Below are positions 1-64,000 of a stretch of DNA of 64,000 nt, piece after piece. The position numbers and the translations under genes were made by a program. The DNA comes from Gallionellales bacterium RIFCSPLOWO2_02_FULL_59_110 (GTDB lineage Bacteria; Pseudomonadota; Gammaproteobacteria; Burkholderiales; Gallionellaceae), in contig MGXA01000070.1 in NCBI GenBank assembly GCA_001801215.1, positions 1-64,000 on the forward strand, read 5' to 3'. The notes under the pieces were generated by a model. The model did no database searches and had not been told where the DNA came from. It saw nothing but the letters and a program-made list of their open reading frames with translations. How positions within the stretch are numbered: position 1 is the first letter of the stretch; each line of letters opens with the position of its first letter.

Positions 1-1
1 C

Positions 2-142
2 AATCCGTTCAAGCACGGGTTGGTGGAGCATGTTGCCGATTGGCCGTATTCCTCATTTCACCGCTTTGTGAAGGAGGGCATTTATCCGCAAGATTGGGCG
101 GGTGAGGTGGCGGCATTGAAGACGGGGGAGCGAGATGAATAA
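2..142 (+). CDS. REP-associated tyrosine transposase (RAYT, IS200/Y1-like), C-terminal fragment, 5' end outside the window
   Basis: Open frame from position 2: [46 protein letters not shown]; the NP(F/V)[31 protein letters not shown] ending is typical of RAYT proteins. Confidence 0.85.
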
Positions 143-260
143 CGTAGGGCGGATGAGCCGCAGGCGTTATCCGCCGGATGCGGTGTTTGTTGTCCGAGGA
201 GTAATGCCACGATTATCCCATGCGGCGGATAACGCGATGAAACCGCTCATCCGCCCTACG
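143..260. repeat. REPIN-like nested inverted repeat directly downstream of the RAYT gene
   Basis: CGTAGGGCGGATGAGC (143-158) pairs with GCTCATCCGCCCTACG (245-260); inner GCGTTATCCGCCG (164-176) pairs with CGGCGGATAACGC (223-235). Confidence 0.85.
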
Positions 261-274
261 TCGGGCTTTTAGTC

Positions 275-2476
275 ATGCCTATCGTTCGCGTCGCTCTCGA
301 TGTTCCGCTATCCACCCTGTTCGACTACACGGTGGAGGCAAGTGTTGCAGTCGGGCAGCGCGTGATCGTGCCGTTTGGCAGGCGGCAGATGGCCGGGGTG
401 GTGATGGAGTGCCTTGCCAAGACGGATGTGGCGCCGGAGCGCATCAAGCCGGTGAAGCAGGTGCTGCATGACAGCTTGCCGCTGTCGGCGGAATTGCTCG
501 ACCTGCTGCGCTTTTGCAGCGATTACTATCGCTATCCGATCGGGCAAACGGTGCTGTCGGCCTTGCCGGTGAGGCTACGTTCCGACAAGCCTATCGTTGG
601 CAAACCGGTCTTGAGTTACCGCCTGAGCGCGGGTGGTGCGGCGCTCGATCTTGAAAAATTTCCGAAGCGAAAAGTGGTGCAGCGGCGCATCCTGGCGAAG
701 CTGGCCGAGCAGCCGTGCAATCTGGCGCAGCTCAAGAGCCTGTCGGCAACTGCGGGGAAACAGTTGAAGACCTTGGAAGCAGAGGGGTGGGTCGAGCATT
801 ACACTTCTACCCCCTCCCCAACCCTCCCCATGCAAAGGGGAGGGGGTTTTGTGCAGCATACTTTCGATAACGCGCACACGCTGACCTGTGAACAGCAGCA
901 GGCGGTGGATGCGGTCAGCGCGGCGCAGGGCTACGCCTGTTTCCTGCTGCACGGCATTACCGGCAGCGGCAAGACCGAGGTGTATGTGCATCTGATGCAC
1001 GAGGTGTTGCAGCGTGGCGGCCAGGTGTTGTTGCTGGTGCCGGAGATCAATCTCACGCCACAGCTGGAAAATTATTTTTACAGCCGCTTTCCGGATGTGA
1101 GTCTGACCAGCTTGCATAGCGGGCTGAGCGAAAACGAGCGGTTGCATAACTGGCAGCAGGCGCAAGCAGGTGTCGCGCGGATCGTGCTGGGCACGCGCCT
1201 GGCGGTGTTTGCCGAATTGCCGAATCTGGCGCTGATTATCGTGGATGAGGAGCACGACAGTTCGTTCAAGCAACAGGACGGGTTGCGTTATTCGGCGCGT
1301 GATGTGGCAATTTTTCGCGCCAACCAGCGCGGTGTGCCCATCGTACTGGGTTCGGCGACACCGTCGCTGGAGAGTTATCACAACGCGCAGAGCGGTCGCT
1401 ACCGCATGCTCAGGTTGACCGGGCGCGCGCTTGCCGAGGCGCGGCTGCCGGCGGTGCGCTGCATCAACATCAACCAGACCGTGATGCATCACGGCATCAG
1501 CGAAAACCTGCTGCGCGAGATCGGGCAGCGTATCGCGCGCCGCGAGCAGAGCCTGCTGTTCATCAACCGGCGCGGCTATGCGCCGGTGCTGATGTGCGGC
1601 GGGTGCGGCTGGTTGTCCGGCTGCAAAAACTGTGCGGGCAAGATGGTGCTGCACCTGAATGACAAGCGGTTGCGCTGCCATCATTGCGGCTACCAGTTGC
1701 ATGTGCCGCATGCCTGCCCGAGTTGCGGCGATACCGATTTGCATCCGGTCGGCAGCGGCACGCAGCGCGTGGAAAGCGTGTTGCAGGAACGCTTCCCGGA
1801 AGCGCGCATCTTGCGCGTTGACCGCGACAGTACGCGCAACAAACGTGCCTGGCAGGCCATGCGCGAGCGGATACACGCCAATGAGGTGGATATCCTGGTA
1901 GGCACGCAGATGCTCGCCAAGGGGCACGATTTCCCGGCGCTGACGCTGGTCGGGGTGCTCAACCCGGACGGCGCGCTGTACAGCAGCGACTTCCGAGCGG
2001 CGGAGAAGCTGTTCGCGCAACTGGCGCAAGTGGCGGGGCGTGCCGGGCGCTCCGACAAGCCCGGCGAGGTGCTGATCCAGACCGCCTTCCCCGATCACCC
2101 GCTGTTTCGCGCTTTGCGGGCTCATGATTTTGAGGGTTGGGCGGCGGCGCAGCTTGCCGAGCGGCGCATGGCATGTTTTCCTCCGTTTGTGTATCAGGCG
2201 ATGCTGCGCGCCGAAGGGAAAAACGAAACGGAGGTTTATGCGTTTCTCCACAAGGCGCACGCCGCCGCCCTCGGATTGGAACGGGATGTGGAGGTTTTTG
2301 GGGTAGTGCCTGCCGCGCTGCCGCGCCGCGCCAATCACATCCGCGCGCAGTTGTTGGTGCAAGGCGCAAGGCGCAAGGTGCTACAGACGTTTGTGCGTGA
2401 TTGGCAGCCATTGCTGGACGCGCTGCCCGCACAGAAATTGCGCTGGTCTTTGGACGTCGATCCTGCGGAGTTCTAG
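275..2476 (+). CDS. priA: Primosomal protein N' (replication restart helicase PriA)
   Basis: 733 aa; GITGSGKTEVY Walker A, DEEHDSSFKQQ, CGGCGWLSGCKNC/CHHCGY/CPSCG zinc motifs, GTQMLAKGHDFPALTLVGVLNPD. Confidence 0.96.
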   Translation: MPIVRVALDVPLSTLFDYTVEASVAVGQRVIVPFGRRQMAGVVMECLAKTDVAPERIKPVKQVLHDSLPLSAELLDLLRFCSDYYRYPIGQTVLSALPVRLRSDKPIVGKPVLSYRLSAGGAALDLEKFPKRKVVQRRILAKLAEQPCNLAQLKSLSATAGKQLKTLEAEGWVEHYTSTPSPTLPMQRGGGFVQHTFDNAHTLTCEQQQAVDAVSAAQGYACFLLHGITGSGKTEVYVHLMHEVLQRGGQVLLLVPEINLTPQLENYFYSRFPDVSLTSLHSGLSENERLHNWQQAQAGVARIVLGTRLAVFAELPNLALIIVDEEHDSSFKQQDGLRYSARDVAIFRANQRGVPIVLGSATPSLESYHNAQSGRYRMLRLTGRALAEARLPAVRCININQTVMHHGISENLLREIGQRIARREQSLLFINRRGYAPVLMCGGCGWLSGCKNCAGKMVLHLNDKRLRCHHCGYQLHVPHACPSCGDTDLHPVGSGTQRVESVLQERFPEARILRVDRDSTRNKRAWQAMRERIHANEVDILVGTQMLAKGHDFPALTLVGVLNPDGALYSSDFRAAEKLFAQLAQVAGRAGRSDKPGEVLIQTAFPDHPLFRALRAHDFEGWAAAQLAERRMACFPPFVYQAMLRAEGKNETEVYAFLHKAHAAALGLERDVEVFGVVPAALPRRANHIRAQLLVQGARRKVLQTFVRDWQPLLDALPAQKLRWSLDVDPAEF
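810..850. repeat. Short GC-rich palindromic element inserted in-frame in priA
   Basis: CCCCCTCCCCAACCCTCCCCATGCAAAGGGGAGGGGG encodes low-complexity TPSPTLPMQRGGG. Confidence 0.75.
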
Positions 2477-2966
2477 AGGCACTTTAATCCGGCAGCAACT
2501 GACCGGGTGTTGACACGCTTTTGGCGCTCGGCGGACGGCATTCGGGGAGCGGGCCTGTTCCAGAATAACCATTTATGAAGAATGGTTTAAACGCCAAATT
2601 AGCCATGACGATGGCCCGTGAAATTGCCCATGAAATACTTGACTTGTTTAGAGAAGTATTGGAACATTGCACGCTCGGAATTTGGGTTGTTGCCGAAATT
2701 TGGCGGATTGCACAAAAGTCAGTAACTACATACCAATAAGACAGTCAGAATGTTTCATAAAAAAGCGCATCTAGCCTTTGTAGGAGGCCTTGGCCGATTG
2801 CCTGGGCGCCAACGATTCGGCATGCGCTGTTCCTGCAAGAACCTACAGTTTTCATGAAATATCCGGGACTTTGAGACGCCATGGTATTGCGCCATGCGGG
2901 AGTTAGGGGAGGCCCATGCAGTTGCCGTCGGCTGCGGGGTGGAACCACAAAAACGAAGGGAAGAAT

Positions 2967-4208
2967 ATGCATAAGCACATAGTTCGTTTGTTGACGCTGA
3001 TAGCGGTAATTGCGGTGGTTGCCTTGTCCGCAAAAACCTTTTTCAGGGCGGATACATTCTATCAGTACGGCCATTACCGTGGCGCCTCGGTGGCGCAAAT
3101 CGCGGCCAAAACCCCGCAGCACCAGGGCTCCGCATCCTGCCAGTCCTGCCATAAGGAAGTTTATGCCGAGTGGTCGTCCGGTATGCACCAGAAAGCACAC
3201 AAGGATGGCGCTGTAGTAGGCACCGTTATCAAATCGGGAGTCAATTGCGAGGTTTGCCACAACGGGCCGGCAGGCAATCACCCGTCCAAGGAGCCGATGC
3301 CGCTTTCCATCGAAGATCAGGTGACCACGATCACCCATACCAGAAAGGAAATTCATCCGGCCAATGTGACTGACAGGAATCTGATGCGTGATCCGGAAGA
3401 TATGCGGATTCTGTGTACTACCTGCCATGAAAAAATGGCAGGGCGCCCTCTGAGGGGCAAGGTCGAGGGCGCGAACGTGCCCGTTCAGGCAGTTACCGAT
3501 GTGGTGGGCGTGGCCGGCGTACCGCAGGTCGTGATCGAGGGTCATGGCGGTAGCGAGTTGTGTACTGCCTGCCATAATCCGCACTCGCCCAGAATCAATT
3601 TTGCCGCCGTGCCGAGGCCACCCGTTGACCCGAATACCGGCAAAGCTATCCCAGCAAGCGCGGAACCCGCTGGCGATGTGGCCGCAGGCAAGGCAACTGC
3701 GGTAATGTGCGCGGCATGCCACGTTATCGGCGGGCCGAACCCTGACCCTTCATGGCCGAGCCTGGGCGGACAGAATGCCGGTTATCTGGTCGCTTCGCTC
3801 AAGGCGTTCAAGGCGGGGGATCGTAAAAGCGAACTGATGAGCCCCATGGCGCAGACGCTGAGCGATACCGATGTGCTGAATGTCGCAGCCTATTTTTCTC
3901 AAGCCAGTTGCAACACGTCCGGCGGCGACAAAGCCAAGGCGGAATTGGGCAAGGCCAAGGCGGCGGAGTCGGGTTGCGCGGCGTGCCATAGCTCCGGCGG
4001 TTTGCGCAGCCCCGGCAAGGACGGGGTCAGCGCTGCACGGGCATGGCCGAACTTAGCTGGCCAGAATGCTGTCTATCTGACCGCATCGCTCAAGTTCTTC
4101 AAGGATGGCAGCCGCAATCACGCGGTCATGTCGAGTGTGGCAAAAACACTCGGCGATTCCGATATCGACAACCTGGCGGCCTACTACGCCAGCGCGAGCT
4201 GCAAATGA
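2967..4208 (+). CDS. Hexaheme c-type cytochrome (N-terminal tetraheme plus C-terminal diheme cytochrome c4-like part)
   Basis: Six CxxCH motifs (CQSCH, CEVCH, CTTCH, CTACH, CAACH, CAACH); N-terminal signal/TM; ATG at 2967 preceded by GAAGGGAAGA; C-terminal tandem repeats 'AWPNLAGQNAVYLTASLKFFKDGSR'. Confidence 0.85.
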   Translation: MHKHIVRLLTLIAVIAVVALSAKTFFRADTFYQYGHYRGASVAQIAAKTPQHQGSASCQSCHKEVYAEWSSGMHQKAHKDGAVVGTVIKSGVNCEVCHNGPAGNHPSKEPMPLSIEDQVTTITHTRKEIHPANVTDRNLMRDPEDMRILCTTCHEKMAGRPLRGKVEGANVPVQAVTDVVGVAGVPQVVIEGHGGSELCTACHNPHSPRINFAAVPRPPVDPNTGKAIPASAEPAGDVAAGKATAVMCAACHVIGGPNPDPSWPSLGGQNAGYLVASLKAFKAGDRKSELMSPMAQTLSDTDVLNVAAYFSQASCNTSGGDKAKAELGKAKAAESGCAACHSSGGLRSPGKDGVSAARAWPNLAGQNAVYLTASLKFFKDGSRNHAVMSSVAKTLGDSDIDNLAAYYASASCK

Positions 4209-4231
4209 TTAAGTTACCTAGCGAGGAAATG

Positions 4232-5155
4232 ATGACTACTCAGGATACGCAAGTAGAAAAGGAAGCAGGCGACTTGTCGCGCCGTGACTTCCTGGGAATG
4301 TTGGGTAAGGGAGCCGCCTGTGCCGGAGCACTGGTTGGCACTGGCAGTGCGCTGGCTTCCGCGGGCGCAGGTGGCGCTCATCCACTGGGCGGGGTCGGAC
4401 CGACATTCCAGCAAGATGAGGCGCAATATGCCGAGGCGGTCAAGAATCCGCCCAAGATACCCAATTACAACTGGACTCAACATAAATGGGCATTCGGTGT
4501 CGATGCCGACCGTTGCATCGGCTGCCTGCGTTGCGTGGAAGCATGCAAGATGGAAAACAGCGTGCAGATGGACAGGAACCATACGCGCACCTGGGTCGAG
4601 CGCTACGCTTATCTGGAGGGCTCGAACCATGCGCTCGTCGACAGCATCCACGATATTAAAAACGTGTTGCCCGGCAGCAAGGAAACAAGGTTTAAGTTCG
4701 ACAACCGCTACAAGGATAACCAGTACAACGGCCAGAAGGTTGAAAAAGCCTTCTTTGTGGCAAAACTGTGCAACCAGTGCGAAAAGCCGTCTTGCGTTCA
4801 GGTTTGCCCGACCGGCGCCACCTACAAGGCGGTGGATGGCCCGGTGCTGATCGATACCAAATATTGTATCGGCTGCCAGTACTGCGTCCAGGCTTGCCCT
4901 TACGGTGCGCGCAGCTTGAATCACGATAGGGGCACCGCAGAAAAATGTAACTGGTGCTACCACCGCATCACCAAGGGGTTGCAGCCTGCCTGTGTCGAAG
5001 TATGCCCGACCGGTACGCGGATATTCGGCGATCGCATGGATCCGGAAAGCCCGGTCAGCCAATTTATCCGCAACAACAAGGTAAACGTGCTGCAGCCGGC
5101 CATGGGCAATTACCCCAATGTGTTCTACAAAGGGATAGACAAGGAGGTCTTTTAA
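4232..5155 (+). CDS. Tat-exported 4Fe-4S ferredoxin subunit (NrfC/PsrB/DsrO/HybA type)
   Basis: SRRDFLGMLGKGAACAGA twin-arginine signal; cysteine clusters CIGCLRCVEACK, CNQCEKPSCVQVCPTGA, CIGCQYCVQACPYGAR, CNWC..CVEVCPTG. Confidence 0.9.
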   Translation: MTTQDTQVEKEAGDLSRRDFLGMLGKGAACAGALVGTGSALASAGAGGAHPLGGVGPTFQQDEAQYAEAVKNPPKIPNYNWTQHKWAFGVDADRCIGCLRCVEACKMENSVQMDRNHTRTWVERYAYLEGSNHALVDSIHDIKNVLPGSKETRFKFDNRYKDNQYNGQKVEKAFFVAKLCNQCEKPSCVQVCPTGATYKAVDGPVLIDTKYCIGCQYCVQACPYGARSLNHDRGTAEKCNWCYHRITKGLQPACVEVCPTGTRIFGDRMDPESPVSQFIRNNKVNVLQPAMGNYPNVFYKGIDKEVF

Positions 5156-5156
5156 A

Positions 5157-6332
5157 ATGGAAAAAGATGTTTTTTATCACGTAGCCCCGTTTACCGGATT
5201 TACGTTTCCGAACGAAACCGAGGTGCCGTGGAGCGAGCTTATCGTAATCTATCCCTACATCACCGGGCTGGTCGCGGGCGCGTTCGTGGTATCCAGCCTG
5301 CATCATGTGTTTCACATGGAGCGCTTCGCCTCTATCTCGAAATTCGCCCTGCTGACGTCGCTGTGTTTCATGTTCTTCGCGCCGTCGCCGTTGCTGTTTC
5401 ACCTGGGCCAGCCGACCCGCGCTTTCAATGCGGTATTGACGCCACACTGGACATCGGCCATGGCGGCATTCGGCTATGTCGCAGGGTTTTACGTGTGCCT
5501 GCTGCTGCTGGAAACCTGGTTCTCGTTCCGCGCCGATATTGTCGCGATGTCCAAGTCCAGAACCGGCATCATGCAAAGAGTCTACAAGGCGCTTACCCTG
5601 GGGTCGGACGACGTATCACCGGGCGCGCTGGCAATCGACCATAAGATTGCGCGCATTCTGGCCATGATCGGCATACCCGGCGCATGCTGCTTGCACGGCT
5701 ATGTCGGGTTCCTGTTCGGATCGTTGAAAACGCGCGAATGGTGGTCGTCAGATCTGATGCCGATCATTTTCCTGCTGTCTGCCGTAGGTTCGGGCGTCGG
5801 GCTGCTGATTGTGATCTATGTAATAGCATCCTGGTGGCGCAAAAAACCGACAAACCCAGAAGCCATGGAAGGGTTGCTGTATGTATTGTGGACCGGCATT
5901 GTCATCGTGATGGTGATCGAGGCGCTGGAACTGCTGGAAATGGTGTACAAGGCGCGCGAGGGTGTCGAGGGCGTGTTTGCATTGATCCAAGGGCCGATCT
6001 CGGTCGGCATGTCGATTCAATGGGGAATGTCCGCTTTCGCCCTGTTGGTCACTACGATCATGCTGGTGAGCGGCACCAAAGGGAAGAAACTGGTCGTCTG
6101 GCTGTTTATCAGCGGGTTGTCCATGATGATCGGCGTGCTGGCGATGCGCTGGAACGTGGTCATCGGCGGTCAGGAGTTGTCCAAAACCATGCGCGGCCTG
6201 ATGACATTCCACCCTGAGGTGTATGGGCGTGAAAGCCTGATGACGGTCGCGACACTGTTTACCGCCCCGTTTGTCACGCTGTATCTCGCGCAGAAGCTGC
6301 TGCCGTGCTGGGACGAAAAGACTGAACATTAA
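5157..6332 (+). CDS. NrfD/PsrC-family polytopic membrane subunit (quinone-interacting)
   Basis: Hydrophobic multi-TM protein immediately downstream of the FeS subunit; FHLGQPTRAFN motif typical of NrfD family. Confidence 0.88.
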   Translation: MEKDVFYHVAPFTGFTFPNETEVPWSELIVIYPYITGLVAGAFVVSSLHHVFHMERFASISKFALLTSLCFMFFAPSPLLFHLGQPTRAFNAVLTPHWTSAMAAFGYVAGFYVCLLLLETWFSFRADIVAMSKSRTGIMQRVYKALTLGSDDVSPGALAIDHKIARILAMIGIPGACCLHGYVGFLFGSLKTREWWSSDLMPIIFLLSAVGSGVGLLIVIYVIASWWRKKPTNPEAMEGLLYVLWTGIVIVMVIEALELLEMVYKAREGVEGVFALIQGPISVGMSIQWGMSAFALLVTTIMLVSGTKGKKLVVWLFISGLSMMIGVLAMRWNVVIGGQELSKTMRGLMTFHPEVYGRESLMTVATLFTAPFVTLYLAQKLLPCWDEKTEH

Positions 6333-6380
6333 GAGCAGTTGAGTGCTCGCGAAGCAAGATAAGAGTAAGGTATCACTTGA

Positions 6381-6407
6381 AATCCCGCCAAACGGCGGGA
6401 TTTTTTT
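6381..6407 (+). terminator. Rho-independent terminator of the cytochrome/FeS/NrfD operon
   Basis: AATCCCGCCAAACGGCGGGATTTTTTT, perfect GC stem followed by T7. Confidence 0.85.
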
Positions 6408-6586
6408 GCGCCATGAATTCGCTTTCAACCGTCGCTTAACGGGCTCATGTGCAGGGGTGAAGGATCAGGCAGGCAGGGTGGGTGCGACGCGCGGCAAGAA
6501 CCGCATTCGGCGGTCATGCGCGGAATGGAATTAAGGAAACGCCTGTGTGGGGTTATTCGCTTGCGGCCGTAAAAGCCGCTTGATAA

Positions 6587-6688
6587 TTAGAATGCCAAGT
6601 GCCACTCTGAAAAGATGCCAAACAGCAAATAAATAATCGGAAAAATAATCAGGGGCAGCGCAGCAATAGTTAACAAATCCTTAGCCAT
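6587..6688 (-). CDS. Small single-TM membrane protein, 33 aa (below the ORF-track cutoff)
   Basis: Reverse strand ATG...TAA: MAKDLLTIAALPLIIFPIIYLLFGIFSEWHLAF; preceded by AAGGAA-like ribosome binding site (taaggaatttgaacgATG). Confidence 0.5.
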   Translation of the reverse strand: MAKDLLTIAALPLIIFPIIYLLFGIFSEWHLAF

Positions 6689-6889
6689 CGTTCAAATTCC
6701 TTAGTCAATTCAATCAAAATTACATGGTAATAATACCACATGAATTTTTCACCTTCAAATGCTTCGGCACCCCGATTCATGACAGCCTGGCATGGATATC
6801 GCTGACTTGATGAGGGGCGGCGAGCAACGAGCAAAGTGGTTTTGAGAAGCCCGCTTCCATGCGGCGCCGATTTCTAATGATTGCTGCCG

Positions 6890-7049
6890 CCCGGCCTTGA
6901 CCTCGCCGGATGATAAACCGTCAAAAGCAGCCACGCTATCCGCTTTGATCCAGACACCGATGTTGCCGCTACCCGTGTAGTGCGCATCGTCAATATCAAT
7001 GTATTTCTGCCCATTGGGTAGCAGTTTCTCGTCCAGTGGTGCGCGGAAG
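6890..7049 (-). pseudogene. Remnant of a DUF1080/3-keto-disaccharide hydrolase-like (concanavalin-like) domain protein C-terminus
   Basis: Reverse strand frame reads FRAPLDEKLLPNGQKYIDIDDAHYTGSGNIGVWIKADSVAAFDGLSSGEV, resembling the '...LDGKKLL...DAGKVGLWTKADSVTAFDDL' ending of that family, without an intact ORF. Confidence 0.55.
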
Positions 7050-7273
7050 TCATGCGATCAAGGGTTGTGTTATTGAAAAAATTGTCCGCACATCTGAATG
7101 ACGAACCATATTTTTCGGCGTCCGGCATAGCCATTTTCTGTTAGCATTTAATCGGCTTACACAAATATCTGGATGAAGAAAATGAAAGGGTTGGCCTGGT
7201 TTTGCCTGAGAAATTTTGCCTTGCCGGTCAGGGCAGGTATGCCCTCGTTACCCAACAAGCGGTTGTCGCACTG

Positions 7274-8686
7274 ACTCCGGGTATGGCGACAGGTTTTCTT
7301 GATGCCGCCGCCGCCATCGTTGGCGGCGCTGCCGTGCTGACCGGCGATGCTGCCGCGCCGCATTGCGCCGACAAGCGCGGGCGCTATGTCGGCAACGCGC
7401 TGGCGGCGGTGTTTCCGGCGGACACGCAGCAGGTCGCGGAAATCGTCCGGCTGTGTGCCACAGATCAAATCGCCATCGTGCCGCAGGGCGGCAACACCAG
7501 CCTGTGCGGCGGCAGTGTGCCGCTGGCCGAAGGCAGGCAGATCGTACTCAACTTGTCGCGCATGAATCGTATCCGCGCAATCGATCCGGTGAACTACACC
7601 ATGACCGTCGAGGCGGGCTGCATCCTGGCCGATGTGCGCAAAGCTGCGGAACAGCATGACCGCCTGTTCCCGCTCGAACTCACCGCGACCCTGGACCATT
7701 GCGAGATTGGCGGCAACCTTTCGACCAATGCCGGGGGTAACGGCGTGCTGCGCTACGGCAGCGCGCGCGACCTGGTGCTCGGGCTGGAAGTGGTGCTGCC
7801 GGACGGGCGCATCTGGAACGGCCTGCGCAGCCTGCGCAAGGACAACTCCGGATATGACCTGAAGCACCTGTTCATCGGCGCGGAAGGCACGCTCGGCATC
7901 ATCACCGCCGCCGTGCTCAAGCTGTTCCCGCGCCCGCGATCTTCCGCCACCGCCATCGTGGCCATTCCCGACCCCGCGATTGCCGTGCGCCTGCTTGCGC
8001 ATGTGCGCGCCACCTGCGGCGACACCTTGAGCGCGTTCGAGCTCGTCTCGCGCAGCAGCCTGGACATCGTGTTCCGGCATGTTCCGGGCGTTACCGAGCC
8101 GTTCGCCGAACGCTACGCGTACTACCTGCTGATCCAGTCGGACGACATGCAGCCGCGCCCGCAGGACAGCGCGCTGCGCGACGCGATCCGGAGTTTCGGC
8201 GCGGGCATCCCGGAGCTCGCCGTCAGCGTCGATGCCGCGCAGGCGGCAAACTGGTGGAAGCTGCGCCAGAACATCAGCGACGCGCAAAAGCGCGAAGGCA
8301 TCAGCATCAAGCACGACATCTCCGTGCCCGTCAGCCGCGTGGCGGAATTCATCGCGCGCGCCGATACTGCCTTGCAGCAGGCCTACCCCGGCGTGCGCAT
8401 CGTGGCGTTCGGCCACATGGGCGACGGCAACATCCACTACAACGTCTCGCTGGCGGATGCTGCTCAGAACGAGGCTTTCATCGCGCAGCACGAGAGCGAG
8501 GTGAACCGGCTGGTCTATCAGGTGGTGCGCGAATTCGACGGCAGCATCAGCGCCGAGCACGGCCTCGGCCAGCTCAAGCGCGCAACCATCCGCGACTACA
8601 AGTATCCGCTGGAACTGGAACTGATGCGCAGCATCAAGCAGGTTTTCGACCCGCACGGGCTGATGAATCCCGGTAAGGTGATTTGA
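7274..8686 (+). CDS. FAD-linked oxidase / D-2-hydroxyacid (lactate, glycolate or 2-hydroxyglutarate) dehydrogenase
   Basis: FAD-binding PCMH-type region VPQGGNTSLCGGSVP, GGNLSTNAGGNGVLRYG; C-terminal FGHMGDGNIHYNV, SAEHGLGQLKR, LMNPGKV. Confidence 0.9.
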   Translation, partial: TPGMATGFLDAAAAIVGGAAVLTGDAAAPHCADKRGRYVGNALAAVFPADTQQVAEIVRLCATDQIAIVPQGGNTSLCGGSVPLAEGRQIVLNLSRMNRIRAIDPVNYTMTVEAGCILADVRKAAEQHDRLFPLELTATLDHCEIGGNLSTNAGGNGVLRYGSARDLVLGLEVVLPDGRIWNGLRSLRKDNSGYDLKHLFIGAEGTLGIITAAVLKLFPRPRSSATAIVAIPDPAIAVRLLAHVRATCGDTLSAFELVSRSSLDIVFRHVPGVTEPFAERYAYYLLIQSDDMQPRPQDSALRDAIRSFGAGIPELAVSVDAAQAANWWKLRQNISDAQKREGISIKHDISVPVSRVAEFIARADTALQQAYPGVRIVAFGHMGDGNIHYNVSLADAAQNEAFIAQHESEVNRLVYQVVREFDGSISAEHGLGQLKRATIRDYKYPLELELMRSIKQVFDPHGLMNPGKVI

Positions 8687-8793
8687 CGCAGTTCTGTTGC
8701 CCCAGATGGCGCGCAGCGGAACCCGGGGAATGATGGTTCCCCCGGATTCCATTACATTCTTCCAGGCTACACTCGCTAAAAAAGGAGATAAGG

Positions 8794-9126
8794 ATGAGCA
8801 AGAAACTCAAGGCTGCGGTATCCCACCATGATCGCGAGGTGGCCGAGCTGCGCGCGGATCGCGAACTGGCAGTCGAATACCTGAAAGCCGCTATGGAATC
8901 GCTCGACAACCACGACGACCGCGCCGCCGGACTTCTTGCGCTGCGCACCGTCGCGGAAGCGTATGGCGGCCTCGGGGCGGTGGACGCCGAAGCCGGGATC
9001 AGCCGCGAATCGCTGTACCGCGCCCTGTCGGCCAACGGGAATCCGACGCTGAAAACGCTGCTTGCCGTGCTGAAAGCCGTTGGAATGAAACTCTCGGTCG
9101 AACCGGAACATCGCGTTGCGGTGTAG
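8794..9126 (+). CDS. HI1420-type putative addiction-module antidote / HTH DNA-binding protein, apparently solitary
   Basis: AEAGISRESLYRALSANGNPTLKTLLAVLKAVGMKLSVEP matches the antidote-protein HTH pattern; only ~107 bp between the upstream stop and this start. Confidence 0.75.
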   Translation: MSKKLKAAVSHHDREVAELRADRELAVEYLKAAMESLDNHDDRAAGLLALRTVAEAYGGLGAVDAEAGISRESLYRALSANGNPTLKTLLAVLKAVGMKLSVEPEHRVAV

Positions 9127-9173
9127 GCTCGAGTTTCCGCAATGTGCCAATGAAGAGCTTCAGCGGATTCTAT

Positions 9174-10502
9174 TTACTTTCCATCACTGTCGGTTGAAGC
9201 GGGGGTTATGCGTGCAACCAACACTTTGTCTACGCGATTCTTGTCCATGTCGACGACTTCGAAGCGGTAGTCTGCCCTCTCAAAGTGGTCGGCCACCACC
9301 GGGATGTTGCCCAATACATACATGACGAAGCCACCCAAGGTATTGAAGGCGTTTTCTTCCTCGCCCGGCAAATCATCATCGATCTCCAGCACGGATTTCA
9401 GACGCTCGATGGGTACGCTGCCGTCGATGAGCCATGACCCGTCTTCGCGCATAACAATGTCCTGCTCCTCTTGAATGTCGGATGACGGCAGCTCCCCGAC
9501 AATAGAGGTCAGCACGTCAGTGAGCGTGACCAGCCCTTGCAATTCGCCATACTCATCCACGATCAGCGCGCATTGCTGGTGTGCCTTGCGGAAGTTTTCC
9601 AGCAGATGCGTGGTGGTCACACCTTCCGGCACATACAGCGGGGGGCGCAGGGACTGCTCAATTTCAAGTGGCTTGCCTGCCAGCGCATCCTTGAGAAGTT
9701 CCGGGGTGCGTAATATTCCCACGATATGATCCAGCCCATCGCGGCAAACCACTAGCCGGGTGTACGGGCTTTCGGCAATGCGATTACGAATCTCCGCTTC
9801 CGGCGCATCCAGATCGAGCACGTAAATATCAGTCCGGTGCGTCATGATTGCCCCGATGCGCTGTTCGTCAAGACGCAGCACGTTGGAAACAATGGCCTGT
9901 TCGCTCTCATGGAACACGCCAGACTCGGCACCCTGTTCCATCAGCACCTTGATTTCATCATCGGTTACAGACTGCTCCTCCTTGCGACCGGCACCCATCA
10001 TGCGCAGCAGGAAACTTGAAGAAGCCGAAAGCAACCAAACCAGGGGCCGCGCTACGCGCGCCAGCATATTCATCGGCGGTGCGATCATCGAAGCAACTTT
10101 CTCTGGAGCACGCAGCCCCAGTTGCTTGGGAACCAGCTCTCCGACAACGACGGAAAAATAGGTCAGCCCCACGACCACCAGCGTCAGCGCGGTGCCTCTG
10201 GCATAGGGCTCAATCAGTGTGAAACTGGCAAGCCACACAGTCAGCGGATCGGCCAGCGCGGTTTCGCCGATGGCTCCGCTCAAGATACCTACGGTTGTAA
10301 TACCGACCTGAACCGTGGAGAGAAAGGTGGAAGGTTCGCTGTGAAGTGCCAGTGCCGATTGCGCTCCGGGGCTATCGTCATCGGCCAGTCTTTGCAGGCG
10401 CGCCTTGCGGGAAGAGACTACGGCGATTTCTGACATCGCCAAAACGCCATTCAGAAGAATCAGAAACAGAAGTAATACTATATCCACTACAGAATCGCCC
10501 AT
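9174..10502 (-). CDS. CNNM/CorC-HlyC family transporter with CBS domains (hemolysin-like)
   Basis: DUF21-type N-terminal TM region, MTHRTDIYVLDLD CBS pair, C-terminal CorC_HlyC domain 'GSWLIDGSVPIERLKSVLEI'. Confidence 0.92.
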   Translation of the reverse strand: MGDSVVDIVLLLFLILLNGVLAMSEIAVVSSRKARLQRLADDDSPGAQSALALHSEPSTFLSTVQVGITTVGILSGAIGETALADPLTVWLASFTLIEPYARGTALTLVVVGLTYFSVVVGELVPKQLGLRAPEKVASMIAPPMNMLARVARPLVWLLSASSSFLLRMMGAGRKEEQSVTDDEIKVLMEQGAESGVFHESEQAIVSNVLRLDEQRIGAIMTHRTDIYVLDLDAPEAEIRNRIAESPYTRLVVCRDGLDHIVGILRTPELLKDALAGKPLEIEQSLRPPLYVPEGVTTTHLLENFRKAHQQCALIVDEYGELQGLVTLTDVLTSIVGELPSSDIQEEQDIVMREDGSWLIDGSVPIERLKSVLEIDDDLPGEEENAFNTLGGFVMYVLGNIPVVADHFERADYRFEVVDMDKNRVDKVLVARITPASTDSDGK

Positions 10503-10608
10503 CGCCGTCAGGCGTGCGAACCAAGATGAAAAGGGCGCAATTCTAACATCTCAACAACGTCACTTTCAGTTCATCACCCCAGAACCGGGCAGTGCCTGTG
10601 CTTATGGT

Positions 10609-10633
10609 GCGCATCCGGAAAATGTGGATGCGC
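10609..10633. repeat. Perfect 8-bp inverted repeat (hairpin) in an intergenic region
   Basis: GCGCATCC-N9-GGATGCGC. Confidence 0.6.
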
Positions 10634-10777
10634 ATGTGTTGTCGGTTCGTGGACGTGCGGATGGCTGAAATTAAAGGGGCCATGTGAAATTAAAAGGGCC
10701 GTGGACGAATTAAATTCCTAGCGCTGGAGCAATCCCGTCCGGTATGGGGCGAACGGAATCTATTTGACTGGCTGACA

Positions 10778-11671
10778 TCAGACAAGGTCGCGCAACGCCT
10801 CCGCGAGCGCAGGAAAGGCGAAGCGGAAATGCGCCGCTTCCATCTTCCTGGGCAGCATCCTTTGACCTTCCAGCAGCATGTCGGCGGATTCGCCCATGGC
10901 AAATTTCAATAACGCGGCGGGAGCGGTGAAGGGTGCCGGGCGGTGCAGGGCCGCCGCCAGCGTTTTGGTGAATTCGGCGTTGGTGACCGGGTTCGGCGCG
11001 GCCAGGTTGTACGGGCCGTGCATCTGGTCGTCGCGCAGCAGCCGGAGCTGCATCGCGATGTGGTCTTCGATATGCACCCAGCTCATCCACTGTTTGCCGT
11101 TGCCCAGCTTTGCGCCCAGCCCCAGCTTGAACGGCAGCAGCATGCGCGCCAGGATGCCGCCGTCGCGGCTCAACACTGGCGCGGTGCGCAACAGGCAAAC
11201 ACGTACGCCGAGCTTTTCTGCGGCGCGCGCCGCGTTCTCCCAAGCTACGCAGAGTTCTGCGGCGAAACCCGTGCCGGCACCCGCCGCCTCGTCCAGCATG
11301 AGGTCGCCGCCGTTGCCGTAATAGCCTACCGCCGAGCCGCTCAGCAGCACAGGCGGCTTGCGCTCGGCGGCGGCGATGCGCCGCACCAGATCTTCGGTGA
11401 GGGTGACACGGCTGTCCCACAACTCCTGTTTGCGTTGCGCCGTCCAGCGCCTATCGACAATGGGCTCGCCTGCCAGGTTGATGACCGCGTCGAAACCGAG
11501 CGCCGGATGCCAGCCGTCAAGCGATGCCAGCGCCTGCACCCCGGCGCCGCACTTGACCGGCACGGATGCCGGGTTGCGGCTGAACACCGTCGGCTCGTGG
11601 CCTTCCGCCAGCAGCGTCTTGCAAAGCCGCCGACCGATCAGGCCGGTACCGCCAGTGATGAGAATGCGCAT
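10778..11671 (-). CDS. TIGR01777-type NAD-dependent epimerase (SDR39U1/YfcH-like)
   Basis: MRILITGGTGLIGRRLCKTLLAEGHEPTVFSRNP..., SGSAVGYYGNGG, MSWVHIEDH; start at the internal Met of the longer ORF. Confidence 0.9.
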   Translation of the reverse strand: MRILITGGTGLIGRRLCKTLLAEGHEPTVFSRNPASVPVKCGAGVQALASLDGWHPALGFDAVINLAGEPIVDRRWTAQRKQELWDSRVTLTEDLVRRIAAAERKPPVLLSGSAVGYYGNGGDLMLDEAAGAGTGFAAELCVAWENAARAAEKLGVRVCLLRTAPVLSRDGGILARMLLPFKLGLGAKLGNGKQWMSWVHIEDHIAMQLRLLRDDQMHGPYNLAAPNPVTNAEFTKTLAAALHRPAPFTAPAALLKFAMGESADMLLEGQRMLPRKMEAAHFRFAFPALAEALRDLV

Positions 11672-11761
11672 GTTTCCCCCTGTGGAGTTCGCGTGGGCTG
11701 GATAACAGGCTATCCGAACATAGTCCTGATGGCAATAAGTAAAAACCGTTATGATTTCACT

Positions 11762-13186
11762 ATGCAAAACCCTATTTTGACCAATGACGCGCTGCTCGCG
11801 CGCAGCCTGTCCGCCGTCTGGCACCCGTGCTCGCAGATGAAGCACTATGAGCGTTTTCCGCTGCTGCCGCTCGCGCGCGGCCAGGGCGTGTGGCTGTACG
11901 ACCATGACGGCAAGCGCTACCTGGATGCGGTCAGCTCGTGGTGGGTGAATTTGTTCGGGCATTGCAACCCGCGCATCAACGCCGCGCTGCGCGAGCAGCT
12001 CGAGACGCTGGAGCATGTGATGCTGGCGGGCTTCACCCACGAACCTGTGGTGCGGCTCTCCGAGCGCCTGCGCGAGCTGGCCCCGGCGGGGCTGGGGCAT
12101 TGCTTCTACGGTTCTGACGGAGCGTCGGCGACGGAGATCGCGCTGAAAATGAGCGCACATTACTGGCGCAACAGCGGCCAGCCGGACAAGACACAATTCA
12201 TCAGCCTGGAGAACAGTTACCACGGCGAGACGCTGGGCGCGCTGTCGGTGACGGATGTTGCGCTGTTCCGCGACGCCTACGGCGCGCTGATCCGGCAGCA
12301 GGCCACCGTGCCCAGCCCGGACTGGCGCAAGGCCGCAGCGGGTGAGGATGCCGAGGCCTACGCGCTGCGCTGCGCCGCCGCGCTCGAACGTTATTTGCAG
12401 CAGCACCACGCACAGCTTGCCGCCTTCATCGTCGAGCCGCTGGTACAGGGTGCGGCGGGCATGGCGATGTACCACCCGGTTTATTTGAGCAAGGCGCGCG
12501 AGTTGTGCAATCAATATAACGTGCACCTGATCGCCGACGAAATCGCCGTCGGCATGGGGCGCACCGGCACCCTGTTCGCCTGCGAACAGGCGGGAAATCC
12601 CCCCTGCCCCCCTTTTGCAAAGGGGGGGTCTACAGAAAACCCGGATGCAACATTTAAGCTCCCCACTTTGAAAAAGGGGGGCGGGGGGGGGATTTGTCCG
12701 GATTTTCTGCTGCTCTCCAAGGGCATCACCGGCGGTTACCTGCCGCTGTCGGTGGTGATGACGCGCGACGAAATCTATCGCGCTTTCTACGCCGACGAGA
12801 TGGCGCGCGGCTTCCTGCATTCGCATTCCTATACCGGCAATCCGCTGGCCTGCCGCGCCGCGCTGGCCACGCTGGACATCTTCGCCGAGGACGGCGTGCT
12901 CGCCGCGAACCGCGCCAAGGCGGCACGCCTGAACGAAATGGCGCGCCCCCTGTCCGAACATCGTGCGGTGCGCAACTGGCGCAACACCGGCATGATCTGG
13001 GCGTTCGAGGTGGACACATCGCAGCGCGATTTCGCGCAACGCTGCTTCGCGCTGGCGCTGCGTAAGGAACTGCTGCTGCGCCCGATCGGCAACACCGTTT
13101 ATTTCATGCCGCCGTATGTGATCGGCGAAGAGGAGATGCAGTTGCTGGCGACACGCACACTGGAAATCGTCGAGGAGCTCGCTTGA
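11762..13186 (+). CDS. bioA: Adenosylmethionine-8-amino-7-oxononanoate aminotransferase
   Basis: SAVWHPCSQMKHYE, YLDAVSSWWVNLFGHCNP, HSHSYTGNPLACRAALATLDIF, LLSKGITGGYLPLS; carries an extra in-frame block. Confidence 0.95.
   Translation: MQNPILTNDALLARSLSAVWHPCSQMKHYERFPLLPLARGQGVWLYDHDGKRYLDAVSSWWVNLFGHCNPRINAALREQLETLEHVMLAGFTHEPVVRLSERLRELAPAGLGHCFYGSDGASATEIALKMSAHYWRNSGQPDKTQFISLENSYHGETLGALSVTDVALFRDAYGALIRQQATVPSPDWRKAAAGEDAEAYALRCAAALERYLQQHHAQLAAFIVEPLVQGAAGMAMYHPVYLSKARELCNQYNVHLIADEIAVGMGRTGTLFACEQAGNPPCPPFAKGGSTENPDATFKLPTLKKGGGGGICPDFLLLSKGITGGYLPLSVVMTRDEIYRAFYADEMARGFLHSHSYTGNPLACRAALATLDIFAEDGVLAANRAKAARLNEMARPLSEHRAVRNWRNTGMIWAFEVDTSQRDFAQRCFALALRKELLLRPIGNTVYFMPPYVIGEEEMQLLATRTLEIVEELA
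12596..12696. repeat. GC-rich inverted-repeat doublet inserted in-frame in bioA
   Basis: AAATCCCCCCTGCCCCCCTTTTGCAAAGGGGGGG ... CTCCCCACTTTGAAAAAGGGGGGCGGGGGGGGATTT; encodes NPPCPPFAKGG...LPTLKKGGGGG between conserved CEQAG and ICPDFLLLSKG. Confidence 0.85.
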
Positions 13187-14604
13187 GACATCTGGTTTTC
13201 GCTATGGCGGCATGGCTGCTTGCATTCGATGCCGGTGCCGCCGCGCTGCCGACCGCAGTCATGCAATCGCTGAAGGCGGCGGGTATCCCGCTGTCCGGCG
13301 TCGCCGTCGAGGCGCGAGAGGTCGGCGCGCGCAGCGCGCTCTTCAGTTTAAACACGCGTCAGGCGATGAATCCGGCGTCCACGATGAAGCTGCTCACCAC
13401 CTACGCTGCGCTGGACATGCTCGGCCCGGCCTACCAGTGGAAGACCGAGGCGTACCTGGATGGTGAGCTGAAGGACGGCGTGCTGCACGGCAACCTGGTG
13501 CTGAAAGGCTACGGCGACCCGAAATTCACCCTCGAACAATTCTGGTTGTGGCTGCGCGAGCTGCGCGCGCGCGGCCTGCGCGAGATACGCGGCGACCTGG
13601 TGCTGGACCGCAGTTTCTTCGAGCTGCCGCCGCACGATCCGGCCGCCTTCGATAACGACCCGGTGCGCGCCTACAACGTTGGGCCGGATGCGCTGCTGTT
13701 GAATTTCAACACGCTGCGCCTGCGCTACCTGCCGGACGGCAACGGCATGAAGATCATCAGCGAGCCGCCGCTCGACGGCATGAGGCTGGATAACCGACTC
13801 ACGCCGCAACCGGCAAAGGGTTGCGGCAACTGGGATGACGGTATTCTCGTTCAACCGGGCGGCGACAGCGTCGTGCTGCAAGGCGGCTATCCTGGCGAAT
13901 GCGGCGAGCGCGAACACCATCTCAACGTGATGCCGCATACGCGTTACGTGGAGGCGGTGTTCCGCGCGCTATGGCAGGAGCTCGGCGGCACGCTGCATGG
14001 CAAGCAGCGCGACGGCATCGCGGGCGGCAACGCTCATCTTTTCTCAACGCACTACTCCGAGCCGCTGGGCGCGGTGATCCGCGACATCAACAAATTCAGC
14101 AACAACGTCATGGCGCGGCAACTGTTCCTGACGCTGGGTGCTGCAACTTCTTCCGCCTCTCTTGCTCGGGATGATGGGGCGATCTCCTCCAATATCGAAC
14201 GCAGCACGCGGGCCCTGCTGGACTGGCTGCGCAAACAGCGGCTCGACTTTCCCGAACTGGTGCTGGAAAACGGCGCGGGCCTATCGCGCAGCGAACGCAT
14301 CAGCGCGGCGCACCTCGCGCAACTGCTGCAGCATGCCGCCGCCCATTCGCTCGGCGCAGAATTCGAGTCTTCGCTGCCCATCCTCGGCGTAGACGGTTCG
14401 GTGAAGAAGCGCCTCAAAGAAAGTGCCGCCGCCAGCCACGCCCACCTCAAGACCGGCACCCTGGAAGGCGTGAAGACCATCGCGGGTTACGTGCGCTCGC
14501 GAAGCGGCAGGGAATGGGTGGTGGTGTTCTTCATCAACCATCCGAACGCGAAATACGGGCAGGCCGCGCAGGATGCGCTGATCGAGTGGGTGCGGGAGAG
14601 ATAA
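13183..14604 (+). CDS. dacB: D-alanyl-D-alanine carboxypeptidase/endopeptidase (PBP4, peptidase S13); TTG start overlaps bioA stop
   Basis: MNPASTMKLLTTYAALDMLGP (SxxK), NKFSNNVMARQL (SxN), HLKTGTLEGVKTIAGYV (KTG). Confidence 0.93.
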   Translation: MRHLVFAMAAWLLAFDAGAAALPTAVMQSLKAAGIPLSGVAVEAREVGARSALFSLNTRQAMNPASTMKLLTTYAALDMLGPAYQWKTEAYLDGELKDGVLHGNLVLKGYGDPKFTLEQFWLWLRELRARGLREIRGDLVLDRSFFELPPHDPAAFDNDPVRAYNVGPDALLLNFNTLRLRYLPDGNGMKIISEPPLDGMRLDNRLTPQPAKGCGNWDDGILVQPGGDSVVLQGGYPGECGEREHHLNVMPHTRYVEAVFRALWQELGGTLHGKQRDGIAGGNAHLFSTHYSEPLGAVIRDINKFSNNVMARQLFLTLGAATSSASLARDDGAISSNIERSTRALLDWLRKQRLDFPELVLENGAGLSRSERISAAHLAQLLQHAAAHSLGAEFESSLPILGVDGSVKKRLKESAAASHAHLKTGTLEGVKTIAGYVRSRSGREWVVVFFINHPNAKYGQAAQDALIEWVRER

Positions 14605-14684
14605 GCCTGTCCCGCGCAGCGTTGCAGGGGATCGAAGTTCGGTACGTTTACCGGGGCACTGTTTGTCGCTGTGCGAATTTCACG

Positions 14685-15968
14685 CTAACCGTGCATGTGC
14701 GCAATACGTTCTCCCGCCAGCATGAGCCGTTCGGTCAGGGAGAGCAGCAGGGTTTTTACGAAACGCGACTCGCAGCCCGGGCTGAGCTTTTCCAGCGCGG
14801 GGAACGGAAATTCGGCAACGACCACGTCGGAGTGCGATTCCAGCGTGGCATGCCGGTTTGTGCCGCGCCGGATATAGGCCATTTCCCCGAAATATTCGCC
14901 CGCCTTGATGACGTTGAGCAGACGGTCCTGCTTGGTGACTTTCATTCGTCCGGCAGCCAGGAAGTACATGCTTTGCCCCGGTTCGTCTTCCCGCAGGATG
15001 ACGGTTCTGGCCGGCAGCTTGGTCCATACGCTTGCCTGGACGAGTTCCCAGATTTCCGGATCTGAAAACTCGCGCAGCGTATCGCTTGCGCGCAGCATCT
15101 TGAATTTGTCGCTGTCGGAGAGCCCTTGCTGGAATTTGCTGAAGCGGCCAGTTCCGGCAATCTCGAGCGCAAGATCCGTCCAGGTGGAATAGCGGTCGTC
15201 CGGGTTTTTGGCGATCATCTTCATGATCATTCTGTCGAGTTTTGCCGGGAGCTCGGGGCGGTGGATGCTTGGCGGTATCGCCTCCTGTTTGGTGATGATC
15301 TCGAACAGTTCGAGCATGTCGTATGCCCGGAACGGCAGCACGCCGGTAAGCAGCTCGTATGCCACAATGCCGAGCGAGTACATGTCGCTAAGATGGGTCA
15401 GGCGGCGGCCCATGAGCTGTTCCGGGGACATGTAGTAGGGGGTGCCGACGGTCACCTTCTGCGTGACCTGCGCCTGGTATAACACGGCGGCGCCGAAGTC
15501 CGCAATTTTCACGTTGCTGCCGGATGCGATCAGGATGTTGGCGGGTTTGATGTCACGGTGGATGATACCGTAGCGGAACGCATAATCGAGGGCGCCGCAG
15601 CACTTGAAGATAATCTGGAGCACGTGCCCGACCGGCAACAGCGAATCGCGGAAGGTGTAGCGCGACAGATTGCCTTCCGGCACATATTCCATCACGACGT
15701 ATCCGGTATCTTCCGTGACGGAGGCTTCAAGGATCGAGACAATGTGCGGGTGTGCCAGCCGGCCCGCCAGCGCGGCTTCGTTGAGAAATTGCTTGCGGCA
15801 TGACTCATTGAATTCGGCATCGGCGAGGACATCCGGGTCGATCAGTTTTACCGCGATTTCGCGGCCGGAAAAGGTGTCCAGCGCGCAGTAGACTTTTCCC
15901 GTGGCACCTTCGCCGATCTGCCGGATCAGATTGTATTTGCTTAGCCTGTAGGGTAACTGGATGGACAT
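14685..15968 (-). CDS. Serine/threonine protein kinase with C-terminal cyclic-nucleotide-binding domain
   Basis: GEGATGKVY, AVKLID, IIHRDIKPANILI, DFGAAV, PYYMSPEQ kinase motifs; C-terminal 'GQSMYFLAAGRMKVT...GEYFGEMAYIRRGTNRHATLESHSDV'. Confidence 0.9.
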   Translation of the reverse strand: MSIQLPYRLSKYNLIRQIGEGATGKVYCALDTFSGREIAVKLIDPDVLADAEFNESCRKQFLNEAALAGRLAHPHIVSILEASVTEDTGYVVMEYVPEGNLSRYTFRDSLLPVGHVLQIIFKCCGALDYAFRYGIIHRDIKPANILIASGSNVKIADFGAAVLYQAQVTQKVTVGTPYYMSPEQLMGRRLTHLSDMYSLGIVAYELLTGVLPFRAYDMLELFEIITKQEAIPPSIHRPELPAKLDRMIMKMIAKNPDDRYSTWTDLALEIAGTGRFSKFQQGLSDSDKFKMLRASDTLREFSDPEIWELVQASVWTKLPARTVILREDEPGQSMYFLAAGRMKVTKQDRLLNVIKAGEYFGEMAYIRRGTNRHATLESHSDVVVAEFPFPALEKLSPGCESRFVKTLLLSLTERLMLAGERIAHMHG

Positions 15969-16176
15969 CAAACGCTTTCGGGTTGAGTGTGGGCTCATCG
16001 GATAAATTAACACTTGCTTCGGCGCAACGCAATTCCGGATGTGTCCCCGCCGCATTCTACATTTTTGCAAGTGACGCCGCGCTGTTGCGGGTAATTCGGT
16101 AAGATGGCGCCCGCGCCAAGAGCATAGTGGAATAGACCGTGATGCGCCGCCAAGATTCCGACAATGAAAGGCCATA

Positions 16177-16920
16177 ATGCTGGAAATGTTTTCGACCCCC
16201 CAGTTCTGGGTGGATGTGTTCAAGATCATCATGATCGACCTGCTGCTTTCCGGCGACAATGCGGTGGTGATCGCGCTGGCGTGCCGCAACCTGCCGCCGC
16301 AACAGCGCAGGAAGGGCATCATGTTCGGCGTCGGTGGCGCGATAGGCTTGCGCATCGTGCTGACCTTTTTCGCGGTCGGCCTGCTCGCGCTGCCCTATCT
16401 GAAGCTGATCGGCGCGCTGCTGCTGCTGTGGATCGGCGTCAAACTGATCTTGCCCGATGAGGAGCACAATGCGGAAAACATCAAGGCGGACACGCGGTTG
16501 TTCGGCGCGATCAAGACCATTATCATCGCCGACTTCGTGATGAGCCTGGACAACGTGCTGGGCGTGGCGGCGGCGGCCAAGGGCAACGTGTGGCTGCTGG
16601 TGTTCGGCCTGGTGATCAGCATCCCGATGATCGCCTGGAGCAGCCAGTTGGTGCTGAAGCTGATCGACCGCTACCCCCTCATCATTTATATCGGCGGAGC
16701 GCTGCTCGGCTATGTCGCGGGCGAGATGCTGGTGACCGAGGCGCTGTTCGCAACGATTATTGAGGCGCACCACTACCTGCACTGGCTGGTTCCGGCGACC
16801 TGCGCGCTGCTGGTGGTGGCGCTCGGCAAATGGCTGGCGTTGCGCAAGGCGGTGTCCGCGCCGGTGGTCGATCTGGTGGATGAGACGGTGGACAATCAAT
16901 CGCAAAGGGGAGAACGATGA
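16177..16920 (+). CDS. TerC family integral membrane protein (YjbE-like)
   Basis: LLLSGDNAVVIALACRNLP, DFVMSLDNVLGVAAAAKG. Confidence 0.9.
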   Translation: MLEMFSTPQFWVDVFKIIMIDLLLSGDNAVVIALACRNLPPQQRRKGIMFGVGGAIGLRIVLTFFAVGLLALPYLKLIGALLLLWIGVKLILPDEEHNAENIKADTRLFGAIKTIIIADFVMSLDNVLGVAAAAKGNVWLLVFGLVISIPMIAWSSQLVLKLIDRYPLIIYIGGALLGYVAGEMLVTEALFATIIEAHHYLHWLVPATCALLVVALGKWLALRKAVSAPVVDLVDETVDNQSQRGER

Positions 16921-17342
16921 AAATACTGATTCCGGTGGATGGCTCAACCAATGCGCAGCGCGCGGTTGATTATGTGATCGGGAGTGTTGCCGCGCTGAAG
17001 GAGCCGCCGCAACTGCTGTTGCTGAATGTGCAGTGGAACGTGGCGGCCGGCAACGTCAAGCTGTTCATCGACCAGCAAACCATCGACAATTATTACCGCG
17101 AGCAGGGCATGGCGGCGTTGCAGGCGGCGCGCGCCGCGCTGGATGCTGTGGCGTTGCCCTACCAGTATCACATCAGCGTCGGCACGCCGGCTGAAGCGAT
17201 CGTGCAATATGCCGGCGAGCAGGGCGTGGATCAGATTGTGATGGGCAGGCAGGGGCAGGGCGGCTTGCAGGCTTTGTTGCTGGGGTCGGTGGTGAACAAG
17301 GTATTGCACCTGGCGAACTGCCCGGTAGTGCTGATCAAATAG
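16917..17342 (+). CDS. Universal stress protein (UspA family); ATG overlaps terC-like stop
   Basis: MKILIPVDGSTNAQRAVDYVI ... IVMGRQGQGGLQALLLGSVVNKVLHLANCPVVLIK. Confidence 0.93.
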   Translation: MKILIPVDGSTNAQRAVDYVIGSVAALKEPPQLLLLNVQWNVAAGNVKLFIDQQTIDNYYREQGMAALQAARAALDAVALPYQYHISVGTPAEAIVQYAGEQGVDQIVMGRQGQGGLQALLLGSVVNKVLHLANCPVVLIK

Positions 17343-17355
17343 ATGCACCCGGAAA

Positions 17356-17423
17356 TTGTTGCTTGTGTTAAATCCGCTATAAATCAAAAGGGTTGTGGTG
17401 CGTTATTAAGAAATACCTTAATA
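17356..17423 (+). promoter_or_regulatory. Candidate sigma70 promoter (TTGTTG-16-TATAAA) plus 7-bp inverted repeat TATTAAG-aaatac-CTTAATA upstream of the signalling operon
   Basis: Sequence match by eye: 17356-17361 / 17378-17383; inverted repeat 17404-17423. Confidence 0.4.
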
Positions 17424-17466
17424 TTCGCGATGTAATCTGCTTGACGATAAGCCTCGGGGAGTGGCA

Positions 17467-20070
17467 ATGAACAAGGGGATGTTCTGGAAAAAAGACTGGT
17501 TCGTCGGTTTGTTGGTGGCGCTGGTGTTTTTGCTTGGCGCGAACACCGACCTGATGCAAAGCCTGGAGCGCAAGGCATATGACTTGGGGATGCTGGCTTC
17601 GTCGCGTGCGCCGAGCGACAAGATTGCGGTAATCGCGATCGACGAGCAGAGCATCGCAAATCTGGGCCGCTGGCCATGGTCGCGCGAAATTCACGCCAAG
17701 ATGGTGGATATCCTCGCGGCGGGACATGCCAAAGTTATCGGGCATACCGCTTTCTTTTTCGAGCCGCAGGTCGATGCGGGACTCGCCTACATACATCAAA
17801 TCGCCGGGTTGCTGGGCAAGCAGCATTTGCTGGATGGAACGCAGCCTGCGGCGGTGGTTCCCGAGGTGGCGGCAAGTGGCGTTAGCGCCGCGGATGCGGG
17901 TAGCCCGGAGCAACAGTTGACCCCGGATGAGCCCTCGCCGCTGGACACGCTGCTGCTGGAAGCGGCGCAAAATCTCAACAACGACCAGAAACTCAGCGAC
18001 AGCATGGCTAACGCCAACGATGTGCTGCTGGCAATGTTTTTCGATCTGGGCGAACCGCAAGGTAAACCCGACGAGGCGCTGCCCGACTATGTGCTGCGCA
18101 ACAATCTCATCAACGTGAAAGGCTCCGGCGCGCAGCCGTTACCTTCGCGCGGCATGCTGGCGCCGATCCCGGCTTTGGGCGGCAAGGCATTGGCCATCGG
18201 TCATCTGAACAGTTTTCCGGACGTGGACGGCGCGGTGCGCACCGAGCCGCTGGTGGTGAGCTACTACGACCAATATTATCCCTCCTTGTCGCTGATGCTG
18301 GCGGCCAAGAGCCTCAATCTTGACGCCAGGGATATCCACGTCAGCCTGGGCGAAGGCGTGCAGTTGGGCAACCGGAAAATCGCCACCGATCCGGCCTTGC
18401 AGATGCATACCTATTTTTACAAGGATACGGATGGGCGTCCCGCTTTCCCGGTGGATTCTTTCTACGACGTGTTTACCGGCAAGATACCGGCGGAAAAATA
18501 CCGCGACAAGATCGTGCTGATCGGTGCGTCGGCCGCCGGCGTCGGCACCTTGCAGGTGACGCCGGTTTCTGCGGGCATGGCGCCCGCGTTGATCCTGGCG
18601 CATTCGGTGTCCAGCATTCTCAAGGGCGATTATTTCGTGGCGCCGGACTGGGGGGTGATGGCGGAAATCGGCGTGTTCCTGCTGGTCGCGCTGTACCTGG
18701 TTCTGTTGCTGCCGCGTCTCGGTGCGGCGGTTGGTGCCGCAGTTACCGGCGCATTGTTCGCGGCATTGCTGGCGGCGCACTTCGTGCTGATGACGACTCA
18801 GGCGCTGTGGCTGCAACTGATGCTGCCCTCGACTTTGCTGCTGGTCGGCCATGCGCTGCTGACCACCAAGCGCTTCCTGGTGACGGAGAAGGGCAAACAT
18901 AAATCCGATGCCGAATCCGCGGAAAGCAACCGTATGCTGGGGCTGGCATTCCAGGGACAGGGGCAGCTGGACATCGCCTTCGACAAGTTCCGCAAGGTGC
19001 CGATGGACGACAGTCTGATGGAGGTGCTGTACAACCTGGGGCTGGATTTCGAGCGCAAACGCCAGTTCAACAAGGCCGAATCGGTATTCAAATATATGGC
19101 CGAATACAACCCCAAGTTCCGCGATCTGGAGCAGCGCGTGAAGCAGGTGCAGGCCATGTCCGAAACAGTCATTCTCGGAAGCGGCGGAGGCGGGCGCACC
19201 AATGCCAGCACCATGGTGCTGGACAAGGCGGGCGTGTCCAAGCCGATGCTGGGGCGTTACGAGATCGAGAAGGAGCTCGGCAAGGGCGCGATGGGCGTGG
19301 TGTATTACGGCAAGGATCCCAAGATTGGCCGCGTGGTGGCGATCAAGACCATGGCCCTGGCTCAGGAGTTCGAGCCGGACGAATTGCAGGACGTGAAGGA
19401 ACGCTTCTTCCGCGAGGCGGAAACGGCGGGACGTTTGAACCATCCGAACATCGTGTCGATTTACGATGCCGGCGAGGAGCACGACCTGGCTTATATCGCG
19501 ATGGAATTTCTCAAGGGCAAGGATCTGGTGCCGTTTACCAAACCGGGCAATCTGCTGCCGCTGGACAGGGTGATGAGCATCGTTGCCCGTGTCGCCGACG
19601 CGCTGGATTATGCGCACAGGCAGAACGTGGTACATCGCGACATCAAGCCGGCCAACATCATGTACGACCCGGAAACCGATACGCCCAAGGTGACCGATTT
19701 CGGCATCGCGCGCATTACCGATTCGAGCAAAACCAAAACCGGCATGGTGCTGGGCACGCCTTCGTTCATGTCGCCGGAGCAGCTGGCTGGCAGGAAGATC
19801 GAGGGGCATTCCGACCTGTTCTCGCTGGGCGCGAGCCTCTACCAACTGGCTTGTGGTAAGCTTCCATTCGAGGGCGACTCGATGGCGCAGTTGATGTACC
19901 GTATCGCCAACGAACCCCATGCCGATATTTTGAGCATCCGGCCGGATTTGCCGCCTTGTCTGGTGACCATCGTCAACAAGTCGCTGGCCAAACAGATCGA
20001 AGACCGTTACGCCAATGGCGCGGAGATGGCTGAAGCGTTACGCCGATGCGCGGCCGGCTTGCAGGGATGA
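17467..20070 (+). CDS. CHASE2-domain sensor Ser/Thr protein kinase with internal TPR-like segment
   Basis: N-terminal TM + CHASE2 region (IAVIAIDEQSIANLGRWPWSREIHAKMVDIL, KIVLIGASAAGVGTLQVTPV), three TMs, kinase GKGAMGVVYYG, VVHRDIKPANIMYD, DFGIARIT. Confidence 0.93.
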   Translation: MNKGMFWKKDWFVGLLVALVFLLGANTDLMQSLERKAYDLGMLASSRAPSDKIAVIAIDEQSIANLGRWPWSREIHAKMVDILAAGHAKVIGHTAFFFEPQVDAGLAYIHQIAGLLGKQHLLDGTQPAAVVPEVAASGVSAADAGSPEQQLTPDEPSPLDTLLLEAAQNLNNDQKLSDSMANANDVLLAMFFDLGEPQGKPDEALPDYVLRNNLINVKGSGAQPLPSRGMLAPIPALGGKALAIGHLNSFPDVDGAVRTEPLVVSYYDQYYPSLSLMLAAKSLNLDARDIHVSLGEGVQLGNRKIATDPALQMHTYFYKDTDGRPAFPVDSFYDVFTGKIPAEKYRDKIVLIGASAAGVGTLQVTPVSAGMAPALILAHSVSSILKGDYFVAPDWGVMAEIGVFLLVALYLVLLLPRLGAAVGAAVTGALFAALLAAHFVLMTTQALWLQLMLPSTLLLVGHALLTTKRFLVTEKGKHKSDAESAESNRMLGLAFQGQGQLDIAFDKFRKVPMDDSLMEVLYNLGLDFERKRQFNKAESVFKYMAEYNPKFRDLEQRVKQVQAMSETVILGSGGGGRTNASTMVLDKAGVSKPMLGRYEIEKELGKGAMGVVYYGKDPKIGRVVAIKTMALAQEFEPDELQDVKERFFREAETAGRLNHPNIVSIYDAGEEHDLAYIAMEFLKGKDLVPFTKPGNLLPLDRVMSIVARVADALDYAHRQNVVHRDIKPANIMYDPETDTPKVTDFGIARITDSSKTKTGMVLGTPSFMSPEQLAGRKIEGHSDLFSLGASLYQLACGKLPFEGDSMAQLMYRIANEPHADILSIRPDLPPCLVTIVNKSLAKQIEDRYANGAEMAEALRRCAAGLQG

Positions 20071-20073
20071 GCT

Positions 20074-20901
20074 ATGAAAATAGAAGACGCGCTTGAAATA
20101 GTCAGCCAGACCCATCCGGGTATGGTGCGTTCGCACAACGAAGACAGCGTCGCGCAGGAACTGGCTTGTGGCTTGGTTGTGCTGGCGGACGGGATGGGTG
20201 GCTATAATGCCGGAGAAGTGGCGAGCGGCATAGCCGTTTCGGTCGTGGCGACGGAAATCTGCCAACGCTTGGAGAGTGTCAGCCCGGTGGATCGCGACGA
20301 GGCAAGCGGCGAGGAATTGGGTGTGGCGCTGCTGCGCGACAACATCCGCAAGGCGAACGCCTCGATCTATCATGCGGCGCAGAGCCAGCCGCAATACGCG
20401 GGAATGGGCACGACCATCGTTTCCGGCCTGTTTTACGACAACCGCGTGGCGGTCGGGCATGTCGGCGATTCGCGCATGTACCGGTTGCGCGGCGAGACGC
20501 TGGAGACGATCACCCGCGACCATTCCCTGTTGCAGGAGCAGATCGACGGCGGGATGATCAGCGTCGAGGATGCGCGCCAGTCCAGGAACAAGAATCTGGT
20601 GACGCGCGCGGTCGGGATCGATGCCGAAGTGGTGCCGGAAATTCATTTGCACGACGTGCTGGTCGGCGATATTTACCTGCTCTGTTCGGACGGCCTGAAC
20701 GACATGGTGGAGGACGAGGATATCCAGTCCACGCTGTATGCGATGCAGGGCAACCTGCCGCTTGCGGTCGAGCAATTGATCCAGATGGCGAACGACAACG
20801 GCGGCCGCGACAATGTTTCGGTGATACTGGTAAAAATCAATGGCGAATTTGCCGTGCCGCGCGGCTGGCTGGCGCAGCTGTTCAAATGGTTCAGGAAGTA
20901 A
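20074..20901 (+). CDS. PP2C-family Ser/Thr protein phosphatase (Stp1/PppA-like)
   Basis: THPGMVRSHNEDSV, VLADGMGGYNAGEVAS, VGHVGDSRMYRLRG, LLCSDGLNDMVED, NGGRDNVSVILV. Confidence 0.95.
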   Translation: MKIEDALEIVSQTHPGMVRSHNEDSVAQELACGLVVLADGMGGYNAGEVASGIAVSVVATEICQRLESVSPVDRDEASGEELGVALLRDNIRKANASIYHAAQSQPQYAGMGTTIVSGLFYDNRVAVGHVGDSRMYRLRGETLETITRDHSLLQEQIDGGMISVEDARQSRNKNLVTRAVGIDAEVVPEIHLHDVLVGDIYLLCSDGLNDMVEDEDIQSTLYAMQGNLPLAVEQLIQMANDNGGRDNVSVILVKINGEFAVPRGWLAQLFKWFRK

Positions 20902-20937
20902 CTGGTTCAAAATTCAGTTTGGGGAAGGGTCAAGACT

Positions 20938-21729
20938 ATGGCTGCAAAATTGATACTTAGCATGGACGGGGTGGTCGTCAAGGAATACCCCCTGAGCAAG
21001 GAGCGCATGACCATCGGGCGCAAGGCGCATAACGATATTGTCATCGACAACCTGGCGGTGAGCGGCGAACATGCGGCAGTCGTCACCATACTGCACGACT
21101 CTTTCCTCGAAGACCTGGACAGCACCAACGGGCTGGAAGTAAACGGGGTTCCGACCAAGAAGCACTTCCTGCAAAACAACGACCTGATCGAGATCGGCAA
21201 ATACAAGCTGAAATACGTCAACGATCAGGCCGGCCAGACGAACCCCGCCGATTTCGAGAGAACCATGGTGTTGCGCGCGCCGGTCAAACAGGCCGCCCCT
21301 GCCGCAGAAAAAGGCGATACAACCGTGATGGGCATGACAAAGGCCCCAAGCGCCGCCAATGTCAAGCCTGCCGAAATGCTGGATCAAACCGGCAAAGCTG
21401 CGCAGCAGCCGGTCAAACCGGCAATTCCACAGGCGGCTGCCAAGCCGGCCATGGCTTCCGCCTTGCAAGCGGTGGCCGTGCAAATTCTGACCGGCCCCAA
21501 CGCCGGGAAGGAGCTGGAACTGGTCAAGAACCTCACCACGCTGGGCAAACCCGGCGTGCAGGTGGCTGTCCTGACGCGCCGCCCGCACGGTTACTTTATC
21601 ACCCATGTGGAAGGCGCAAACCATCCAACGGTGAACGGAACGCCGTTGAGCGACCAGCCGCATCAGCTTAACGACCATGATGTGATCGAGCTGGCCGGGG
21701 TGAAAATGGAGTTTTATTTCAAGGGATAA
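20938..21729 (+). CDS. FHA-domain protein (two FHA domains)
   Basis: MTIGRKAHNDIVIDNLAVSGEHAAV...DLDSTNGLEVNGVPTKKHFLQNNDLIEIGKY; second FHA-like domain 'TTLGKPGVQVAVLTRRPHGYFITHVEGANHPTVNGTPL'. Confidence 0.9.
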   Translation: MAAKLILSMDGVVVKEYPLSKERMTIGRKAHNDIVIDNLAVSGEHAAVVTILHDSFLEDLDSTNGLEVNGVPTKKHFLQNNDLIEIGKYKLKYVNDQAGQTNPADFERTMVLRAPVKQAAPAAEKGDTTVMGMTKAPSAANVKPAEMLDQTGKAAQQPVKPAIPQAAAKPAMASALQAVAVQILTGPNAGKELELVKNLTTLGKPGVQVAVLTRRPHGYFITHVEGANHPTVNGTPLSDQPHQLNDHDVIELAGVKMEFYFKG

Positions 21730-21731
21730 CA

Positions 21732-21860
21732 GATGGCAGAGGACAGCGGGCAGGAGACAGAAGCGTTGTCGCGGCTTCGCCGCGCCTTTAATGGAATATT
21801 GCCGCGCAGCGGCAACAAAGCCTCTGTCTCCTGTCCCCTGTCTTCCGTCCTCTGGCAGAC
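21732..21860. repeat. Long imperfect inverted repeat filling the FHA / adenylate cyclase intergenic space
   Basis: Left TGGCAGAGGACAGCGGGCAGGAGACAGAAGCGTTG; reverse complement of right arm TGCCAGAGGACGGAAGACAGGGGACAGGAGACAGAGGCTTTGTTG. Confidence 0.75.
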
Positions 21861-21863
21861 ATC

Positions 21864-24089
21864 GTGAAAAAAAATGCGGTACTGATCGGGCTGGGGCTGC
21901 TGATAATCCTGTTTTTTGCCGGCAATGCCGCGCGTTTCTATCAGCTTAATTTTGTCGATAAGCTGTCCGCCGTCCTGTATGACTACCGTTTGCAGTTGAC
22001 CATGCCGCGTACGGTGGATAGCCGTATCGTCATTCTCGACATCGACGAGAAAAGCCTCAAGGAGGAAGGGCGCTGGCCGTGGAGCCGGGATCGCCTCAGC
22101 CTGCTGATGGACAAGCTGTTCGATAAATATGGCGTGGTAGTGGTCGGTTTCGACGTGGTGTTTGCCGAGAAGGACGAAAGTTCCGGGCTCAGGGTATTGC
22201 AGCAAATCGGGCAAACTCAGCTCAAGGGAGATGCGCAGTTCCAGGCGGCATTGATCCAGCTCCAGCCGCAACTCGAGTATGACAAACTGTTCGCCGACAG
22301 TATCAGGAACCGCAACGTGGTGCTGGGTTATTACCTGACCAATCAGAGCGGCACCGACAATGTGTCAGGGGTGTTGCCCGAACCGGTTTTTCCGGCGGGC
22401 ATATTTAAGGGGCGGCCGATCAGGTTTACGTCCTGGAACGGTTATGGGGCAAATCTTCCGGGATTGCAAAAGGCGGCGGCGGCGGCCGGACACTTCAATC
22501 CGCTGGTGGACGCCGACGGTGTGGTGCGGCGCGTACCGATGGTCGCGGAATACGGCGGAGCCTATTACGAATCCCTGTCGCTGGCGATGGTGCGCACCCT
22601 GTTCGGCCAACCGGAATTGCTGCCGGGTTTTGCCGAGGGCAAAACCGAGGGCTATGGCGGCCTGGAGTGGCTGGAACTGGATACCGCCGCCGGCAAACTG
22701 AAAATCCCGGTGGACGTGGAGGTGGCCACTTTCGTGCCGTACCGCGGCAGGCAAGGGAGCTTCCGCTATATTTCGGTTGCCGATGTGCTGCATGACCGCG
22801 TCGAAATCGAGCAACTCCAGAACAAGATCGTGCTGATAGGCACCACGGCGCCCGGACTGCTCGATCTGCGCGCCACGCCGGTGGCGGAGGTTTATCCGGG
22901 GGTGGAAGCGCACGCCAACATGATTTCCGGCATTCTCGACCAGAACCTGAAAGAGCGGCCGGCCTATATGGTCGGGGCAGAGGTGGTCTGGCTGCTGCTG
23001 ATGGGTATTGCGTTGAGCTTTCTGCTGCCGCGACTGGGGCCGGCCAAGGCAATACTGGTTTCGGCGACCACCTTCGCCATTACGTTCGGCATGAGCCTGG
23101 CCGTCTGGCACTACGGGAACCTGCTGTTTACCGTGGCGAACAGCCTGGTGATGATCGCCTTGCTGTTTGCGCTGAACATGTCCTACGGCTACTTCGTCGA
23201 ATCGCGCACCAAGCGCCAGATTACCGGCCTGTTCGGCCAGTATGTGCCGAGCGAACTGGTCGAGGAAATGGCGGAGCATCCGGAAAGCGTGTCCATGGAA
23301 GGCGACAGCCGCGAGATGACCATCCTGTTTTCCGACGTGCGCGGTTTTACCACGCTTTCGGAGGGGCTGGACCCGAAGGAACTGACGCTGCTGATGAACG
23401 AATTCCTCACCCCCTTGTCACGAGTTATTTACAAGCATCGCGGCACCATCGATAAATACATGGGCGATTGCATCATGGCATTCTGGGGCGCGCCGCTGCC
23501 GGATGCGAACCATGCGCGCCATGCAATCCTGGCAGGCATCGAGATGCAAGCGGCCCTGAAGGCGTTGCAGCCGCACTTCAAGGAACGCGGCTGGCCGGAG
23601 ATTTACATCGGCATAGGTATCAACAGCGGGCGCGTCAGCGTCGGCAACATGGGTTCCGAAGTGCGCGTGGCCTACACGGTAATGGGCGATGAAGTGAACC
23701 TCGCCTCGCGTCTGGAAGGTATTACCAAGCAGTACGGCGTCGGCGTGATCGTCGGCGAAAACACCAAAAATGCCGTAACCGATTTTGTCTACCGCGAGCT
23801 TGACCATGTGCGCGTGAAAGGCAAGGAGAAACCAATCGCGATTTACGAGCCCATCGGCCTGTCCAGCGAAGTGAGTAAGGATTTGCAGGACGAGGTCAAG
23901 CTGTTCCACGAAGCGCGCCGCCTGTACCGCAGGCAGGACTGGGATCAGGCCGAGTTGCAACTGATGAATTTGCAGCGCATGTCGCCGGATGCGGCACTGT
24001 ACGGAATTTATGCCGAGCGCATCGCCTATTTCCGTAAAAATCCGCCTGCGGCGGATTGGGATGGCGTGTTTGTGTTCCAGACCAAGTGA
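21864..24089 (+). CDS. CHASE2-domain class III adenylate/guanylate cyclase (GTG start)
   Basis: CHASE2 region (RIVILDIDEKSLKEEGRWPWSRDRLSLLMDKL; NKIVLIGTTAPGLLDLRATPV); cyclase domain MTILFSDVRGFTTLSEGLDP, GTIDKYMGDCIMAFWGAPLPDANHARHA, GINSGRVSVGNMGSEVRVAYTVMGDEVNLASRLEG. Confidence 0.95.
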   Translation: MKKNAVLIGLGLLIILFFAGNAARFYQLNFVDKLSAVLYDYRLQLTMPRTVDSRIVILDIDEKSLKEEGRWPWSRDRLSLLMDKLFDKYGVVVVGFDVVFAEKDESSGLRVLQQIGQTQLKGDAQFQAALIQLQPQLEYDKLFADSIRNRNVVLGYYLTNQSGTDNVSGVLPEPVFPAGIFKGRPIRFTSWNGYGANLPGLQKAAAAAGHFNPLVDADGVVRRVPMVAEYGGAYYESLSLAMVRTLFGQPELLPGFAEGKTEGYGGLEWLELDTAAGKLKIPVDVEVATFVPYRGRQGSFRYISVADVLHDRVEIEQLQNKIVLIGTTAPGLLDLRATPVAEVYPGVEAHANMISGILDQNLKERPAYMVGAEVVWLLLMGIALSFLLPRLGPAKAILVSATTFAITFGMSLAVWHYGNLLFTVANSLVMIALLFALNMSYGYFVESRTKRQITGLFGQYVPSELVEEMAEHPESVSMEGDSREMTILFSDVRGFTTLSEGLDPKELTLLMNEFLTPLSRVIYKHRGTIDKYMGDCIMAFWGAPLPDANHARHAILAGIEMQAALKALQPHFKERGWPEIYIGIGINSGRVSVGNMGSEVRVAYTVMGDEVNLASRLEGITKQYGVGVIVGENTKNAVTDFVYRELDHVRVKGKEKPIAIYEPIGLSSEVSKDLQDEVKLFHEARRLYRRQDWDQAELQLMNLQRMSPDAALYGIYAERIAYFRKNPPAADWDGVFVFQTK

Positions 24090-24093
24090 TTCG

Positions 24094-24166
24094 GTAGGGG
24101 CGCGATTTATCGCGCCCTTCGCCGGGAGCAAGAATAGTTAGGGGCGCGATAAATCGCGCCCCTACG
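24094..24166. repeat. REPIN-like doublet: two inverted GTAGGGGCGCGATTTATCGCGCCC units
   Basis: GTAGGGGCGCGATTTATCGCGCCC ... GGGGCGCGATAAATCGCGCCCCTAC. Confidence 0.9.
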
Positions 24167-24194
24167 GATCATCAAGATTAAAGGCGACAAAACG

Positions 24195-24959
24195 ATGAAA
24201 CTCAGAGTATTGGGGTGTAGCGGCGGGATCGGTGGCAATCAGCGCACCACCTCGTTCCTGCTCGATCATGACGTGCTGATCGATGCAGGAACGGGTGTCA
24301 ACGAACTCAGCCTTGCCGAAATCAGCATGATCGACCATGTTTTTATCACCCATTCGCATCTCGACCATATCGCCTGCATCCCGTTCATGGTGGACAGCGC
24401 ATGGGCCATGCGCGACCGCCCGCTGACCATTTACGCCATCGAGGAAACGCTGGGCATCCTCAGGCAGCATATTTTCAACTGGAAAATATGGCCGGATTTC
24501 ACGGAAATCCCCGACGCCTGCCAACCTTCCATGCGTTACCGTCCGATAGCACTGGGCGAGACGGTTGTGTTGGGCGAACGCAGGATAACCGCCATTCCGG
24601 CCCATCATGCTGTACCTGCGGTCGGTTTTCATCTGGATAGCGGCGAGGCGAGCCTGGTATATAGCGGGGATACCACCGTCAACGATGACGTATGGGAGGC
24701 GGTTAACCGGATCGAAAATTTACGCTATCTCATCATTGAAACCGCATTCTCGGACGGCGAAAAAGAGCTGGCGGTACTGTCCATGCACCTTTGCCCGAGC
24801 ATGCTGGCGGGAGAACTGAAAAAATTCCGGCGCGATGCCGAGGTGTTTGTGACACATCTGAAGCCGGGTGAAGTGGAGCTGACCATGCGGCAGATCGAAA
24901 GCGCCGTTCATGACCGGCAGCCCAAAATGCTGTTGAACGGCCAGGAGCTCGAGTTTTAG
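24195..24959 (+). CDS. Metallo-beta-lactamase fold protein resembling class II 3',5'-cAMP phosphodiesterase
   Basis: VFITHSHLDHIACIPFMVD, QHIFNWKIWPDF, LVYSGDTTVND; 'FITHSHLDH' + 'IFNWKIWPD' pattern of PDEase_II. Confidence 0.78.
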   Translation: MKLRVLGCSGGIGGNQRTTSFLLDHDVLIDAGTGVNELSLAEISMIDHVFITHSHLDHIACIPFMVDSAWAMRDRPLTIYAIEETLGILRQHIFNWKIWPDFTEIPDACQPSMRYRPIALGETVVLGERRITAIPAHHAVPAVGFHLDSGEASLVYSGDTTVNDDVWEAVNRIENLRYLIIETAFSDGEKELAVLSMHLCPSMLAGELKKFRRDAEVFVTHLKPGEVELTMRQIESAVHDRQPKMLLNGQELEF

Positions 24960-26063
24960 ATGACTTACGCGCTCGACATCAAGGTGCTGGCAGGACTGGA
25001 GCCGATTTCCTCGTTCGGCCCGGCGCGCTTGCGCGAGTTGCTCGATTATTGCCATATCGAAACTGTGTTCAAAGGCAGCGACCCGTTCAAGGCGCATGGC
25101 CTGCAAGGACAGTCGGTCTACTTGTTGGACGGCGAACTCGAACTGGTTTACCAGGACGGCAACCGGGTGGTGGTCGGCGCGCAGTCCGAATGGGCCAAAC
25201 ACCCGTTGGGCAAGCGTCAGCCGAGCATCGTTTCCGCTTCGGCATTGCGCGAGAGCCAGTTGCTGCGTGTCGATGACGAATTGCTGGACAGAATAGTTAC
25301 CCTGGATCAGTTTTCTCAGCATGCCCCTGTCGAGCGCTCTTTTTCCGTGCCGGGACATGCAGACCCCAACGACGCCTCGACCAGCATCAAGCGTTTGCTC
25401 AACTCCAGCATGTTCAGCGCGGACAACCTCAAGAACGGGCCGCTGGCGCATTTGCCGATGGCGAACGTCAGCGCGCTGTTGCAGCGCATCGAAGCGATTG
25501 CCGTGTGGGAAGGTGATGTCATCATCCGCGAAGGCGACGAGGGGGACTATTACTATCTGATCGATAGCGGGCGCGCACAGGTGACGCGCCGCGTAGGCGG
25601 TGTGGACTTGCTGCTGGCCAACCTGAAGGCGGGCGATGTGTTTGGCGAGGAAGCGCTGGTTTCGGACGTGAAACGCAATGCGACCGTCACGATGAAATCC
25701 AACGGGGTATTATTGCGCCTCGGGCGGCAGGATTTCATGGAACTGCTGCAGGAGCCGTTGCTGCATAAGTTGAGTTACGAGCAGGCCGTGCGGGCCGTGG
25801 CGCAGGGCGCGGTATGGCTGGACGTGCGGCATCCTCCAGAGTACCGGTACGACAGGCTGCCAGGGGCGATGAACGTGCCGCTGAACGATATACGTAACGC
25901 GCTCGGTGTACTGGATCCCGGCAAGAAATATATCGCCTACTGCCAGAGCGGGCGGCGCAGCGCGGCTGCCGCATTTATCCTGGCGCAGGCCGGGTATGAT
26001 GTGCGAGTGCTGGACGGCGGGCTGTGGTCGGTGCCAAAAACGACACAAAATACAGAGCGGTGA
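24960..26063 (+). CDS. Tandem cyclic-nucleotide-binding domains (first degenerate) fused to rhodanese
   Basis: GDYYYLIDSGRAQVTRR...GDVFGEEALVSDVKRNATVTMKS CNB motif; C-terminal VWLDVRHPPEYRYDRLPGAMNVPL...YCQSGRRSAAAAFILAQAGYDVRVLDGGL. Confidence 0.9.
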   Translation: MTYALDIKVLAGLEPISSFGPARLRELLDYCHIETVFKGSDPFKAHGLQGQSVYLLDGELELVYQDGNRVVVGAQSEWAKHPLGKRQPSIVSASALRESQLLRVDDELLDRIVTLDQFSQHAPVERSFSVPGHADPNDASTSIKRLLNSSMFSADNLKNGPLAHLPMANVSALLQRIEAIAVWEGDVIIREGDEGDYYYLIDSGRAQVTRRVGGVDLLLANLKAGDVFGEEALVSDVKRNATVTMKSNGVLLRLGRQDFMELLQEPLLHKLSYEQAVRAVAQGAVWLDVRHPPEYRYDRLPGAMNVPLNDIRNALGVLDPGKKYIAYCQSGRRSAAAAFILAQAGYDVRVLDGGLWSVPKTTQNTER

Positions 26064-26076
26064 AACGGGAGCGGTA

Positions 26077-28479
26077 ATGAGTACAGTAATGCCAGGCAAC
26101 GGTGCAGCCGGTAAGGCAGGGGAGAGCAGCCTCAGCATCAAGCTCGAGTTCACCAAGAACCTCAACCATGTTATCAACAAGATTCACGCCACCAGCAATA
26201 TCGATGAAATCATGCTGGATGTCAGCAAGGACATCTGCACGCTGTTCAATGCCGACCGGCTGACCATCTACGTGGTGGGAGAGGATAATGCCTCGCTCGT
26301 TTCAAAAGTCAAAACCGGGCTGAATTCGTTCAAGGATCTCAAGCTGCCGATTGCGGAACAGAGCGTCGCCGGTTTTGCGGCGATGCACAAGAAGCTGCTC
26401 AACGTCAAGGATGTCTACGATGTGCAGGAGCTGGCTGGGTACAGCCCCCAGTTGCGTTTTTTGCAGGAAGTCGACAAGCGTACCGGCTACCGCACCAAGC
26501 AGATGCTGGTTGCGCCCATCCTGGATACCAGCGGCGATCTGGTCGGCGTTATTCAAATCATCAACAACAGGGCGGGCGCTCCTTTCGCGGCGATGGTCGA
26601 GGAGGGAGTGCAGGAACTGGTGCAGAGCATGGCGGTGGCGTTGCGCCAGCGCCAGCAAATTGCCACGGTCAAGACCAAATACGATTTTCTGGTGGCCGAC
26701 GCGGTGCTTTCCGCGGCGGAGTTCGAACTGGCGACCCGCACCGCCCGCCGCAAGGGAGTCGATATCGAGGAGGTGCTGATCGACGAATTCCAGGTCAGCG
26801 TCGCCGCGCTGGGCAAGGCGTTATCCGCTTTCTTCGGCGTGCCTTACGAACCCTACAAGGCGGATCGCATCAAGCCGTCCGACTTGCTGAAAAACCTGAA
26901 GCGGGAATACGTGGGAAGCAGCCACTGGATTCCGATCGAGGACACCCAGGAGGGGTTGGTGATCCTGACCACCGACCCGGAGCGGATCCAGACCTCGCGC
27001 GTGGTCAACAACATTTTTCCCAAGCACCGGCTGGCCTACAAAGTTTGCTCGCAACGCGAATTCAAGCAGACCCTCGACTTGTTCTATGGCGGGGGCGGAG
27101 GCGACGCGGGCAGCGGTTTTGCCGTGGACGAATCGTCAATGGACGATCTGCTGTCCAGCATGGGCGGGGACGAAGAAGAGAGCGGCGGCGCCAGCCAGGA
27201 CGATGTCAGCGCCGCGGCCGACAACGAGCTGGTCAAGCTGGTCAACAAGATCATCGTCGACAGTTACCGCATGGGCGCGTCGGATATCCATATCGAGCCG
27301 GGGCCGGGCAAGATGAAAACGCAGATCCGCGTGCGCAAGGATGGCTCGCTGCTCAATTACATCGAGGTACCCTCCACCTACCGCAACGCGCTGGTGACGC
27401 GCCTCAAGATCATGTGCGACCTGGATATTTCCGAGAAGCGCAAGCCGCAGGACGGCAAGATCAAGTTCAAGAAGTTCGGCCCGCTGGACATCGAGCTGCG
27501 CGTCGCGACCATCCCGTCGCAGGGCGGCGTCGAGGATGTGGTGATGCGTATTCTCGCTTCCGGCGAGCCGCTGCCGCTGGACAAGATGGGTTTCTCGAAA
27601 CGCAACGACGAGCTGATCAAAGCGACCGTCAGCAAACCGTACGGCCTGTTTTTCGTGTGTGGGCCGACCGGCTCCGGTAAAACGACGACGCTGCACTCCA
27701 TCCTCAAATTCATCAACACGCCCGACACCAAAATTTGGACGGCGGAAGACCCGGTGGAAATCACCCAGAAGGGTCTGCGCCAGGTGCAGATCAACAAGAA
27801 GGCCGGGCTGGATTTCGCCACCATCATGCGCGCCTTCCTGCGCGCCGACCCGGACGTGATCATGGTCGGCGAAATGCGCGACAAGGAGACCGTGTCCATC
27901 GGCATCGAGGCCTCGCTCACCGGGCACCTGGTGTTCGCCACGCTGCACACCAACAGCGCGCCGGAATCCATCATCCGCCTGCTCGACATGGGCATGGATC
28001 CGTTCAACTTTGCCGATGCGCTGCTGGGCATCCTGGCGCAACGCTTGGCGAAACGTTTATGCGCCAGCTGCAAGAAACCGCATATCGCTACCCAAGAGGA
28101 GATCAAGGCCATGATCACCGAATACAGCACCGAACTGACCAACACCACAACCTGGAAAAAAGACCCGGCTGTCGCGATGAAGGCTCTCTATGCGGATTGG
28201 GCCAAGATGTTTGCCGACGACCAGGGGCAGTTCACTTTGTACGAGCCGGTCGGCTGCGACAAATGCACCAACACCGGCTATCGCGGGCGCGTCGGCCTGC
28301 ACGAGTTGCTGATCGGCACCGACCCGGTCAAGAAGGCCATCCAGGAACACGCGCGCGTCGCCGAACTGCTGGCCATCGCCCTCGAGGAAGGGATGCACAC
28401 GCTGAAGCAGGACGGCATGGAGAAGGTGTTGCAGGGCATCACCGACATGCACCAGATACGCGCGGTCTGTATAAAGTAA
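26077..28479 (+). CDS. GspE/PilB-family secretion/pilus ATPase with N-terminal GAF and MshEN-like domains
   Basis: GAF-like 'DEIMLDVSKDICTLFNADRLTIYVV...GVIQIINNR'; GPTGSGKTTTLHSIL Walker A, ASDIHIEPG, TAEDPVEITQKGLRQVQIN, LRADPDVIMVGEMRDKETVSIGIEASLTGHLVFATLHTNSA, CASCKK/CDKCTNTGYRGR. Confidence 0.95.
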   Translation: MSTVMPGNGAAGKAGESSLSIKLEFTKNLNHVINKIHATSNIDEIMLDVSKDICTLFNADRLTIYVVGEDNASLVSKVKTGLNSFKDLKLPIAEQSVAGFAAMHKKLLNVKDVYDVQELAGYSPQLRFLQEVDKRTGYRTKQMLVAPILDTSGDLVGVIQIINNRAGAPFAAMVEEGVQELVQSMAVALRQRQQIATVKTKYDFLVADAVLSAAEFELATRTARRKGVDIEEVLIDEFQVSVAALGKALSAFFGVPYEPYKADRIKPSDLLKNLKREYVGSSHWIPIEDTQEGLVILTTDPERIQTSRVVNNIFPKHRLAYKVCSQREFKQTLDLFYGGGGGDAGSGFAVDESSMDDLLSSMGGDEEESGGASQDDVSAAADNELVKLVNKIIVDSYRMGASDIHIEPGPGKMKTQIRVRKDGSLLNYIEVPSTYRNALVTRLKIMCDLDISEKRKPQDGKIKFKKFGPLDIELRVATIPSQGGVEDVVMRILASGEPLPLDKMGFSKRNDELIKATVSKPYGLFFVCGPTGSGKTTTLHSILKFINTPDTKIWTAEDPVEITQKGLRQVQINKKAGLDFATIMRAFLRADPDVIMVGEMRDKETVSIGIEASLTGHLVFATLHTNSAPESIIRLLDMGMDPFNFADALLGILAQRLAKRLCASCKKPHIATQEEIKAMITEYSTELTNTTTWKKDPAVAMKALYADWAKMFADDQGQFTLYEPVGCDKCTNTGYRGRVGLHELLIGTDPVKKAIQEHARVAELLAIALEEGMHTLKQDGMEKVLQGITDMHQIRAVCIK

Positions 28480-28488
28480 GGAGCCATC

Positions 28489-30213
28489 ATGCATTCCACG
28501 GAGCGCCTGCTGCACCGCCTCAAGGAACTCAACGAGATCGGCATCGCGCTGTCCCAGCAGCGCGATATCAACAGCCTGCTGGAAACCATCCTGGAGGCGG
28601 CCAAACGCATTACCCATGCCGATGCCGGCACGCTCTACCTGCACGAGCCGGAACAGCGCGTATTGCGCTTCGAGATCATGCGCACCGATTCGCTGAACAT
28701 CGCGATGGGCGGCAGCAGCGGCGTGCCGATCACCTTCTATCCGATCCACCTTTACGACAAGGAAGGCAAGCCCATTCATTCGATGGTAGTGAGCCACTCG
28801 GCGCTGAGCGGCGAGACGGTCAATATTTCCGATGCCTATGCTGCGGAAGGTTACGATTTTTCCGGCACCAAAAAATTCGATGCCAAGACCGGCTACCGCT
28901 CGCAGTCTTTCCTCGCCGTGCCGATGCGCAACCACGAGAACGAAATCATCGGAGTGTTGCAGTTAATCAACGCGCAGGACCGCGAAAGTGGCGCGGTCGT
29001 GCCGTTCTCGGGCGACGACCAGCAGCTGTTGGAATCGCTCGCTTCGCAGGCCGCCATCGCGCTCACCAACCGCCGCTTGATCGCGCAACTGGAAGAGCTG
29101 TTCGAATCTTTCATCCAGCTCATCAACACCGCGATCGACGACAAATCCCCCTATACGGCCGGGCATTGCGCGCGCGTGCCGGTGCTGACCATGATGCTGG
29201 CCGAAGCGGTCAACCGCACCGATAGCGGCCCGCTCAAGGATTTTGTGATGTCCGAAAAAGACCGGCATGAATTGAAAATGGCCGGATTGCTGCACGATTG
29301 CGGAAAAATCACCACCCCGGTACATGTGGTGGATAAGTCGACCAAGCTGCATACCCTGCTCGACCGCATCCACCTGATCGACACGCGTTTCGGGGTACTC
29401 AAGCGCGATGCGGAAATAGCCATGCTGCGCGCACTATCAAACCGCCCCTCTGATAAAACCGCTAGCCATTCGACTAGGTCGCCCAAAGATGGCGCCCAAG
29501 TCGCTGGTTATCCCGCGAGCGGGGGGGTGGATGGGGGAGAGGGTGGTATTTCGGAGGAAACCGCTGCGATCCGCGCCGAATACGAGGCGCGCATCCGGCA
29601 GCTCGACGACGACTGCGAGTTTTTGCGCCACTGCAACATCGGCGGCGAAGCCATGTCGGAGGAAGCGCAGCAGCGCGTGCGCCGGATCGCCGCCTACCAG
29701 TGGCGCGATACCGACGGAAAATTGGCCGACTTTCTCAGCGGCGACGAGATCGAGAACCTTAATATCCGCGCCGGCACGTTGACGGCGGCGGAGCGCGAGA
29801 CCATCAACCACCACATCGTCGTCACGATCAAGATGCTGGAATCGTTGCCGTGGCCGAAAAATCTCAATAACGTCCCGGAATATGCGGGCGGACATCACGA
29901 GCGCATGGACGGCAAAGGCTACCCGCGCGGGCTGACGCGCGAGCAGATGTCGGTGCAGGCGCGCATGATGGGCATCGCCGATATTTTCGAGGCGCTCACC
30001 GCCAAAGACCGCCCCTACAAGCTCGGCAAGACCCTGACCGAATCGCTGACCATACTCGGAAAGCTCAAACTGGGCGGGCATATCGACCCCGACCTGTTCG
30101 ACGTATTCATTCGCGAGAAGGTTTATCTCGATTACGCCAACCAGTTTCTCGCGCCCGAGCAGATCGACGCGGTGGATTTGAGCAAGATTCCGGGCGTGAA
30201 CCTGGAGGCATGA
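28489..30213 (+). CDS. GAF + HD-GYP domain protein (c-di-GMP phosphodiesterase-like)
   Basis: GAF 'ILEAAKRITHADAGTLYLHEPEQRVLRFEIMRTDSLN...GVLQLINAQD'; HD 'LLHDCGKITTPVHVVDKSTKL'; GYP 'HHERMDGKGYPRGLTREQMSVQARMMGIADIFEALTAKDRPYK'. Confidence 0.93.
   Translation: MHSTERLLHRLKELNEIGIALSQQRDINSLLETILEAAKRITHADAGTLYLHEPEQRVLRFEIMRTDSLNIAMGGSSGVPITFYPIHLYDKEGKPIHSMVVSHSALSGETVNISDAYAAEGYDFSGTKKFDAKTGYRSQSFLAVPMRNHENEIIGVLQLINAQDRESGAVVPFSGDDQQLLESLASQAAIALTNRRLIAQLEELFESFIQLINTAIDDKSPYTAGHCARVPVLTMMLAEAVNRTDSGPLKDFVMSEKDRHELKMAGLLHDCGKITTPVHVVDKSTKLHTLLDRIHLIDTRFGVLKRDAEIAMLRALSNRPSDKTASHSTRSPKDGAQVAGYPASGGVDGGEGGISEETAAIRAEYEARIRQLDDDCEFLRHCNIGGEAMSEEAQQRVRRIAAYQWRDTDGKLADFLSGDEIENLNIRAGTLTAAERETINHHIVVTIKMLESLPWPKNLNNVPEYAGGHHERMDGKGYPRGLTREQMSVQARMMGIADIFEALTAKDRPYKLGKTLTESLTILGKLKLGGHIDPDLFDVFIREKVYLDYANQFLAPEQIDAVDLSKIPGVNLEA
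29438..29552. repeat. Probable palindromic-element insertion, in-frame, in the HD-GYP linker
   Basis: Low-complexity insert SNRPSDKTASHSTRSPKDGAQVAGYPASGGVDGGEGG; DNA includes TCCCGCGAGCGGGGGGGTGGATGGGGGAGAGGGTGG, related to the CCCTCTCCCC repeat family. Confidence 0.55.
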
Positions 30214-30337
30214 CAGATACTTGTTGGGCCCTGTTGTCGCGGGAAACATCCTGACTCCCACTTGTGCGGGCATCCGTCACACGGATTGCGTGATTCGCGA
30301 TTGATGGGGCTCGCAAGCTGGCCGCATCCAACAAGGA

Positions 30338-32182
30338 CTAATCGGGGTTGAGCGGCCCGAAGCTTTCGAGTTTCTTCTTCAACGCGGGGTCGTGGGGCGT
30401 AAGGGCGAGCGCCTTCTTCAGGTAATACTGCGCCGAACGGGGATCAAGGGATACCAGCAATTCGTAGTCGGCGGCCGCTTCGAAAAACAGCGCGCGCAGC
30501 GAATTGCTGATCCGGGTGTTGCTGGCGCCAGCGGCGAACAGCTTGAGGGCGTCCTGCCGGTTCAGACACTTCGGCATGCCGAGCAATGGCTTGAGAAGGT
30601 GCTGCGGAAGCTCCAAGTCTTTAGATGCATATGGTGTATGCTCCAAGCGATGCGCAAACTCGTCAATCCATTGCTGCTCGACGGGTCTTTTAGATGAGCA
30701 GGCCCAAAAGATTAGCGCCTGGTGGCCAAGCTTGAACGACGCATCCATGGCCGCAGATTGCTCCAGGTAGAAACGGACATTTATCCCGCCCATGGGATCG
30801 CCGACATCGCCGTAGCCCGCCTTGATCAACGCAAGCGCCGCAGCATGGTTGGCCCGGGCGGATTGCGGGTGGCGCGTGGCTTCGATCTGGGAACTGAGCA
30901 GTGGGTTGCTCATCTGCTCGGCGCGCAGCCAGGTAATGAAAGCGAGGATCAGCACGACTGCAACCGCCAGCAGGCCGGTCGTCTGGTATGGGTAGTCCAG
31001 CTTCAGTTTTTGCAGGAAGGTGAGGCCGGTGTAGCCGATGCCCGCGATCAGGCCGAGCGAGGGCAGGTAGTTGCGGTATTCGTGGGCGATTTCCAGCGGC
31101 AAAAAGGTGGATTCGAGGGCGTGTCCGGCGAGGAACCAAGTCAGGGCAAAGCACAGCAATGGCTGGCGGCGGCGCAACAACCAGATTCCCGCGACAACCG
31201 CCGCCCAGCCGGTGAGTGCTACCAAGGTGGCGGGCGGTTCGAGCAGCCCCGCCGACAATGCAAAATCGTCGAGGTAAAGCCCGAAGCCTGCGTAGCTGGG
31301 GGCGACGATCTGCGCCGCATAAAACCACAGCACCCTGGCTTCGGTCAGAAGGCGCTCGGCCAGCGTGAACGGGCGCATCGCGTAAGCGGTTTCCAGCCAG
31401 TTCCAGCCCAGATAGGACAACATGGCCAGCGCAATGATAGCCAGCGCAACAATCGCTGCGGGAATCGTCCACGACTCCTTGCGCGGAAATTCGCCGCGCA
31501 CCGGCGAATTCCTTGCAGTGCGCATCAAGAAGGTGACGGCGAGGATATAAAGCGGAAAGAGCAGCCCGGTTTCCTTGCTCAGGACGGAAAGCGGCCAGAA
31601 CAGCAGCCAACCGGCGCCCAGCCATGCCCAGAACTGCCAGCGGCGCTCGGCCAAGGCGACGGCCTTCAAATGGCAGATCAGCGCCAGCAGCATGAACATT
31701 CCTGACAGCAGGGTCATGCGCTGCACCGCCAGCATCACCGGCATGAAGTTGATCGGATGCACCAGCCAGATGGCCGCGATCCAGAGCGCCAGCCAGCTTT
31801 GGCTTGCTGCGGAGAGCCGGTTTTCCGGCAAGGCGCGCAGCAGCAGCGCCGCGAACCAGGCCGCGAGCAGACCATTGAGCAGATGGATGGCGAGGTTGAT
31901 GGCCTTGAACGCGAACGGGTCGAGGCCGAAGAAATAGTGGGTGAGCGCGAAGCTCAACACGCTGACCGGGCGGCCCAGCGGGCCGGCGGACGGGCCGGCA
32001 AGGCTGGCGCGCAGCGCATCGAAACTCAAAGTGCCGATATGAACGGCGCTGTTTTCGACGATATTCGGGGCGTCGTCGAAAAAAAAACCGCCCTTTAGTC
32101 CGGGGGTAATGACAATCAGCGCCAAAGCCAGAACGGCGATCCAGGATGCGGTGAAAGCCATGGTTTTGCGTGGAGCGTTCAT
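30338..32182 (-). CDS. Polytopic membrane protein with C-terminal TPR-like region (glycosyltransferase/oligosaccharyltransferase-like)
   Basis: GGFFFDDAPNIVEN...LGRPVSVLSFALTHYFFGLDPFAFKAINLAIHLLNGLLAA typical of PMT/TMTC-like membrane proteins; C-terminal 'AQYYLKKALALTPHDPALKKKLE'. Confidence 0.7.
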   Translation of the reverse strand: MNAPRKTMAFTASWIAVLALALIVITPGLKGGFFFDDAPNIVENSAVHIGTLSFDALRASLAGPSAGPLGRPVSVLSFALTHYFFGLDPFAFKAINLAIHLLNGLLAAWFAALLLRALPENRLSAASQSWLALWIAAIWLVHPINFMPVMLAVQRMTLLSGMFMLLALICHLKAVALAERRWQFWAWLGAGWLLFWPLSVLSKETGLLFPLYILAVTFLMRTARNSPVRGEFPRKESWTIPAAIVALAIIALAMLSYLGWNWLETAYAMRPFTLAERLLTEARVLWFYAAQIVAPSYAGFGLYLDDFALSAGLLEPPATLVALTGWAAVVAGIWLLRRRQPLLCFALTWFLAGHALESTFLPLEIAHEYRNYLPSLGLIAGIGYTGLTFLQKLKLDYPYQTTGLLAVAVVLILAFITWLRAEQMSNPLLSSQIEATRHPQSARANHAAALALIKAGYGDVGDPMGGINVRFYLEQSAAMDASFKLGHQALIFWACSSKRPVEQQWIDEFAHRLEHTPYASKDLELPQHLLKPLLGMPKCLNRQDALKLFAAGASNTRISNSLRALFFEAAADYELLVSLDPRSAQYYLKKALALTPHDPALKKKLESFGPLNPD

Positions 32183-32192
32183 TGTCGGCCTA

Positions 32193-32225
32193 TAAAAAAG
32201 AAAACCCCCGGACTGGCCGGGGGTT
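32193..32225 (-). terminator. Rho-independent terminator downstream of the pilin gene
   Basis: Reverse strand AACCCCCGGCCAGTCCGGGGGTTTTCTTTTTT. Confidence 0.85.
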
Positions 32226-32245
32226 CGGTTGGATCAACTACCTGA

Positions 32246-32779
32246 TTAGAAGTCCTTGCAGGAACCTGGCAGGTATTTCGTTGGAATCGGAAAGGCAGCA
32301 GTAGCCTGAGCGGCTTTACCACTATCAGCAGCCAGGCTCGTTTCGGCACCCGTTGCAACACCCGCTGGAGCTGCACCGCATGTCCAGATTACGGCACCAG
32401 TGGTTTGATTACCCGTAGCCTTCAGGGCAAGCGCTCCACCCCTAGCACCGCCCAGTTTTGTGTCATCCAGCAGTACTACGACAACGTAACCCTCAGTAGC
32501 TGCATTTACCCCCGCCTGGTTCCAAGTCACGCCGTAAACAACACCAGTGGATTGGTCCTGAACGCCCATCGAAAGGGCGCTAGGTAACATTGCGCCATTG
32601 TTGGCAAAAACTTCGGATACGGCGGTGCGGCCTGAGGAAGCGGCCAGCAGACCTTCGGATACCCGTGCGCGGATGGTGTAATCCTGGTAAGCCGGCAACG
32701 CGACGGCGGCCAGAATGCCGATGATCGCGATCACGATCATCAGTTCGATCAGGGTAAAACCTTTTTGTATGCTTTTCAT
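32246..32779 (-). CDS. pilA: Type IV pilin major subunit (PilA/PilE family)
   Basis: [44 protein letters not shown]; two C-terminal-half cysteines (TCGAAP..., PGSCKDF). Confidence 0.95.
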
Positions 32780-32856
32780 GATAAAGCTCCTTGTGAATTG
32801 ACTTGAGTTTAGCCATTCGACCGGGTTGCCGTGCTGCGCTAATCCGATCGCTGGTT

Positions 32857-32875
32857 AACACACGCGAAGTGTGTT
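32857..32875. repeat. Inverted repeat in the pilin 5' region
   Basis: AACACACGCGAAGTGTGTT hairpin. Confidence 0.55.
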
Positions 32876-32886
32876 GCCGGTAAGTT

Positions 32887-32903
32887 ATGCAATAGTTATG
32901 CCA
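32887..32903 (-). promoter_or_regulatory. Sigma54-like -24/-12 promoter for the pilin gene
   Basis: Reverse strand TGGCATAACTATTGCAT: TGGCA and TTGC with canonical spacing. Confidence 0.65.
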
Positions 32904-33173
32904 TGGATCCGGGGTGGGGCGCTGGCACGTCTGCGCCGGGTATTCTTATCGCTCCTTAGACCGTGCGGCGCGAGAGAACGGTAAAAAAAGACCCTCAACA
33001 TCCCAAATCCGTTACATGGCTGACGATTTTTGGCAGTTTATTTGGGGCGCCAATCCGGATGCAGGTATCGTAAAGTCCCCAGCGTTGCCAGCAGATACTT
33101 TATAGTTGGCATGAAACCCGCTTCTCGGGAAGGCGAAAACCGCAGAAGTTCACTTGGTCGCGCGATAACTGGC

Positions 33174-34586
33174 ATGCTTTTCAATTCACTTACATTCTTG
33201 GCCTTTTTTGCAATCGTCTATCCGCTGTTCTGGGCCTTGCCGGGATGGCACGCCAAAAAGCGCCTGCTGCTGGTTGCCAGCTATCTGTTTTATTCCGCGT
33301 GGAATCCACCCTATGCCTTGATTATTCTGGCATCCACTCTGGTGGATTTCGAAATTGCCAGGCGGATCGGGCGCGCAGAAACGCAATCGGCAAAAAGATC
33401 GTTGTTGATCCTCAGCCTGATAAGCAATCTGGGTTTGTTGTCCTATTTCAAGTACGGGCAACTGGCCGTTGACAGCTTTGCGAGCCTGCTGGCAACGGTT
33501 GGCATTATCTACCACGCCCCGGATTTCGACATCGTGCTGCCCGTCGGCATCTCTTTTTACACGTTTGCGTCCCTTTCGTACACGATAGACGTTTACCGGG
33601 GGCAGATCAGGTCGGACTGGAAATTTTCGGATTACGCATTGTTTGTGAGCTTTTTTCCACACCTGGTTGCCGGGCCTATTGTCCGCGCGAGCTATCTGCT
33701 GCCGCAGATCGAGAATCCCAGGATGCCCAACCTCAATCAGGTCGGATGGGGGTTGACCTTCGTCGCCATGGGATTGTTCTGCAAGGTGGTGCTGGCCGAC
33801 AATGTATTTGCGCCGGTCGTCGATCAGTTTTACAAAAACCCGGCTGCAGAGGGGTGGTTTCATGCATGGGCTGGAGTATTAAGTTTTTCCGGGCAAATCT
33901 ATTACGATTTCAGCGGGTATTCCTTATGCGCTATCGGCCTTGCTTTATGCTTCGGTTTCTACTTTCCCGACAATTTCAAGCACCCTTATGCCGCAAGGGG
34001 TTTTTCGGACTTCTGGAGGCGTTGGCATATATCCCTGTCGACCTGGCTGCGGGATTATCTTTACATCAGCCTCGGCGGCAACCGGGTGGGGAATTTCAGA
34101 ATTTACCTCAACCTCATGCTGGTCATGCTTATCGGCGGCATGTGGCACGGGGCCTCGTGGATGTTTGCGCTATGGGGCGGGTTGCATGGATTGTTTCTCA
34201 TAATCGAGAGGGCCATGCGCAAGCTGCCCGAATCCAGGTGGTTATCGGTGCTGGCGCAAAGACCCTTGCCGGAGTTGGCGACCTTCATGCTGGTGACGCT
34301 GGCCTGGATTCCTTTCCGGGCAACTTCGCTCGAAAACGCTGCCAGCGTATTCGGAAGCCTGTTTGATTTCGGTGCGCCATCCATACCCGAGAACGCCCAA
34401 CTTGTCGCAATCATCGCCATGCTGGTTACCGTCAGGTGGCACTTTGCCCTGCGCGACACGAGCCTTGAGGCCGTTTTCTCGAAACTGATGCCCGCCGTGC
34501 AGACATTGGCGATTTCGATTTGCCTCGTTACCCTGTTTCTTTATTCCGGTGGAGATCAGCGTGCCTTCCTCTACTTCCAGTTTTAA
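33174..34586 (+). CDS. MBOAT family membrane-bound O-acyltransferase (AlgI-like)
   Basis: MLFNSLTFLAFFAIVYPLFWALPGW; FSGYSLCAIGLALCFGF, FWRRWHISLSTWLRDYLYISLGGNR, MLIGGMWHGASWMF. Confidence 0.95.
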   Translation: MLFNSLTFLAFFAIVYPLFWALPGWHAKKRLLLVASYLFYSAWNPPYALIILASTLVDFEIARRIGRAETQSAKRSLLILSLISNLGLLSYFKYGQLAVDSFASLLATVGIIYHAPDFDIVLPVGISFYTFASLSYTIDVYRGQIRSDWKFSDYALFVSFFPHLVAGPIVRASYLLPQIENPRMPNLNQVGWGLTFVAMGLFCKVVLADNVFAPVVDQFYKNPAAEGWFHAWAGVLSFSGQIYYDFSGYSLCAIGLALCFGFYFPDNFKHPYAARGFSDFWRRWHISLSTWLRDYLYISLGGNRVGNFRIYLNLMLVMLIGGMWHGASWMFALWGGLHGLFLIIERAMRKLPESRWLSVLAQRPLPELATFMLVTLAWIPFRATSLENAASVFGSLFDFGAPSIPENAQLVAIIAMLVTVRWHFALRDTSLEAVFSKLMPAVQTLAISICLVTLFLYSGGDQRAFLYFQF

Positions 34587-35640
34587 GAGAGAGCTGGCAG
34601 AACAGCCATGGGCCTTGATTTTCGGGGCGGCTGTGGCGGTATTTGCCTGTTTTGCCGGAGGCATGGAGCTGCAACTGGCCCGCCTGGGATATCAGCCGAC
34701 TGTCTCAATCGGCAAGGACCACTGGGTGGCCGAGAGAATCAGGGCCAACGAACTGGGTTCCAGAGCTCTGGTCATTATCGGCGCTTCCCGTATCCAGCTT
34801 GGACTTGATCTGGGCGTGTTAAGGGCAAATACCGGGCTGGAACCCGTGCAGCTTGCCATCGATGCAAGCTTGCCCTATCCCGTCCTGGCGGGGCTTGCGC
34901 AAGATCCTGCATTCAAGGGAACGGTGATCGTGGACTATTATCCACAGACAACCGAATACGAAGGCGGCCCCGGAGCCGATTTCCATAAGTCGTTTGAAGC
35001 GGAGGCTGCAAAAACCTATGCGTTTCCAACTGGAAGCACGGTCGAGAAATATCTGACAAGGCTATTGCACGAGAACCTGCGCGTATATTCGGATGGGGCG
35101 AACCCATGGCTTTCGTTGAGGTACCGTATTATGGAGGCGCGACCGCAAAATCAATATCTCATCACCATGGCCGACCGCTCAAGGAAGGCCGATTACCGGA
35201 AAGTTAAAATGCCCGAGTTTTACCATAACCGGGTGGCGAGAACCCTCGGTATCCAGATAGATGCCGGAGGCGGAAATATCGAGTCCCTCTTGCGGCAGAA
35301 AATCAATGAGCAGATGCCGTTGGCAAACAGCGGTGTGTGGCAGCGCAAAGTCAGCGAGATGCGCAAACAGGTTGAAGCCATTCGGGCGAGGGGCGGCAGG
35401 GTGCTGTTTATCGGTATGCCATCGTCGGGCATGGTGCGCGAGATTGAAGAGCGCCGCTACCCAAAAGCGCAGTACTGGGATTATTTCGAGCAGAATATCG
35501 GTGCGCCCGCGCTGCATTCGAATTACACCCCAATCCTGCAAGACTTTGTTTGCCCGGACGGATCGCATCTGGACATGCGGAATCGGGCGGCTTTTACGGA
35601 AAATCTGGTCCGGATATTGAAGGCTAATCGTTTTCTGTAG
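34549..35640 (+). CDS. SGNH-like/DUF1574-like membrane-anchored protein, partner of the MBOAT acyltransferase
   Basis: N-terminal TM; RALVIIGASRIQLGLDL; C-terminal DGSHLDMRNRAAFTENL; overlaps the MBOAT gene. Confidence 0.65.
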   Translation: MEISVPSSTSSFKRELAEQPWALIFGAAVAVFACFAGGMELQLARLGYQPTVSIGKDHWVAERIRANELGSRALVIIGASRIQLGLDLGVLRANTGLEPVQLAIDASLPYPVLAGLAQDPAFKGTVIVDYYPQTTEYEGGPGADFHKSFEAEAAKTYAFPTGSTVEKYLTRLLHENLRVYSDGANPWLSLRYRIMEARPQNQYLITMADRSRKADYRKVKMPEFYHNRVARTLGIQIDAGGGNIESLLRQKINEQMPLANSGVWQRKVSEMRKQVEAIRARGGRVLFIGMPSSGMVREIEERRYPKAQYWDYFEQNIGAPALHSNYTPILQDFVCPDGSHLDMRNRAAFTENLVRILKANRFL

Positions 35641-35645
35641 GGCGC

Positions 35646-35684
35646 ACCTTGAAATATCGAATGCGTAATCCGAAATTTCAAGGT
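35646..35684. repeat. 10-bp perfect inverted repeat just after the SGNH-like gene
   Basis: ACCTTGAAAT ... ATTTCAAGGT. Confidence 0.6.
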
Positions 35685-35838
35685 ATGGACAATCTGGGAT
35701 AAACTGGCCTTCTGCCAGGCGGGGGGCGGCAAGAATAAACACCCCGCGAGGCGGGCAAAACGAGCCACTCGCGGCGAGTTTTGAGGAGCGGCCAAACCGC
35801 GATATTGTTCCGCTTCGCGGGATTTTTTAATCACCTGA

Positions 35839-35858
35839 ATTCCCGCATGTGCGGGAAT
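35839..35858. repeat. 20-bp palindrome of the form ATTCCC-N8-GGGAAT
   Basis: ATTCCCGCATGTGCGGGAAT, 9-bp perfect arms. Confidence 0.75.
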
Positions 35859-35902
35859 GACGGCTCATTGGATTACAGGCCAAAAAAGGCCAGGCGACGA
35901 TC

Positions 35903-36763
35903 ATGACAGATACGATTTCCATCATCCTCCCGGCCAGGAACGAAGCTGCCAGCCTGCGCACCCTGCTGCCGGAGCTGGTGGCGATCTTGCCGGGCGCGGA
36001 AATCATCGTGGTCAATGACGGCTCCGACGACGACACGCTGGCGGTCTGCGCGGAATTCCCGGTGCGGGTGCTCAGCCACCCTTACCCGAAAGGTAATGGC
36101 GCAGCGATCAAATCCGGAGCGCGCGCCGCGAACGGTGAAGTGCTGATATTCATGGATGCGGACAGCCAGCACAAGCCGCAGGACATTCCGGCATTGCTGG
36201 CAAAATTCGCCGAAGGCTATGACATGGTTGTCGGCGCGCGCCAGTCCGGTTCACATGCCGGATCGCACCGGGCGGTGGCGAACGACGTTTTCAGCCGCCT
36301 CGCCACTTGGATGACAGGGCGGCAAGTGGAAGACCTTACCTCCGGTTTTCGTGTGGTAAAGGCCGACAAGTTTCGCAAGTTTCTCTATCTGTTGCCCAAC
36401 GGTTTTTCCTACCCGACCACCATCACCATGAGCTTCTTCCGTGCCGGGCTGAGTGTGGCTTACCTGCCGATCCATACTCCCCGGCGTACCACCGGGAGGA
36501 GCCATATCAGCCCGTTTCGCGATGGCGTGCGTTTCCTGCTGATCATCTTCAAGATTGGAACGCTTTATTCGCCGCTGAAACTATTCTTCCCGATCAGCAT
36601 GGCTTTTTTCTTTTCCGGCCTGGGCTATTATCTGTTTACTTTCGTTGTATATAATCGCTTCACCAACATGAGTGCATTATTGTTGACCACATCCATGCTG
36701 GTTTTCCTGATTGGGTTGATTTCCGAGCAGATCACCATGCTGATCTATAAAGACAGTGACTAG
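35903..36763 (+). CDS. Glycosyltransferase family 2 (DPM1/polyprenyl-phosphate type) with C-terminal TMs
   Basis: ISIILPARNEAASLRTLLPEL, VVNDGSDDDT, GEVLIFMDADSQHKPQDIPALL. Confidence 0.92.
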   Translation: MTDTISIILPARNEAASLRTLLPELVAILPGAEIIVVNDGSDDDTLAVCAEFPVRVLSHPYPKGNGAAIKSGARAANGEVLIFMDADSQHKPQDIPALLAKFAEGYDMVVGARQSGSHAGSHRAVANDVFSRLATWMTGRQVEDLTSGFRVVKADKFRKFLYLLPNGFSYPTTITMSFFRAGLSVAYLPIHTPRRTTGRSHISPFRDGVRFLLIIFKIGTLYSPLKLFFPISMAFFFSGLGYYLFTFVVYNRFTNMSALLLTTSMLVFLIGLISEQITMLIYKDSD

Positions 36764-37970
36764 CGATAAAGACGGCCCGCAACGCAAAAAGCTGCTGGTG
36801 CTGACCTCGACTTTTCCGCGCTGGCCGGGCGACCATGAGCCGCCGTTCGTTTTCGAGTTGTGCCGGCGGCTTGGTGAGGATTTCGAAGTTTGGGTGCTGG
36901 CCCCGCATGCCCCGGATACGAAAACCCATGAAACCATGAGCGGGGTGACGGTAGTGCGTTTCTGTTATTTTTTCGAATGGGGGGAGACACTTGCCTATCG
37001 TGGAGGAATCCTGGCTAACTTGCGCGGCAACCGCCTGCGTTACCTGCTTGTGCCGCTGTTCCTCGTTTGCCAGTTGCTTGCCGTGCTGCGGCTGTTGGCC
37101 CGGGAGAAGTTCGACATCGTGCATGCTCACTGGCTGATCCCGCAAGGGCTGGTTGCAGTCGCAGCCCGGCTGATTTCGGGCCGGGTTCCGGCCCTGCTTT
37201 GCACTGCCCACGGCAGCGATCTGCTTGGTTTGCGGGGGGCGCTGTTTTCTGCGCTCAAACGCCTGGTGATGCACCGGTCAGATGCGGTGACCGTCGTAAG
37301 CCTCGCCATGAAGGAACGCGCCGCATCTCTCGATATCAAGCCCGACAAGATTACGGTAATCCCGATGGGGGTGGATACGGCAAACGATTTTGTTCCGGGC
37401 GGGCAGGCATCGCGCCGCAATCACGAATTGCTGTTTGTCGGCAGGCTGGTTTCATCCAAGGCAGTGGATATCCTGATCGGGGCGATGCCGGCGATTCTGG
37501 CGGAATACCCGGAGGCTACCCTGACCATTGCCGGAGACGGCCCGGAGAAAGGCTGGCTGGAGACCTTGGCGCAGACACTGGGGGTCGCCGGGCGGGTGAG
37601 CTTTCTCGGCGCCGTTGCCAATCCGGCGTTGCCGGAACTTTACCGGCGCGCCGCAATCTTTGTTTCTGCCTCGCAAGAGGAAGGTTTCGGCCTGACGCTG
37701 GTGGAGGCGCTGGCATGCGGCTGCGCGGTGATCGCTGCGGATTTGCCTGCTATCCGGGATGTCATTATTCACCAGGACACGGGTTTGCTGGTAGCTCAAC
37801 AAGATCCGGAAGCCTTCGCCGGGGCAGTCGTGAAGTTGCTGGCGGAACCGGATGTGCGCAGACAACTGGCGGTTAATGGCAGAAACCACGTAGCAAGGAA
37901 CTTCGACTGGGCCGAAATTTCTTCCCGATATGCAGCAGCATTTGAAAGATTGATCCTGGAGCGCGCATGA
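36756..37970 (+). CDS. Glycosyltransferase family 4
   Basis: LVLTSTFPRWPGDHEPPFVFEL; PMGVDTANDF, LLFVGRLVSSKAVDILI, ASQEEGFGLTLVEALACGCAVIA. Confidence 0.94.
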   Translation: MTSDKDGPQRKKLLVLTSTFPRWPGDHEPPFVFELCRRLGEDFEVWVLAPHAPDTKTHETMSGVTVVRFCYFFEWGETLAYRGGILANLRGNRLRYLLVPLFLVCQLLAVLRLLAREKFDIVHAHWLIPQGLVAVAARLISGRVPALLCTAHGSDLLGLRGALFSALKRLVMHRSDAVTVVSLAMKERAASLDIKPDKITVIPMGVDTANDFVPGGQASRRNHELLFVGRLVSSKAVDILIGAMPAILAEYPEATLTIAGDGPEKGWLETLAQTLGVAGRVSFLGAVANPALPELYRRAAIFVSASQEEGFGLTLVEALACGCAVIAADLPAIRDVIIHQDTGLLVAQQDPEAFAGAVVKLLAEPDVRRQLAVNGRNHVARNFDWAEISSRYAAAFERLILERA

Positions 37971-38087
37971 CAAATTGTGCCATTGCCCGCCATATTTGCG
38001 AATCGCGGGGCATCGATCTATCGATTACCCATTTCCTCGCAGACAGTGGAGGGTGTTGTTAAGAATGTCCCCTGATATCGCAAGCTT

Positions 38088-39971
38088 ATGGACATGCCGA
38101 TGACTGCGGGCGGGCAGGTTTCCGTGTCGCTGACTTTTCTCTTGCTGTCCCTGTGGATGCACCACAGGAGCGTGCGCAGGTTGGCGAATTCAGTTGCCAT
38201 GCTGCTTGCTTCCCTGTTGTCGCTGATGCTGTATGCGATTTACTTCGTGTCTGATTATTTCACGGCGGACGGCATCAACGATGCCGTTATTTACCATTTG
38301 AAGTACGGGCTGTCCGGAGCGGGTTTTGCGGAATATGCCGGAATCGCCGTTTCCGTTACGGTCGGGATGGTACTGTTACTCGCCCTCCTGGTTTATGCCG
38401 AATCGAGGAGGTATTCGCCGCACACATCTGGCGCATCCGGGAAATTGCGGCACGGCAGCGCTGCGGCGCTGGTATGCGCCGCGCTGTCCCTGACGGTCAA
38501 CCCTGCAACCGCCGATGTTTACGAACTGGTTTTCGTGGCTTCCCGGCGCACGATGGGAGCGTCCGTGACCAATTTCCATAGCGATCCGGCGCTAAATGCC
38601 GAATTCGACGGCTATTACGATCACCCCCGGTTGACACGGATCGATGGAGGGCACCCGAACCTTGTGTTTATTTACGCGGAAAGCCTGGAGCGCACCTATT
38701 TCGACGAAAAAACATTTCCCGGGCTGACTGCCAGATTGCAGGAGCTGGAAGCCCAGGCGACATCCTTCACCAATATCGCACAAGTGTCAGGCACAAGTTG
38801 GACGATCGCGGGGATGGTCGCAAGCCAATGCGGCATTCCGCTGTTCACGCCGTCCCACGGCAATTCCATGTCGGGTATGAACAAATTTTTACCGGGTGCA
38901 TTCTGTCTGAGCGACCTGCTGAAAAACGAAGGCTATCATTTGGCGTATCTCGGAGGCGCCAAGACGAAATTTGCAGGGAAAGGCACCTTCTATGAAACAC
39001 ACCAGTACGATGAGGTTGCAGGGAGCGGCGAGCTTCTTCCCCTGCTCCAGGATCCGGCATACGCCAATGCATGGGGGCTTTATGATGATTCCCTGCTCGA
39101 TCTTGCCTATGAAAAATATCTGAGGCTGGCGCAAGCGCAACAGAAATTCGGATTGTTCCTGCTGACGATGGATACACATCATCCCAACGGGCACGGCTCC
39201 GGAAAATGTAAAGAAATGCCCTATCGAGACGGAGAGAATTCCATCCTGAACGCGGTATTTTGCGCGGATTACTTGCTGGCTGAGTTTGTCGACCGCATCA
39301 GGAATTCCCCATTCGGCAAAAATACAGTCATCATATTGGCCTCGGATCACTTGGCCATGAGAAATTCGGCGTACGATTTGCTGGAGGGACAACCCAGAAG
39401 AAACCTGTTCATGATATTAAGCCCCGATAACGGTCAGGGGCGGAAGGTGCATACGCCGGGGTCGACGCTGGACATCGGGCCTAGTTTTATGCCCTTCATG
39501 GGATACAAGGCGCAACTCGGCTTGGGCAGCGACTTGTTGAATATGGATCGCCAGGCCGAGGCGCGAGCCAATCATATCCGCGAGAGGTTATCCGCCTGGG
39601 GTGAGCCTGTCTCGCGCTTTTGGGGATTCCCGGCGATCAATGAATCTGTTGAAGTGGACGTGGAGAAATCCGTGGTCAGGATTGATGGTCAGCCCATTTC
39701 TTTCCCTTGTTTCATCGAGATCGATGGCCTGATGCAAACCGTAATAAAATTTCCCGGTTTTACCCCATCGATGGATTTAGTGCGGCAGAATTCCCGTGAC
39801 AAGGGTTTTTTATTGCTGACAGAATGCATGGCCAGGAGCCCCCACTTGCCACAGGACAAGAGATGCCTCTTTGCGGGGCAAGGAAACCAGTTTCATAGCC
39901 AACTGGTTCTGCATGGCAATATGCGGTTTTCAGCGGATGATGTGCGCCGCATGACAGGAGTGCCGCAGTGA
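38088..39971 (+). CDS. Sulfatase-domain LTA synthase-like / phosphoglycerol transferase
   Basis: NLVFIYAESLERTYFDEKTFPGLTARLQELE; SGTSWTIAGMVASQCGIPLF; TVIILASDHLAMRN; N-terminal TMs. Confidence 0.85.
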   Translation: MDMPMTAGGQVSVSLTFLLLSLWMHHRSVRRLANSVAMLLASLLSLMLYAIYFVSDYFTADGINDAVIYHLKYGLSGAGFAEYAGIAVSVTVGMVLLLALLVYAESRRYSPHTSGASGKLRHGSAAALVCAALSLTVNPATADVYELVFVASRRTMGASVTNFHSDPALNAEFDGYYDHPRLTRIDGGHPNLVFIYAESLERTYFDEKTFPGLTARLQELEAQATSFTNIAQVSGTSWTIAGMVASQCGIPLFTPSHGNSMSGMNKFLPGAFCLSDLLKNEGYHLAYLGGAKTKFAGKGTFYETHQYDEVAGSGELLPLLQDPAYANAWGLYDDSLLDLAYEKYLRLAQAQQKFGLFLLTMDTHHPNGHGSGKCKEMPYRDGENSILNAVFCADYLLAEFVDRIRNSPFGKNTVIILASDHLAMRNSAYDLLEGQPRRNLFMILSPDNGQGRKVHTPGSTLDIGPSFMPFMGYKAQLGLGSDLLNMDRQAEARANHIRERLSAWGEPVSRFWGFPAINESVEVDVEKSVVRIDGQPISFPCFIEIDGLMQTVIKFPGFTPSMDLVRQNSRDKGFLLLTECMARSPHLPQDKRCLFAGQGNQFHSQLVLHGNMRFSADDVRRMTGVPQ

Positions 39972-40846
39972 AGGATTGGCCAATTTTCCAACGGGCGCTC
40001 CGAGTAATATGGGCTGCTTTCTCAATGGCGTTCGACCGTAACAAGATGTTATTGGCAGTAGCGGGGGTGATGATGCTGTTGTTGAATGTCGAGGTTGCCA
40101 TGGCAGAAGTTCGCTACCACCATAACATCGACAATAAAAAATGCTGTCTGATCATCGCCCACGCCGGAGGGGGGATCGAGGGTAATTCCTACACAAACAG
40201 CGAAGAAGCCATGCTTGCCAACCTGAAGGAGGGGGTGCAAGTATTCGAACTGGATTTTGCAAAAACAAGAGATGGCGAATGGGTGAGCACACATGACTGG
40301 AAGCTATGGAAAAACCAGACCCAATTCAAGGGCGAAATACCGCCTACGTTTGCCGAGTTTTCCGCACACAGGCTTGCAGTTCAAGGTCAGAGAATAGTCA
40401 ACCGCTCCTATGAGGCCATCGCAATGCCGTTTCTCGAAAGTGTGATGGCTCGCAACAAAAACATGATCTTGATTACCGACACCAAATACAAACTCAAGGA
40501 ACTGGCCAATACACTAAAAAACAGCAAAATTTTCCAGAATATCTATCCGCAGGCATATTCGCCAGAGGACGTGGAAATGCTGGCAGGATTGGGATACAAG
40601 AATATCATTCTCACGATCTATCATATGGATATCACAAGCCCAGACCGTTTAATCAAGCGGATCGAACCAGTCGCAACAAAACTTCATGCGTTGACAGTCC
40701 CCATGGATTTTTTCGCGGGAAATTACCAGGCGCTGACAAAAATGGGTATGCCGATATATGTACACGGTCCGCCAGCCAACATCAACTCAAGAGAACTGCA
40801 CGCCCGTTTCAAGCGGCTCGGTGCCTCGGGCTTCTATGTGGATTGA
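39968..40846 (+). CDS. Exported glycerophosphodiester phosphodiesterase-like (GDPD/PI-PLC-like) protein
   Basis: IIAHAGGGIEGNSYTNSEEAMLANLKEGVQVFELDFAKTRDGEWVSTHDW; overlaps the upstream gene. Confidence 0.8.
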   Translation: MKDWPIFQRALRVIWAAFSMAFDRNKMLLAVAGVMMLLLNVEVAMAEVRYHHNIDNKKCCLIIAHAGGGIEGNSYTNSEEAMLANLKEGVQVFELDFAKTRDGEWVSTHDWKLWKNQTQFKGEIPPTFAEFSAHRLAVQGQRIVNRSYEAIAMPFLESVMARNKNMILITDTKYKLKELANTLKNSKIFQNIYPQAYSPEDVEMLAGLGYKNIILTIYHMDITSPDRLIKRIEPVATKLHALTVPMDFFAGNYQALTKMGMPIYVHGPPANINSRELHARFKRLGASGFYVD

Positions 40847-40943
40847 GCGGGTGCGGTACCGATGACGATAATGGAGGAAGCAGCAGTTGATACATTATTT
40901 AAGGGCGAATCTCCGCACTATGCGTATTCGTGAATAAAGCGAA

Positions 40944-41972
40944 ATGACAGGTCGAGCCGAATATCCGCTTATCTCGGTTTGCATTGCCAACTTCAATGGT
41001 ATGGACATCATTGACGATTGCCTGCGCTCTGTGCAAAACCAGATTGATACGCAGCCGTTTGAAATCATTGTCCACGACGATGCTTCCACCGATGGATCGG
41101 CAGAATATATCCGCATCCATTACCCGGATGTCGTACTTTTGCAGAGTCTGGAGAATGCCGGATTCTGTGTTAGCAATAATCGCATGGTGGCACAAGCGCG
41201 CGGCAAATACATCCTGCTGCTCAACAACGATGCCACACTATTTCCTGATGCCCTGCTGACACTTCATGCATATGCCGAAACACAGTCCAGTGGCTGCATA
41301 TTGAGCCTGCCACAGTATGATGCCGCAACAGGGAACTTGATCGACATCGGTAGCCTGAGCGATCCTTTTTTGAACCCAATACCGAACATGGATGCCAAAA
41401 GGGGCGATGTCGCCATGGTGTCGGGTGCATGCCTGTGGATTACCAAAGTTTTGTGGGAAAAACTGGGTGGCTTCCCGGAATGGTTCCATACGCTGGCCGA
41501 AGATGCGTACCTTTGTTTCCGCGCCAGAGTGGAAGGATATTCCGTGCAGGCGTTAGGCAGTTCCGGCTTCCGGCATTGGGTGGGGAAAAGTCTGGGCGGC
41601 GGCAAGGTGACCGCGCAAAACCGGCTGGCGACATCGCACAAACGCCGCGCACTTACCGAGCGCAACAAGAGCTTCGTGATGGCACTTACTTACCCAGCTC
41701 CGCTGTTTCAACTGGTTTTTCCCTTGCACCTTGTACTGCTTCTGGCGGAGGGCTTGATACTCGCCTTGATCAAAAGAGAATGGCGGGTGTTTCGGGAAAT
41801 CTATTTGGCATGCTTCATGGCGTTGTGGCTGGAGCGCGGGAGAATCTTGCGTTTGAGGCGGGAAATACAATCCAGAAAGAAAATTGGCCCGAGGCTATTT
41901 ATGTCCGTGCTCAAGCTGCCACCCCACAAGTTGAGGATGTTGTTGCGGCATGGGGTGCCGCAGTTGGAATGA
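40944..41972 (+). CDS. Glycosyltransferase family 2 (rhamnosyltransferase-like)
   Basis: PLISVCIANFNGMDIIDDCLRSV, VHDDASTDGSAEYI, KYILLLNNDATLFPDAL. Confidence 0.93.
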   Translation: MTGRAEYPLISVCIANFNGMDIIDDCLRSVQNQIDTQPFEIIVHDDASTDGSAEYIRIHYPDVVLLQSLENAGFCVSNNRMVAQARGKYILLLNNDATLFPDALLTLHAYAETQSSGCILSLPQYDAATGNLIDIGSLSDPFLNPIPNMDAKRGDVAMVSGACLWITKVLWEKLGGFPEWFHTLAEDAYLCFRARVEGYSVQALGSSGFRHWVGKSLGGGKVTAQNRLATSHKRRALTERNKSFVMALTYPAPLFQLVFPLHLVLLLAEGLILALIKREWRVFREIYLACFMALWLERGRILRLRREIQSRKKIGPRLFMSVLKLPPHKLRMLLRHGVPQLE

Positions 41973-42067
41973 CTCGGGTTTTCGTTCATGATACGTGCTT
42001 TACGGATTGGATTTGCGTGTGCAGCAAAATGAAACTGACTGAATTATCAGGCGAGAGGTAGCCATTC

Positions 42068-42973
42068 ATGCTGCGAAAAATCAAGGAGGCTATCAGGATC
42101 GTCCGCCATAGCAGGACAAATGCCTTTGGCGTCGACATTCACAAGGCTTTTGTGGATGGACATTTTTACTCGCCTATCGTGAACAGGGCGGAGCTGCGCC
42201 GGGATGAGGCCAGAATCTGGCCTGAGGATGCTGATGTTCTCGGAATCGACTTCAATGAGACTGAGCAGCGGCGTTGGTTGAGCGATGTATTGCCGCGACA
42301 TTTGCCATTTTATGACTACCCGGATGAGCCGGGCACAGATACGGATGAGCATGCGTTTTATTCGAGAAATCCGGCATTCAGCTGGCTGGATTCCAGAATG
42401 TTGTTCACAGTGCTACGCGAACAACGCCCACAACGGATGATTGAAATTGGCTCAGGGTTTTCGTCGCTGCTTGCGGCAGATGTTAATTGCCGCTTTCTTG
42501 ATGGCAAGCTTGATTTAAGCTGCATTGAGCCGTATCCCCGCGATTTTCTCCGTCGAGGGGTGCCGGGTATTTCGAGATTGATTGAGCATCGTGCTCAGGA
42601 CGTGCCACTCGAGATGTTCTCGACGCTCGAAGCCGGTGATATTCTGTTTATAGATTCGTCGCATGTTTCAAAAACGGGCAGCGATGTCAATCATATCTGT
42701 TTCAGGATTTTTCCCCGGCTCAAAGAAGGTGTTTTGATTCATATTCACGATATCTTTCTGCCGAACGACTATCCGAAGAATTGGGTGCATGATATTGGCC
42801 TTAACTGGAATGAGCAATATCTTGTTCAGGCCATGCTAATGTACTCTCGCGGCTTTGAGGTAATATTTGGTTGCGCTTACGCACTGGCGCGATTCCCAGA
42901 TCTCGTCAAACAGGCTTTGGGAGGGGAACTGTATGGCGGCGGCAGCCTTTGGTTGCGCAAATTGCCTTTGTGA
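42068..42973 (+). CDS. Class I SAM-dependent methyltransferase (polysaccharide-associated)
   Basis: RMIEIGSGFSSLLAADVN, GDILFIDSSHVSKTGSDVNHICFRIFPRLKEGVLIHIHDIF. Confidence 0.8.
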   Translation: MLRKIKEAIRIVRHSRTNAFGVDIHKAFVDGHFYSPIVNRAELRRDEARIWPEDADVLGIDFNETEQRRWLSDVLPRHLPFYDYPDEPGTDTDEHAFYSRNPAFSWLDSRMLFTVLREQRPQRMIEIGSGFSSLLAADVNCRFLDGKLDLSCIEPYPRDFLRRGVPGISRLIEHRAQDVPLEMFSTLEAGDILFIDSSHVSKTGSDVNHICFRIFPRLKEGVLIHIHDIFLPNDYPKNWVHDIGLNWNEQYLVQAMLMYSRGFEVIFGCAYALARFPDLVKQALGGELYGGGSLWLRKLPL

Positions 42974-42992
42974 TCGCGAAGATCAGGACGCC

Positions 42993-45056
42993 ATGAACAT
43001 GCTTAGACTCGTCAAACGCATCTGGCAATCATTGCCGTTGTCGGATCATAACCGCTGGAGAATCACCGCACTTCTGCTTGAACCGATTCTGCCCTTCATT
43101 CAGGGCGGGATAGTTTATAACGCATATTTGCGTGAGAAAGAGTGGCAGCAGAAGCGCATTCGCCCATTTTACGGTGACCCGTTTCCGCTGCTTCCGCAGC
43201 AGGCCAAGCCGGACATCATTTTCTGGAGTGTGATCGACTGGCACCTGCGCATTCAGCGGCCCCAGCACCTGGCGCGCGGCCTTGCCGCTCGCGGGTATCG
43301 GGTTTTCTATATCTCCACCACTTTTGCCAAGAACACGAGACGCGCAGGGTTTGAGCTGGAGCAACTTGACAGCGAAGGGAGGTTGTTCAGTACCCGGTTT
43401 TACATGAAGGGAAGCCCCCGCATCTACTTTGCCCCGTCGCGAAGCGATGATGCGGCTCGCCTCAAGGCCAACACCGCCGCCCTATTGGAATGGACGGGCA
43501 GCCGGGACATCATTTCCGTTATTCAGCACCCGTACTGGTACTCAACGGCAATGGTATTGCCTGACAGCCATTTTATCTATGACTGTCTGGATCACCACGC
43601 GGGGTTCGGCACTTCCGGCGAGGATATTGCGGCACTCGAGATTGCCATGCTCAAGAATGCCGATGCGGTTGTGTCAACTTCGCAATGGCTGCATGATCTG
43701 GCCGTTGCGCACAATCAGAACGCTAGCCTTATCCGCAACGCGGCGGAGTATGATTATTTTTGTGTTCCTCCCGCCTCGGTTTTCCGCGATTCCGGTGGGA
43801 GGCGTGTGCTCGGCTATTATGGAGTTATCGCGGAGTGGATGGATGTGGATCTGCTTGCGGCGGTAGCCGGATCGTTTCCGGATTGCCTTTTGCTGCTCGT
43901 GGGTGCGGTCGAATGCGGCGCCAGGCAGCGACTAGCCGGTTTTACCAACGTTCTATTCACCGGTGAGGTTAAGTACGCCGAGCTTACGCATTACCTGTAT
44001 GGCATGGACGTGTGCCTTCTGCCTTTCCGCGTGACACCGCTTACCCTGGCCACTAATCCGGTGAAAATTTACGAGTATCTCTCGGCCGGGAAGCCTGTCG
44101 TGGCGATTGATCTGCCAGAAATGGCGCAATTTGAAGGGCTTGTTGCCACAGCTAACGGGTACGACGAGTTTCTTGCCAACGTAGGCGAAGCCCTTGCGAT
44201 CCCCGCCGGAGCCGGTGCCGACGCACGACGACGCTTCGCTATGCAGCACACATGGCATCACAGGGTGGACGATTTCATTGAGGTCATAGACAGGTTGCCG
44301 AAGCCGCTTGCGAGTATCGTCGTTCTGACCTACAACAATCTCGAGCTTACTCTTGCCTGCCTAGACAGTATAGAGAGATTCACCGAGCAGGGGCGTTACG
44401 AAGTGATTGTCGTGGATAATGCGTCTGACGATGGAACGCGGGCTTTCCTGCCACAATGGGCTGGCACAAGAGCTGATAGGAAAATCGTACTCAACAATGA
44501 AAATCGCGGCTTCGCCGCAGGTAACAACCAGGGGCTTGCCCTCGCGCGCGGCGAGTATCTTGTAATGCTTAATAACGACACGGAAGTCACACAGGGTTGG
44601 CTGCCCACCCTGATGAGCCATCTGCGGCACGATTCATTGCTCGGCATGGTTGGCCCAGTGACCGATAATATCGGCAATGAGGCACGTGTCAGGCTGAGCT
44701 TTCGCAACAACGACGAGATGCTCAGCAAGGCTCGCACCTATACCCTTGCACACATGGGAGAAATTATTCCAATACGCACTCTTGCATTTTTCTGTGTCAT
44801 GATGCCACGTCAGGTTTATGAAAAAGTTGGGCCTGTTGACGAGTCTTACGGCCAGGGTTTTTTTGAGGATGATGACTACTGCAGGCGAGTTGAGCAGGCT
44901 GGATGGAGAATTGCCTGCGCCGAGGATGTTTTTGTCCATCATCACCTTTCTGCTTCCTTTGGCAAACTGGGCAAGGGAAGACAGGAGTTGATGGAACGAA
45001 ACCGCAAGGTTTATGAGGCCAAGTGGGGGCCATGGATTCCTCACAAGTACCGGTGA
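42993..45056 (+). CDS. Bifunctional glycosyltransferase: N-terminal GT1/GT4-like plus C-terminal GT2
   Basis: N-terminal 'VIDWHLRIQRPQHLARGLAARGYRVFYIS', 'VKIYEYLSAGKPVVAIDLPE'; C-terminal 'ASIVVLTYNNLELTLACLDSI', 'VVDNASDDGTRAFL', 'GEYLVMLNNDTEVTQGWL'. Confidence 0.9.
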   Translation: MNMLRLVKRIWQSLPLSDHNRWRITALLLEPILPFIQGGIVYNAYLREKEWQQKRIRPFYGDPFPLLPQQAKPDIIFWSVIDWHLRIQRPQHLARGLAARGYRVFYISTTFAKNTRRAGFELEQLDSEGRLFSTRFYMKGSPRIYFAPSRSDDAARLKANTAALLEWTGSRDIISVIQHPYWYSTAMVLPDSHFIYDCLDHHAGFGTSGEDIAALEIAMLKNADAVVSTSQWLHDLAVAHNQNASLIRNAAEYDYFCVPPASVFRDSGGRRVLGYYGVIAEWMDVDLLAAVAGSFPDCLLLLVGAVECGARQRLAGFTNVLFTGEVKYAELTHYLYGMDVCLLPFRVTPLTLATNPVKIYEYLSAGKPVVAIDLPEMAQFEGLVATANGYDEFLANVGEALAIPAGAGADARRRFAMQHTWHHRVDDFIEVIDRLPKPLASIVVLTYNNLELTLACLDSIERFTEQGRYEVIVVDNASDDGTRAFLPQWAGTRADRKIVLNNENRGFAAGNNQGLALARGEYLVMLNNDTEVTQGWLPTLMSHLRHDSLLGMVGPVTDNIGNEARVRLSFRNNDEMLSKARTYTLAHMGEIIPIRTLAFFCVMMPRQVYEKVGPVDESYGQGFFEDDDYCRRVEQAGWRIACAEDVFVHHHLSASFGKLGKGRQELMERNRKVYEAKWGPWIPHKYR

Positions 45057-45062
45057 GCGGCA

Positions 45063-45923
45063 ATGGCGGAATTTACGAGAAAGCTGATTTTGGTGGCCAG
45101 GGAATTTTACAACCTGGTAGCAGCACGGCTTGATGAATTGTCCGGGCCGGGCGATGGCGAGATAATGTTCCGCTGCAATGTGTGCGGGCGTATGTCCGTG
45201 GTAGGGGAGGCAAAACTTACGCGCGAGGAGGCAACCTGCCGGTGCGGATCGTCGGTAAGGTTGCGCTCCATTGTCCATGTTCTTACGCTCGAATTGTTTG
45301 GCAAAAGCCTTGCCATTCCCGATATTCCCGTTTGCCATGGCTTGGTGGGTATCGATATGAGCGGTGCGGCAAATTACGCAGAGCGGTTGGTAGGGCGGAT
45401 TGGCTATGTCAATACATTTCTGCACAAGGAACCTTGCCTTGACATTGTTTCACCAGGAAAAGAATGGTTGTCGCGCTGCGACTTTGTAATTTCGTCGGAT
45501 GTCTTCGAGCATGTCGCGCCACCGGTTTCCCGCGCTTTCGACAATACCTTTCGCTTGCTCAAACCCGGCGGCATATTCGTGTTTACTGTCCCGTACACAA
45601 AGGGTGGAGCGACGGTGGAGCACTTTCCAGAGCTTAGCGATTATCGCATCGAGCGGCGCGATGGTAAACGAATTCTGGTCAATCGCTTATTCGACGGACG
45701 AATTCAGGAGTTCGACGATCTTGTATTTCACGGCGGGGAAGGTGAAACATTGGAGATGCGTGTTTTCTCGGAATCTGGAGTGCTGGGCGAGTTGGCGCGT
45801 GCTGGTTTTTCCGATATTCGCATCCATGCGGAGCCATGCGTGAGGTTTGGGATCGTATGGGAACACCCATGGTCATTACCCATTACAGCGAAGCGTCCAG
45901 CTGCATCAAGCTTCGAGCCGTAG
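45063..45923 (+). CDS. SAM-dependent methyltransferase with N-terminal Cys-rich segment
   Basis: FRCNVCGRMSVVGEAKLTREEATCRCGSS; SRCDFVISSDVFEHVAPPVSRAFDNTFRLLKPGGIFVFTVPY. Confidence 0.85.
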   Translation: MAEFTRKLILVAREFYNLVAARLDELSGPGDGEIMFRCNVCGRMSVVGEAKLTREEATCRCGSSVRLRSIVHVLTLELFGKSLAIPDIPVCHGLVGIDMSGAANYAERLVGRIGYVNTFLHKEPCLDIVSPGKEWLSRCDFVISSDVFEHVAPPVSRAFDNTFRLLKPGGIFVFTVPYTKGGATVEHFPELSDYRIERRDGKRILVNRLFDGRIQEFDDLVFHGGEGETLEMRVFSESGVLGELARAGFSDIRIHAEPCVRFGIVWEHPWSLPITAKRPAASSFEP

Positions 45924-46029
45924 GCTCCTAAAATATGTTTGATATTGAATCGATCATGCAACATCTGATGCCGTACTATCGGTACGCGTAAGCTTGGCAT
46001 TTCGTAAAGTGCGGACACAGCTTGGAATC

Positions 46030-47625
46030 TCAATTGGAATAATGGCTCTTGCAGGCAGCGAGTTGCCTTCCTATTCGGTCGGCATTTGCCATGATTGTAA
46101 GCGTATGCGGTTTTTCGGGAAGCATTGGCAGACAAGCACCATCAACAACAAAAACTCCATCAAGCCCGTTAACTTCGCCATACGGCGATGTCTCTCCGCG
46201 AGACGGCGATACCTTCATCGGAAGTGTGCCCGCATAATGGATATCAGCGCCTGGCGAGGCAACTGTAAAGCTGCCTGGTAGCAGCACGGCACCCAAACGC
46301 CGGTAAGCCCTGCTTAACGCTCTGTTCGCTTCATGCATCAGCGGCTGGGCTTCACCGCCATACTTTCCGGAAATGATCAGCGATTCGTTGTTGTCAAGCT
46401 TGGCTTCTGCGGCAGTTAGTCGCCCTGGTAAAAAAAGGTTTCCAACGACGCATGAACTCAACAAACCGCGCAGCAAATCCATGCTACATCGTCTTCTCAT
46501 GGGGACATGGCGTGCAAACTCTGATAACTGGATTCCCGTTGTGGAAAAAGTGGAGCCATGCGCGGTATAGTCACCGTGAAGTGACAGAGTGAACGACAAC
46601 TGCCCCAGTCCGAATCCCGGCATCCTGGGGGCGCCTGTCATTTTGGGCAGCCACAGTAAAAATGCGGCAGTCGGGCACGACAATACTGGTACGGGTTGCG
46701 TGTAATTCAGCGATTTCAAGACTATTCTGGTGGTGGCCAAGGTTCCGGCAGCCATTACTATTTTGCCGGCTGAAATTGATTTCAAACCGCTATCTGAAGT
46801 GCCGCATCCTTCGATGCGCCAACCGCCTTTCGAACACTTTAACTCTTCCACGACAAAACCAGAAAGTTCACTAAAATTTTTATACCTGCGAAGCGCGAGA
46901 AGATCGTATGTTGCGGAATACAGCGAATGCCTCTGGCATCCCCAAAGGCAGTTCCCGGAAAGGTTGCATGCTTGCCGCCCGAAAATATCCTCACTCAGCA
47001 CCGCAACTCTCGAATGCCCCAGCTTGAATCCCCGCGAATGAAGTATTTTTCTTTGGTCAGAATAAAGCCGAAACATGTACGCATGTGAAATATCCATCGG
47101 TATTGGTGGTTGCGCGTATTCGTCCAGCATGAAGTAGTCTGACAGGTCATCGTCGGCTTTGCCGCTGATACCCATGCGCCGGCTGACCTTTGCATAAGAT
47201 AGATCCAGATCTGAAGCGGGAAAGGGAAGTTCGGAAATTTCGCCAGGCGAGAAACGCGCTACCCCGCATCCCCAGGCATTTGACAAGCCTCCCTTTGCCA
47301 GTGAGCCAACCGTGATGAAAGATTTACCCTCTATCCGGTTTTCATGCCCGAAGCCATCGAAAGCATAAGCATGAAAAGGCACTCGCAACTTTGGCGAAAC
47401 GGCATCGAGCATTTTTAGCGCATGAAAATCTTTACCGACCATCCATTCCCATTGCTTGTCATCGTTTGCACGTGCAGAAAGAAAATCCGTCTCTGGTGGA
47501 TTTATATCTGGCCGCTTCCCACCGTCTACCATCAGTACACGCAGACCCGCCTCAACCAGCGGGAATGCTGCCGAGACACCTGCTGGGCCGCTGCCAACAA
47601 CGATGACATCGAAATCCGGAGTCAC
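46030..47625 (-). CDS. GMC-type FAD oxidoreductase (GTG start)
   Basis: DFDVIVVGSGPAGVSAAFPLVEAGLRVLMVDGG; C-terminal DGVFVVDGACLPMLPEKPHTLTIMANADRIG. Confidence 0.85.
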   Translation of the reverse strand: MTPDFDVIVVGSGPAGVSAAFPLVEAGLRVLMVDGGKRPDINPPETDFLSARANDDKQWEWMVGKDFHALKMLDAVSPKLRVPFHAYAFDGFGHENRIEGKSFITVGSLAKGGLSNAWGCGVARFSPGEISELPFPASDLDLSYAKVSRRMGISGKADDDLSDYFMLDEYAQPPIPMDISHAYMFRLYSDQRKILHSRGFKLGHSRVAVLSEDIFGRQACNLSGNCLWGCQRHSLYSATYDLLALRRYKNFSELSGFVVEELKCSKGGWRIEGCGTSDSGLKSISAGKIVMAAGTLATTRIVLKSLNYTQPVPVLSCPTAAFLLWLPKMTGAPRMPGFGLGQLSFTLSLHGDYTAHGSTFSTTGIQLSEFARHVPMRRRCSMDLLRGLLSSCVVGNLFLPGRLTAAEAKLDNNESLIISGKYGGEAQPLMHEANRALSRAYRRLGAVLLPGSFTVASPGADIHYAGTLPMKVSPSRGETSPYGEVNGLDGVFVVDGACLPMLPEKPHTLTIMANADRIGRQLAACKSHYSN

Positions 47626-48905
47626 ATGGAGCCTCGCGCGCGAGCTAGCGCATGGCGGGTCAGGAACAGAAAAAATGGTCGTAATATTCGCCAGAGTAGC
47701 TCGCATACCATTGCGCTGCCAATAGACAGCAAACTGTTCAATCTGCCATATTTGCGATCGAGTTGAAGATAACGGTATGCGCCAGATGGTGTAGCTTCTG
47801 CCAGCACTGTTGCGGTATCGATCCGCCAGGAAAATTCCGCCCATGTTCTTTGGTCCGTCCATGCAGAATGGTCGAGCAATGACAATAAAATAGGGCGGCT
47901 CAGGAAGGTTTGCGGCAAATCTAAAGCTTGCCCGTCGCGCAGGGATTCTATTGTGCGGACATAGCGACGCAAAACAGCGTTGCCTGGAAAATCTTTCAAT
48001 ACATAAACTAGCAGGGCACGCCCTTCTTTCAGTAATTTCCTCCTTCGATCGCTGCCCGATGGGTGCATCCCGGAGTGAAGTGGGCGTAGCGTAAGCCCGA
48101 GCTGCTTGAGGTCGGGTGCAGTATCCATGACAGGCAAATCGAAAAGCGAATGCAGGCGTTCCAGTTTGAGCCGAGTTTGCGATGTTTTGCCCAGGAGGGG
48201 AGCCAGCATGTCGACAAGCCTTACCGGCGCAGGAACGAAACTACGCTGGCAACGGAGCCGTGATTTGGCAATCTCGGCTAGAAATTTCGAGAATGGAACA
48301 GGTTCGGGCGCGGCAAGAAAATACACACCAGGGCGGGCACCCTTAGGTTCGGCAATGCGAAGCAATCCTTCTGTGAGATCATCGATGTGAATCGGTTGAA
48401 TGTCGGGGGCGGGCATGAAGGCGGGAAGCAATGGCAATTCTTTGATAGTCCTTGCCAGCGCACCGAACAGCCCGCGTAGTTCTCCGCCATAAACCTGCCC
48501 AGGCCTGACTACCCAGCCGCCTGCAGAAAGTACCTCCTGCTCAATGCGCCACTTAGTCCGCCCATAGGCGGTAGGGGCGTCAGCTCGCGCCGTCTGGCTG
48601 GACACAAATATAAATCTTGCATCTGCCTCCTGAGCAGACTTAATCAATTTTCGTGCGGCGGACACCTCGCTGTTTTCGCACAGGCTATCTGTGTGTGTGG
48701 TGTTTGCTGCAAGATGAATAACGGCATCGATCCCCGTTGGCAATACGATCGAATCGTCAAATGACAAGTCAAAAAAAACCCATGGTATCGCGAAGAATGC
48801 AGGCCTTTGACGTGAGGCTGACACAACGTCGTGGCCACGCTTTAATGCAAAGAATGTCAGGCGTGTGCCGATGTAGCCAGTGGCACCTGTTACTAGGATT
48901 TTCAT
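47622..48905 (-). CDS. NAD-dependent epimerase/dehydratase (extended SDR)
   Basis: MKILVTGATGYIGTRLTFFALKRGHDV; AVIHLAANT; AYGRTKWRIEQ. Confidence 0.9.
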   Translation of the reverse strand: MKILVTGATGYIGTRLTFFALKRGHDVVSASRQRPAFFAIPWVFFDLSFDDSIVLPTGIDAVIHLAANTTHTDSLCENSEVSAARKLIKSAQEADARFIFVSSQTARADAPTAYGRTKWRIEQEVLSAGGWVVRPGQVYGGELRGLFGALARTIKELPLLPAFMPAPDIQPIHIDDLTEGLLRIAEPKGARPGVYFLAAPEPVPFSKFLAEIAKSRLRCQRSFVPAPVRLVDMLAPLLGKTSQTRLKLERLHSLFDLPVMDTAPDLKQLGLTLRPLHSGMHPSGSDRRRKLLKEGRALLVYVLKDFPGNAVLRRYVRTIESLRDGQALDLPQTFLSRPILLSLLDHSAWTDQRTWAEFSWRIDTATVLAEATPSGAYRYLQLDRKYGRLNSLLSIGSAMVCELLWRILRPFFLFLTRHALARARGSM

Positions 48906-49252
48906 CAGGATGAACCAGTCATGACAACGCCAGCGATTATCAGCAGCACACCCAACCCATACCTGATGGTAAGAACCTCGCCGAACAACCACGCTCCAAG
49001 CAAGGGCACGAAAACAAACCCTAATGCAAAATACGGGTATGCTTTGGAAATCTCGACATATCGAAGCGCCCAGACCCAAAGCCCCGAAGAGGCGATGTAC
49101 ATGGCACCAGCAATTATCAGGATGCCAAGGACACTGATATCGTAAGGAGTGCCTATTTTGTTGTAATTGACAGCGGCTTGTTTGAACAGTACTTGTCCTA
49201 TCGTCATCACCGCTACGCAAGCCAATATGATCCAATTTCCACGATCAATCAC
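48905..49252 (-). CDS. Small EamA/SMR-family membrane protein (EmrE/ArnE-like)
   Basis: 115 aa, four hydrophobic segments; 'LGFVFVPLLGAWLFGEVLTIRYGLGVLLIIAGVVMTG'. Confidence 0.85.
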   Translation of the reverse strand: MIDRGNWIILACVAVMTIGQVLFKQAAVNYNKIGTPYDISVLGILIIAGAMYIASSGLWVWALRYVEISKAYPYFALGFVFVPLLGAWLFGEVLTIRYGLGVLLIIAGVVMTGSS

Positions 49253-49271
49253 TGCATTCCTCCTTGGTTGA

Positions 49272-49952
49272 TTATGTTTTTATATGGCAGATATAAAAAA
49301 GATTCAGATCGGGAGCGGGAATGCGTGATGGGTACCAAAACTCGGACACGGTTTCAAAGTGGTGCCGAATGAAGACGACCAGATTGAAGATCGAATTGAT
49401 ATGCTCAGCGGCCTGAAGGTAATCATAGGCAATGCCGAGTTTCATGGCGTTCCGCCGAGGTCCAAGGTGACGTCCAAGGCGCCACAGCATGCCTGGATCG
49501 CATGGCAAGACGATCGAAATAGTACCATCTGCTCGAACGACCCTGTTCCACTCCCTCAATACGTTAACCGGGTTTGGCAGATGCTCCAATACATGTGTAG
49601 CGATCAGTCTGTCAAAGCTGTGGTCTGGGTAAGCAAGCTCGGTAGCGTTCTGCATTTCGGTGATTAACGATCCGCCCGTTAGTTGGCTTGAGTATTTCCT
49701 GGAGGCAATTTCCAGCATGGCATTATTGCTGTCCGTCATTACGTACTGCCGAAAGCTGTGTTTCACATAGGGGAAATGATGCCCAGAGCCAGCGCCTACT
49801 TCAAGTACGCGATCGTAAACGCATCCTTTGGGTAATGTTTTTTCCAAAAGCCGGTGACTCATCTGAAGAAAAGAACCGGCTAGCGTTCGTTCGGTATTGT
49901 TCGTATCGTAGCTTTGTATGTAACTCAGTTCATAGGATGGCGCATCACGCAT
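49272..49952 (-). CDS. SAM-dependent methyltransferase
   Basis: VLEVGAGSGHHFPYVKHSF; DRLIATHVLEHLPNPVNVLREWNRVVRADGTISIVLP. Confidence 0.9.
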   Translation of the reverse strand: MRDAPSYELSYIQSYDTNNTERTLAGSFLQMSHRLLEKTLPKGCVYDRVLEVGAGSGHHFPYVKHSFRQYVMTDSNNAMLEIASRKYSSQLTGGSLITEMQNATELAYPDHSFDRLIATHVLEHLPNPVNVLREWNRVVRADGTISIVLPCDPGMLWRLGRHLGPRRNAMKLGIAYDYLQAAEHINSIFNLVVFIRHHFETVSEFWYPSRIPAPDLNLFYICHIKT

Positions 49953-49981
49953 AATTTTCCTTCTTTCGCCTTCGAGAACGA

Positions 49982-50770
49982 TTATTCTTTGCGTATTACC
50001 AGAATATGGTGCAGCGCAATCCATCTATTGAACGGAGAAAGCAACTTTTCCAGCAAGCGAACCAAACCAATGAATGAATCCGGCAGAAGCTGCCTGAAGT
50101 TCAGGCCCCCAGAGAGCAGATATTTCAAATAATTCCCCACAAGCTCCTGGTGTACGATCTTGAGCGACGGGTATTTTCGCTCATATTCTTTTCGATCGCG
50201 GACAAATACAATGTAACTGAGCGCCTGATTGGCACCATACATCGGGCCTGCTGCGGGAATTTCCCAGGATGGGTATGCTTTATCGAAACTTTCGGTGCGA
50301 AACAATCGTTTATACAGGAATTCAGCAAACGGCCCATAATAAGGCTCAAGCAATATGGCTCCTCCACCCGGTACCAGCACTCGATCAAGCTCGTGCAAAA
50401 ATCGGTCAGGATGGGAGAAATGATGAAAACAATTCTGTCCGAAAATTGTCCTGACCGATGTGTCCCCAATATCCATTGCCTCCGCATTAATCACACGATC
50501 CAGATGCGGCGCCTCGATGATGTCCGTAGCCATTACTTCCGGGAAAGAATCGCGCATCGGCGAAACGCCGGCTCCCAGTTCAATCTCGATACCGCTGCCG
50601 GATAAAAACTGTTGATCCAGTTTTCTGAACAAGTGATGAAATTCGGTGAAAACATCACGCAGCATGTGTTTTTTTTCAAGCATTCTGCGGTGCAATTCCA
50701 GGCGGTTTTTTCCATCGATATCCATTCCGTCGAGTAGCGGGTCGCGCAGACAATCAAGAAGATGCCTCAT
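49982..50770 (-). CDS. SAM-dependent methyltransferase
   Basis: IEIELGAGVSPMRDSFPEVMATDI; NCFHHFSHPDRFLHELDRVLVPGGGAILLEPYYGP. Confidence 0.85.
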   Translation of the reverse strand: MRHLLDCLRDPLLDGMDIDGKNRLELHRRMLEKKHMLRDVFTEFHHLFRKLDQQFLSGSGIEIELGAGVSPMRDSFPEVMATDIIEAPHLDRVINAEAMDIGDTSVRTIFGQNCFHHFSHPDRFLHELDRVLVPGGGAILLEPYYGPFAEFLYKRLFRTESFDKAYPSWEIPAAGPMYGANQALSYIVFVRDRKEYERKYPSLKIVHQELVGNYLKYLLSGGLNFRQLLPDSFIGLVRLLEKLLSPFNRWIALHHILVIRKE

Positions 50771-51810
50771 TCCATGGCCTTTTGATCTGGAACGACCCGC
50801 GCCTGAAACCCGCGATGCCTCGGTCTGCGCGGCACCGCAGCAATGTCATAACCCAGAAACGCCAATACAAGTTGCAGCCCCATGAGAATGGGCAGGGCAG
50901 CCAGCATGACCGTGCCTGCCGGCGTGACAACACCTTCGCGTGCCGACTCAAGCCATTGATAACCGCCAAAGCTGGTGCCTGCTGCTAGCAGCGCCATGCC
51001 TAAAGGCAGTTCTATCGATGCCAACGACAGATCGCGCAGATAGTAATTATAAAAAATACGCTTTATAAAATTCCTCATATGCTTGACAAGAAATTCTCCG
51101 GCTATTTTTGAAATTCTGAGATTGCTGATTTCATCGCCATATTTTGCGTTCATTGGCACATCGACAACAACTGCGCGTAATATATTGAGCCGAAACAACA
51201 TGTCGGTTTCAAAGAAATAACGCGGGCTGATTTTTTCAAACGGCAGGCGCTGGGCAACTTCAGCATGGATTGCGGTGTATCCGTTGGCAGGGTCGAACAA
51301 ATCCCAATATCCCGAAGACAGTTTCGTCAACAGCGATAACACCGCATTGCCGAACAGGCGCGATTTGGGCATAACATGAATTTCTTCGAGATCAAAAAAA
51401 CGGTTGCCTTTGGTGTAATCGGCCTCTCCAGCCAGAATCGGCTCGACAAAGCCGGGAATAAGGCGGGTATCCATTTGCCCATCCCCGTCCACTTTAACGA
51501 TCACAACTGCACCATCGGCCATAGCAGCGCGATAGCCGGTCATTACCGCCCCCCCCACCCCTTGATTGTTTTCGTGATAGATCACCCGGACACGCCGATC
51601 CTGGCAATGAGCCTCAACGTGTTTCCCTGATTTTTCGGGGCAGGCATCATCTACAACATAGATTCGCCATACTTCATTTCCGATGCCGTCGATAACATCC
51701 ATAACATGCCTTTTAACTTTGTAGCAAGGAATAACAACAGCGATAAGGTGGCTTCCGGCGTTGCCATGCGCTGCTTGATTCTTCTCGTAGCTTGATATCG
51801 CGGTAATCAT
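50767..51810 (-). CDS. Glycosyltransferase family 2 (DPM/undecaprenyl-phosphate type, C-terminal TMs)
   Basis: LIAVVIPCYKVKRHVMDVIDGI, YVVDDACPEKSGKHVE, GAVVIVKVDGDGQMDTRLI. Confidence 0.93.
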   Translation of the reverse strand: MITAISSYEKNQAAHGNAGSHLIAVVIPCYKVKRHVMDVIDGIGNEVWRIYVVDDACPEKSGKHVEAHCQDRRVRVIYHENNQGVGGAVMTGYRAAMADGAVVIVKVDGDGQMDTRLIPGFVEPILAGEADYTKGNRFFDLEEIHVMPKSRLFGNAVLSLLTKLSSGYWDLFDPANGYTAIHAEVAQRLPFEKISPRYFFETDMLFRLNILRAVVVDVPMNAKYGDEISNLRISKIAGEFLVKHMRNFIKRIFYNYYLRDLSLASIELPLGMALLAAGTSFGGYQWLESAREGVVTPAGTVMLAALPILMGLQLVLAFLGYDIAAVPRRPRHRGFQARVVPDQKAME

Positions 51811-54278
51811 TGTCGTAACGAATTTCCCTTGAATTCCAGCAGAACTGACGAATTTCCGTTAACGTAAACTTTAGCGTTAGCGGCATTAAGCGGCGCTATC
51901 GCCTCCATTGAATGCTCGGCCCATGTTGAAGAGCACTCGAAAGTTTTAATATCTGCGCCAACAGAACGTCCCCCAGCATCAAGCCAGTTTACCTGAACAC
52001 GTCCCAATGCCGCTTCTTTGGCGCAACGTGCGACAACGACATTCAGGTACCGTTGGCCAGGGGAAACGGCAACTACCTGAGTAGCTGGAGAAACGACACT
52101 TGCCAGAATAATCCGCATCTCGGCATCGTAAGTTGCGCCTGGCGCCAAGGTCCATCCTTGAATCGACATAAAATCCGGGTTCGAAAGCAGCTCGGTTTTG
52201 TATCGGTAGTCGTCTCGGATTCTTCTCACGCTTATCGAACCGTAATCCACTAACTTTTCAGTTGCTTTTTCGATGAGAGCGAGTGTCTCAGGCACTCTTT
52301 TTCCACCTATCCCGCTCCAGTTTGAATCCAGAATGACAAAATCGACATGCCGCTTCAGTAAAACATCGGCGGCATCTTGTTCCGTCCGCATCGAAGCGAT
52401 TTCCCCCTGAAATACGTGGTTATACCAATTTGGATAAAGCGCATTTGCCGCTAATCCAGCAGTCAGAGGTTGAGAAAAAACGGCTACAGGAGCTCGTCCG
52501 ATATTAAGGCGATTGACCGACCCGACGACATTTCTAATAGGTAAACGGCCTTGCAGGTAATGCTCGCGACTGGATTCGCTCACGATCGAGCCGAGTGCAA
52601 AGTCGCGATATTGCGCGCCCGCATTGAGAAACAGAAGATTCAGCGCTATGGTAGCCGCAGACACGCCATACCAGCAATATTTAATAAGTTTCCGGTCAGA
52701 AAATGCTGCGCTTAGCGCCACGCCCATAGCTGCCGCCAATATAGCCCATGCAGGAAAAGCATACCGGAAATAGCTTACGGACTGAAAGATCAGGGCGATC
52801 ATCAATACCCCAATCAGAACCAGGGCACCCCCCTTGCGCTGCTTAGTGGCAATCAGCATGACCAGAGAAGGCAGAAATAATAGCAACCATTGAAAACCGG
52901 AAGCTCCGGATTTTGCCTCAAGATACTTCCCGGATTCAAATGTCGCCCGATAAAGAATGTCCCACGTTAAACCTTTGCCGAATATTGATGCGCTATCGAA
53001 ATTGATAAACGGGTAATAAGGTGACTGGAAGAGGGCGTTGAAAAAGGGGAAGACAGGGTTGCCGGTCAATTGCCATGCAGTTATGTAGGGAATTGATCCA
53101 ATCGCCAGAAACAGGCCGAGTCCAAGCGCCAATAATGTCAGGCTAGCCGTCTTGTACCATGATCGGTATCGCCAAACCAGCACCAGAAGGAGCACGGGCA
53201 ATATAGTAAGGGTTACAGCTTTTGCTGCCGCAGCAAACCCGAGCAGTAATCCGGCAACCGGCAAATCAAATCCTGGATTGTCCAAAGTCGAAGAAGTTCT
53301 AAGGACAGTTAATGTGCCTGCAACGACAAACGACGCCCAAACCGATTCAATAAATAAGCTACTGCCCTCCATAAAAGTCAGTGGCGTCGATAAAAAAACA
53401 AGAACTGCCCATCTTGCGCCGATGACCGAGCCGCTCGCCCACCATACAAGTTCTCGTACCAGCCAGCCGAGAATGAAGATAAAGCCTGCATTGATCAATC
53501 GTGCTGCCGTTTCTCCTGCCAGCAGGTAGCCGATAGAGAAAATCCAGTCGCCCAGCATCGGCATGACAGCCCAAACATAAGTGCTGGCATCAAAACTCCA
53601 TTGGTGGCGCTGTGCCAGATGTGCTGGAACAAACAGATGCATCGCCAGTGCATCATGACCCACTTCAGGCATCAGGGCGACGATAAAATAAACCAGAGCG
53701 ACAACAACGATAGCAACGTCGATCATGTTAACGCCAAGCTCTGCTGGGCTCTTTTGCACCATCCAAACCCAAAGATTTTTGGTTTTTTCTGCAACTAAGC
53801 GCCGATTCAGCACGATGGGTAATGCAAGGGCGATCCCGTACACACCCGGATAATTTACGGAAAAATGAGCGAGCAACCCGATTGCTGTGCCGTAAATGCC
53901 CGCTCCGATCAATATGCTTATCGGCCAGTTGTCGTGCTCGACCTTCGTGCGGATTCGAGCCAGAGCGGATTTCCCCAATAACGCAGAGGCCACGGCAAAC
54001 CATAAGGTCACCAGCAGAGGCCACAGAGTGCCGGATAAAAGCGCCAATCCGATGGCAATGGCAAATCCAGCGAATAGGGGTTTTTTTTTGCTTCCCGCAG
54101 ACACTATAAAAACCAATACAGTGCAAGCGGTCAAAAAAATCACATAGCGAGCCAGCCCGCTTATGTCCTGCCACGGCAAGGCGCGCGGCCACGGCAGGTG
54201 CGCAAGCCCCCAAGCTGTTAGCATTACGCCTGTTATGAGCGCAAGGCCGACAAATATCGCGCTACCCCGGCTTATCAT
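51807..54278 (-). CDS. Large polytopic membrane protein (GT39-like/hypothetical)
   Basis: 823 aa, many hydrophobic segments followed by a soluble C-terminal region; 'EVGHDALAMHLFVPAHLAQRHQWSFD'. Confidence 0.6.
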   Translation of the reverse strand: MISRGSAIFVGLALITGVMLTAWGLAHLPWPRALPWQDISGLARYVIFLTACTVLVFIVSAGSKKKPLFAGFAIAIGLALLSGTLWPLLVTLWFAVASALLGKSALARIRTKVEHDNWPISILIGAGIYGTAIGLLAHFSVNYPGVYGIALALPIVLNRRLVAEKTKNLWVWMVQKSPAELGVNMIDVAIVVVALVYFIVALMPEVGHDALAMHLFVPAHLAQRHQWSFDASTYVWAVMPMLGDWIFSIGYLLAGETAARLINAGFIFILGWLVRELVWWASGSVIGARWAVLVFLSTPLTFMEGSSLFIESVWASFVVAGTLTVLRTSSTLDNPGFDLPVAGLLLGFAAAAKAVTLTILPVLLLVLVWRYRSWYKTASLTLLALGLGLFLAIGSIPYITAWQLTGNPVFPFFNALFQSPYYPFINFDSASIFGKGLTWDILYRATFESGKYLEAKSGASGFQWLLLFLPSLVMLIATKQRKGGALVLIGVLMIALIFQSVSYFRYAFPAWAILAAAMGVALSAAFSDRKLIKYCWYGVSAATIALNLLFLNAGAQYRDFALGSIVSESSREHYLQGRLPIRNVVGSVNRLNIGRAPVAVFSQPLTAGLAANALYPNWYNHVFQGEIASMRTEQDAADVLLKRHVDFVILDSNWSGIGGKRVPETLALIEKATEKLVDYGSISVRRIRDDYRYKTELLSNPDFMSIQGWTLAPGATYDAEMRIILASVVSPATQVVAVSPGQRYLNVVVARCAKEAALGRVQVNWLDAGGRSVGADIKTFECSSTWAEHSMEAIAPLNAANAKVYVNGNSSVLLEFKGNSLRQ

Positions 54279-54676
54279 TTGTCAGTTTTTGAACAGCAAT
54301 GCGGTTCTGTAATTGTGCTGCACATTTCAGGGGTATTCCCTCCGGATACTTGGTCCGTTTATTGAATCCTGGCGCGAAAAAATCCGCCTCTGCCAGATAA
54401 TTGCAATGTCGCAATAATTGGTTGATATTATTGTACAATACTCAATTCGTCCGTTGTTTGTAGTAGCGCATTATGGACTACTTTTCTCTGAAGCGGTGCA
54501 GTGAGCCAAACTCCACTCGCCATGCGTGAATAAAGTCGAACTGTGTCATGCTTTGCATGTTCACCATGATTGTTTTGGAAATCTGGGTGACCAGTGCCTG
54601 TTGAAATATATATCTGCAGTGGATGATGTGCGAGTCTGGCTATCTGATTTTTCGAGGCAATAGATGGAGTGCTCCG

Positions 54677-54690
54677 GTGTGTGTGTGTGT
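54677..54690. repeat. (GT)7 dinucleotide microsatellite upstream of wecB
   Basis: ccGGTGTGTGTGTGTGTtc. Confidence 0.7.
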
Positions 54691-54794
54691 TCTGTGAAGA
54701 TCAGTATTGTGGATGCGGCGGCGGCATCTCGACCCCGGGGTTGTGCGACGCCGGGCCTCGCCGCCACCTGCCCCAGCCCGCTGGTTGAAGAGTT

Positions 54795-55919
54795 ATGATG
54801 GGCAGAACTGTTCTATGCGTAGTCGGAACGCGCCCCGAGGCGATCAAGATGGCACCAGTCATCCGTGCACTGAAGGGGAAGCCGGATATTGAGGTGCGTG
54901 TGCTCGCAACCGCGCAGCACAGGGAGATGCTCGATGATACATTTGCGCAATTCGGAATTTCCCCAGATATCGACCTCGATATCATGCGTCATGATCAGAC
55001 GCTTGCCGACCTGACCTCACGTTTGCTCGCCAGCGTCGACAACGTACTTGCGCGGGAATGCCCGGATGTCGTCGTGGCTCAAGGGGATACCACTACGGTT
55101 TTTGCCGCAGCACTCGCCAGTTTCTACCGCCGCACCCCTTTCGCCCATGTCGAAGCCGGATTGCGTACCGGCGATTTCACGAATCCTTTCCCCGAGGAAA
55201 TGAATCGGAGCTTCGTCGCGCGTCTTGCCTCTCTGCATTTCGCTCCCACTGCGGATGCACGCGCCAACCTGTTGCGCGAAGGTATTCCGGATGGTTCGAT
55301 CCATGTAACCGGAAATACAGTTATTGACGCGGTGCGCTGGATGTCGGAGAGCAACCCCGCACATGGCCTTCCGGTCGACGAACGGATGCGGGTTATTCTC
55401 ATGACCTGTCATCGCCGTGAAAATTTCGGGGCGCCTCTCGACGGAATTCTGGCCGCTGTCAGGCGCCTTGCAGGTTTGTATCCGGATGTTCAAATCGTTT
55501 ATCCAGTCCATCCGAACCCGAATGTTGCAGGCCCTGCGCAGGCGGCTCTTTCGGGCATTCCCAATATTATTCTCACCGCTCCCCTTAATTACGCGAAGCT
55601 GGTTGCCCTGATGAAGGCTTGCTATTTCGTGATGACCGACTCAGGCGGGCTTCAGGAGGAGGCGCCTGCGCTGGGCAAACCGGTACTCGTGCTGCGCGAC
55701 GATACCGAGCGCCCGGAGGCAGTGACAGCGGGGACGGTTGTTCTTGTGGGACACGATACGGAAACCATCATCAGGGAAGCCGAACGTCTCCTTAGGGACG
55801 AGGGGCGCTACCGTGAGATGGCTAGGGCGATTTCACCATACGGCGACGGACATGCGGGGGAAGGGATTGCTGCAATACTCGATAACTGGTTGGCTATGCG
55901 ACATGGTAGTGCTACTTGA
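54795..55919 (+). CDS. wecB: UDP-N-acetylglucosamine 2-epimerase (non-hydrolysing)
   Basis: VVGTRPEAIKMAPVIRAL, VVAQGDTTTVFAAALASFY, HVEAGLRTGDFTNPFPEEMNR, TDSGGLQEEAPALGKPVLVLRDDTERPEAVTAGT. Confidence 0.97.
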   Translation: MMGRTVLCVVGTRPEAIKMAPVIRALKGKPDIEVRVLATAQHREMLDDTFAQFGISPDIDLDIMRHDQTLADLTSRLLASVDNVLARECPDVVVAQGDTTTVFAAALASFYRRTPFAHVEAGLRTGDFTNPFPEEMNRSFVARLASLHFAPTADARANLLREGIPDGSIHVTGNTVIDAVRWMSESNPAHGLPVDERMRVILMTCHRRENFGAPLDGILAAVRRLAGLYPDVQIVYPVHPNPNVAGPAQAALSGIPNIILTAPLNYAKLVALMKACYFVMTDSGGLQEEAPALGKPVLVLRDDTERPEAVTAGTVVLVGHDTETIIREAERLLRDEGRYREMARAISPYGDGHAGEGIAAILDNWLAMRHGSAT

Positions 55920-56089
55920 TCTATATGGCTTTTGCGTGCAAATCCTATCTGGTTAGCTCACGATAATCCCACACCGGATAACATGTTGGGGGCATTGCCG
56001 AATGGGCCGGCGTTGCAACACAACTAAATTCGCCCCCCTAATAGTTGAAAAAACAGTGGTTTGGTTGCTCTGGGCTGCCATAGAGCCAC

Positions 56090-56791
56090 TTACTGGTCGG
56101 CTCCCGTGGTACTCTCATAGAAATTCACATCGTCGATGAGAATATCCCTGAGGCGTGCTCGCTCTGCCGGGTCGAGGGGTGCCGCTTCATTCAGACCGGC
56201 TGACTTTTCGTGCTTGTTCAAATGAATGTCGGATGAGAGTGGGATGCCGAGCACATCGGACAATCTGGACAGATCCGTAGAGAAAGATTCGAAGCGTCCG
56301 ATGAAGTGGAATGACTTCATGTCAACCGCCTCGAAGTAGTTTCGGGTCAGGATGTATCTCAACAGCGGTAGTCTTGCCGTTTCGAAAATGTCGAGGCGAC
56401 GAGAAAGAAAATAGTCATGGAGAGCATGACGTCCCGGGCCGAGCGTTTTCCAGTATGAGTAAATAGAATGTAGCGTGTCGACCGGATGCCTGAGAAACGT
56501 AACCCTGAATGGGTTGCGGATGTTCGCGTACTTCTGGATGTGGAAATGGCCATGAACGGCCAAGCAGCCATCGGGCAATCCCGGCTGCCTTGCAAAGTAG
56601 CCGGCTGGATCAAGGTTGCGCGGGCTGTTGGGGTCGCATGGATCATCCATATAGTCGGGGAGTACCGAACCGTTACCGAGTGAGCCGCGCAACAAATGCA
56701 AGAACGTCGTTCCCGCTGTCTTGGGGAGGTGTACGGAAACAATCGTTCTGAATGAATCGGTCATGCGAATCTGGTACTCCTGAATATGCAC
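56090..56791 (-). CDS. Sulfotransferase family protein
   Basis: SVHLPKTAGTTFLHLLRGSLG (5'-PSB-like loop), RVTFLRHPVDTLHSIYSYW (3'-PB-like). Confidence 0.85.
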   Translation of the reverse strand: MHIQEYQIRMTDSFRTIVSVHLPKTAGTTFLHLLRGSLGNGSVLPDYMDDPCDPNSPRNLDPAGYFARQPGLPDGCLAVHGHFHIQKYANIRNPFRVTFLRHPVDTLHSIYSYWKTLGPGRHALHDYFLSRRLDIFETARLPLLRYILTRNYFEAVDMKSFHFIGRFESFSTDLSRLSDVLGIPLSSDIHLNKHEKSAGLNEAAPLDPAERARLRDILIDDVNFYESTTGADQ

Positions 56792-56828
56792 TATAACGTG
56801 CTTTGCGGTTTTTCAGGTATCCTTTCCT

Positions 56829-57554
56829 TCATTTTCGGCAAATGATCGCAAGCGATTCCGGTCCTGACAGCGTAAATAGGCTAATAATCCGGAACCCTGC
56901 TGACATCGGTTGCAGCCAGAAGTCAGCACCATACTCCGTGTGAACGATCCAGCCGGATTTTTCAATCCCTGGCGTGCCGTGATAGCTGGGCGGCAGACCC
57001 CGCCTGCTCCGTGAGAGGCGGCCATAAATCAGCGGAATTGTGTAAATCATCGCGCCTCCAGCCTTGAGTGTGCGGTAGCACTGTTGCAAAGCGAGGATAG
57101 GGTCAGAAATGTGCTCGAGAACATCAGAATGCAATATGATATCCCACCTGTTGTCAGCGTAAGGTAGTGCCTGCATGTCGACATCCGGGAACTCAGCCAA
57201 AGTATGGTTGGGCAAACGCTTCAGCCATGGCGAAAGCCCGCCGGCCTCATTTATTTCGAGAACATGCATGGCTCTTGCCTGACGTGATTTGCCGCAGAAT
57301 TCCTGCAGGGTGCCGCAGTACCCAACGTAGTCGAGGAACGCCCCTGCTAGGGTACGGCTGCGCAGATTGCACTGACAGTTTCGGCAGAGCTCGCCTTGCT
57401 GCCTGCCCATGTAATTGGCTTCCTCGGGTGTTAGTTCCCACGCTTCTATGAGATCTTTCCAGAGAATGGTCCGATGATCAAGGGTGCCGGAGCCACATAC
57501 AGGGCAGCGATGGACAGACCGCTTGCCATATCGCTGCATCAATCGGTCAAGCAT
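56829..57554 (-). CDS. SAM-dependent methyltransferase with N-terminal Cys motifs
   Basis: CPVCGSGTLDHRTI, CRNCQCNLRSRTL; WDIILHSDVLEHISDPILALQQCYRTLKAGGAMIYTIPLI. Confidence 0.87.
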   Translation of the reverse strand: MLDRLMQRYGKRSVHRCPVCGSGTLDHRTILWKDLIEAWELTPEEANYMGRQQGELCRNCQCNLRSRTLAGAFLDYVGYCGTLQEFCGKSRQARAMHVLEINEAGGLSPWLKRLPNHTLAEFPDVDMQALPYADNRWDIILHSDVLEHISDPILALQQCYRTLKAGGAMIYTIPLIYGRLSRSRRGLPPSYHGTPGIEKSGWIVHTEYGADFWLQPMSAGFRIISLFTLSGPESLAIICRK

Positions 57555-58422
57555 CTGATTTCCCCTGAATGTACCTCAGCTTCTTTCGTATCCACCGTAC
57601 TGGTGCAGCCAAACGCCAGTATGTTGACCCATGAATGGCGGCCAGAAGATCGTTGGCGACCCGGTGCTCTTGGCGGAGCATGTTCAGTTCGTGAGTATGA
57701 GTCATAGTCCCGTCCAGGATACTGGCGGGTAGGTCTGGAAGGGGGCTGGGAGAGGCGATGGCCAGCAGGTAGGGAAAGGCGATCGGTTTCAAGTTTTCAC
57801 GCGGGCCATCATCGGCCATCGAGAACGATAAGAAGTCTCTGCCATCATTGAGCGGAACCATCAATGAACCATAAACAATCTTTTGGCCGAGAAAAACGGC
57901 ATAAGGAAAATGACGACTAATAAGTGCGATGAACTCCTCGGCGCGGAGTTCAAGGACATGGAATTCATTGTGGTAGTTCGGGTCGTTCGAGTAATGAGCC
58001 TTGTCCGGTGTCGACATGATGAGCATGCCATTCGTAGCCAGAACTCGGCGCAGTTCCGACAGCATGAGGTCATGTTCGGCGTGATGTTCCAGAGTCTCAA
58101 AACTGACTGCCAGATCAATACTTGCGTCCGGTAGATTGATGCTAGTGCATGCGCCCTGCAGGAAATTGAGGTTCATTCTGCGGTAAGTTGCCCTTGCGTG
58201 GGCGATTGTCTCTGCAGCAATGTCGATCCCGGTTACGTTGGAAGCGACTTCTGCAAGCATGTCGGAGCCGTAACCCTCACCGCAAGCAATGTCCAAGACG
58301 CGCTTGCTTCGTGCTAAGGCACGCGAAAAGGCATAACGATGGTAGTGTTCGAGAGCGAGATTTCCACCCAGTCCTGGCAGAAAGCGTTCTCCTGTCCAAT
58401 CAAGATCGGTGCTATTGTGCAT
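57547..58422 (-). CDS. SAM-dependent methyltransferase
   Basis: VLDIACGEGYGSDMLAEVASNVTGIDIA; VSFETLEHHAEHDLMLSELRRVLATNGMLIMSTPD. Confidence 0.92.
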   Translation of the reverse strand: MHNSTDLDWTGERFLPGLGGNLALEHYHRYAFSRALARSKRVLDIACGEGYGSDMLAEVASNVTGIDIAAETIAHARATYRRMNLNFLQGACTSINLPDASIDLAVSFETLEHHAEHDLMLSELRRVLATNGMLIMSTPDKAHYSNDPNYHNEFHVLELRAEEFIALISRHFPYAVFLGQKIVYGSLMVPLNDGRDFLSFSMADDGPRENLKPIAFPYLLAIASPSPLPDLPASILDGTMTHTHELNMLRQEHRVANDLLAAIHGSTYWRLAAPVRWIRKKLRYIQGKSDA

Positions 58423-59737
58423 GTTCTCGAATGAGTGAGAGTTTTATGGTTTTCATGGGCAATCCAACCAGCACTTGTGCCACGCTGCTTGATTGGGCGT
58501 GAAAGACAATTGCTTCATTGATGCGATGCAGAGTTTGGTGCATGCCAGGTATACCATCGGCCGCAGTAATGCATATGGAATAATCGCCGACGGGCAATCT
58601 GGGCATACGAAACACGAAGCGCGCCTCAAGCACCGCATGTTGCGGTGTCACAACAGGAGTGGTCGCATATCTCAGATAGGTATTGTCGCCTATCAGCGCC
58701 AGCCCCAGACGGTTCTTGACTATAAATCCGATCACCGGGGCGGTGAGCGGTTTATGTGCTCGTACCAAGATAACAAGAGAAATCTCCTCTCCTCCAACGA
58801 TATAGTTGAATGGTATCCCGGTCGAGCTTAACATTTTCGCATCAATAATGGTGGCCGCACCGGTACCGGAGGACGTCGCAGAGGTGTTGAAAGAAAACAG
58901 CTCGATGTCGTTTCGCGTTTGCGAACTATTGAGCAGGCTTTCGCGCCGGTCTTTCAGGCTCTTATCGTCGCACGGTCGGCTATCCTGAAAATCAGCCGGT
59001 GTGCGCATTCCCATTGATCTGGTTATGTAGTTTTCGCAAACAGCGGAGGGTGGCCCGATATCACGTACACCACCTTCGATCCAGATGGCCCGATCACTGA
59101 CGGCGGAAATAGTGGCGAGATCGTGACTGACGATGATCAGGGAGCCGTGCCCATGAAAATCGGCAAGATGGCGCATGCATTTTTGCACGAAAACGGCATC
59201 ACCGACAGATAGAGCCTCGTCTATAACAAGAATGTCCGCCTCGACGTGGGATATGGCAGCAAACGCCAACCTGACGAACATCCCGGTCGAGTAGGTGCGC
59301 ACCGGCTGGTCGATGAACTCGCCGATATCCGCGAACGCGGCAATTTCGTCGAAGCGTTCATCCATCTGCGCCTTCGTGAAGCCCATCAGTGCGCCTTGGA
59401 AATAGACGTTCTCTCGCCCGGTAAATTCCGGATTAAACCCCGCACCCAGTTCCAGCAGCGCAGAGATGCGGCCGTTGACCTGCACAGAGCCGGAGGTTGG
59501 CTTGAGAATGCCGCAGATCAACTGCAGCAAGGTGCTTTTACCCGAGCCGTTACGCCCGATGATGCCGACCGTTTCGCCTTTTTTGATCTCGAAGGAAACA
59601 TCCTGCAAGGCCGTAAATTCGCGGTGAAAGCGCATTCGCCCAAAAGTAAGCGCCTGCTTGATGCGGTCGCCGGGGTGACCGAAGATGCGGTATTTTTTAG
59701 TCAGGTTCCTGACCGAGATGGCGATGTCGTCAGCCAT
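58412..59737 (-). CDS. wzt: Polysaccharide ABC exporter ATPase with C-terminal Wzt_C-like domain
   Basis: GRNGSGKSTLLQLICG, GRISALLELGAGFNPEFTGRENVYFQGALMG; ~190 aa beta-rich C-terminal extension. Confidence 0.94.
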   Translation of the reverse strand: MADDIAISVRNLTKKYRIFGHPGDRIKQALTFGRMRFHREFTALQDVSFEIKKGETVGIIGRNGSGKSTLLQLICGILKPTSGSVQVNGRISALLELGAGFNPEFTGRENVYFQGALMGFTKAQMDERFDEIAAFADIGEFIDQPVRTYSTGMFVRLAFAAISHVEADILVIDEALSVGDAVFVQKCMRHLADFHGHGSLIIVSHDLATISAVSDRAIWIEGGVRDIGPPSAVCENYITRSMGMRTPADFQDSRPCDDKSLKDRRESLLNSSQTRNDIELFSFNTSATSSGTGAATIIDAKMLSSTGIPFNYIVGGEEISLVILVRAHKPLTAPVIGFIVKNRLGLALIGDNTYLRYATTPVVTPQHAVLEARFVFRMPRLPVGDYSICITAADGIPGMHQTLHRINEAIVFHAQSSSVAQVLVGLPMKTIKLSLIREHAQ

Positions 59738-59738
59738 T

Positions 59739-60140
59739 TTAATTTGTGTCGCCGCTTCTGGCGATTTCAGCGGCAGCCCAGGTGAGCAGCAAGGCGATCA
59801 GACGGCCCGCTTCATTGCCGGATATCAGGTGAATGGTCTCGTCATCGTAACGAAACTCGACAGCGTAGGGCGTGAGGCAACGCAGCTCGATTACGCCAAC
59901 GGGCGGCACGATGCCAACGTCGGCAAGTGTGCCTGCCAGCTCCTCAAGATCATGGGTGCGGCGATATTCCAGGCCACGCAGGCACATCACCGCTTTAAGT
60001 GCTTTTTCCGCAGCCTGTTGAGCATGGAAGCATGCAACGGCAAGGTCAACGGCGGGGGCATTCAGCAGTGCAACGAAAGCGGCCTGGTCGCGCCTGGCCA
60101 GGCGCATGAATCGCTCTGCCTCCTCACGCTGCGGTGTCAT
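59739..60140 (-). CDS. HEPN domain protein
   Basis: RFMRLARRDQAAFVALLNAPAVDLAVACFHAQQAAEKALKAVMCLRGLEYRRTHDLEELAGTL. Confidence 0.9.
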   Translation of the reverse strand: MTPQREEAERFMRLARRDQAAFVALLNAPAVDLAVACFHAQQAAEKALKAVMCLRGLEYRRTHDLEELAGTLADVGIVPPVGVIELRCLTPYAVEFRYDDETIHLISGNEAGRLIALLLTWAAAEIARSGDTN

Positions 60141-60447
60141 AAAGTATTTTTCCTTCTTTTTTTGCCCAGTAGGCTGCGGTTCCGGGTACCTGACTGCGGC
60201 GCTCAAATTCCTGTTCTGACAGCAACAGGAGATCGACCCCAACGCCCACACGACCAATGGCGCTCTTGAGGCGGAGGTATTCGGCTGCTTTGTCCGGCAG
60301 GTCATATTCCACGACCATCAAGTCCAGGTCTGAGGCTTCATCCGCCTCCCCTTTGGCGTAAGAGCCAAACAATATGACTTTGACCGGCTTTCGGGCTCCG
60401 GCTATCAGACGATGCGTAGCTTCGGCGATATTTTCCGGGCTTAACAT
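60124..60447 (-). CDS. MNT-type minimal nucleotidyltransferase, partner of HEPN
   Basis: KPVKVILFGSYAKGEADEASDLDLMVVEYDL (GSYAKG...DLDL). Confidence 0.9.
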   Translation of the reverse strand: MLSPENIAEATHRLIAGARKPVKVILFGSYAKGEADEASDLDLMVVEYDLPDKAAEYLRLKSAIGRVGVGVDLLLLSEQEFERRSQVPGTAAYWAKKEGKILYDTAA

Positions 60448-60576
60448 AAACATCTCCTCACTTGCGGGGTGAAATTCCCGGCAAGAGCATCGGCGGATGG
60501 CGGGCATTTTTCCTGGATGCGCCGGAGGCAACGGCGCAGGGATTCCAGTTTCTGGGCTATCAGTTCGTTGTCCATG
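60442..60576 (-). pseudogene. Truncated HepT/DUF86-like (HEPN) fragment
   Basis: Reverse strand MDNELIAQKLESLRRCLRRIQEKCPPSADALAGNFTPQVRRCLC*; start matches HepT-like N-termini (MDNExIxxKLESLRRCLxRIxEK), then stops. Confidence 0.65.
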
Positions 60577-60745
60577 CGTTTCGCCTTTCTCTGAGAATGC
60601 GATGGTAGTACGGCATGAGATCAACATCTCCGCCATGCGCGTCATCATCAAGTCTGGATCCGAAAACACGCACGCGCGACCGGCTTCCAGCCACTTGGTG
60701 TGCAAGCTGGCGGATAAATTGAATTTGGTTGTCAGTCAGTCGCAT
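60560..60745 (-). pseudogene. Truncated MNT nucleotidyltransferase (N-terminal part only)
   Basis: MRLTDNQIQFIRQLAHQVAGSRSRVRVFGSRLDDDAHGGDVDLM then unrelated tail PYYHRILRERRNAWTTN*. Confidence 0.7.
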
Positions 60746-60927
60746 GATTATTGAGGTTCCCCGGAAATTTCGAAAAATGATCGGAAATGATCGGGAGTTA
60801 CCTGTGCGAGCAGATGAAATGCCGCATTATAACGTCCTTGAGCAGGGCATCCGGCGGTTTTTCCAGAGTTGATCGTGGGGTGACAATCATGCGCCGGTAT
60901 CATGAGCGGAATGATGCAAACGTCTTT

Positions 60928-61737
60928 TCACAGCGCATCGGCAAATTCGTCCCGGCTATGCTGGAAAAAAGCGTAGCCGAGAATGGCTGCCGCCAGGCCG
61001 ATGGCCAGCGCTGTGATCCAGGGTGTCCACGGTATCGGTGTTCCCAGTGCGGCGGCCCGCCCGGCTTCTATCACCGCGCCGAGCGGGTTGTGCAAATAGA
61101 TGGGGCGCAGCGATTCGGGCACTGCACTCACCGGATAAAACACCGGGGACAGGAACATCAGCATCTGTACGAATAATGGCACGACCTGGGTCATGTCCTT
61201 GATGAATACGCCCCACGCGGAAAGAAACCAGGCAAAACCCAGGGCAAGCAGCAGGAGAGGGATGAGCAGCAAGGGGAATAGAAGCACGTCTCCGTGCAGA
61301 TTGCCGGTCCAGGCCAATGCCGCCAGCAGAATGAGAAAATTGAATGCGCCATGCACCAGCCCTGCGCCGAGTGGAACCAGAGGCAGGATTTCTAGCGGAA
61401 AAATGATTTTCTTCACGAAGCTGGGATAGCCGCGCACCGCCGATGGCGAGCGCGATACGGCTTCGGCGAAGATGTTAAAGACGACCAGGCCGCTGTAAAG
61501 AATCAGCCAGAAGGGCAGCCCTTCCTGCTGCTGCGGCCAGCGCGCCTGAAAAATGTGGCCGAACACAAAAGCGAAAATCGCCAGCATCACCAGCGGGCTG
61601 AGGAAAATCCACAGCACGCCGAACATCGCGCCCCGGTAGCGCAACAGCACATCGCGCATGACAAGCTGGCCGAGCAGGTAGCGGTTGCGCCAGATGTCGG
61701 CAAAGATACGCAGGGGGTTTAAGGTCATTGTGCTCAT
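60928..61737 (-). CDS. wzm: Polysaccharide ABC exporter permease
   Basis: RNRYLLGQLVMRDVLLRYRGAMFGVLWIFLSPLVMLAIFAFVFGHIF; ABC-2 type. Confidence 0.94.
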   Translation of the reverse strand: MSTMTLNPLRIFADIWRNRYLLGQLVMRDVLLRYRGAMFGVLWIFLSPLVMLAIFAFVFGHIFQARWPQQQEGLPFWLILYSGLVVFNIFAEAVSRSPSAVRGYPSFVKKIIFPLEILPLVPLGAGLVHGAFNFLILLAALAWTGNLHGDVLLFPLLLIPLLLLALGFAWFLSAWGVFIKDMTQVVPLFVQMLMFLSPVFYPVSAVPESLRPIYLHNPLGAVIEAGRAAALGTPIPWTPWITALAIGLAAAILGYAFFQHSRDEFADAL

Positions 61738-61906
61738 CGCATCCTGAGAATTGGCTTGGCGATTCTGCGGGTAAGCGGCGGGTTGGTCAATACTTACATG
61801 GCGGGAAATATCGGCAAGCAGCGCTTACCCGCAGGCATGAATGATTTTTGATTCATCCCGCTTTGACGTAAAATCGCCGACATACCGCCAGCCTTGCAGG
61901 AATGCC

Positions 61907-62218
61907 ATGAACGATCCGAAACTCGATATGCTTATCCGGGAAAAAATGCGTAAATATGTTCCCGACCGCCGCATCCAGGTATTGCACTGCGGCGTGATCG
62001 TGCTGGTGTCGATCGTGATTGGCGTGCTCTCCCTGCCTACCGGGCAAGATTTGGCAAATGCGGAGCATCAGGGGTTCGAGCCATGGCTGGGCGTTTACAT
62101 TGCAGTCGCCAGTCTGGCGCTTTATGTCGCGTGGACCTATTCCCGCGCCGCCAAGGCCAGGAAAGAAGCCAATGAGGAATTCCTTGCCGCTCCGTTTGAA
62201 AAAACAATAGAGAAATAA
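61907..62218 (+). CDS. Small hypothetical membrane protein (two TM)
   Basis: MNDPKLDMLIREKMRKYVPDRRIQVLHCGVIVLVSIVIGVLSL...WLGVYIAVASLALYVAWTYSRAAKAR. Confidence 0.65.
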   Translation: MNDPKLDMLIREKMRKYVPDRRIQVLHCGVIVLVSIVIGVLSLPTGQDLANAEHQGFEPWLGVYIAVASLALYVAWTYSRAAKARKEANEEFLAAPFEKTIEK

Positions 62219-62394
62219 TTGTCATCGGGGAATCTTGAGAGGCTGTTCCGAATCGCTGGAATTTATGCCGGTTGCCTTGCCGCACCCCGGCTTTACTGCC
62301 CGTGTGCCGGCATTCCGCGCGACGGGAACGCCTCCACTGGAGAAATGGCCGAAACTGGCGAAAATATTGTGCAGCCGTTACAAGGTCAGCCAAC

Positions 62395-64000
62395 GTGAAT
62401 AGAGAAACCAAAGAGTCGGTTCACACGCCGATGATGCAGCAGTACCTGCGCATCAAGGCGCAGCATCCGGACATGCTGCTGTTTTACCGCATGGGGGATT
62501 TCTACGAGTTGTTCCATGACGACGCAGTGCGCGCCGCCAGGTTGCTCGATATCACGTTGACGCAGCGCGGCGCGTCCAACGGGTCGCCGATCAAAATGGC
62601 CGGTGTGCCTTATCACGCCGCCGAGCAATATCTGGCGCGCCTGGTCAGGCTCGGCGAATCGGTGGCGATCTGCGAGCAGATCGGCGACCCCGCTACCAGC
62701 AAGGGGCCGGTAGAACGCAAAGTGGTGCGCATCGTCACCCCCGGCACGGTCACCGATTCCGCGCTGCTCGAGGAAAAACGCGACTGTTTGCTGCTGGCGC
62801 TGCATGAGCGCCGCGGCGAGATCGGTCTGGCCTGGCTCAATCTTGCCTCCGGGCAATTCATCGTCTGCGAGACTTCCGCTGCCAACCTTCCCGCCGAACT
62901 GGAGCGCCTGCAACCCTCCGAGATACTGCACACCGAAAATGCCGCCCCGCAAGTCAATAGCCACGCTGCGCTGAAGTCGCTGCCCGCATGGCATTTCGAG
63001 CTGGAAACCGCGCGCCGTGCGCTGTGCCAGCAGTTCGCCACGCTCGACCTGTCCGGATTCGGCTGCGACGATTTTACCGTGGGTCTGGAAGCGGCAGGCG
63101 CGCTGCTCGGCTATGCGAAGCTCACGCAGGGTCAGAGCATCAGCCACATCTGCAGCATGCAGGTGTACAGCGCCGACCGATACGTGCGCATGGATGCTGC
63201 GACGCGGCGCAACCTGGAAATCAGCCAGACGCTGCGCGGCGAGCCAGCCCCCACGCTGCTGTCGCTGCTCGACACCTGTGCCGCCAACATGGGCAGCCGT
63301 TTGCTGGCGAACTGGTTGCATCATCCGCTGCGTGATCGGGCGGTGCTGCGCGCGAGGTTGGATGCCGTCGAGCAACTGCTTTCACTCCCTTCCCCCGCAG
63401 GCGGGGGAGGGGTTGGGGGAGAGGGTGCTGCGGCATCACCCCTCTCCCCAACCCTCTCCCCTCATGGGGCGAGGGAGTTATTCCGTAGCGTCCACGACCA
63501 CCTCAAACCCAGCGTCGACGTGGAGCGCATCACCGCGCGCATCGCCCTGCGCAGTGCGCGTCCGCGCGACCTTTCCGGCCTGCGCGACACCTTGAAGCAA
63601 CTCCCGGAACTGCGTACCGCCCTTGGTAGGGTGGGCAGCTCTGCTGCCCACGCGGAGCGTCCTGATGCAAGCTGCGTGGGCACAACGTGCCCTCCCTGCG
63701 CCTCCTTGCTGGACAGCCTGGCCGACGCCCTGCAAGCCGACACCGCGCTGGTCGAACTGCTACAAAACACTATCAAACCCGAACCGTCCTCCGTGCTACG
63801 CGAAGGCGGCGTGATCGCCGACGGATTCGATGCAGAATTAGACGAACTGCGTGGCATCCAAACCAACTGCGGCGATTTCCTACTGGCGCTGGAAGCGCGC
63901 GAGCGCGCCCGCTCCGGCATCGACAAACTGAAAGTCGAATACAACCGCGTGCATGGCTTCTACATCGAAGTCAGCGTCGCCAACGCCGACAAGGTGCCGG
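62395..64000 (+). CDS. mutS: DNA mismatch repair protein MutS, 5' part (runs off window); GTG start at 62395 or ATG at 62431
   Basis: [105 protein letters not shown]. Confidence 0.96.
63382..63480. repeat. GC-rich inverted-repeat doublet inserted in-frame in mutS
   Basis: TCCCTTCCCCCGCAGGCGGGGGAGGGGTTGGGGGAGAGGGTG ... CACCCCTCTCCCCAACCCTCTCCCCTCATGGGGCGAGGGAG; encodes [33 protein letters not shown]. Confidence 0.88.
63625..63700. repeat. REPIN-like doublet inserted in-frame in mutS
   Basis: GTAGGGTGGGCAGCTCTGCTGCCCACGC ... GCGTGGGCACAACGTGCCCTCCCTGC; encodes [26 protein letters not shown]. Confidence 0.85.

Follow-up and report, generated by a model that had tools for sequence, protein, structure and literature searches.

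A GAF-domain-containing PilB class as candidate extension motor of type IVa pili, with predicted gating by cyclic AMP

According to a 2024 review, PilB is controlled by cAMP through Pil-Chp and Vfr, at the level of pilus-gene transcription, and by c-di-GMP acting on the MshEN domain (PMC11656802). The c-di-GMP motif of MshEN consists of two 24-residue copies of the pattern RLGxx(L/V/I)2xxG(L/V/I)2xxxxLxxxLxxQ, for which a relaxed form has also been given (PMC5013675). Among GAF domains, the cAMP contacts of CyaB2 are formed by R291, T293, I308, D356 and N359 (PMC4411481). The word GAF was found neither in the 2024 review nor in the paper on the extension motor TfpB (PMC8213720). Searches of the open-access literature that combined GAF with PilB or GspE, and CHASE2 with pili, returned no description of the protein reported here.

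The window, which is the whole stretch of DNA that was analysed, comprises 64,000 nucleotides. A single open frame at 26077-28479 (+), with a GGGAG ribosome-binding site preceding its ATG at 26077, encodes an ATPase of 800 residues that is referred to here as GAF-PilB. Promoter and terminator matches were no more numerous than in shuffled sequence. GAF-PilB lies within eight same-direction genes that extend from 17461 to 30213, and the last four of these are spaced 0-13 bases apart. The genes and domains are given below with their evidence and, where counted, their presence at 40 related loci.

17461-20070, + strand: CHASE2 and Ser/Thr protein kinase (Pfam; 23 of 40 loci)
20074-20901, + strand: PP2C-type phosphatase (Pfam; 32 of 40 loci)
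20938-21729, + strand: FHA-domain protein (Pfam; 32 of 40 loci)
21864-24089, + strand: CHASE2 and class III adenylate cyclase (Pfam; 22-23 of 40 loci)
24195-24959, + strand: metallo-beta-lactamase-fold protein, relative of class II cAMP phosphodiesterases (Pfam PDEase_II over cut-off; 35 of 40 loci)
24960-26063, + strand: cNMP-binding and rhodanese protein (Pfam; 13 bp before GAF-PilB; only 7 of 40 loci)
26077-28479, + strand: GAF-PilB, extension-type ATPase (Pfam, AF2 models, alignment of 37 orthologues)
26134-26655, + strand: its GAF domain of cyclic-nucleotide-binding subtype, residues about 20-193 (phmmer to PDB, column counts, fold match)
26683-27099, + strand: its MshEN-like N1 domain without c-di-GMP motif, residues about 203-338 (Pfam MshEN)
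27217-28458, + strand: its T2SSE ATPase core (N2D and CTD), residues 381-795 (Walker A/B, Asp and His boxes, tetracysteine)
28489-30213, + strand: GAF and HD-GYP protein, putative c-di-GMP phosphodiesterase (Pfam HD_5 and HD; 9 bp after GAF-PilB; 30 of 40 loci)
30338-32182, - strand: large membrane protein without Pfam match, between the HD-GYP gene and pilA (homologue beside a pilin in some relatives)
32246-32779, - strand: type IVa major pilin, PilA-like (Pfam Pilin and N_methyl; 3.8 kb downstream of GAF-PilB)

The first-pass annotation had placed the ATPase between a cNMP-binding protein and an HD-GYP protein, and Pfam confirms both neighbours, the former with a rhodanese domain and the latter with a GAF domain. 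It had also stated that no pilC or gspF gene adjoins the ATPase, which is correct at this locus. The broader statement that the gene is located away from any pilus operon does not hold, given the major-pilin gene downstream and a pilC locus elsewhere in the genome that has no pilB of its own.

The best PDB match of the cyclase is CyaB of Pseudomonas aeruginosa (3r5g, E 5.5e-38). The cyclase gene is missing from about 17 of the 40 loci, including those of probable Nitrosomonas genomes. The metallo-phosphodiesterase is distantly related to yeast PDE1 (4ojv), and a homologue (E<=1e-50) is encoded in 63 of 68 genomes with GAF-PilB versus 26 of 82 others. The translation of the HD-GYP neighbour contains the HD and HERMDGKGYP signatures. 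The GAF domain of this neighbour (28489-29130) matches PDE5-type GAFs best in the PDB, and by eye it has no Arg at the position of CyaB2 R291. At 26 of 40 related loci, a gene whose product has a pilin-type N-terminus lies downstream in the same orientation; these matches rest mostly on the conserved N-terminus and are therefore read as a type IV pilin, not as orthology. The membrane protein at 30338-32182 may be an enzyme of pilin glycosylation. In a second lineage of the phylum (L271, L273, L276), GAF-PilB homologues of 39-40% identity are located near HD-GYP (55%) and CHASE2-cyclase genes. Upstream of these three homologues lies a pdxJ-like gene, accompanied at two of the loci by an acpS-like gene.

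Pfam assigns a GAF domain to residues 42-189 (E 2.4e-8), MshEN to residues 253-341 (E 7.7e-10) and T2SSE to residues 381-794 (E 1e-114) of GAF-PilB. The cysteines C662, C665, C727 and C730 show little or no variation across 37 orthologues, as do Walker A (GPTGSGKTTT, 529-538), the Walker B/Glu region (DPDVIMVGE, 591-599) and the His box (TGHLVFATLHT). The protein has the domains and motifs expected of a functional PilB, namely MshEN/N1D, N2D, T2SSE, Walker A/B, the His box and the tetracysteine. A degenerate paralogue is rejected because the catalytic motifs are invariant among the orthologues. The AF2 model of residues 1-345 exhibits a GAF fold with a mean pLDDT of 89; the full-length AF2 model, built with the 37 orthologues, has a pLDDT of 31-51 over most of 521-650 and was consequently used for the N-terminus only. 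The first-pass annotation had read a GAF module ahead of the MshEN-like region, together with Walker A, Asp/His boxes and a tetracysteine motif. Pfam and the model of residues 1-345 support the former, and the alignment shows the latter to be present and conserved. The predicted fold also answers the doubt, raised in the same annotation, that the N-terminal region might have no GAF fold.

The GAF domain of GAF-PilB is most likely of the cyclic-nucleotide subtype and would bind cAMP (or cGMP). Its top PDB match by phmmer is the tandem GAF of CyaB2 (1ykd, E 7.4e-27), followed by the GAF domain of one HD-GYP protein and then by PDE10A, PDE6, PDE2A and PDE5, such that the strongest sequence matches are nearly all cyclic-nucleotide GAFs. 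The PtsP GAF trails far behind CyaB2 (E 0.45 versus 7e-27). The CyaB2 contact residues R291 and D356 correspond to R61 and D133, each present in 37 of 37 orthologues; T293 corresponds to T63 (36 of 37) and I308 to V78 (Val or Ile in 37 of 37). The N359 position is occupied by an invariant Thr (T136), as in PDE2A and PDE10A. When homologues of ~25% N-terminal identity are added, R61, D133 and Q160 are still invariant, and T63 and T136 are nearly invariant. The NKFDE motif, a frequent feature of cNMP-binding GAFs, is retained only in part; among the 37 orthologues N163 and F170 never change, and the Lys, Asp and Glu positions vary. The cyclic-nucleotide input suggested in the first-pass annotation is thus favoured at the level of GAF subtype by the CyaB2 and PDE relatives and by the conserved cAMP-contact residues. 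Structure alone cannot tell this domain from other GAFs, as the TM-scores of the model are similar for the PtsP GAF and the cAMP-bound Lcd1 GAF, and nucleotide binding is for this reason a prediction. The domain might instead bind another ligand or merely hold the hexamer together, with no role for cAMP, which is considered unlikely but deserves weight. GAF domains take many ligands, the NKFDE motif is incomplete, many loci have no cyclase, and TM-scores to PtsP-type single-domain GAFs are as high as to the Lcd1 domain. The distance of PtsP in the sequence search, the invariance of the contact positions across deep divergence, and the adjoining cyclase and phosphodiesterase genes all argue against it. 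Direct gating of GAF-PilB by cAMP is predicted and is probably correct.

A different input had been proposed for the MshEN-like region, namely c-di-GMP, so that the ATPase would integrate two second messengers. The Pfam match to MshEN and the adjacent HD-GYP gene are consistent with c-di-GMP control added to cAMP control. However, Arg, Gly and Gln are missing at the motif positions in both 24-residue MshEN stretches of GAF-PilB, and E231 stands in place of the Gly of the second motif in 37 of 37 orthologues. The RLG...Q motif, including its relaxed form, was found in 0 of 37 GAF-PilB orthologues; the relaxed form was also found in 0 of 18 canonical PilBs of the order. The MshE-like ATPase of the window genome has two copies of the relaxed motif. 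Binding of c-di-GMP through MshEN is rejected on the missing motif, and a motor that integrates both messengers is very improbable. Because the motif is missing from all 37 orthologues, two-messenger integration is not upheld within the GAF-PilB protein, although the HD-GYP gene adjoins.

Family-wise and region-wise searches of the window genome (2.8 Mb, 99.7% complete) yielded eleven T2SSE matches. No canonical PilB over the TIGR02538 cut-off was found in this genome. GAF-PilB scores below the cut-offs of the PilB model TIGR02538 (484.3 bits versus 675.65), the TfpB model NF053534 (380 versus 850) and the GspE model TIGR02533 (433 versus 630). The ATPase on contig 33 is a GspE (702 bits versus 630) with its own gspF; given this separate protein, GAF-PilB is rejected as the GspE of a type II system. 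The ATPase on contig 5 is a TfpB (873 bits versus 850), whose gene is separate from that of GAF-PilB. Full-size ATPases on contigs 55, 66 and 18 pass no cut-off, and a platform gene is located near each of them. Judged by sequence, GAF-PilB is best explained as a class distinct from canonical PilB, TfpB, MshE and GspE.

The pilus genes of the window genome point to a vacancy that GAF-PilB could fill. PilM and PilQ score over their cut-offs. The locus on contig 27 has the order corC-pilC-pilD-coaE-zapD, in which pilB is missing between corC and pilC, and only 81 bases separate the corC-like gene from pilC. The order in relatives (L106, L107) is corC-pilB-pilC-pilD. GAF-PilB is not encoded with pilC-pilD but on another contig; only chimeric relatives with a GAF-PilB-type ATPase core, in other genomes, are encoded at that position. 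Since the pilC locus of the genome has no pilB, GAF-PilB is not an extra ATPase beside canonical PilB. The first-pass annotation had suggested a search for a second, canonical pilB. None was found; this refutes its view of GAF-PilB as an additional PilB, and the alternative it named, that the genome has no other PilB, nearly holds. Within the window genome, GAF-PilB is the strongest candidate for the motor that extends type IV pili.

A GAF-PilB homologue is present in nearly all of 60 sampled genomes of the same family, most of them 69-90% identical over almost the whole length, and in 68 of 150 genomes sampled from the order. The named carriers include Gallionella, Sideroxydans, Candidatus Nitrotoga, Nitrosomonas europaea and N. 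eutropha, as well as Azospira, Propionivibrio, Chitinimonas, Methyloversatilis and Sulfurisoma. Judging by its nearest named records, the window probably belongs to a Gallionellaceae genome. A record titled as a Bordetella parapertussis MAG (L195) has the locus at 70% identity and is probably a misnamed environmental bin. For the survey of the 150 genomes, GAF-PilB was called at E<=1e-180 and canonical PilB as TIGR02538 over cut-off, and PilC and TfpB were also tabulated. Among the 125 genomes with PilC, 53 have canonical PilB only, 29 have both forms, 38 have GAF-PilB only and 5 have neither. The 29 genomes with both forms indicate that GAF-PilB need not be the only motor. Among genomes without canonical PilB, GAF-PilB is present in 38 of 43 with PilC versus 1 of 24 without PilC (Fisher p 4e-12, uncorrected for relatedness in data that are phylogenetically non-independent). 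The sole genome that has GAF-PilB but neither PilC nor canonical PilB is 78% complete. In the five genomes with a PilC match and neither PilB form, the PilC matches of G060, G109, G153 and G175 are only 36-40% identical, and the PilQ match of G106 (contig 18) is split in two pieces, perhaps in a decaying pilus system. No intact ATPase gene was found beside pilC at the 17 pilC loci read from GAF-PilB-only genomes.

TfpB could be the main extension motor of type IVa pili in the window genome, with GAF-PilB as a second, accessory motor. TfpB scores over its cut-off in the window genome and in 27 of the 38 PilC genomes that have GAF-PilB only, and it could serve PilC there. Acinetobacter divides pilus extension between TfpB and PilB, and in one Pseudomonas strain TfpB is the only one of the two (PMC8213720). 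In contrast, canonical PilB and TfpB are both missing from the remaining eleven of the 38 genomes, and PilM, PilQ and PilC are present in most of those examined among them. One of these genomes (G164) encodes only four T2SSE ATPases, of which two are of PilT/PilU size, one has its own platform gene, and the last is GAF-PilB; PilM and PilQ are present as well. A leading role for TfpB is considered improbable. The replacement of canonical PilB by GAF-PilB in many relatives is well supported, and traces of it are found at the pilC loci themselves. Beside pilC, a decayed canonical pilB is still recognisable in two genomes with GAF-PilB. In G123 (L149:7583-8077), an N-terminal piece is joined to 72 residues that are 83% identical to canonical PilB, and in G061 (L156:5875-6330) a C-terminal piece of 151 residues is 78% identical. 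The ATPase-less pilC loci and these remnants indicate that canonical pilB was lost in genomes holding GAF-PilB. In Gallionella, Nitrosomonas and many of their relatives, GAF-PilB appears to stand in for the missing canonical motor.

A chimeric pilB occupies the pilBCD slot in G094, G138, G179 and G188 (L106:9177-11006, L107:9364-11184, L255 and L256) and combines a canonical-type N-terminus with a GAF-PilB-type ATPase. The ATPase part is 75-83% identical to GAF-PilB versus 41-45% to canonical PilB. Conversely, the N-terminus, measured in three of the four chimeras, is 40-52% identical to canonical PilB versus 21-30% to GAF-PilB. In the maximum-likelihood tree of the ATPase part, the chimeras occupy two distinct positions within the GAF-PilB clade; the G188 chimera groups beside the GAF-PilB of its own genome, and the other three group beside the GAF-PilB of G138. 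On the simplest reading, the GAF-PilB ATPase would have overwritten the pilB ATPase twice, separately, which suggests that a GAF-PilB-type ATPase works with PilC. In the same bacterial family, GAF-PilB has two further sister clades, made up of large T2SSE ATPases (about 680-800 aa; loci L108-L115) whose N-terminal regions include MshEN among others. At the three of these loci that were read (L108, L110, L112), no homologue of the PilC of the window genome was found in the vicinity. A role in signalling without pilus assembly, in which the conformations of the ATPase report to exopolysaccharide or kinase pathways, would suit the placement of GAF-PilB in a signalling cluster, and Myxococcus PilB is reported to double as a signalling protein (PMC5544727). 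The replacement of canonical pilB, the pilB remnants, the chimeras in the pilBCD slot and the pilin neighbours all indicate pilus assembly, which makes this role highly unlikely.

The preferred reading is that GAF-PilB is a functional PilB of type IVa pili that constitutes a distinct PilB class with GAF-mediated gating by cAMP (or cGMP), and it is regarded as likely. In the proposed mechanism, GAF-PilB would pair with the PilC platform, whose gene lies elsewhere in the genome. The CHASE2-adenylate cyclase would raise cAMP, and the metallo-phosphodiesterase of the same cluster would lower it. Occupation of the GAF domain by cAMP may alter the activity or the assembly of the hexameric motor, in a direction that is itself conjectural, such that pilus extension would answer cAMP directly and not solely through transcription. 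The kinase, phosphatase and FHA trio, together with the HD-GYP protein, may tune the same motor step. The weakest point of this mechanism is presented by the loci without a cyclase, which would need cAMP from elsewhere. More tentatively, and at somewhat less than an even chance, a large part of the Betaproteobacteria, iron and ammonia oxidisers among them, and another lineage of the phylum may extend their type IV pili with a cyclic-nucleotide-receptor motor, in a self-contained circuit from CHASE2 sensor to pilus motor that includes the nucleotide enzymes, a Ser/Thr switch, HD-GYP and the major pilin.

Because the curated PilB model scores GAF-PilB below its cut-off, many ammonia- and iron-oxidising bacteria may seem motorless. 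If the preferred reading is correct, these bacteria own a pilus motor whose activity is possibly set directly by cAMP. The natural replacement, the remnants and the two domain swaps also amount to a natural experiment that could separate the platform-recognising part of PilB from the signal-receiving part.

Among described systems, canonical PilB (TIGR02538) shares with GAF-PilB the order MshEN-N2D-CTD, Walker A/B and the tetracysteine, and a PilC partner and a corresponding role would be alike. In contrast, the ATPase part of GAF-PilB is 42-44% identical to canonical PilB, no closer than to GspE, TfpB and MshE; GAF-PilB has an extra GAF domain, and its gene belongs to a signalling cluster near pilA and not to pilBCD. 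TfpB, the second extension motor of Acinetobacter (PMC8213720, NF053534), is likewise a PilB-like class outside canonical PilB. MshE and other ATPases with c-di-GMP-binding MshEN (PMC5013675) also have an MshEN-type N-terminal domain preceding the ATPase, whereas GAF-PilB has no c-di-GMP motif and has a GAF domain placed in front. The tandem GAFs of Anabaena CyaB2 (1YKD; PMC4411481) are the closest PDB sequence relative of the GAF domain and have the same cAMP-contact residues. Unlike CyaB2, each GAF-PilB chain has a single GAF domain that is joined to a secretion-type ATPase and not to a cyclase, and its NKFDE motif is incomplete. The Pil-Chp/CyaB/Vfr system of P. aeruginosa (PMC11656802) resembles the cluster in its cyclase catalytic domain, which is related to that of CyaB, and in its link to type IV pili. 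There, cAMP acts through a transcription factor, whereas in GAF-PilB the motor itself has a cyclic-nucleotide-type domain.
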